A stretch of 21,524 nt of DNA from a virus, in IMG/VR virus record IMGVR_UViG_3300030233_000080, positions 1-21,524 of that record; one strand, 5' to 3'. Numbering within the stretch: position 1 is the stretch's first letter; the number at the start of each line of letters is the position of its first letter. Under the pieces are notes generated by a model. It had not been told where the DNA came from. It did no database searches and saw only the letters and a program-made list of their open reading frames with translations. This document shows, in pieces, positions 1 to 21,524 of the stretch. The translations under genes and the position numbers were made by a program.

Positions 1-1150
1 ACGAGTCCCCATCGTTTTCGTATACTGTCAGCCCTCCAGAGAAGGATCGGCCCACGGCAAGATATTGTCCATTTTCGCCGCCGAAACTAGCTGTCACCGC
101 ATTGCCTGTCCCCGTGTTCCACAGCGTGTCTTCAATAACGGTGAAAGTGTCCCCGGACCTTTTGTAAACGATGACTTTGTTCACCCCTGAAGACACCACA
201 ACTAGATACGTTCCAGACTCATCGAAAGAAAGTTCGATGACGCTGTCTGTCGGAGTTTGAGCTGGAGCAGCAATTGAGGTGTATTGGGAACCATCCCACT
301 TATAAAAGAGCAAAGTTCCATCCGAAATATTACCCGTGACAAGGTAAGCCCCGTCCCTGGAAACAGCGCCTTTTCTAGCGCTACCGTCAGCCGTAGTGAA
401 TATCTCGGTCAGAGTATCCCCGGACCGCTCGTAAACAAAATTGTTGGATGTCGTTCCAACAAAAAGATAACCACCGTCTATGCTCCACGACAGGCCGTAG
501 GGCAAAGAGGGCGTGGTGCCCACAATGTCAGTCACATCAACAGTTGGGACCGCGATTCCAAGTCCAACCAAAGAAAACAACTCGGGATATTCGCTTTGAA
601 GGTAAGATGCCCCCGGTTTAATAAACAAACCGGTTGCCTCCAAGTTCTTGAAGCTATATACAATTTGCCCAATGTCTACGGTAGTCTCGACCATCGGTAA
701 CCAGGTGTTCGAGTCGGTGCCTGGCTTAACACTGGTGACATCAGACAGAGGCACGAGCAACTGCCAATACTGCCCGACGTCGTAGGTCGAAAGCGGCGGC
801 GCTTTGGAGCCAGTCAGGTCCTGCCACAGCCCTGCAAAGTTGGCCAACGCAGCGACGTTGTCGGCCACCGCCTGTGCGTTCTCGACCTCATCAGCGGCCA
901 GTTGCACCTGCTCTGACGCCAGCTGTACCTGTTCCGCCGCGACTGTCGAACTCTGCCCAGCATTTTCGGCCAAGGTCTCCACCGTTTGAGCGGTGGTGTA
1001 GACGTAGTCGCCAAGCGCCGTGATCTCGGCATTCCACTGAGGCTGTGCAGCCAGCCAGGCGTCCATCTTCGGGCTGAATGCCTCTCCATCGTTCATGCGC
1101 GATGGATTCGGCGGCAGTTCATCAATATCCGGTGGTGATTCAATGGTCAC
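1..1150 (-). CDS. Tail fibre / tail-tip protein with beta-propeller-like repeats, 3' end outside window
   Basis: I translated this reading frame by hand. It is open without a stop from a GTG at 1150 to the left edge (383 codons, C-terminus missing). The GTG overlaps the stop of the previous tail gene (GTGA) and has GGAGGG just upstream, so I prefer it to the ATG at codon 19. Residues 50-105 form an Ala/Glu/Gln-rich coiled coil (repeats such as AAEQVQLASEQVQLAADEVE). Residues about 172-197 (ATGLFIKPGASYLQSEYPEL) recall the tail-collar motif of phage fibres. From residue about 217 there are four repeats of 40-47 residues, each with an S-x-D/E-x-G-x-Y-L core followed by a V-Y-x-R/K-x-G-D element, as in beta-propeller blades. 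GC content falls to roughly 50% in the distal part by eye. The likely role is host receptor contact at the tail tip; family membership is inferred from pattern and position. Confidence 0.75.
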   Translation of the reverse strand, partial: MTIESPPDIDELPPNPSRMNDGEAFSPKMDAWLAAQPQWNAEITALGDYVYTTAQTVETLAENAGQSSTVAAEQVQLASEQVQLAADEVENAQAVADNVAALANFAGLWQDLTGSKAPPLSTYDVGQYWQLLVPLSDVTSVKPGTDSNTWLPMVETTVDIGQIVYSFKNLEATGLFIKPGASYLQSEYPELFSLVGLGIAVPTVDVTDIVGTTPSLPYGLSWSIDGGYLFVGTTSNNFVYERSGDTLTEIFTTADGSARKGAVSRDGAYLVTGNISDGTLLFYKWDGSQYTSIAAPAQTPTDSVIELSFDESGTYLVVVSSGVNKVIVYKRSGDTFTVIEDTLWNTGTGNAVTASFGGENGQYLAVGRSFSGGLTVYENDGDS

Positions 1151-2055
1151 ACCAATCCCTCCACTCTTAAAGAAAGGTCAGTAAATTTGGGGTCGGCCAG
1201 CACCAACTGCCAGTCGTCGAATACCCCGAAAATAATGCTGGACGTGAACAGCAGGGAACCTATCCAGACCAGCGGTGTCTGCCGATACTGGGTCAGCAGG
1301 CGGTAGTTGTAGTCGGTGCGGCCGGCTGGCATGGCCACGTCGAAACTGGCCGATCGACTCCAGTCGCGCTCCTGGATTTCCAGATTGCCGAACTCATCAC
1401 GATCCCGGTCGCTGAAATCCATCATGCCAAGGCCGGTGCCGTAGATAAGATCTCCCAGCGAATGCTGAAGCCCCACGACCAACTGACCGCACCGGGCGGG
1501 CTCGCTGCCACTGGTAATGCTGATGCGCACGTTGGCTGTGCCGTATTGCGGCAAGTCCAGAAACACCAGGGTTTCACGTGGTTCGATGGGCAGGAAGCAA
1601 TAGGTGTAGAAGTCATAGACACCGCTGTTGTCGACCAGCGGGGTGGTCTGCGAATAGACGATGCCTTCGAGCGGGTCGATCACTTCCAGAGTCAGCTCGC
1701 CGCCGTACACTCCGAACAGGGCCACGCCGTTGGTCAAGGCACCTGGTGTAAATTCCACCTGGATACCGTTGCCGCTGCCATGGGTGAACGCGGCATCCGA
1801 CGCGGTGCTGGTGCTAACCTTGTTGTCTACCAATTGCCAGCGGTTTGTGGCGCCGGTATCCAGCCACTTGTCCGGATTCTCCGGTGGGTTGTGCCCCTGA
1901 GTGGTGGTCAACGCCTCGTACACGCGGTGGTCGACGATGCACGTATTGCCGATGCTGTAGCTGGTAGTTTCCTCCCAGGCTGGCGCATCGTCTTCAGGCA
2001 CATTGCTGCTGACCAACTGCGCGGGGCCGAGCTTGTGAGGCCGGATGATCTTCAT
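1147..2055 (-). CDS. Distal tail protein with carbohydrate-binding-like segment
   Basis: This 302-residue protein is encoded straight after the tape measure gene, overlapping it by ATGA, which is the place of distal tail or baseplate-hub proteins in siphophages. Residues about 25-73 have the aromatic spacing of a CBM5/12 (chitin-binding type 3) module: an AWEE turn, YSIGNTCIVDHRVYEALT, then a Q-x-H-N-P stretch and PDKW. The rest is beta-rich (for example LTLEVIDPLEGIVY) and includes RDRDEFGNLEIQERDWSRS and a C-terminal DWQLVLADPKFTDLSLRVEG. I do not recognise an exact family for the body of the protein. A structural role at the tail tip, joining the tube end to the fibre encoded next, is inferred from gene order. 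The carbohydrate-binding reading rests on motif pattern only. Confidence 0.7.
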   Translation of the reverse strand: MKIIRPHKLGPAQLVSSNVPEDDAPAWEETTSYSIGNTCIVDHRVYEALTTTQGHNPPENPDKWLDTGATNRWQLVDNKVSTSTASDAAFTHGSGNGIQVEFTPGALTNGVALFGVYGGELTLEVIDPLEGIVYSQTTPLVDNSGVYDFYTYCFLPIEPRETLVFLDLPQYGTANVRISITSGSEPARCGQLVVGLQHSLGDLIYGTGLGMMDFSDRDRDEFGNLEIQERDWSRSASFDVAMPAGRTDYNYRLLTQYRQTPLVWIGSLLFTSSIIFGVFDDWQLVLADPKFTDLSLRVEGLV

Positions 2056-5000
2056 GACGTCACCTCACGGGTTTTGATGCCAGCCCGTTCCCAGCGCGTA
2101 TGAGACCTGGCAATGTCACCCGTGTTCTTGGTGGTCTGGCGCTGGTAGGCTTCCAACCGGGCCAGACGCGCTTCAAGCTCGCCCAACGCCTTTACGACGG
2201 GCGACAGATCCAACAAATCCCGACTCTGGGCGTGACTGAAAATACGGCTGGGCCCGGTGAATTCCAGTTCCGGCCCACGTTCGCCTACTACCCGAAGCCC
2301 TCCGGTGTGCGTGCCGCCGTTGGCGAAGCCCGGAACCTGGTCGGCCAAGTAAGCATTACCTGCAGCCGCAAACTCGGCTGCCAACGCTTCGCCGGTCAGG
2401 CCATCCTTGATTCTATCGATCCAGTACTGGCGACCGCTGTCGTCCTGCTGGTACTGATTCCAGCCCTGGGCCTTGTACAGGTTGTCCACGAGATCGCCGG
2501 GAGGCAGCGACTCATCGCCCACCTCACGACGTGGGAATTCAGCACCGATGGCAGTGGCGAGGCCTGCCAGCGCATCGGCAATACCGAGAACACCCGTTTC
2601 GATGCCACGCAGCGTATTGAGCTGATCTTCTGCATCCGTAACCAAGCGCTCCAGCTGCTGTATCTCGGCTTCGTGCTCTTCACGGGCGGCATCAAGTGCG
2701 GAATCGCCCTGGTCGCGGATTATCTTTGTTTGCTGTTCCAACCGCTGCACGGCTTCCTCTGCCGCCGTCAGCTGCTTACCGCCTTCCTGCTCCAGAGCAG
2801 CCAACAAATTAAGGCTTTGGCCCTGGGCGCGTTCATATTCAATGCTGTTGCTGTAATCGCCAGCACTTATACGGGAGACCAGGTCAGCGGCTTCGCCGGT
2901 TCCGCCGAGATCGCCTGTTTCAAGCGCACGCATGAGCGTGTCCAGAGCCTGCTCCCTGCGCTGCTGTTGAATCGGCTCAAAGACGTCGCGCAGCGAATCT
3001 GCAGCTCTTACAATGCCCTGAACCTCATCACGGAGGGTTCGTAGCCCCTCAGCTGTGGCGTCAAGGGCTAGCTGGTTGCCAGCCAGACGCGCTTCAGTCA
3101 TGTCGCGGATCTGTTGCTGTTCTTGATTGAACGCATCGGTCAATGTTTGCTTGCGATCTGATACAGAGGACACCAGGGCGCTCAATGCCGAGTCGGTTGC
3201 ACTTACCAGGTCTGCCAGGGCCTCCCTCTCTTGTTGTTCGAGTTCTTGGGCTCGATCTTCGACGGTATCGTAGTAGTCGTTGGCAATGTCCTGCAGCTTG
3301 AGCAAGGTCGCTGCATTCTCCCGGCCCTCCGATGTGAGAAGGTTCTGCGCTTGCAACAGCGCCACAAAGCCTTCGCGCGTCTCCGGTAGCGGCAACCCAT
3401 TCATTGCCTCACCCAGACGACGGGTGAGCAGGTCGAACTGGTCGGCCTCTGACAGGAAGTTGTTTTCATAGCCCGAGAGATTGCTGGCCAGGGCCTCTGT
3501 TCCGCCGGAAAGGTTGGCCAGGCTGTCAGCAATCCTGGCAGAGCCCTCCGGCGTCAGGTAATAGCTCATGCCGCTATCGAGCGTGAGGGTTCCAATAGCC
3601 TCCTCCAGCAATCCCACCTGACTGGCAACCCGCGCGAGCGTTTCGCCCAGGCCTTCGCCCGCTCGCTGGAACTCACTCACGAATGGCACCGCCGCGCCTG
3701 TGAGGTTGTCGAACACCCTACTAAAGTAGGCTTCGATTTCGGCTTGCTGTTCTGCGGCATCAAGCCCCTCCAGACTGATGCGCTGGGTCGCTACCTCGAA
3801 ATCCTCCAGGCGATTGCGGATGGTCTCCGGCAAAATACCCAAAGCGTCGGCGCGGGACTCGATAGTGGTATAGAGGGATTCGAATACGAGCGCAAATTGA
3901 CGGCCCACCTCGTCATCAAGCTGGGAGAATTTCTCTTTGGTGTCGTAATCATCGAAGGCGTGTTTCTTGACGCGATAGGTGGCATACGCCTGAACCAGGG
4001 TTTCGTCGATCAAGTCTGAGATGTAGCCGCCGACAATGCGGATGCCTTCATCCCGCTTTTTGGACTTTCCGCCCAGCAAGCTGCCCAGATCCACCAGGCC
4101 CAGCGTGAGGATGTTGGTTGCTTCGTCCCAGAAATCAAAAGCCAGGCTCAGAGTTTCGTCGAACAGGGGCAACACGCCACCGGTCAGATCATCAAAGACA
4201 TCGCGGCCCTCCATGACACCTGGCATACCGATCGAAACGTCGGAGCGGCCACGGGCAATCCGGTCGCTGGCGCCGGAGATGGCAGACTGCAGGTTTTTAA
4301 GAGCCTGGAGCATGCCCTGGTTGAGGCCCACCAGCTGGTCAATGCCGCTTTCTGAGTTTTCCACTGCCCGGCGGATGCTCTCGGATTTGGCGTTGATGTC
4401 GCCAAGTACGGTACCGGTGCCCTGAGCGGCCTGGCGGTCTGCGGTTGGGTCCCAGTCGTCGGAGAAGTAGTCACCCAGCTCTCTCATAGCGAGCTGGACC
4501 ACTCCGCCGGCTACAGCACCCAGCAATGGCCCGGCGAACGCGGCCGCCAGCTGCTGGCCGATGCCGCTATTGGCCGTTAGATCCTTGGACAGGCTACGGG
4601 TGATGGACGTGTCGATGGCCGACGAAATGGAGCTGGCCAGGGTGTTGCCGATCGCATCGCCGATGGTGTCCCACTCGCCGGACGCAATGGCGTTCTGAAC
4701 GGCCTGGGAGACGCGGGCGGCGGAATCTTCGAATGGGTTTACGAACCGCTCTGCCGATTCTTCACCGGCTTCGGCCATGCCCTCAACCAGGTTCGTGATC
4801 AGGCGATCTCGATACTCTTCACTTATCAGTCCTTCCTGGGCTGCAAGGATCAGTAGTTGCTGCTTTTTAAATGTTGATTCAAAGGCGGCGCCCAAAGGGT
4901 CCAGAGAATCAACCAGAGAAGCCACACTGTCTCTGAATTCCTCAGCCTCTTCCTTCGTCCGGCCAACAGAACCACCTACCTCATCCACAGACTCAGCTGT

Positions 5001-6761
5001 CTCTTTAGACTGGCGGCTCAGTTGCTCAAGCTGGTCCTTGGCCTGCTGGTAAGCAATGCTCGCACTCTCGCCGGCAATCTCCAGCTCCTCGATGCGGTCC
5101 TTCAGTTCGCCGGCACGCTGGATGTCTTCGGGCGTCGCGGTGGGCAGTGCGCCACCCTGGGCGGTGAGCTGGCCGCTGTTGCGGATCTTGTCCTGGAGCT
5201 TGTCCAGGTCAGAGCTCAACGTCCGTACCTCTGCCTGGGACTCCACCATCTGGCGCTGCAGTGCGAAGGTCTGGTTTTCCAACTGCGCCCTGGACAGACC
5301 CTGCAGCTTGGAGGTCAACTGTTCCACTTCCCGCTTCAGCTCTTCCGCACGCTCCCGGGCAGGATCAAAGGCGTCTCTGAGGCTGTATATGGCAATAGCC
5401 GCAGCCGCAACGGTGGTTGCCAGGAACACATATGGATTCTTGTTAACTGCGGCATTGAAAGCGTTTTGCGCAGTGGTGGCTAACCAGGTCGCGGCAGTTA
5501 TAGTGCCGTAGACACCTGCGAAAGTGACCAATACCCCGGTCCCGGCCTGAACCACCGCAATGGTCTCATCGAAGTTCTCATTGAAGGCACGCACTAGCGG
5601 CAGCGAAGCGTCCACAAAAGCCTCGCCGATTTCTACGCGCAGCACTGAGAACTTGCCGGCCAGCTGGTCGGTTTGGTTCTGCATGTCCTGGGCCATCTTG
5701 GCGTAAGCGTCCTCAGTGGCACCGGCCTTGTTGCCCATGTTCTCCAGGATGTCCGCAAACTTGCCCGCCTGGGGCCCGGTCAGGGCAACCGCACCGGATA
5801 GCGCCTCTACGGAGCCGAACAGCAGGGACATCTGGTCGACGTTGCCCCCGGTTGCTTCCCGCACCTCTTCCAGGAAGCCGGCCAGCCCCTGTGCCCCGAG
5901 CGCCGTCGTGTTGAATTCCAGGCCCAATTCTTCGGCCAGTTTCGTTGCTTCGGCGGTGGGCTTTATCACGCCCTGGATCACCTGTCTAACCTGGGTAACG
6001 GCTTCTGTCGTCTCGACACCACCAGTGGTGATGGCCGAGATGCCCGCCAACAGTTGGTCAAAGTCAACATCCACTGAAGACGCCAGGCTGGCCACCCGGC
6101 CAATAGAGCCTGACAACTCGCTAATGGTGGTTTTGCCTCCGCGCATGGCGGTGAACAAAGCATCCGAGATACCAACCGCTGCGCCGCCACTGACTTCATA
6201 GGCGTTCATGATCGACGTCAAGCCATCCACCGCGACGTCCAGCTCCGCCACACCACCGATCGCCAGCTTGTTGGCGGCCGTCAGGGTGGCGGTGGCCTCG
6301 GCCGCATTATCGGCGCCAGCGGAATAGATGTTGTAGAAGGATTTAACCTGGTCGGTGGGCAAGCCGCCAAAGGCCTCAGTTAGTTCCTTGGCTTGGGTGG
6401 AGATCTCCGACATTTCGCTGAGATCGTCCATCAGAGTGGACACCTCAGCCAGTGACGCGTTGAACAGTTGCGCTTCCTTGCGCATGTTGTTGAACTCATC
6501 GGCTACCAGGCCCACCGACACCAGGCCGGCCAGAGAGGTCAGCAGGCTGCCGGTGGTGGTGTTGAGGCGGTGCATCTCACCATCGGCCTGGCGGCCTGAG
6601 CTGGCTACCTGATCAAGGCCCTTGGCACCTTTCCTGCCAGCATCGGCGGTACCGGTCACGGACTTATTGAGCTTGTCAACCTCCTCACGGGACGCGCGCA
6701 CGGTGCCAACCATGCCCCGGCTGTCACCGGTCAACTTCAACTTCAGTTCAAGATCGCTCAT
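2052..6761 (-). CDS. Tail tape measure protein
   Basis: At 1569 residues this is the longest gene of the window and lies just after the tail chaperones, the conserved place of the tape measure. It sets tail length and is ejected with the DNA. Residues about 90-350 match the TP901-type tape measure core (PhageMin_Tail): YNIYSAGADNAAEA, ELSGSIGRVASLASSVDVDF and ALSGAVALTGPQAGKF. Residues about 401-461 are strongly hydrophobic. Long coiled-coil stretches follow (about 470-620 and 1180-1400). Residues 1423-1475 look like a DUF4214-type repeat (GRQYWIDRIKDGLTGEALA). A Gly-rich tail segment (GFANGGTHTGG, then VGERGPELEF) closes the protein as in many lambda-like tape measures. An SD-like AGGA lies 6 bases before the ATG. 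At the usual ~1.5 angstrom per residue the tail would be roughly 235 nm long, which fits a siphophage. Confidence 0.95.
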   Translation of the reverse strand: MSDLELKLKLTGDSRGMVGTVRASREEVDKLNKSVTGTADAGRKGAKGLDQVASSGRQADGEMHRLNTTTGSLLTSLAGLVSVGLVADEFNNMRKEAQLFNASLAEVSTLMDDLSEMSEISTQAKELTEAFGGLPTDQVKSFYNIYSAGADNAAEATATLTAANKLAIGGVAELDVAVDGLTSIMNAYEVSGGAAVGISDALFTAMRGGKTTISELSGSIGRVASLASSVDVDFDQLLAGISAITTGGVETTEAVTQVRQVIQGVIKPTAEATKLAEELGLEFNTTALGAQGLAGFLEEVREATGGNVDQMSLLFGSVEALSGAVALTGPQAGKFADILENMGNKAGATEDAYAKMAQDMQNQTDQLAGKFSVLRVEIGEAFVDASLPLVRAFNENFDETIAVVQAGTGVLVTFAGVYGTITAATWLATTAQNAFNAAVNKNPYVFLATTVAAAAIAIYSLRDAFDPARERAEELKREVEQLTSKLQGLSRAQLENQTFALQRQMVESQAEVRTLSSDLDKLQDKIRNSGQLTAQGGALPTATPEDIQRAGELKDRIEELEIAGESASIAYQQAKDQLEQLSRQSKETAESVDEVGGSVGRTKEEAEEFRDSVASLVDSLDPLGAAFESTFKKQQLLILAAQEGLISEEYRDRLITNLVEGMAEAGEESAERFVNPFEDSAARVSQAVQNAIASGEWDTIGDAIGNTLASSISSAIDTSITRSLSKDLTANSGIGQQLAAAFAGPLLGAVAGGVVQLAMRELGDYFSDDWDPTADRQAAQGTGTVLGDINAKSESIRRAVENSESGIDQLVGLNQGMLQALKNLQSAISGASDRIARGRSDVSIGMPGVMEGRDVFDDLTGGVLPLFDETLSLAFDFWDEATNILTLGLVDLGSLLGGKSKKRDEGIRIVGGYISDLIDETLVQAYATYRVKKHAFDDYDTKEKFSQLDDEVGRQFALVFESLYTTIESRADALGILPETIRNRLEDFEVATQRISLEGLDAAEQQAEIEAYFSRVFDNLTGAAVPFVSEFQRAGEGLGETLARVASQVGLLEEAIGTLTLDSGMSYYLTPEGSARIADSLANLSGGTEALASNLSGYENNFLSEADQFDLLTRRLGEAMNGLPLPETREGFVALLQAQNLLTSEGRENAATLLKLQDIANDYYDTVEDRAQELEQQEREALADLVSATDSALSALVSSVSDRKQTLTDAFNQEQQQIRDMTEARLAGNQLALDATAEGLRTLRDEVQGIVRAADSLRDVFEPIQQQRREQALDTLMRALETGDLGGTGEAADLVSRISAGDYSNSIEYERAQGQSLNLLAALEQEGGKQLTAAEEAVQRLEQQTKIIRDQGDSALDAAREEHEAEIQQLERLVTDAEDQLNTLRGIETGVLGIADALAGLATAIGAEFPRREVGDESLPPGDLVDNLYKAQGWNQYQQDDSGRQYWIDRIKDGLTGEALAAEFAAAGNAYLADQVPGFANGGTHTGGLRVVGERGPELEFTGPSRIFSHAQSRDLLDLSPVVKALGELEARLARLEAYQRQTTKNTGDIARSHTRWERAGIKTREVTS

Positions 6762-6763
6762 CG

Positions 6764-7434
6764 TCAGTCCTGTTTGTCTTGCAAGGCTGCCAGGGCTTCC
6801 TGCTCAATCAACCGCAAACGCCAAAAGGTATCCGCCGGGTCTTCAACGCCGGTGATACGCATCACCGTCTCTACAGAGGGGTAATCCAACCCGGTGCGAA
6901 CGCCGGCGATTCCCGCTTGCCGCCACTGGGTGTCACACTCGACGAAGAGATTGACGGCTGCCCAGTTCTCCGGCAGCACCGGGTAATCTTGTGACTCCTG
7001 CGCTACAAAACTGGCGGCATCCGGCATGTCGATACCGAAGGCCGCCAGGTCTGATTCCAGCCCGCCTGGGTCTGCCTTACGGCCTTCTACCCAGAAGCGG
7101 CCAGCGCCTCTCAGGTTCGCGGCCGGTTCTTTTTTGTAATTGACTCCTGGTAGGCCGCAACCAATGCCACGGAAGTTGCCGGGTCATCCTTCAGGGCCTG
7201 AAGCAAATCGTCGCCCTGCAGCGGCTGGCCGTCAGCACCGGCAATTTCCACGCCCTCAACGCCTATCAGAACCAGGTCCAGCAAACTCTTGTCTGCCTTG
7301 TCCGGATCCCGCAGGGAGCTGTTAGGCAGCACCTTGAAGGTGGCGGTGAATTTACCGGTTTGCTCTTTTTCACCGTCAAAGATATTGACGGTCACCGGGT
7401 ACTGGTAGCTGCGCTGCGTGTTGAGTTTGAACAT
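6764..7434 (-). CDS. G-T tail assembly chaperone made by -1 frameshift (ribosomal slippage)
   Basis: The downstream ORF (6764-7027 from its first ATG, DUF1799-like: EEC-type small tail protein ending LIEQEALAALQDKQD) has no SD before that ATG, but its frame is open upstream across the end of the G gene. A canonical slippery heptamer A AAA AAG lies at 7135-7129 in the G frame. Shifting back one base there continues as KEPAANLRGAGRFWVEGRK and runs directly into MPDAAS. The predicted fusion is 223 residues. This repeats the lambda G/GT arrangement, where the T part binds the tube protein and G coats the tape measure. A weak CGGCC/GGCCG stem could form just downstream. Frame arithmetic and the heptamer are read from sequence; actual slippage is inference. 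Confidence 0.8.
7111..7434 (-). CDS. Tail assembly chaperone G-like protein
   Basis: This 107-residue protein starts MFKLNTQRSYQYPVTVNIFD and lies between the tail tube and tape measure genes. Length, beta-rich N-terminus, helical C-terminal half (DDLLQALKDDPATSVALVAAY) and position fit the lambda G class of tail assembly chaperones, which keep the tape measure soluble and recruit tube subunits. The unshifted product ends at TGA 7111, nine codons after the start of the Lys-rich slippery region. An SD-like AAGGA is found upstream of the ATG. It follows the tube gene after 11 bases. Confidence 0.8.
   Translation of the reverse strand: MFKLNTQRSYQYPVTVNIFDGEKEQTGKFTATFKVLPNSSLRDPDKADKSLLDLVLIGVEGVEIAGADGQPLQGDDLLQALKDDPATSVALVAAYQESITKKNRPRT
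7129..7135 (-). other. -1 ribosomal frameshift slippery site A AAA AAG
   Basis: Read on the minus strand the codons are ACA AAA AAG AAC, so the heptamer A AAA AAG is in the exact phase needed for tandem tRNA-Lys slippage, as in E. coli dnaX. After slipping, the frame is open to the end of the T-like ORF at 6764. The zero frame stops 18 bases further on. Confidence 0.8.
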
Positions 7435-7445
7435 AAGGGGGGTCC

Positions 7446-8384
7446 TTATTTGACGGTGACAACCAGCTCGTCATTGCCGGTGTCGGGATTAATGGTTAGC
7501 GGTACAGACAACATTTGGACTTTGTTTAGTTCCTGCTCGGTGGGGCTACCCGTGCCGATCTGGGGGGCTGCAAATTCAATGATGTTGCCGGCCACCGTGC
7601 CGTGGGTAATGGCCAACGTGCCTTGCGATGCGTCCCTGGCCTTGGTGTACAGGTCCAGGGTGGCCAGTTCGGGTTCCTGGATAACGGCGGTACCGGAAGG
7701 CGCACGGTCGACGATCAGGATGGAAGAGCCGGCACCAACCACCTGGTGTTTCACCGACTCAACCGCCATGTCCAGCGTGAGCTGGCTGAAGCTTACCGCT
7801 GCACCGTGCAGGGTCAGCGCGGTGGTGTTGGCGTTGGTGACCGGCAGCGGCGTCAGGAAGCCGGAATAATCGGCGATTGTTGGCATCGCCTCGTTGCTGA
7901 TGGTGCCCAGCAGGCCCATGAAGTTGAACGTCATGAACGGAATGTTGTTGACGTCCAGGCGGAAGCTCACAGAGCCACGGCCACCGGTGAACTTGTGAAG
8001 TACTCCATCGCGGTGGATCCAGCAGCTGATGGATTCTTCCGAATCAGTGATGGGGTTGTAGACCACATCTGTGCCAGCCGTGAGTGTTTCGGCAAAGCCA
8101 CACGCACGCAGGAGCGGGCCCCATGCGGGTGCATCGCCGGCGGTACCGGAACCGGCCAGCTCCACTTCCAACTGCAGCTCAACGTGCTTTTCACCGGCAA
8201 GGGACTGGGTGTTGCCGTAGTAGCTGCGCAGCAGGTTTCGGTCGATATCGGCGCCGGCCAGCGGCGTGACACTGACAGACCTGGCCAGAATGGAATTGGC
8301 TGCCGGGGTTGGTGCCGGGTCGGTTCCGTAGGTGGTCTCAATTGCCGCCAGGATCAGCCGGCGGCGCATCTTGAATCCAGCCAT
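7446..8384 (-). CDS. Major tail tube protein
   Basis: This 312-residue protein precedes the chaperone pair, the conserved position of the tube subunit of long-tailed phages. It begins MAGFKMRRRLILAAIETTYG, a tail-tube style N-terminus (an A-I-E-x-x-Y-G-T motif is typical of tube proteins of this group). It has an internal FTGGRGSVSFRLDVNNIPFM segment and ends in a small beta-rich Ig-like stretch (PLTINPDTGNDELVVTVK). GGAG lies 9 bases before the ATG, supporting strong expression, as expected for a protein made in many copies. A contractile-tail sheath gene is not found next to it, which argues for a siphovirus tail rather than a Mu tail. Confidence 0.85.
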   Translation of the reverse strand: MAGFKMRRRLILAAIETTYGTDPAPTPAANSILARSVSVTPLAGADIDRNLLRSYYGNTQSLAGEKHVELQLEVELAGSGTAGDAPAWGPLLRACGFAETLTAGTDVVYNPITDSEESISCWIHRDGVLHKFTGGRGSVSFRLDVNNIPFMTFNFMGLLGTISNEAMPTIADYSGFLTPLPVTNANTTALTLHGAAVSFSQLTLDMAVESVKHQVVGAGSSILIVDRAPSGTAVIQEPELATLDLYTKARDASQGTLAITHGTVAGNIIEFAAPQIGTGSPTEQELNKVQMLSVPLTINPDTGNDELVVTVK

Positions 8385-8390
8385 GATGGT

Positions 8391-8525
8391 TTACTCCTTG
8401 TCAGGGGTTGGCTGATCGGCTTTGTTGGGCTCAGCCGGTTTGGGCGTCTTCCGCGGAACCGGATTGCCCTTGCTGTCTCGCTGGTACTGGCCGCCGGTCT
8501 GCGGCAGCTTCCGTTTTTTGGTCAT
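8391..8525 (-). CDS. Small basic, proline-rich protein (44 aa)
   Basis: I found this short frame by reading the minus strand between the tail terminator and tube genes. It starts ATGACC, overlapping the previous stop as ATGA, and ends TAA at 8391, seven bases before the tube ATG. The product begins MTKKRKLPQTGGQYQRDSKG and is rich in Lys, Pro and polar residues (KTPKPAEPNKADQPTPDKE at the end), so it is probably unfolded. It fills an otherwise unexplained 137-base gap in a tightly packed operon. No function is recognised; a minor tail or tail-assembly role is inferred from position only. Confidence 0.65.
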   Translation of the reverse strand: MTKKRKLPQTGGQYQRDSKGNPVPRKTPKPAEPNKADQPTPDKE

Positions 8526-8932
8526 AAGTTCCACCAGTATTCGGTTGTCATAACGTCCGCCCAGAACAACGCCTGGGCGTTCAAGTTCAACAGTTCACCG
8601 CCTTGCCACTTCACCTCGATTTCAGCCTCTGGCGGCAGCCAATTGATCAGCTCTTTCAGGAGCGGCTTGCGCAGCTCGCTGAGCTGGTCCCGAGATTCAC
8701 CAGCAAAACGCCGGTGGCTGCGGGATACAGCGGAAATAACCATGACCTCAGCGAGCACCCTATGGCGGGTAAATCCGCTGAGCTCCGTGTGGGTCACCTT
8801 CTCGCGGCCCGGCACTAACAGGACGGACGGAAAGGCCCGGGACTTCAGCGCCTCGTTGACATCGCCTGCAATCTCAACATCGCAAGGTGCGACGGTTTTC
8901 AAACGATCCGCCCAGGGCTCCAGGTTCAGCAT
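8522..8932 (-). CDS. Tail terminator-like protein
   Basis: A 136-residue protein with start and stop overlapping its neighbours (TGATG with the DUF1320 gene, ATGA with the small basic gene). It begins MLNLEPWADRLKTVAP and contains AFPSVLLVPGREKV and SRDQLSELRKPLLKELINWL. This alpha/beta pattern and the place between the gp36-type connector and the tail tube match tail terminator proteins (lambda U / phage Gp37-like), which cap the tube and join it to the head. Assignment rests on order, size and general pattern; a head-tail joining role of another kind is possible. Confidence 0.65.
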   Translation of the reverse strand: MLNLEPWADRLKTVAPCDVEIAGDVNEALKSRAFPSVLLVPGREKVTHTELSGFTRHRVLAEVMVISAVSRSHRRFAGESRDQLSELRKPLLKELINWLPPEAEIEVKWQGGELLNLNAQALFWADVMTTEYWWNL

Positions 8933-9438
8933 CAGAAATCCCCCAGGTTGTCACGGAAAACAGTCTTGCCCTTCGTGAAAGACGGGGCGTCCGTGCCGGT
9001 TTCCTTCACCGGGTCATCGAACCCCAGGCTGAACTTGCCGTCCGCTGTCAGCTGCAACATCTTCATGGCATCCCGGTAGTCCCTTAGCACGGGGTCTTTG
9101 TCATCGGCTCCGAAGCGGTCCTTGTGCAGGTAGTAGCGGGCGATCATCCGCGTCCAGTTGGCGACGATGCCCGGTACCGTTTCCAACGGCACATACCCAC
9201 GCTTGGCGAGAAAGCCATTGATCAGGGCTTCGGCGTCGGCCACGGCCTGATCAACACGTGCAAGCGCCTCATCCGCAACCGCCACCTCATCCGCAGACCA
9301 GGCTGAGCGATCCTCGCCCAGCAAGGTGGCTTCCATCAGCTCGAAGTCGACAACCGCCAGGTGCTGCGGGGTAGCCTGTTCGGCCAGCTCCCTCGCACCC
9401 GGCCGATCGGCCAGTTCCGCATGGCTGATGTAAGGCAT
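8932..9438 (-). CDS. DUF1320 (Mu gp36-like) head-tail connector protein
   Basis: This 168-residue protein begins MPYISHAELADRPGARELAE, the typical opening of the DUF1320 family (Mu gp36). The helical middle (VDQAVADAEALINGFLAKRG followed by VPLETVPGIVANWTRMIARYYLH) is diagnostic: these proteins resemble gp6-type connectors that form a ring below the portal. The C-terminal tail ending KGKTVFRDNLGDF is also commonly seen in this family. It follows the FluMu/gp35 gene by two bases and overlaps the terminator gene. Confidence 0.88.
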   Translation of the reverse strand: MPYISHAELADRPGARELAEQATPQHLAVVDFELMEATLLGEDRSAWSADEVAVADEALARVDQAVADAEALINGFLAKRGYVPLETVPGIVANWTRMIARYYLHKDRFGADDKDPVLRDYRDAMKMLQLTADGKFSLGFDDPVKETGTDAPSFTKGKTVFRDNLGDF

Positions 9439-9440
9439 GA

Positions 9441-9890
9441 TCAGCTCTTAGCCTTCGCAGTCTTCGCGGTGGACTTGGAAGCCGGCTTTTTCGCGGTGGA
9501 CTTGGCAGCAGGTGCCGCCGTGGCGCCGGAGCCGGGAGTTTGGCCAGCATCGCTAGCCGGTTCGTTGGAGCCGTCCTGGTTCTCTTCACCAGCGGCCGGA
9601 GTTTCGCCGGCGTCCGAGGTTGCTTTCTCTGGGTCACTGGCACTGTCATCAGCACTATCACCGGAACCAGCCTGTGGATCGGGTTCGCCAGGTGCAGCCC
9701 CGTTTTTGCCGGAGTCTTCGCCATCCGTGATGTTGGCGGGGGTCTGGTTTGGCTCTTGCTCAGCCTCAGCCGGAGAAAGAGCGCCGGAGAGCAGAAGCTC
9801 TTCCGCTTGCTCCGCCTCCATCGACACCACCCCGGTTTTTATGAATCGCCCGCCATGCTTGACGGGCGAATTGACGTTATAGCGCGGCAT
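9441..9890 (-). CDS. FluMu/Mu gp35-like protein with long low-complexity tail
   Basis: The first ~45 residues (MPRYNVNSPVKHGGRFIKTG, then EAEQAEELLLSGAL) match the short N-terminal domain of Mu gp35/FluMu HI1506-type proteins. Residues about 46-125 are an acidic low-complexity stretch of Asp, Glu, Ser, Gly, Pro and Ala. The last ~25 residues switch to a histone-H1-like Lys/Ala tail (AKSTAKKPASKSTAKTAKAK). The gene lies between capsid and connector genes, as in Mu. AAGGGGG precedes the ATG. The role in the head is not established; the charge switch suggests binding to DNA or to another protein, which is inference. Confidence 0.75.
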   Translation of the reverse strand: MPRYNVNSPVKHGGRFIKTGVVSMEAEQAEELLLSGALSPAEAEQEPNQTPANITDGEDSGKNGAAPGEPDPQAGSGDSADDSASDPEKATSDAGETPAAGEENQDGSNEPASDAGQTPGSGATAAPAAKSTAKKPASKSTAKTAKAKS

Positions 9891-9900
9891 AATTGCCCCC

Positions 9901-10824
9901 TTAACCTGCGTTCTGGAACAGGAACCCGGCGGTGATACCGGTGGCCACTGGCTTGCGCTCCATGGTCACTGGATAAATCCAGCTCTTCGCGGAGTTGTCG
10001 TAGTAGCTCTGTTCCACGAGTGGGTGACCTTCCAGGGTGTAGGTGTAACCGTAGGATGGCTCTTCCATGCTGGATGCTTCGGGTGCCACATAAGCCAATA
10101 CAGCGTCTGCGCCCCATACATCTGAGAATTCTCCCTGGGCATCAGCAGCCACCGCCTTGCCAACCACTACGCGGTCAACATCCATCAGCCGGGCCAGCAT
10201 TTCAGCCGTCACCGAGTCCGCGCTGGTGTACTTGAAGCGCTCCAGCACATTCGGGTTTTCTGACGCACCGGCAAAGGCCTTGGCGGAGATCAGCAGGGTG
10301 TTGGGGTAAACGCCGATGGTCTGGCGGATTGCCTCGCGGCCGGCGCGGACGTCCTTGGCCGGATCGCCGGTTTCGGAGGACCACTTCGCGGCGGAGAGAT
10401 CCACCTTATGGTCGGCGTCATAGTTGTTGGCATCGAGCGCGACCTCCGCCTGCTCCACTTCCAGAGCGAGCATCAGCGAGCGCATCACGGTGTTCACCGA
10501 GCGCTGACCCAACTGGATATTCGGAACCTGGTTGGCATCGCGGATGTGCTCGATGGGCAGCTTGCCTTCCAGGGCGTCCTGCACCAGAGCAAACGGTTTG
10601 CCCAGGTAACCAAACTCAATGCGCTTGGTGTTAGCACCGGGCGCGCGCCGCGCGTTGTAAAGGCGGAAGGCTTCCTTACCGAATTCCAGCACCTGGCCGC
10701 CGGATACCGCCACCGGTACACGGGGGAAAAGGAAGCCTCCCACCATCTCCTGTTGACGATAGCCCTGCGCGTGCGTGGTCAGGATCGGGTCAATCACCCG
10801 TACCCCTTTATTGGTCATTGGCAT
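9901..10824 (-). CDS. Major capsid protein
   Basis: This 307-residue protein lies right after the capsid cement gene and the protease/scaffold gene, the place of the major capsid protein. It starts MPMTNKGVRVIDPILTTHAQ with GAGGA seven bases before the ATG. Features typical of HK97-fold subunits are a long helix-rich middle (VMRSLMLALEVEQAEVALDA) and an A-domain-like segment (PNTLLISAKAFAGASENPNV). Its sequence does not look like Mu gpT, so within a Mu-type gene order the capsid seems to come from another lineage of transposable phages. No obvious N-terminal delta domain is present, in agreement with a separate scaffold. Confidence 0.85.
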   Translation of the reverse strand: MPMTNKGVRVIDPILTTHAQGYRQQEMVGGFLFPRVPVAVSGGQVLEFGKEAFRLYNARRAPGANTKRIEFGYLGKPFALVQDALEGKLPIEHIRDANQVPNIQLGQRSVNTVMRSLMLALEVEQAEVALDANNYDADHKVDLSAAKWSSETGDPAKDVRAGREAIRQTIGVYPNTLLISAKAFAGASENPNVLERFKYTSADSVTAEMLARLMDVDRVVVGKAVAADAQGEFSDVWGADAVLAYVAPEASSMEEPSYGYTYTLEGHPLVEQSYYDNSAKSWIYPVTMERKPVATGITAGFLFQNAG

Positions 10825-10834
10825 AACGAAATCC

Positions 10835-11164
10835 TCAGTTAGGGATGATGAATACTTCGATCAGGTCGCCGTCGGCAGCGTCCTGAAGCGCACGGGCAAC
10901 CACCGTCCCGGCAGAGGCTGCAACGGCGACACCGTCCGCGCCTACCTCAATTTCACCGCCGGCGGCGATCACACCTGACGCCTCAACAATGGAGGAGCCC
11001 AGGCAGTCCACCGCCAACTGGTCGCCGATAGCGGCCTCGCTGGTCGAAATGCCGAAGGCATTGCCGGCCGCCGTTGAGTGGGTACCGTCCAGGTCCACGA
11101 ATCGGTGTCGTTCAATAGCGGCCGTCGCCTGGACCGTGTGGGTCATTACTGCGTACTTTTGCAT
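10835..11164 (-). CDS. DUF2190 capsid cement / head decoration protein
   Basis: A 109-residue, Ala- and Gly-rich beta protein with features of the DUF2190 family: an N-terminal VQATAAIERHRFVDLDG, repeats of short strands (IAAGGEIEVGADGVAVAASA) and the typical C-terminal ARALQDAADGDLIEVFI. Members bind the outside of the capsid as cement. It lies between the protease/scaffold gene (4-base gap) and the capsid gene (10-base gap), which fits co-expression with the capsid. Confidence 0.85.
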   Translation of the reverse strand: MQKYAVMTHTVQATAAIERHRFVDLDGTHSTAAGNAFGISTSEAAIGDQLAVDCLGSSIVEASGVIAAGGEIEVGADGVAVAASAGTVVARALQDAADGDLIEVFIIPN

Positions 11165-11168
11165 GGCC

Positions 11169-11663
11169 TCAGCCTCCTACCGCTGCCACGGCAGCGTTGT
11201 AGTCACATTTGTGCTGGGCCTGGTATGCCAGCGCTTTCTGGTGAAGCTCCAGGCGCTCCGGGTCCACGGCGTATCCTGTCGGCGCCGCAAAGCTTGCGGT
11301 GGCAACAGCATCGCCGGTGCGCTCACCCGCTCCGCGCTCGCTGAAATCCACGCGCTCGGGCAGGGCCTTGAGGAAATCGCGCAACCAGGTGTCCGCCGGT
11401 TTCTTGATCTCGCCGTCGCTGGAGGAAAAGCACACTTCGCCGGCGGCGTCCTGGGCTTCCATAAAGGCAACCAGGCCATCCTTTTCAGCCGGCAGTACCT
11501 TGCCTTCGGCCACCAATTGCTCAGCAAAGCTGGCGACTTCCTCCTGGCGGGCCTTCGCTTCCTTCCGGGCCAGCGCATCCTCACGAGCCTTGAGCGCGGA
11601 TTCACGGGCGGCAAAATCCGCCGACCCCTCACCGCCTGGCTTGTCTTTGTCTTCAGGTTTCAC
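11169..11663 (-). CDS. Nested in-frame scaffold protein (Mu Z-like)
   Basis: Inside gene I a very strong SD, GGAGGTGA (11676-11669), stands with 8 bases between GGAGG and a GTG at 11663. This GTG is in the I frame at codon 216. Translation from it would give a 164-residue protein starting with fMet then KPEDKDKPGG and containing the coiled coil and C-terminal helices but no protease half. Mu makes its scaffold Z in the same way from within I. The signal is seen in the sequence; use of this start is inferred. Confidence 0.7.
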   Translation of the reverse strand: MKPEDKDKPGGEGSADFAARESALKAREDALARKEAKARQEEVASFAEQLVAEGKVLPAEKDGLVAFMEAQDAAGEVCFSSSDGEIKKPADTWLRDFLKALPERVDFSERGAGERTGDAVATASFAAPTGYAVDPERLELHQKALAYQAQHKCDYNAAVAAVGG

Positions 11664-12308
11664 GGTTGTCACCTCCATCGGTGTGTTGTCCGGGGCAGAA
11701 AATCCCGGTTGAGAAAGTTCTTCCATCGCTTCCTGCTCCGCAGTCTCCGCTGATCGCGCCAGGTAATCCGGAACAACCCGGTTGGCGGTTTCCTCGCCAA
11801 ACTGGGACAGCATCCAGTCCCGCATCCGACGAACGAACTGGGCCAGGGTGGAGCGAGCGTCGAAGTCTTCGGCGGCAAACTCCACCGTCACCACGCCCTC
11901 TTCAGGGCTGGCAAAGCTGGCCGATTTGAGACCGGGAATAGCGGGTGCAGCGGCGCCGAGGAACCCAACGTGGCGCAGATACCAAACGCCAGGCTTCGGG
12001 TTGGATGGGTGCTTTGGCGGGAACCAGGAAGCGGAAACCTTGGGGAAGCGGCCGTCATTAACCATGGCCGCGAACTGGGGCTCTACACGGTCGGGCCGCG
12101 CTTTGACCAGCTCGCCGTCCAATTCAATCGAATCTACCCAGCCATAAGCCGGGTCTTCCAGGGACGGATGGCCAACCACCAGAGGGGCGGAGAACAACGC
12201 CGGGTCATACGCATCAACAGAGGCTTCCATATCCTCGCGGGAAAATGTCCACTCCCGGCCGTTGTTGTCCGTGTGCTGGCCATACTTGAAAATTTCTAAC
12301 AGGCTCAT
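11169..12308 (-). CDS. I: Head maturation protease with C-terminal scaffold (Mu gpI-like)
   Basis: This 379-residue protein matches Mu gene I in order and layout. The N-terminal half (about 1-160) carries the protease-like region: MSLLEIFKYGQHTDNNGREW, PLVVGHPSLEDPAYGWVDSI (His in VVGHP is the likely nucleophile-pair residue of Mu-type proteases) and PKVSASWFPP (a Ser in this strand is the candidate catalytic Ser). A linker follows, then residues about 225-290 form a charged coiled coil typical of scaffolds (ESALKAREDALARKEAKARQ). It is the first gene after a 293-base gap, with GAGGT upstream of the ATG. It cleaves scaffold and itself during head maturation, by analogy with Mu. Catalytic residue choice is inferred from pattern. 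Confidence 0.85.
   Translation of the reverse strand: MSLLEIFKYGQHTDNNGREWTFSREDMEASVDAYDPALFSAPLVVGHPSLEDPAYGWVDSIELDGELVKARPDRVEPQFAAMVNDGRFPKVSASWFPPKHPSNPKPGVWYLRHVGFLGAAAPAIPGLKSASFASPEEGVVTVEFAAEDFDARSTLAQFVRRMRDWMLSQFGEETANRVVPDYLARSAETAEQEAMEELSQPGFSAPDNTPMEVTTVKPEDKDKPGGEGSADFAARESALKAREDALARKEAKARQEEVASFAEQLVAEGKVLPAEKDGLVAFMEAQDAAGEVCFSSSDGEIKKPADTWLRDFLKALPERVDFSERGAGERTGDAVATASFAAPTGYAVDPERLELHQKALAYQAQHKCDYNAAVAAVGG
11669..11676 (-). promoter_or_regulatory. Internal ribosome binding site for nested scaffold
   Basis: GGAGGTGA on the minus strand, eight consecutive bases complementary to the 16S 3' end, with 8 bases between GGAGG and the in-frame GTG at 11663. The codons involved encode Met-Glu-Val-Thr. 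Confidence 0.7.
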
Positions 12309-12341
12309 GCCTACCTCGTGCCCCGTTTATGATGAACGTGG

Positions 12342-12352
12342 GCTCAGAGTGG
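12342..12352 (-). repeat. CCACTCTGAGC repeat, copy 1
   Basis: This 11-mer is identical to the one at 20343-20353, and a 9-base version (CCACTCTGA) lies at 20293-20301. All copies are in the two non-coding control regions and in the same orientation as the late genes. Confidence 0.5.
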
Positions 12353-12368
12353 CAGGCCTGGTGCTCGC

Positions 12369-12380
12369 TGTATTTTGAAG
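12369..12380 (-). repeat. Late-promoter-like motif, copy in PI-like region
   Basis: CTTCAAAATACA on the minus strand, an exact match to the copy at 20303-20314. Similarity extends upstream so that 17 of 23 aligned bases agree. In this copy TTTTG and CAAAA form an inverted repeat with an 8-base spacer, as expected for a dimeric activator site. Confidence 0.6.
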
Positions 12381-12583
12381 AGAGACAAAACAAAAAGGGG
12401 TTGGGCGGGCGCCCGATATCGGCAGGAAATTACGCTTGGGTATTGTGCTCAGGCGGAGCCGCCCAGGTCAAGAATCTGCTTTCGCATCCGTCAGGCATCG
12501 TTGGCTGGCCGCTGTCGGATTTATAAACGGGTCTGGCAGGATTTAAAGCATATAAACGAACGGACGCACCCCTGAATAATTGA

Positions 12584-12600
12584 AGGCCCTTGTAGGGCCT
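12584..12600 (-). terminator. Hairpin after gpG, possible terminator
   Basis: AGGCCCT / AGGGCCT form a perfect 7-bp stem with a 3-base loop, beginning one base after the gpG stop codon. On the minus strand it is followed by TTCAATTATT, an imperfect T-rich run, so termination may be partial. It separates the packaging genes from the head block. Confidence 0.55.
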
Positions 12601-12601
12601 C

Positions 12602-13069
12602 TCAGCCGCTTCCGTAATGGCGGGACACAAACCGCCTGGCAATCTTCAGGATATGGTCCTCGTCATCGTCGCTCACGCCAAGCCAGGGGCGTGCCGGTAT
12701 ATCGCCCCACAAGTGGGGGAACTCTTCCTTGGTACCACCGAAGTGCATCATCGCGGCGTAGGGCCGGTCGCTACCAAACTCCAGGCCATCGGGGCCAAGC
12801 TGATACCTCAGGCCCGGGCCACGCATATCGCCACTGTGGGTCAGGATCTTATCCTTGTTGCGCTTCTTTCTGGCCAGCGTTACATCAGAGAGCGGCTCCC
12901 AGGGGGTGCCATCCGGCGACTCTTCGTCCTCAAAGCGTTGCCGGTGGGTACGCAACAGGAACTCCCCCACCTGCGCGTATAGCGGCTCAAGGTTCGTGCC
13001 CGCGCTTTCCAGGTCAGTCATCACCCTGCGCACCAGGCTGTCGTCATACTCTATGCGAATGCCCGCCAT
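12602..13069 (-). CDS. G: Virion morphogenesis protein (Mu gpG-like)
   Basis: A 155-residue protein, nearly the length of Mu gpG, in the place of gpG after the MuF gene with a TAATG overlap. It begins MAGIRIEYDDSLVRRVMTDL and contains the family hallmarks of phage virion morphogenesis proteins (Phage_tail_S): the SPDGTPWEPLSDVTLARKK segment, an H-S-G-D-M-R turn, a Y-A-A-M-M-H-F-G-G motif and a PARPWLGVSDDD motif near the end. The family acts in head-tail joining or tail attachment. Confidence 0.92.
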   Translation of the reverse strand: MAGIRIEYDDSLVRRVMTDLESAGTNLEPLYAQVGEFLLRTHRQRFEDEESPDGTPWEPLSDVTLARKKRNKDKILTHSGDMRGPGLRYQLGPDGLEFGSDRPYAAMMHFGGTKEEFPHLWGDIPARPWLGVSDDDEDHILKIARRFVSRHYGSG

Positions 13070-14319
13070 TACTCGCTCCTCCGGTACAGGCGTATGCCAA
13101 CCCGGGCGTTCTCCAGGTATTCATCCACCTGGTCCTGCAGTGCCATGACAGCACCCCAGCCGTCGTTGCCCGTCTCACCCAGCGCCAGTGCGGGCATGTC
13201 TTCCCCGGGCAAGTCAAACCGCGCCAGGTAACGCCGGCGCACAACCAGGTCTTCGTTGGTACCGCTACGCTCCAGCCGCAGCCAGACTTCATCCGGGTTC
13301 TGTATCGCTTCAGCCAGCAGTGGCAGGTACCGGCCACGGCCCTCTTTGTTGGCGTCCAGCTGCCCGGTGCGGCGGTTACGGAACAGGTCCGCGCCCACCA
13401 CCAGGGCTTCACCCACCACATCGGTGTAAACGGCAGGGCTATCAAGGGTGGCATCAAAGCGGTCCAGGAAGTCAGCGGTGTACGCTTCGTCGGTCAGATC
13501 TTCCGGCAACAGCGCTTCAGCATCCACCGATCGGGCAGCGGGCAGCTCGTCACCAGGTCGCCGGTTCGGTAGGCCGGGGGCACCGGCCCCAGTGCTGGGC
13601 ACATCCGGCAGTTCCCCAGGCACCGCGCTCTTCAGCCGGCTTTTGCCTGGTGAATGTTCGAAGCCGGGGTCTACCCCCTTGGGTACCCGCACCCGGAACG
13701 GGCCACCCGGGCTGCGCTGGCCGATCTCGCGGGTTTCCCATTCGATGTCCGGAGCGGTGTCCGGACCGCTTTTGCCCAGGTCTTCCAGGTCATCCTCCGT
13801 CACGCCCTCCACATAGCACTGGCAACCCCAACCGTTCATCGGCATGTGGGTGTCCCACCATGGATCATCCGCGCGCAACACCAGCCCGTCCCACGCCAGG
13901 TGTTCCTCGCGTGGGTCTTCCACCGCTGGCGAATGCCGGTACCGGCGAAATGGCAATGCGTCCTGGTTTGCGTCCAGTTGCTGAGCGCGACCGGCGTTAT
14001 AGCTCTGGTACAGGTTGGTCTGGTAGATCACCCGGGTGCGCCAGTTGCGGCCGCCGTTGTAGTCCCAGCCAAACTGCTCAACGATGGAATCGAAGTCTCG
14101 CCGGAAGTCGGCAATGGTTCCGCCGTCGTCAACCACCTTGTCGATCGCAGTGTGGAAGTCAGCAACCAGGTCATTGCGATTTGCACCGGCAACCGCAAAG
14201 CCCCAATCGTTCTCGCCGGCGTAGAAGTCCGTCCAGGCGTTTGTCGGGATATCCAGTTTGCCCCGGATAAACTCGATCTGTTCCTGGAAGGGCAGCGACC
14301 CATAGCTCACACTCGCCAT
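13069..14319 (-). CDS. F: MuF head morphogenesis protein fused to PBECR2-type nuclease domain
   Basis: A 416-residue protein overlapping the portal gene by TGATG. Residues about 40-175 are the MuF (gp30/SPP1 gp7) minor head domain, with YQTNLYQSYNAGRAQQLDAN, the RYRHSPAVEDPREEHLAWDG segment and the closing GWGCQCYVEGV Cys motif. After a Pro/Gly-rich linker (about 200-270), residues about 270-416 look like PBECR2, a phage Barnase/EndoU/colicin E5-D/RelE-like nuclease domain: DVVGEALVVGADLFRNRRTG, GRGRYLPLLAEAIQNPDEVW, a basic VVRRRYLARFDL strand and a C-terminal GWGAVM-containing end. MuF proteins sit inside the head near the portal and can be ejected with DNA, so the domain may act as an injected toxin or modify the host. 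Nuclease activity is inferred from family. Confidence 0.88.
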   Translation of the reverse strand: MASVSYGSLPFQEQIEFIRGKLDIPTNAWTDFYAGENDWGFAVAGANRNDLVADFHTAIDKVVDDGGTIADFRRDFDSIVEQFGWDYNGGRNWRTRVIYQTNLYQSYNAGRAQQLDANQDALPFRRYRHSPAVEDPREEHLAWDGLVLRADDPWWDTHMPMNGWGCQCYVEGVTEDDLEDLGKSGPDTAPDIEWETREIGQRSPGGPFRVRVPKGVDPGFEHSPGKSRLKSAVPGELPDVPSTGAGAPGLPNRRPGDELPAARSVDAEALLPEDLTDEAYTADFLDRFDATLDSPAVYTDVVGEALVVGADLFRNRRTGQLDANKEGRGRYLPLLAEAIQNPDEVWLRLERSGTNEDLVVRRRYLARFDLPGEDMPALALGETGNDGWGAVMALQDQVDEYLENARVGIRLYRRSE

Positions 14320-15782
14320 CAGGATCCTCCCTCCACCACTTCATTGCGGCCAGCCAAGTTGGCAGCGGCGCTCGCGGTCGCAAAGGCTGCCGCGTAATCA
14401 TCCAGGGTCATCTGCGGGTAAAGCTCCAGCAGCCTGTCACGCAGTTCCGCCAGGCTGTCGACTTCCTCAGCCAGGGCTTTTACCTGGTTTATCCAGGCGT
14501 TGGTGGCCGGCTCAAGATCGTCCCGGGCCTGTGCCATCATCTGTTCGGGTACCGGCACATCACCGGCCGCGAAACTTGCCGGGGCACTTGGACGGGCGCC
14601 AGGCTGGCCTGGCTGCACCGTGCCAACGTCCTCCCACTCCCCGCCATACGTGTCAGTTACGTGCTTCAGGGTTGGTCGATAACCCATGTCATGGATTTGC
14701 TTGTCGCGCTCGGCGCGGCGGTTCTGGTCTTCCGCCGGCTGAACGTCGCGGTATACGATCGGTACAGCAGCTCCGGGAAAGTTCCATTCCGTCAACCAGG
14801 TGCCGATGGTTCGGGTAAAGCTCTCGCACACGAGGTCGGCATCCGCCTTGACCAGGTCCAGCCGAACGTCCGCCTGCAGCTCGTCGTTGCCAAGCCGGCC
14901 CGGCGTGCCCTGGGTGCTGGCTGTCTGGCCCAATACCACCTTGGCGATCGATGCATCCATCCGGTCATAAACCGCCGCGTAATCGGCGGTACCGGAACGG
15001 GAGGCTTCCAGCAGTTCGACGAGCATGCCCTCCGGTACCGCGATTCCAGAGTCCGTGCTGATGGCGGACAGTGCCTGCAGCAGCTTTTGCTTCTGCTCAG
15101 GCGTTGCGTCCTGGCCATACTTGCCCATGGCTGTCGGCTGCCCGAACTTTTCCAGGAACAGCAGCCAGTAGCGCAGGCCCTGGCGCTTGAAGAACGCCGG
15201 CCAGTACAGCCAGTGGCCAAGGCCCACGCCATAGGGCTCGTCGTCGTGGTCGGCGCCCGTACTGAAGCTCCAGAACTTGCGGTCAGGCAGCAGCTCGCCG
15301 TCGGGCTTCTGCATGGTCTTCATGCGCAGGCGGCCGGCACCATCAAAGCCGAACCGGCGGCGATCCCGCACCTTGATATCCGGCATCACAATGCGGTTGC
15401 TGTCCCGGGCCCACATGGGCTCCGCCACGGCGAACCCGTAATACACGCCGTAAAGCATGCGGTCCGTCACCCGGTCGAAGCCTACGGTGCGCAGTTGCTC
15501 TTTGAGGAAGTCTGCAGCGGCCTTGTCCTTTCGGGTCTTCCCGCCTGGGTCAACGCCCCATTCCTTGCCGATGACGGCCAGTCGGCGCTGGCTGAAGCAG
15601 GCAGACACCTGGTCATCCCGCAGCACTTCCTTGTAGATGCGGTAATCCCCGCCGCCCCGGATGCGCAGCACCTCGTCGCTGGCCGGCTGGATGCTGAGCG
15701 GGTCCAGGTAACCCCGGGTGATGTCCCGCCCATCGGCGGTGGTGGCCACCTCGGTCATTTCCGGGCGTGTGTTGTCAGCCAT
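14319..15782 (-). CDS. Portal protein (Mu gp29-like, DUF935)
   Basis: This 487-residue protein between the large terminase and MuF genes is a DUF935 portal. Family features are the N-terminal ITRGYLDPLSIQPASDEVLR, the LRDDQVSACFSQRRLAVIGK segment followed by EWGV, the YGFAVAEPMWARD strand, KFWSFSTGADHDDEPYGVGL, and FLEKFGQPTAMGKY. Twelve subunits are expected to form the channel for DNA entry and exit at one head vertex. The C-terminal ~60 residues (LAEEVDSLAELRDRLLELYP) are helical, as is normal. The stop is shared with the MuF start. Confidence 0.93.
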   Translation of the reverse strand: MADNTRPEMTEVATTADGRDITRGYLDPLSIQPASDEVLRIRGGGDYRIYKEVLRDDQVSACFSQRRLAVIGKEWGVDPGGKTRKDKAAADFLKEQLRTVGFDRVTDRMLYGVYYGFAVAEPMWARDSNRIVMPDIKVRDRRRFGFDGAGRLRMKTMQKPDGELLPDRKFWSFSTGADHDDEPYGVGLGHWLYWPAFFKRQGLRYWLLFLEKFGQPTAMGKYGQDATPEQKQKLLQALSAISTDSGIAVPEGMLVELLEASRSGTADYAAVYDRMDASIAKVVLGQTASTQGTPGRLGNDELQADVRLDLVKADADLVCESFTRTIGTWLTEWNFPGAAVPIVYRDVQPAEDQNRRAERDKQIHDMGYRPTLKHVTDTYGGEWEDVGTVQPGQPGARPSAPASFAAGDVPVPEQMMAQARDDLEPATNAWINQVKALAEEVDSLAELRDRLLELYPQMTLDDYAAAFATASAAANLAGRNEVVEGGS

Positions 15783-15784
15783 TT

Positions 15785-17464
15785 TTAGAAGCCTCTGAAG
15801 TCGTTGGTGCCGGCGACGGTACCGAAGCCGGTATCGGTGATGCCGCCAACGGGTTGTTCATTGCCAAGGCCCGCCATTGTTGGACGGCGCCCTGTGCTCT
15901 GGAAGTCAATGGGGATGGGTTGTTTCTGGTTCAGGCTGGCAAAGCACGCCAGTGCCAGGGCAATGGCAAAGTCGCCGTGGCGGTAGAGCTCCGGTTCCTT
16001 CAAGTCAGCCTTTCTGACACTGGGAATCATCGGTGTGCCGTCCACGTCGACAATCGCGCGCAGGTCCGACTCCAGGTTGGCGTCACGGGGGATGTCGATC
16101 ACACCGTCCTCAAACCACTGGATCATCTTGGGCATCCACAGGCCATACCATGCGCGGCTCAGCATGATCTGATGTACGGCTTCGTGGCCGAACTTGTCCG
16201 CCGTGTACTCGGCCAGCACTTGGCCGGAGCCAGTGGCGTCCATGGCGCCACCGCGCCAGTTAGGCAGCCGGCCGATGATGTGCCACTTGATCTGTTCCTG
16301 TTGGCGCGTGGGTACGTTCTGCAGTTCCAACACCCAGGGGCAGAAGCGGTTGAGATTGCCGGTAATACCCAACGGCACCAATATCGAGAAGTCCCGGTGG
16401 CGGGCGTAGTCATCACCGAACACCCAGTGGCAACGCGGGTCAAGCTCATCCAGAAGCGGGTCCAGGTGCTGCTCAATCCACGCCTGGCACCAGCTGCGGC
16501 GTGCCTCGTCCGACATCTTCACAAAGTCGTCATCCAGCACCAGGCGAACCACCGGGCGTTCTTCCCGCATCGCGGCATCAATCCACACGCCGGGCAGGCA
16601 AACGCCCGCACCGTCACGCGGTACCACATCCAGCTCTTCGCGCATGGCAGCCTTGCGGGGGCCGTAGGAATTGCGGATCTTGCTGTACCACTTCAGCTTG
16701 CCTTCGGCTGTTGGCGTGTCGCGCTTCATCATGCACACCCGTTCGTACAGGCCGTTTTCAACGGCGTTGTCGAAGGTCACGGTGTATACCGCCGCATCGT
16801 CCCCATAGCGGCCTTCTTCAATGTCTTTGCAGAACTGGTTGAAGGGGTTGCCCTTGCCGTTGTGGGAGCTGATCACCACGATCTTGCCGCCCCAGATCAG
16901 CAAGGCGGTGGCGGCATCGAGCACGCCCTGGACATCCTGGTGAAACGCGGCCTCGTCAATCACCACAATGCCCTGCAAACCCCGGATGTTGGCCGGGCGG
17001 GAGGACAACGCGGTTACCTGGAAGCCGGAACTGAAACGGATCCGGTAGGCGGTGATGTTCTTGCTGTTGCCGCGCTCGTCCTGATCCTCGAACAGGAATT
17101 CCTCAATGCCGGACACGCCCTGGCCCTGGGCCTCGGCGATTACCCGGGCGAACTTGGCGCAGTAGCCAATGAACTCCAGGCCCTTTTCCTTGGTGTCGCC
17201 AATGTAGAACACGTTGTCACCGCCGGCACTGCGGCGGGACGCCGCAATCAGCGTGGAGTCCAGGCCCTTGGCAAAGGTCATCCCGGTGCGACGCCCCTTC
17301 GGTACCGCGATGATCGACTGGGGCATCTTCAGGAACTCGGACTGGTGGCGCATCAACACGCCCTCGTCCAGGGGGTTGAAGCCATCCGGAATCTCACGGG
17401 CCCGGGCCGGGAGCTCCTCCCAGTCCAGCACCCGCACGGTACTGTTCAGCGGCTTCATGGCCAT
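15785..17464 (-). CDS. Terminase large subunit (Mu gp28-like)
   Basis: A 559-residue packaging motor of Mu gp28 type. The ATPase half has a Walker A-like P-K-G-R-R-T-G-M-T at residues 55-63, which departs from the usual GKT/S as in other Mu-type terminases, Walker B IVVIDEAAF at 166-174, and a coupling motif VVISSHNGKGN at 196-206. The nuclease half has an RNase H-like set of acids: D351 in VFGDDYARHRD, D409 in GGAMDATGSG and D498 in RHGDFAIALA. It cuts the concatemer or integrated DNA and pumps it into the head through the portal. The ATG forms TGATG with the small terminase stop; a second ATG is two codons later. Confidence 0.94.
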   Translation of the reverse strand: MAMKPLNSTVRVLDWEELPARAREIPDGFNPLDEGVLMRHQSEFLKMPQSIIAVPKGRRTGMTFAKGLDSTLIAASRRSAGGDNVFYIGDTKEKGLEFIGYCAKFARVIAEAQGQGVSGIEEFLFEDQDERGNSKNITAYRIRFSSGFQVTALSSRPANIRGLQGIVVIDEAAFHQDVQGVLDAATALLIWGGKIVVISSHNGKGNPFNQFCKDIEEGRYGDDAAVYTVTFDNAVENGLYERVCMMKRDTPTAEGKLKWYSKIRNSYGPRKAAMREELDVVPRDGAGVCLPGVWIDAAMREERPVVRLVLDDDFVKMSDEARRSWCQAWIEQHLDPLLDELDPRCHWVFGDDYARHRDFSILVPLGITGNLNRFCPWVLELQNVPTRQQEQIKWHIIGRLPNWRGGAMDATGSGQVLAEYTADKFGHEAVHQIMLSRAWYGLWMPKMIQWFEDGVIDIPRDANLESDLRAIVDVDGTPMIPSVRKADLKEPELYRHGDFAIALALACFASLNQKQPIPIDFQSTGRRPTMAGLGNEQPVGGITDTGFGTVAGTNDFRGF

Positions 17465-18015
17465 CAGCGGATCCCCAGTACTTTCTCACGCCAGAACGTA
17501 ACCTGGTCGGCATCCATGCCCTGGGCCTCGGCCACTTCTTCCAGGTTCTTTTCCTGTTCAGCCAGGCGCGCAGCCACGGCCTCTTCCTGGTATTTCTTCA
17601 GGCCAACGGACGAACGCGTCAGTGTGGCGATGTTCTTGGCGGCGGCGGACAGCATGGCTACGCGCTTCTGCGGGTCCATGTCGGGGGCTTCCTGCATGTC
17701 CATGATGGACTCGAAAAGCTCCGACTGGATCATGGCCGTCAGCGCTTCGGAGCGGGCGTCCTCCCGGTCGCCGGCCTGGGCCCGGATGATCTTCGCGGCC
17801 TCTGTGCTGGCACGGATGGCGGCAAGGCGGCGCTCCAGCTGCTGGCCGTAGCGGTGCACGGCGGAACGGCTGGGCAGCTCCTCCTCATGGGCAGGGAACT
17901 GCTCACGCAACAAGTCGATCAGTTCGTCCAGGGTGTGCTGGCCCGATGCCAGCTCCCCTTCCAGGAAGTGGCGAACCTCTTCCGGAAGGCGGCGGATGGA
18001 TGACTTTCTGCCCAT
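17464..18015 (-). CDS. Terminase small subunit (Mu gp27-like, DUF3486)
   Basis: From the ATG at 18015 the 183-residue product starts MGRKSSIRRLPEEVRHFLEG, the canonical opening of DUF3486 proteins; a GTG three codons upstream overlaps the gp26-like stop (GTGA) and could also be used. An N-terminal helix-turn-helix-like unit (HTLDELIDLLREQFPAHEEE followed by PSRSAVHRYG) is the probable DNA-recognition part, and the remainder is coiled coil (AAVAARLAEQEKNLEEVAEA-like region). It selects phage DNA and works with the large terminase encoded next. Confidence 0.9.
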   Translation of the reverse strand: MGRKSSIRRLPEEVRHFLEGELASGQHTLDELIDLLREQFPAHEEELPSRSAVHRYGQQLERRLAAIRASTEAAKIIRAQAGDREDARSEALTAMIQSELFESIMDMQEAPDMDPQKRVAMLSAAAKNIATLTRSSVGLKKYQEEAVAARLAEQEKNLEEVAEAQGMDADQVTFWREKVLGIR

Positions 18016-18020
18016 GGCGC

Positions 18021-18329
18021 TCACCAGTACCGTTCAGGGCGGGCAATGCCTGGCAGGCAGTCCACCGTGTATTCGGCCACATCCACACCGTAACGGGTAA
18101 GTTCACAGAACCAGCGGCCCGAAGGCTCGCGCTTTACCTCCACCAGCTTGCGATCGTGCAGGTAGTCCAGCTCCCGGCGAAGCTCCAGCTGGGTAGCATC
18201 GGGGTATTCGCTCTGCGCTACGGTCAACACGGTGCCCTCATACGCACCTATTGGCCGGGCGTTGTTCAGTGTGAGCAGTACCAGCCAACGCAGCCCCTCA
18301 CGCCTTGCTCTCTCCAGATCAACCATCAT
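18021..18329 (-). CDS. Mu gp26-like small protein, winged-helix-like
   Basis: A 102-residue protein between the DUF2730-like gene and the small terminase, the position of Mu gp26. Helices and a beta wing can be traced: LRWLVLLTLNNARPIGAYEG, TQLELRRELDYLHDRKLVEV and REPSGRWFCELTRYGVDVAE, resembling a winged helix-turn-helix fold. It ends CLPGIARPERYW. The first two codons are both ATG and overlap the end of the previous gene. A role in packaging or regulation is guessed from fold and place; no activity is established. Confidence 0.75.
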   Translation of the reverse strand: MMVDLERARREGLRWLVLLTLNNARPIGAYEGTVLTVAQSEYPDATQLELRRELDYLHDRKLVEVKREPSGRWFCELTRYGVDVAEYTVDCLPGIARPERYW

Positions 18330-18657
18330 GCGTTACCCCTGTTTTCAACTGCACGTTTTCCAGCTTCAGGGCCAGGCTGTCGAGCTTGGCTTCAATCACG
18401 CTCTGCCCCCGTATGTAATCCTCGCGGCGCACGTAGTGCACGGGCAGGTCCGCCCGCAAATCCATCAATTCCCTCTCAACACGGCGCCATTCGTCGGTGT
18501 CTTTCTCCTGGGCTGAGGCCATGCGATCCAGCCGCACGTCCAGGTCCCGGCTCACGCGTGCCAGCAGCGCGCGGATAACCATAATCAGGAACCCACTCCA
18601 GGCGAGCAGCAACGTCACAAATACTGATATCGCCTTCCAATCCAAAGCTACCTCCAT
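18319..18657 (-). CDS. DUF2730-like membrane/coiled-coil phage protein
   Basis: The product is 112 residues from an ATG that forms TGATG with the Rz stop; a GTG one codon earlier is also possible. Residues about 9-35 form a single membrane helix (ISVFVTLLLAWSGFLIMVIR), and residues 36-105 are a charged coiled coil (RLDRMASAQEKDTDEWRRVE and onward). The layout matches the DUF2730 / Mu gp25-type proteins found in this place of Mu-like phages. The function is unknown; closeness to the spanin genes suggests envelope involvement. Confidence 0.7.
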   Translation of the reverse strand: MEVALDWKAISVFVTLLLAWSGFLIMVIRALLARVSRDLDVRLDRMASAQEKDTDEWRRVERELMDLRADLPVHYVRREDYIRGQSVIEAKLDSLALKLENVQLKTGVTHDG

Positions 18658-19268
18658 CACGGCTGTGTCTCTTCCTGGCTGACCACGTCAATCAGCGCTT
18701 TCAGTTGGTGGGTGTTTGCCTGGCACCACTGGCCGTATCGCTGGGCGTGGCGCAGCAACTCTCGCTGGCTGACGTTGCCGCTGGTAAATTCGGCATCAGC
18801 TCCGGGGGTTGGCCAGGGCTCTGCATCAGGCTGCCCGGCACGTGCCGCTGTGGCTCGCACACCGCCAAGGGCGGCGTTGTAGTCGCGCAGCCAGCCAACA
18901 GTAAACACGCAGCCAGGCACAGGCTCAGGTTTCGCGCCCGGCTCGGGGCGGTAGTGGTCGATGTACGCTTCATCCAGGGCATCCTCCAGTTCGTCTATCC
19001 TGCGTTGTAGTTCGGTGCGCTGGCTGAGGTACGCCGCTTCCTGGTCTCGCGCTTTCGCTTCCTGGCGCCTGCGCTCTACCTCTGCAGCTTTGGCCTGCAT
19101 CAGCAATGCTTCTGTGTGCTTGCGTTTGAGGGCTTCGATGGCCTTGTCGCCTTCGGCCTGAGCCGAGTCGTAGCCCTCTTGCCATGCCTGTTCGCGCTCC
19201 ATGGCCAGGTAGTGGTAACCGCCCAGCAAAGCAGCGCCGGCAACCAGGGCCATAATCAATCCCTTCAT
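18657..19268 (-). CDS. Rz-like i-spanin
   Basis: From the ATG at 19268 (ATGA overlap with the endolysin stop) this is a 203-residue protein. Residues about 1-22 (MKGLIMALVAGAALLGGYHY) form an N-terminal membrane anchor, and residues about 23-105 are a long periplasmic coiled coil (EALLMQAKAAEVERRRQEAK, QRRIDELEDALDEAYIDHY). It has the topology and size of an Rz inner-membrane spanin, which with the nested Rz1 lipoprotein fuses inner and outer membranes at the last step of lysis. The C-terminal third is unusually long for Rz and includes PEPGAKPEPVPGCVFTVGW. Confidence 0.8.
   Translation of the reverse strand: MKGLIMALVAGAALLGGYHYLAMEREQAWQEGYDSAQAEGDKAIEALKRKHTEALLMQAKAAEVERRRQEAKARDQEAAYLSQRTELQRRIDELEDALDEAYIDHYRPEPGAKPEPVPGCVFTVGWLRDYNAALGGVRATAARAGQPDAEPWPTPGADAEFTSGNVSQRELLRHAQRYGQWCQANTHQLKALIDVVSQEETQP
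18701..18973 (-). CDS. Rz1-like o-spanin lipoprotein, nested in Rz
   Basis: A 90-residue frame wholly inside the Rz gene in another frame. From the ATG at 18973 (an ATG three codons upstream at 18982 is an alternative) it has basic residues, a hydrophobic stretch LSLCLAACLLLAGC and a perfect lipobox L-A-G-C with the lipidated Cys at residue 29. The mature part is ~60 residues and Pro-rich (TTTPPLAVCEPQRHVPGSLM), as for Rz1 proteins. Nested Rz/Rz1 pairs are known from lambda. It would be anchored in the outer membrane and bind the Rz coiled coil. The very clear lipobox within an otherwise coiled-coil gene makes chance unlikely. Confidence 0.8.
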   Translation of the reverse strand: MKRTSTTTAPSRARNLSLCLAACLLLAGCATTTPPLAVCEPQRHVPGSLMQSPGQPPELMPNLPAATSASESCCATPSDTASGARQTPTN

Positions 19269-19933
19269 CCGGCCCACCGTTGCGGACAAACGCCAGAACC
19301 CCACCCATGTCCGTGGTACAGCGGTTCCCAGCGCTCCAGAATCAGGCTTGGGTAGTGTCGGTTCTCACGGAAATTGGCAGCGGAGCGGCCCGAGTTGAAC
19401 CGTTCCACCGAATCAAACCAGGCCAGCGGATCCGCCCCCTTAGCGGAGGCCAGCCGTTTGTCTCTGTACACCCATCCCAGCCCGCCGTTATAGGCGGACA
19501 ACACAAAGGCCCACTGCTCGCAGGGGGCCGCGGCCTGGATACGGTCGTTCAGCCACACGGTGTACTGCACCATGGCGCGGATGGCCCAGCGCGGATCGAG
19601 CGGCTGGGCATCCGACAGGTCGGGGTAGATCGAAGCAATCCAGGTGGCGGTGGCAGGCATGAACTGGGTCATGCCCTGGGCGCCCACAGGGCTGCGGGCA
19701 TCGGATCTCCAACGGCTTTCCTGGTGCACCAGCCCGGCCAGCGTGGCTACCGGGGCCTGCAGCCCGTAGTGGGCCCGGGCCACCCGGGTGAGTTCCGCTT
19801 GGTAGGCCTTGGCGCTGTGGGGCACCGTATCGGCAGCGCCAACCCCGCCGGCAAAGAAACCCAACAGGAAGGCCAGCAACCCTGCAGCAGCCCAACGAAC
19901 AACGAAAATAGATACTTTGTTTTTGCCACCCAT
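19265..19933 (-). CDS. Lytic transglycosylase endolysin (SLT family)
   Basis: A 222-residue protein from the ATG at 19933, one base after the holin stop (TGATATG); an upstream in-frame start would overlap the holin gene. Residues about 9-34 form an N-terminal signal or signal-arrest helix (VVRWAAAGLLAFLLGFFAGG followed by VGAAD). The SLT catalytic domain has the Glu in LVHQESRW (E72), the G-A-Q-G-M-T-Q-F-M-P motif at 84-93, and AYNGG at 147-151. It cleaves the glycan strand of peptidoglycan, forming 1,6-anhydro products. The secretory N-terminus suggests export independent of a large-hole holin. Confidence 0.9.
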   Translation of the reverse strand: MGGKNKVSIFVVRWAAAGLLAFLLGFFAGGVGAADTVPHSAKAYQAELTRVARAHYGLQAPVATLAGLVHQESRWRSDARSPVGAQGMTQFMPATATWIASIYPDLSDAQPLDPRWAIRAMVQYTVWLNDRIQAAAPCEQWAFVLSAYNGGLGWVYRDKRLASAKGADPLAWFDSVERFNSGRSAANFRENRHYPSLILERWEPLYHGHGWGSGVCPQRWAG

Positions 19934-19934
19934 A

Positions 19935-20231
19935 TCAGAGCCCCAGGGTGAGGCCCAGCACACAAGCCAGCACCACCAGGGCGCGACGGCAGGAAGCCAT
20001 CACGGCCACCCAGCCGGTAAGCGTGTGAGGGCGTTGGTAGGGGAACAGCGCACGGTCAAGCCAGTAGGCAAGGACAACAGCCAGGGTAACCAGGGCCAGC
20101 TTGTAGGCCACAATCGGCAACTGCTGGGGCGCGAGCCAAGCCAGTGACGCCAGCAGGCACAAGGCAACAATGGCCCAGCCAAACAGCCGGGGAATCGGCA
20201 AGCACCAGGGGAAACGGGGGTTTTCAGGCAT
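19935..20231 (-). CDS. Holin-like membrane protein
   Basis: A 98-residue protein first in the lysis cassette, with three hydrophobic segments at about 16-35 (LFGWAIVALCLLASLAWLAP), 38-58 (LPIVAYKLALVTLAVVLAYW) and 73-98 (WVAVMASCRRALVVLACVLG). GGAGG lies eight bases before the ATG. Size, topology and a place directly before the endolysin fit a phage holin or pinholin that triggers lysis timing. I cannot name the exact holin family with certainty. Confidence 0.8.
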   Translation of the reverse strand: MPENPRFPWCLPIPRLFGWAIVALCLLASLAWLAPQQLPIVAYKLALVTLAVVLAYWLDRALFPYQRPHTLTGWVAVMASCRRALVVLACVLGLTLGL

Positions 20232-20302
20232 GGCGGCATCCTCCAGATCACAGGTAATAAAACCGTTTAAGTGATCTTCAGAATGCGCTCAATCAGAGTG
20301 GG

Positions 20303-20314
20303 TGTATTTTGAAG
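20303..20314 (-). repeat. Late-promoter-like motif, copy in Plys-like region
   Basis: CTTCAAAATACA on the minus strand, identical to 12369-12380, preceded by TTATG where the other copy has TTTTG. I noticed no other copy of this 12-mer in the window. Confidence 0.6.
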
Positions 20315-20342
20315 GGGAGCATAAGCGGGGCGCCGGGAAAAC

Positions 20343-20353
20343 GCTCAGAGTGG
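20343..20353 (-). repeat. CCACTCTGAGC repeat, copy 2
   Basis: Exact match to 12342-12352. It lies 28 bases upstream (in late-gene direction) of the shared 12-mer, whereas in the other region the repeat is 16 bases downstream of it. Confidence 0.45.
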
Positions 20354-20393
20354 AAAGGGTAAGGCCATTCGCCAGAAAAGAAAAGGCTGAGAA

Positions 20394-20594
20394 ATGACTG
20401 AGCAACTAACCGAGATTACGAATCAGCACAAGAGAGCAATGGCAGTTGCCACTGCTATCGACCTGGGGTTGATTTACCAGGCTCGAAATCACCTCGGTCA
20501 ACTACTGGAAAGGGGAGCTTCATTCCCTGAAGCAAAAAAAGAATTGCAGCACATGTTCTGTCTGCCTTCGATAAACGATCAGGTAACGACATGA
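20394..20594 (+). CDS. Small plus-strand ORF, unrecognised (66 aa)
   Basis: This is the only plus-strand frame in the window that reads like a protein: it begins MTEQLTEITNQHKRAMAVAT and continues with an amphipathic helical pattern (YQARNHLGQLLERG, FPEAKKELQHMF). AAGG lies 7 bases before the ATG. It overlaps the 3' part of the minus-strand 152-residue gene by 140 bases, tail to tail, so one of the two ends may be wrong. No family is recognised. It could be a small gene expressed in the lysogen, or a chance frame. Confidence 0.4.
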   Translation: MTEQLTEITNQHKRAMAVATAIDLGLIYQARNHLGQLLERGASFPEAKKELQHMFCLPSINDQVTT

Positions 20595-20913
20595 GCGGAT
20601 TCCCCGCCGCCTCATTTGCCATCGCCACCACAAGTCCTTGTTGGTGGCGCTCCAGTATCACCCGCCAGGTCTCCGCACTAACAGGCCCCCAACGCCCATC
20701 AAAGACAAATCGCTTTTGGGCGGCATCTGCAGCAGCTTCGAATTTTTCATTGTATGGCAGCGCCTTGAACTCCCTATAGTTTGGCTTGAAGTGTTCATTC
20801 AGTGGCCATAGCGCCTCAACTACCTCCCATCCAGACATGCGTATGGGCTGGGACTCCTGCCAGTCAGTACCTATAACGTTCTCGAAGTACTTAAAAAGTA
20901 GATCTCTGTCCAC
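20455..20913 (-). CDS. Hypothetical protein, possible cargo gene (152 aa)
   Basis: The start is GTG at 20913 with GGAG eight bases upstream; it follows the VasI-like gene by 13 bases, so the two are probably co-transcribed. The product begins MDRDLLFKYFENVIGTDWQE, is rich in aromatic and charged residues (EALWPLNEHFKPNYREF, RFVFDGRWGPVSAETWRVIL), and has no signal peptide or membrane segment, so it is likely cytosolic. I recognise no family. GC and codon use look lower than in the structural genes. Its last 47 codons are overlapped by the plus-strand ORF. Confidence 0.65.
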   Translation of the reverse strand: MDRDLLFKYFENVIGTDWQESQPIRMSGWEVVEALWPLNEHFKPNYREFKALPYNEKFEAAADAAQKRFVFDGRWGPVSAETWRVILERHQQGLVVAMANEAAGNPLMSLPDRLSKADRTCAAILFLLQGMKLPFPVVDRGDFEPGKSTPGR

Positions 20914-20926
20914 CTTTCCATCTCCA

Positions 20927-21524
20927 TCAAAGTGTTGGCCATTCGCAAGTCTCGCGTAGCGGCTTCATTGCGTTATCCATGCCAGCAGTATCGAAAATAG
21001 CGGTGACGGGGCTTTCGTTGTATGGAGTAATTTGGGCAACGAATTTATCAGCTGACATCATCCATTTGAGAAAGCCGATGGTTCCTCTATCCGGATGAAA
21101 AGTTGCCTGGCTGTCAGTTGATAAATTCCAATCCTTTGTCACGGCATCTTCGGATCCGATACGGGTTAGCACCTCACCGTTTCTGCCGAGGTAATCGTTC
21201 CAAGTGATGTAGAGCTCAGTCTTATTACTCTTGCACCTTGCGATCAGGGTAACCGGCTTTCCAAACTTCGATTTCCCACTGTCAGCCTTAAGAGCCAGCA
21301 CCACGGTTTTTGAGTCATCAACAGGATTTTTTTCTGCAGACACCTGCCACTTGCCTTTGCCCGATATATTTGTGGGTTCAGCTTGCGGACCGTCCAGCCC
21401 CCTCTTTCCAGAGACTCTGTCGTAGCAAGAAAGGCGATCAAGGTCACCAGCTTTGGCAGCGCAGCTGGCGATTTCCTTTTCGAGGCTGGCCACAGCAGCG
21501 GCACTTATGAACAATAGTGGCAGT
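20927..21524 (-). CDS. VasI/TagO-family periplasmic protein, 5' end outside window
   Basis: The frame is open to the right edge; residues encoded beyond a TTG at 21514 (LPLLFISAAAVA) continue a hydrophobic signal-peptide core, so the real start lies outside the window. The mature part has C-A-A-K-A-G-D-L-D-R-L-S-C-Y-D near the N-terminus, a motif common in small secreted proteins. The main domain matches the type VI secretion-associated VasI/TagO family: KWQVSAEKNPVDDSKTVVLA, VTLIARCKSNKTELYITWND, W-N-L-S-T-D-S-Q-A-T-F, and SPVTAIFDTAGMDNAMKPLR then ETCEW at the end. No other T6SS gene is near, so in this phage setting it is probably an envelope-acting accessory gene. Confidence 0.8.
   Translation of the reverse strand, partial: LPLLFISAAAVASLEKEIASCAAKAGDLDRLSCYDRVSGKRGLDGPQAEPTNISGKGKWQVSAEKNPVDDSKTVVLALKADSGKSKFGKPVTLIARCKSNKTELYITWNDYLGRNGEVLTRIGSEDAVTKDWNLSTDSQATFHPDRGTIGFLKWMMSADKFVAQITPYNESPVTAIFDTAGMDNAMKPLRETCEWPTL

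Follow-up and report, generated by a model that had tools for sequence, protein, structure and literature searches.

The late block of the phage fragment studied here raises the question of how a Mu-like phage switches on its lysis and head-building genes, and whether it may do so through one regulator acting at two promoters. The window, which is the whole stretch of DNA analysed, is the 21.5-kb virus record IMGVR_UViG_3300030233_000080, a fragment that does not include the early region. As the first-pass annotation stated, the late block contains only two sizeable non-coding gaps. The one ahead of the holin gene measures 223 nt and the one ahead of gene I 293 nt, the remaining gaps being about 85 nt or shorter; a 137-nt space at 8385-8521 contains a small open frame. 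The first gap is followed by genes for a holin, a lytic transglycosylase and an Rz-like spanin and then by those for the terminase, portal and MuF proteins, and the second by the head maturation protease gene (gene I) and then the capsid gene. Both gene homologies and gene order agree with the earlier proposal that the two gaps occupy the positions of Mu Plys and PI, before the lysis genes and between genes G and I, respectively.

A sequence shared by the two late gaps

The two copies of a 12-mer, CTTCAAAATACA, that had been reported on the minus strand at 20314-20303 and 12380-12369 are both exact, and the window holds no further copy, even when two mismatches are allowed. The extended alignment was likewise reproduced, the 23-mers CTTATGCTCCCCTTCAAAATACA and GTTTTGTCTCTCTTCAAAATACA agreeing at 17 of 23 positions, and the dyad TTTTG-N8-CAAAA is present in the gene I copy as described; the lysis copy reads TTATG-N8-CAAAA, with its one mismatch in the distal half-site. 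By chance, a 12-mer common to both gaps occurred in 3 of 2000 Markov pairs and in 16 of approximately 1000 pairs of random stretches of the window (about 1.6%), while agreement at 17 of 23 positions occurred in 84 of 2000. Taken by itself, the sharing of the 12-mer is suggestive of function, short of proof. The observation is settled by comparative tests, since a matrix trained on relatives ranks both sites at the top.

This matrix was derived from the sites of 27 relatives, the window and its nearest relative (L001) being excluded. The two sites of the window ranked first and second, at 29.96 and 25.86 bits, compared with -1.58 bits for the third-best position in the window and a peak of 16.4 bits in 100 Markov windows. 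In six other contigs the late sites alone stood at the top, the own sites of those phages being part of the training set. Many copies in coding DNA had been named as an outcome that would speak against a regulatory role, and the only copies in the window are the two in the late gaps. Within the window, the expectation that the motif would also precede other late operons was not borne out, as the matrix scan gave no third site, neither before the tape-measure gene nor in the space at 8385-8521, and further late sites of the Mu type (P, mom) were not found in the window.

Anatomy of the predicted promoters

The 12-mer is not a whole operator but comprises the promoter-proximal half-site of a dyad together with a -35-like hexamer. 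Its designation as a late-activator site is thus retained in part, in that CTTCAAAATACA is the core of a larger unit, and corrected in part, in that it is not the complete operator. In both gaps the unit consists of the dyad, then AC, then a -10 hexamer (Table 1).

Table 1. Late genes and predicted promoter elements of the window
Feature	Position	Strand	Remark
Holin (Holin_2-3, phrog_1528)	19935..20231	-	first lysis-operon gene
Lytic transglycosylase (endolysin)	19265..19963	-	
Rz-like spanin	18657..19304	-	
Head maturation protease, gene I homolog (phrog_976)	11169..12308	-	first capsid-operon gene
Shared 12-mer CTTCAAAATACA, lysis copy	20303..20314	-	
Shared 12-mer CTTCAAAATACA, gene I copy	12369..12380	-	
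Lysis promoter, activator dyad TTATG-N8-CAAAA, 18 bp	20307..20324	-	predicted; L001 has exact CTTCAAAATACA there
Lysis promoter, -35-like hexamer AATACA	20303..20308	-	overlaps proximal half of dyad
Lysis promoter, -10 hexamer CATTCT	20280..20285	-	fixed-distance A...T columns
Lysis promoter, predicted +1	20272	-	from Mu Pm geometry; +/- few bases
Gene I promoter, activator dyad TTTTG-N8-CAAAA, 18 bp	12373..12390	-	predicted
Gene I promoter, -35-like hexamer AATACA	12369..12374	-	
Gene I promoter, -10 hexamer CACTCT	12346..12351	-	
Gene I promoter, predicted +1	12338	-	numbered as Mu Pm

When the dyads of the gaps were aligned on their centres, with the -10 region left unused, a -10-like hexamer appeared at +31 to +36 from the dyad centre. 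Across 35 non-redundant sites A is found at +32 in 33, T at +36 in 33 and G at +37 in 27, and the mean -10 score at this offset was 1.79, against at most -3.2 in shuffles. The first collection of sites had required AC after the dyad; in a recount that dropped this requirement, AC was present at +11/+12 from the centre in all 45 unique dyads with no more than one mismatch, and the A and T of the -10 in 42 of the 45. The AC falls in the position of the -35 hexamer, 17 bp before the -10. The hexamer AATACA matches TTGACA at three of six positions, which is the poor -35 expected of Mor/C-type promoters, and the fixed distance between dyad and -10 hexamer is also as expected of this type; the centre of the dyad is 30 bp upstream of the -10, as in Mu Pm, which would place it near -43.5 relative to the predicted start.

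In Mu Pm the binding of Mor has been mapped to -51 to -36, centred at -43.5 (PMC4287176, PMC4390567). The predicted promoters resemble Mu Pm in their dyad of two 5-bp arms, which is centred at -43.5 and overlaps a poor -35, and, as relatives suggest, in the PF08765 family of the putative activator, and Mu Pm has TATCCT, followed by G, at the identical +31 to +36 offset. With the same -10 offset, the window's sites have the geometry of a Mor promoter that has been mapped by experiment. The arms, however, are 8 bp apart in the window (an 18-bp element) and 6 bp apart in Mu Pm (16 bp), and read TTTTG/CAAAA in the former and AGTAA/TTAAT in the latter; AC follows the dyad in window-type sites, and the window's promoters would serve lysis and capsid genes whereas Mu Pm serves the middle operon. 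The likeness to Mu Plys and PI, which have a 10-bp match in common (PMC4461284), lies in their gene-order places and in a dyad-binding activator of the Mor/C family, deduced for the window from its relatives. In Mu, C is made in the middle stage by Mor, whereas the relatives considered here have one Mor/C gene each. Judged by sequence features, the anatomy supports the view that the two sites are further members of the known Mor/C promoter kind.

As a separate observation, the core of the lysis promoter from -35 to -10 (window 20314-20276, minus strand) forms a long imperfect inverted repeat, CTTCAAAATAC...GCATTCTGAAG, which is partly kept in L001 and absent from the gene I promoter.

Matching pairs of sites in related phages

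The comparison covered relatives by holin (L001-L080), relatives by gene I (L081-L094 and L137-L228) and the contigs, whole or nearly whole, of ten phages. L001 carries the 12-mer without mismatch, 81 bp upstream of its holin gene. In more distant phages both gaps contain TTTTG-N8-CAAA[AT][GT]AC, as in L081, where identical copies of TTTTGCCCGCGTTCAAAAGAC precede the lysis genes and gene I. Every phage has a version of its own that is common to its two gaps: L094/L137 have TTTAGCCCCCGTTCAA, L090 has TTTTG-N6-CAAAATGAC, L228 has CCTGCGAACGCGTTCGCA and L190 has TTAAAC-N-TTAAAAGACC, a form to which that of L164 is related. When the lysis and gene I gaps of 23 non-redundant phages were compared by their best 21-mer match, the mean was 17.8 positions within phages and 15.4 between them, a level of within-phage matching that was reached by 0 of 20,000 permutations. 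Matches within a phage extend up to 21 of 21, and the sequences differ between lineages. Matching within phages and divergence between them is the pattern expected of sites whose binding factor is encoded by the same phage. Alignment of the same gaps in related prophages, which had been suggested as a check, thus yielded matching, lineage-specific pairs at a conserved position. Indeed a paired arrangement of predicted late promoters is found again in many Mu-like phages, each lineage having its own word.

It should be noted that the 21-mer test rates Mu's own Plys/PI pair as weak (15 of 21); as it does not clearly recover this pair, it can overlook divergent ones. No convincing site pair was found in L149, L150, L161 and L191, and in the many phages of the L002-L036 type the lysis gap lacks such a dyad immediately upstream of the holin gene, where the sequence resembles a reading frame that extends to the gene. 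Several relatives have a third copy directly before the tape-measure gene, which is absent in the window. G002 (L116) also shows, at 38929 and near the right end of the contig, a fourth, weaker site upstream of a Dam-like methylase frame; the site recalls the Mu mom promoter, and its AC and -10 fit poorly.

Similar arrangements are seen in named phages. Phage B3 (L136), a Pseudomonas phage of the genus Beetrevirus with the same gene order as the window, has three dyads, TTTTCG-N6-CGAAAA, at 11566, 19835 and 26818, which precede the holin, protease and tape-measure genes, respectively, and are predicted to be late promoters; the B3 genome has no other copy at up to two mismatches, the dyad's own reverse reading aside. 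At the first two dyads (11566 and 19835) a -10 hexamer stands at the same offset as in the window, while B3 differs in operator sequence and spacing and in having no AC after the dyad. A single Mor homolog is annotated in B3, ORF1, with which the leftward early operon ends. Chromohalobacter phage YPCBV-1 (L135), the nearest annotated phage by gene I (44%), has the pair CCGCTGAAGTCCTTCGCCT at 10506 and 18656, in its lysis-side and gene I gaps, with a match of 20 of 21 (CCGCTGAAGTCCTTCG). Its operator is a different one, and the gene for its reported Mor protein (ORF18) adjoins the lysis genes. In D3112 (L271) the corresponding gaps contain the pair CAG[CT]CGTTGAACCCCTTCC at 2692 and 11736, matching at 19 of 21 positions, with -10-like hexamers at a constant distance. 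The literature searched yielded work on Mu, described no operator for B3-like phages and gave no binding location for Mor/C-family activators of transposable phages outside Mu.

Covariation of the sites with a single Mor/C-family protein

No Mor/C gene was found in the window and, as this is a fragment without the early region, its activator is deduced from relatives. A PF08765 (Mor/C) protein above cut-off is encoded by 17 of 29 related viral records, one in each, and a match is absent from 9 of the 29, several of them fragments; most relatives that carry such sites have a protein of this family. No related viral record has more than one PF08765 match, and hence none has a separate C gene besides Mor. 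A search for a closer relative with both the window's operator and a Mor gene returned only L001, which spans 12.2 kb and has no Mor. In most relatives the gene is found at one genome end, at the close of the early operon and oriented against the late genes, with exceptions that include L111-L114 and L245. The Mor of one relative aligns with the solved Mu Mor at E 1.2e-6 (PDB 1rr7), and its alignment with Mu C is weak; the solved entries for Mu Mor and C are PDB 1rr7, 9l0y and 9l0x.

In the 26 phages that have both the sites and a Mor protein, recognition-helix types go with operator types: TTTTG-N8-CAAAA is accompanied by VR[AG]IYK, the N6 or N7 form of the dyad by ENA[VI]Y[RK] or VNAIYR, and TTAA-type sites by [VL]QW[IV]Y, the Mor of a few many-contig host genomes (e.g. 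G010/G030 and G032) being assigned by position or as the best candidate rather than by contiguity. The distance between sites correlates with that between Mor helix-turn-helix regions (r 0.69-0.70), and the partial Mantel r is 0.65 when MuF is controlled for, 0.54 for SLT (endolysin) and 0.69 for the small terminase (each p 0.0001; 21-22 phages). Operator sequence therefore tracks the single Mor/C-family protein better than it tracks the late genes. An equally good correlation with the sites is obtained for the N-terminal half of Mor as for the helix-turn-helix, so that what the test indicates is the protein, not particular residues. The first-pass annotation had drawn the parallel to C, the Mor/C-type activator of Mu Plys and PI; membership of the Mor/C family and covariation with the sites uphold this in part, but the relatives point to a lone Mor-type protein, not to a C acting after Mor. 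Given that the single Mor/C gene closes the early operon in most of them, the activator is more aptly called a Mor-type protein that takes the role of C.

The lysis gaps of L066, L070 and L076-L079, together with L111-L114, contain palindromes of the GAAACGTTTC type before the lysis gene. These phages have a weak, partial PF08765 match only, in a regulator whose gene lies about midway along the record, and possibly possess a separate type of regulator.

Proposed activation of the late operons and alternative explanations

The proposal of two activator-type late promoters is supported by conserved position, matching within phages, fixed -10 spacing and covariation with Mor/C. With considerable confidence we regard the two sites as Mu-like (B3-type) late promoters activated by the single Mor/C-family protein of the phage; we infer that the window's phage has such a protein, that the protein binds both sites and that transcription starts there. 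Most likely, to judge from the sequences compared, this activator would turn on the lysis and head-building genes together. In the proposed mechanism the single activator would be made from the early operon and bind, as a dimer, to TTTTG-N8-CAAAA, whose centre lies 43.5 bp ahead of the predicted start when numbered as in Mu Pm. The bound protein would touch the weak -35 and recruit host sigma-70 RNA polymerase to a -10 hexamer of the form [CT]AnnnT, followed by G. The promoter in the lysis gap would then drive the holin-endolysin-spanin-terminase-portal block, and that in the gene I gap the protease-capsid-tail block.

Another phage regulator, of the repressor/Cro type, might instead silence or time the late operons by using the dyads as its operators, the promoters themselves being real. 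Operators of phage repressors are likewise dyads, and the early regions of several relatives carry similar palindromes, such as TTTTGCCCATAGGCAAAA. The late sites, however, overlap a poor -35, which is the position of an activator, at the exact Mu Mor spacing, and they covary with Mor; we consider this explanation improbable. A host factor, for instance a global regulator, could also bind both sites and merely be exploited by the phage, as host factors frequently act at phage promoters. Under such a scheme a common motif would be expected, whereas the sites match within and differ between phages and are confined to late gaps, which renders the action of a host factor very unlikely.

It is similarly doubtful in the extreme that the gaps are not promoters at all but house an element acting at the DNA level, such as a gyrase, packaging or transposition site. 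Mu does have a strong gyrase site in the gap before gene I, but the sequence of the window's gene I site is also present in the lysis gap, a -10 lies at a constant distance from it, and in relatives the tape-measure gene is preceded by a third copy. A last alternative, in which the 12-mer is shared by coincidence or as a functionless remnant of a duplication, draws on the rate at which 12-mers were shared in the Markov and random-stretch pairs given above. Against this stand the independent matrix ranks, the position, the -10 spacing and conservation in dozens of phages, and the matched block is the functional core while its flanks have diverged; this explanation is the most remote of those weighed here.

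Beyond the window, we lean slightly towards a broader proposal, in which B3-like and other Mu-like phages would use one early Mor-type activator to drive all late operons directly, a two-stage scheme as opposed to the three stages of Mu, with operators that have diverged into mutually orthogonal classes in step with the recognition helix. In the code proposed, an R-[AG] helix would specify TTTTG-N8-CAAAA, N-A would specify TTTTG-N6-CAAAA and Q-[WA] the TTAA type. If true, the operator classes would form a readable specificity code for the Mor/C family. For dozens of phages, B3 and D3112 among them, the comparison provides exact predicted operators and starts. With many operators paired with their own regulator, direct tests become possible of how Mor/C proteins recognise DNA and of how late transcription is wired, and the pairs constitute a set of possibly orthogonal activators and promoters.

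Other features of the relatives and the window

The early-region palindrome TTTTGCCCATAGGCAAAA was considered as a late site and rejected, its form being constant across the N8 and N6 classes. As it keeps one form across these late-site classes, its binder differs from that of the late sites, and it is possibly a repressor operator. Followed by TATTTGTTTGGA, it occurs in the early region at 9877 (-) in G011, 10737 (-) in G012, 27942 (+) in G014 and 8894 (-) in G016.

Within the window, the MuF-like head protein (13069-14319, minus strand) carries a nuclease-like PBECR2 domain (PF18810) at its C-terminus. A protein encoded at 20927-21523 on the minus strand, immediately upstream of the lysis region, matches VasI (PF11319, type VI secretion) and is probably the product of an accessory gene.
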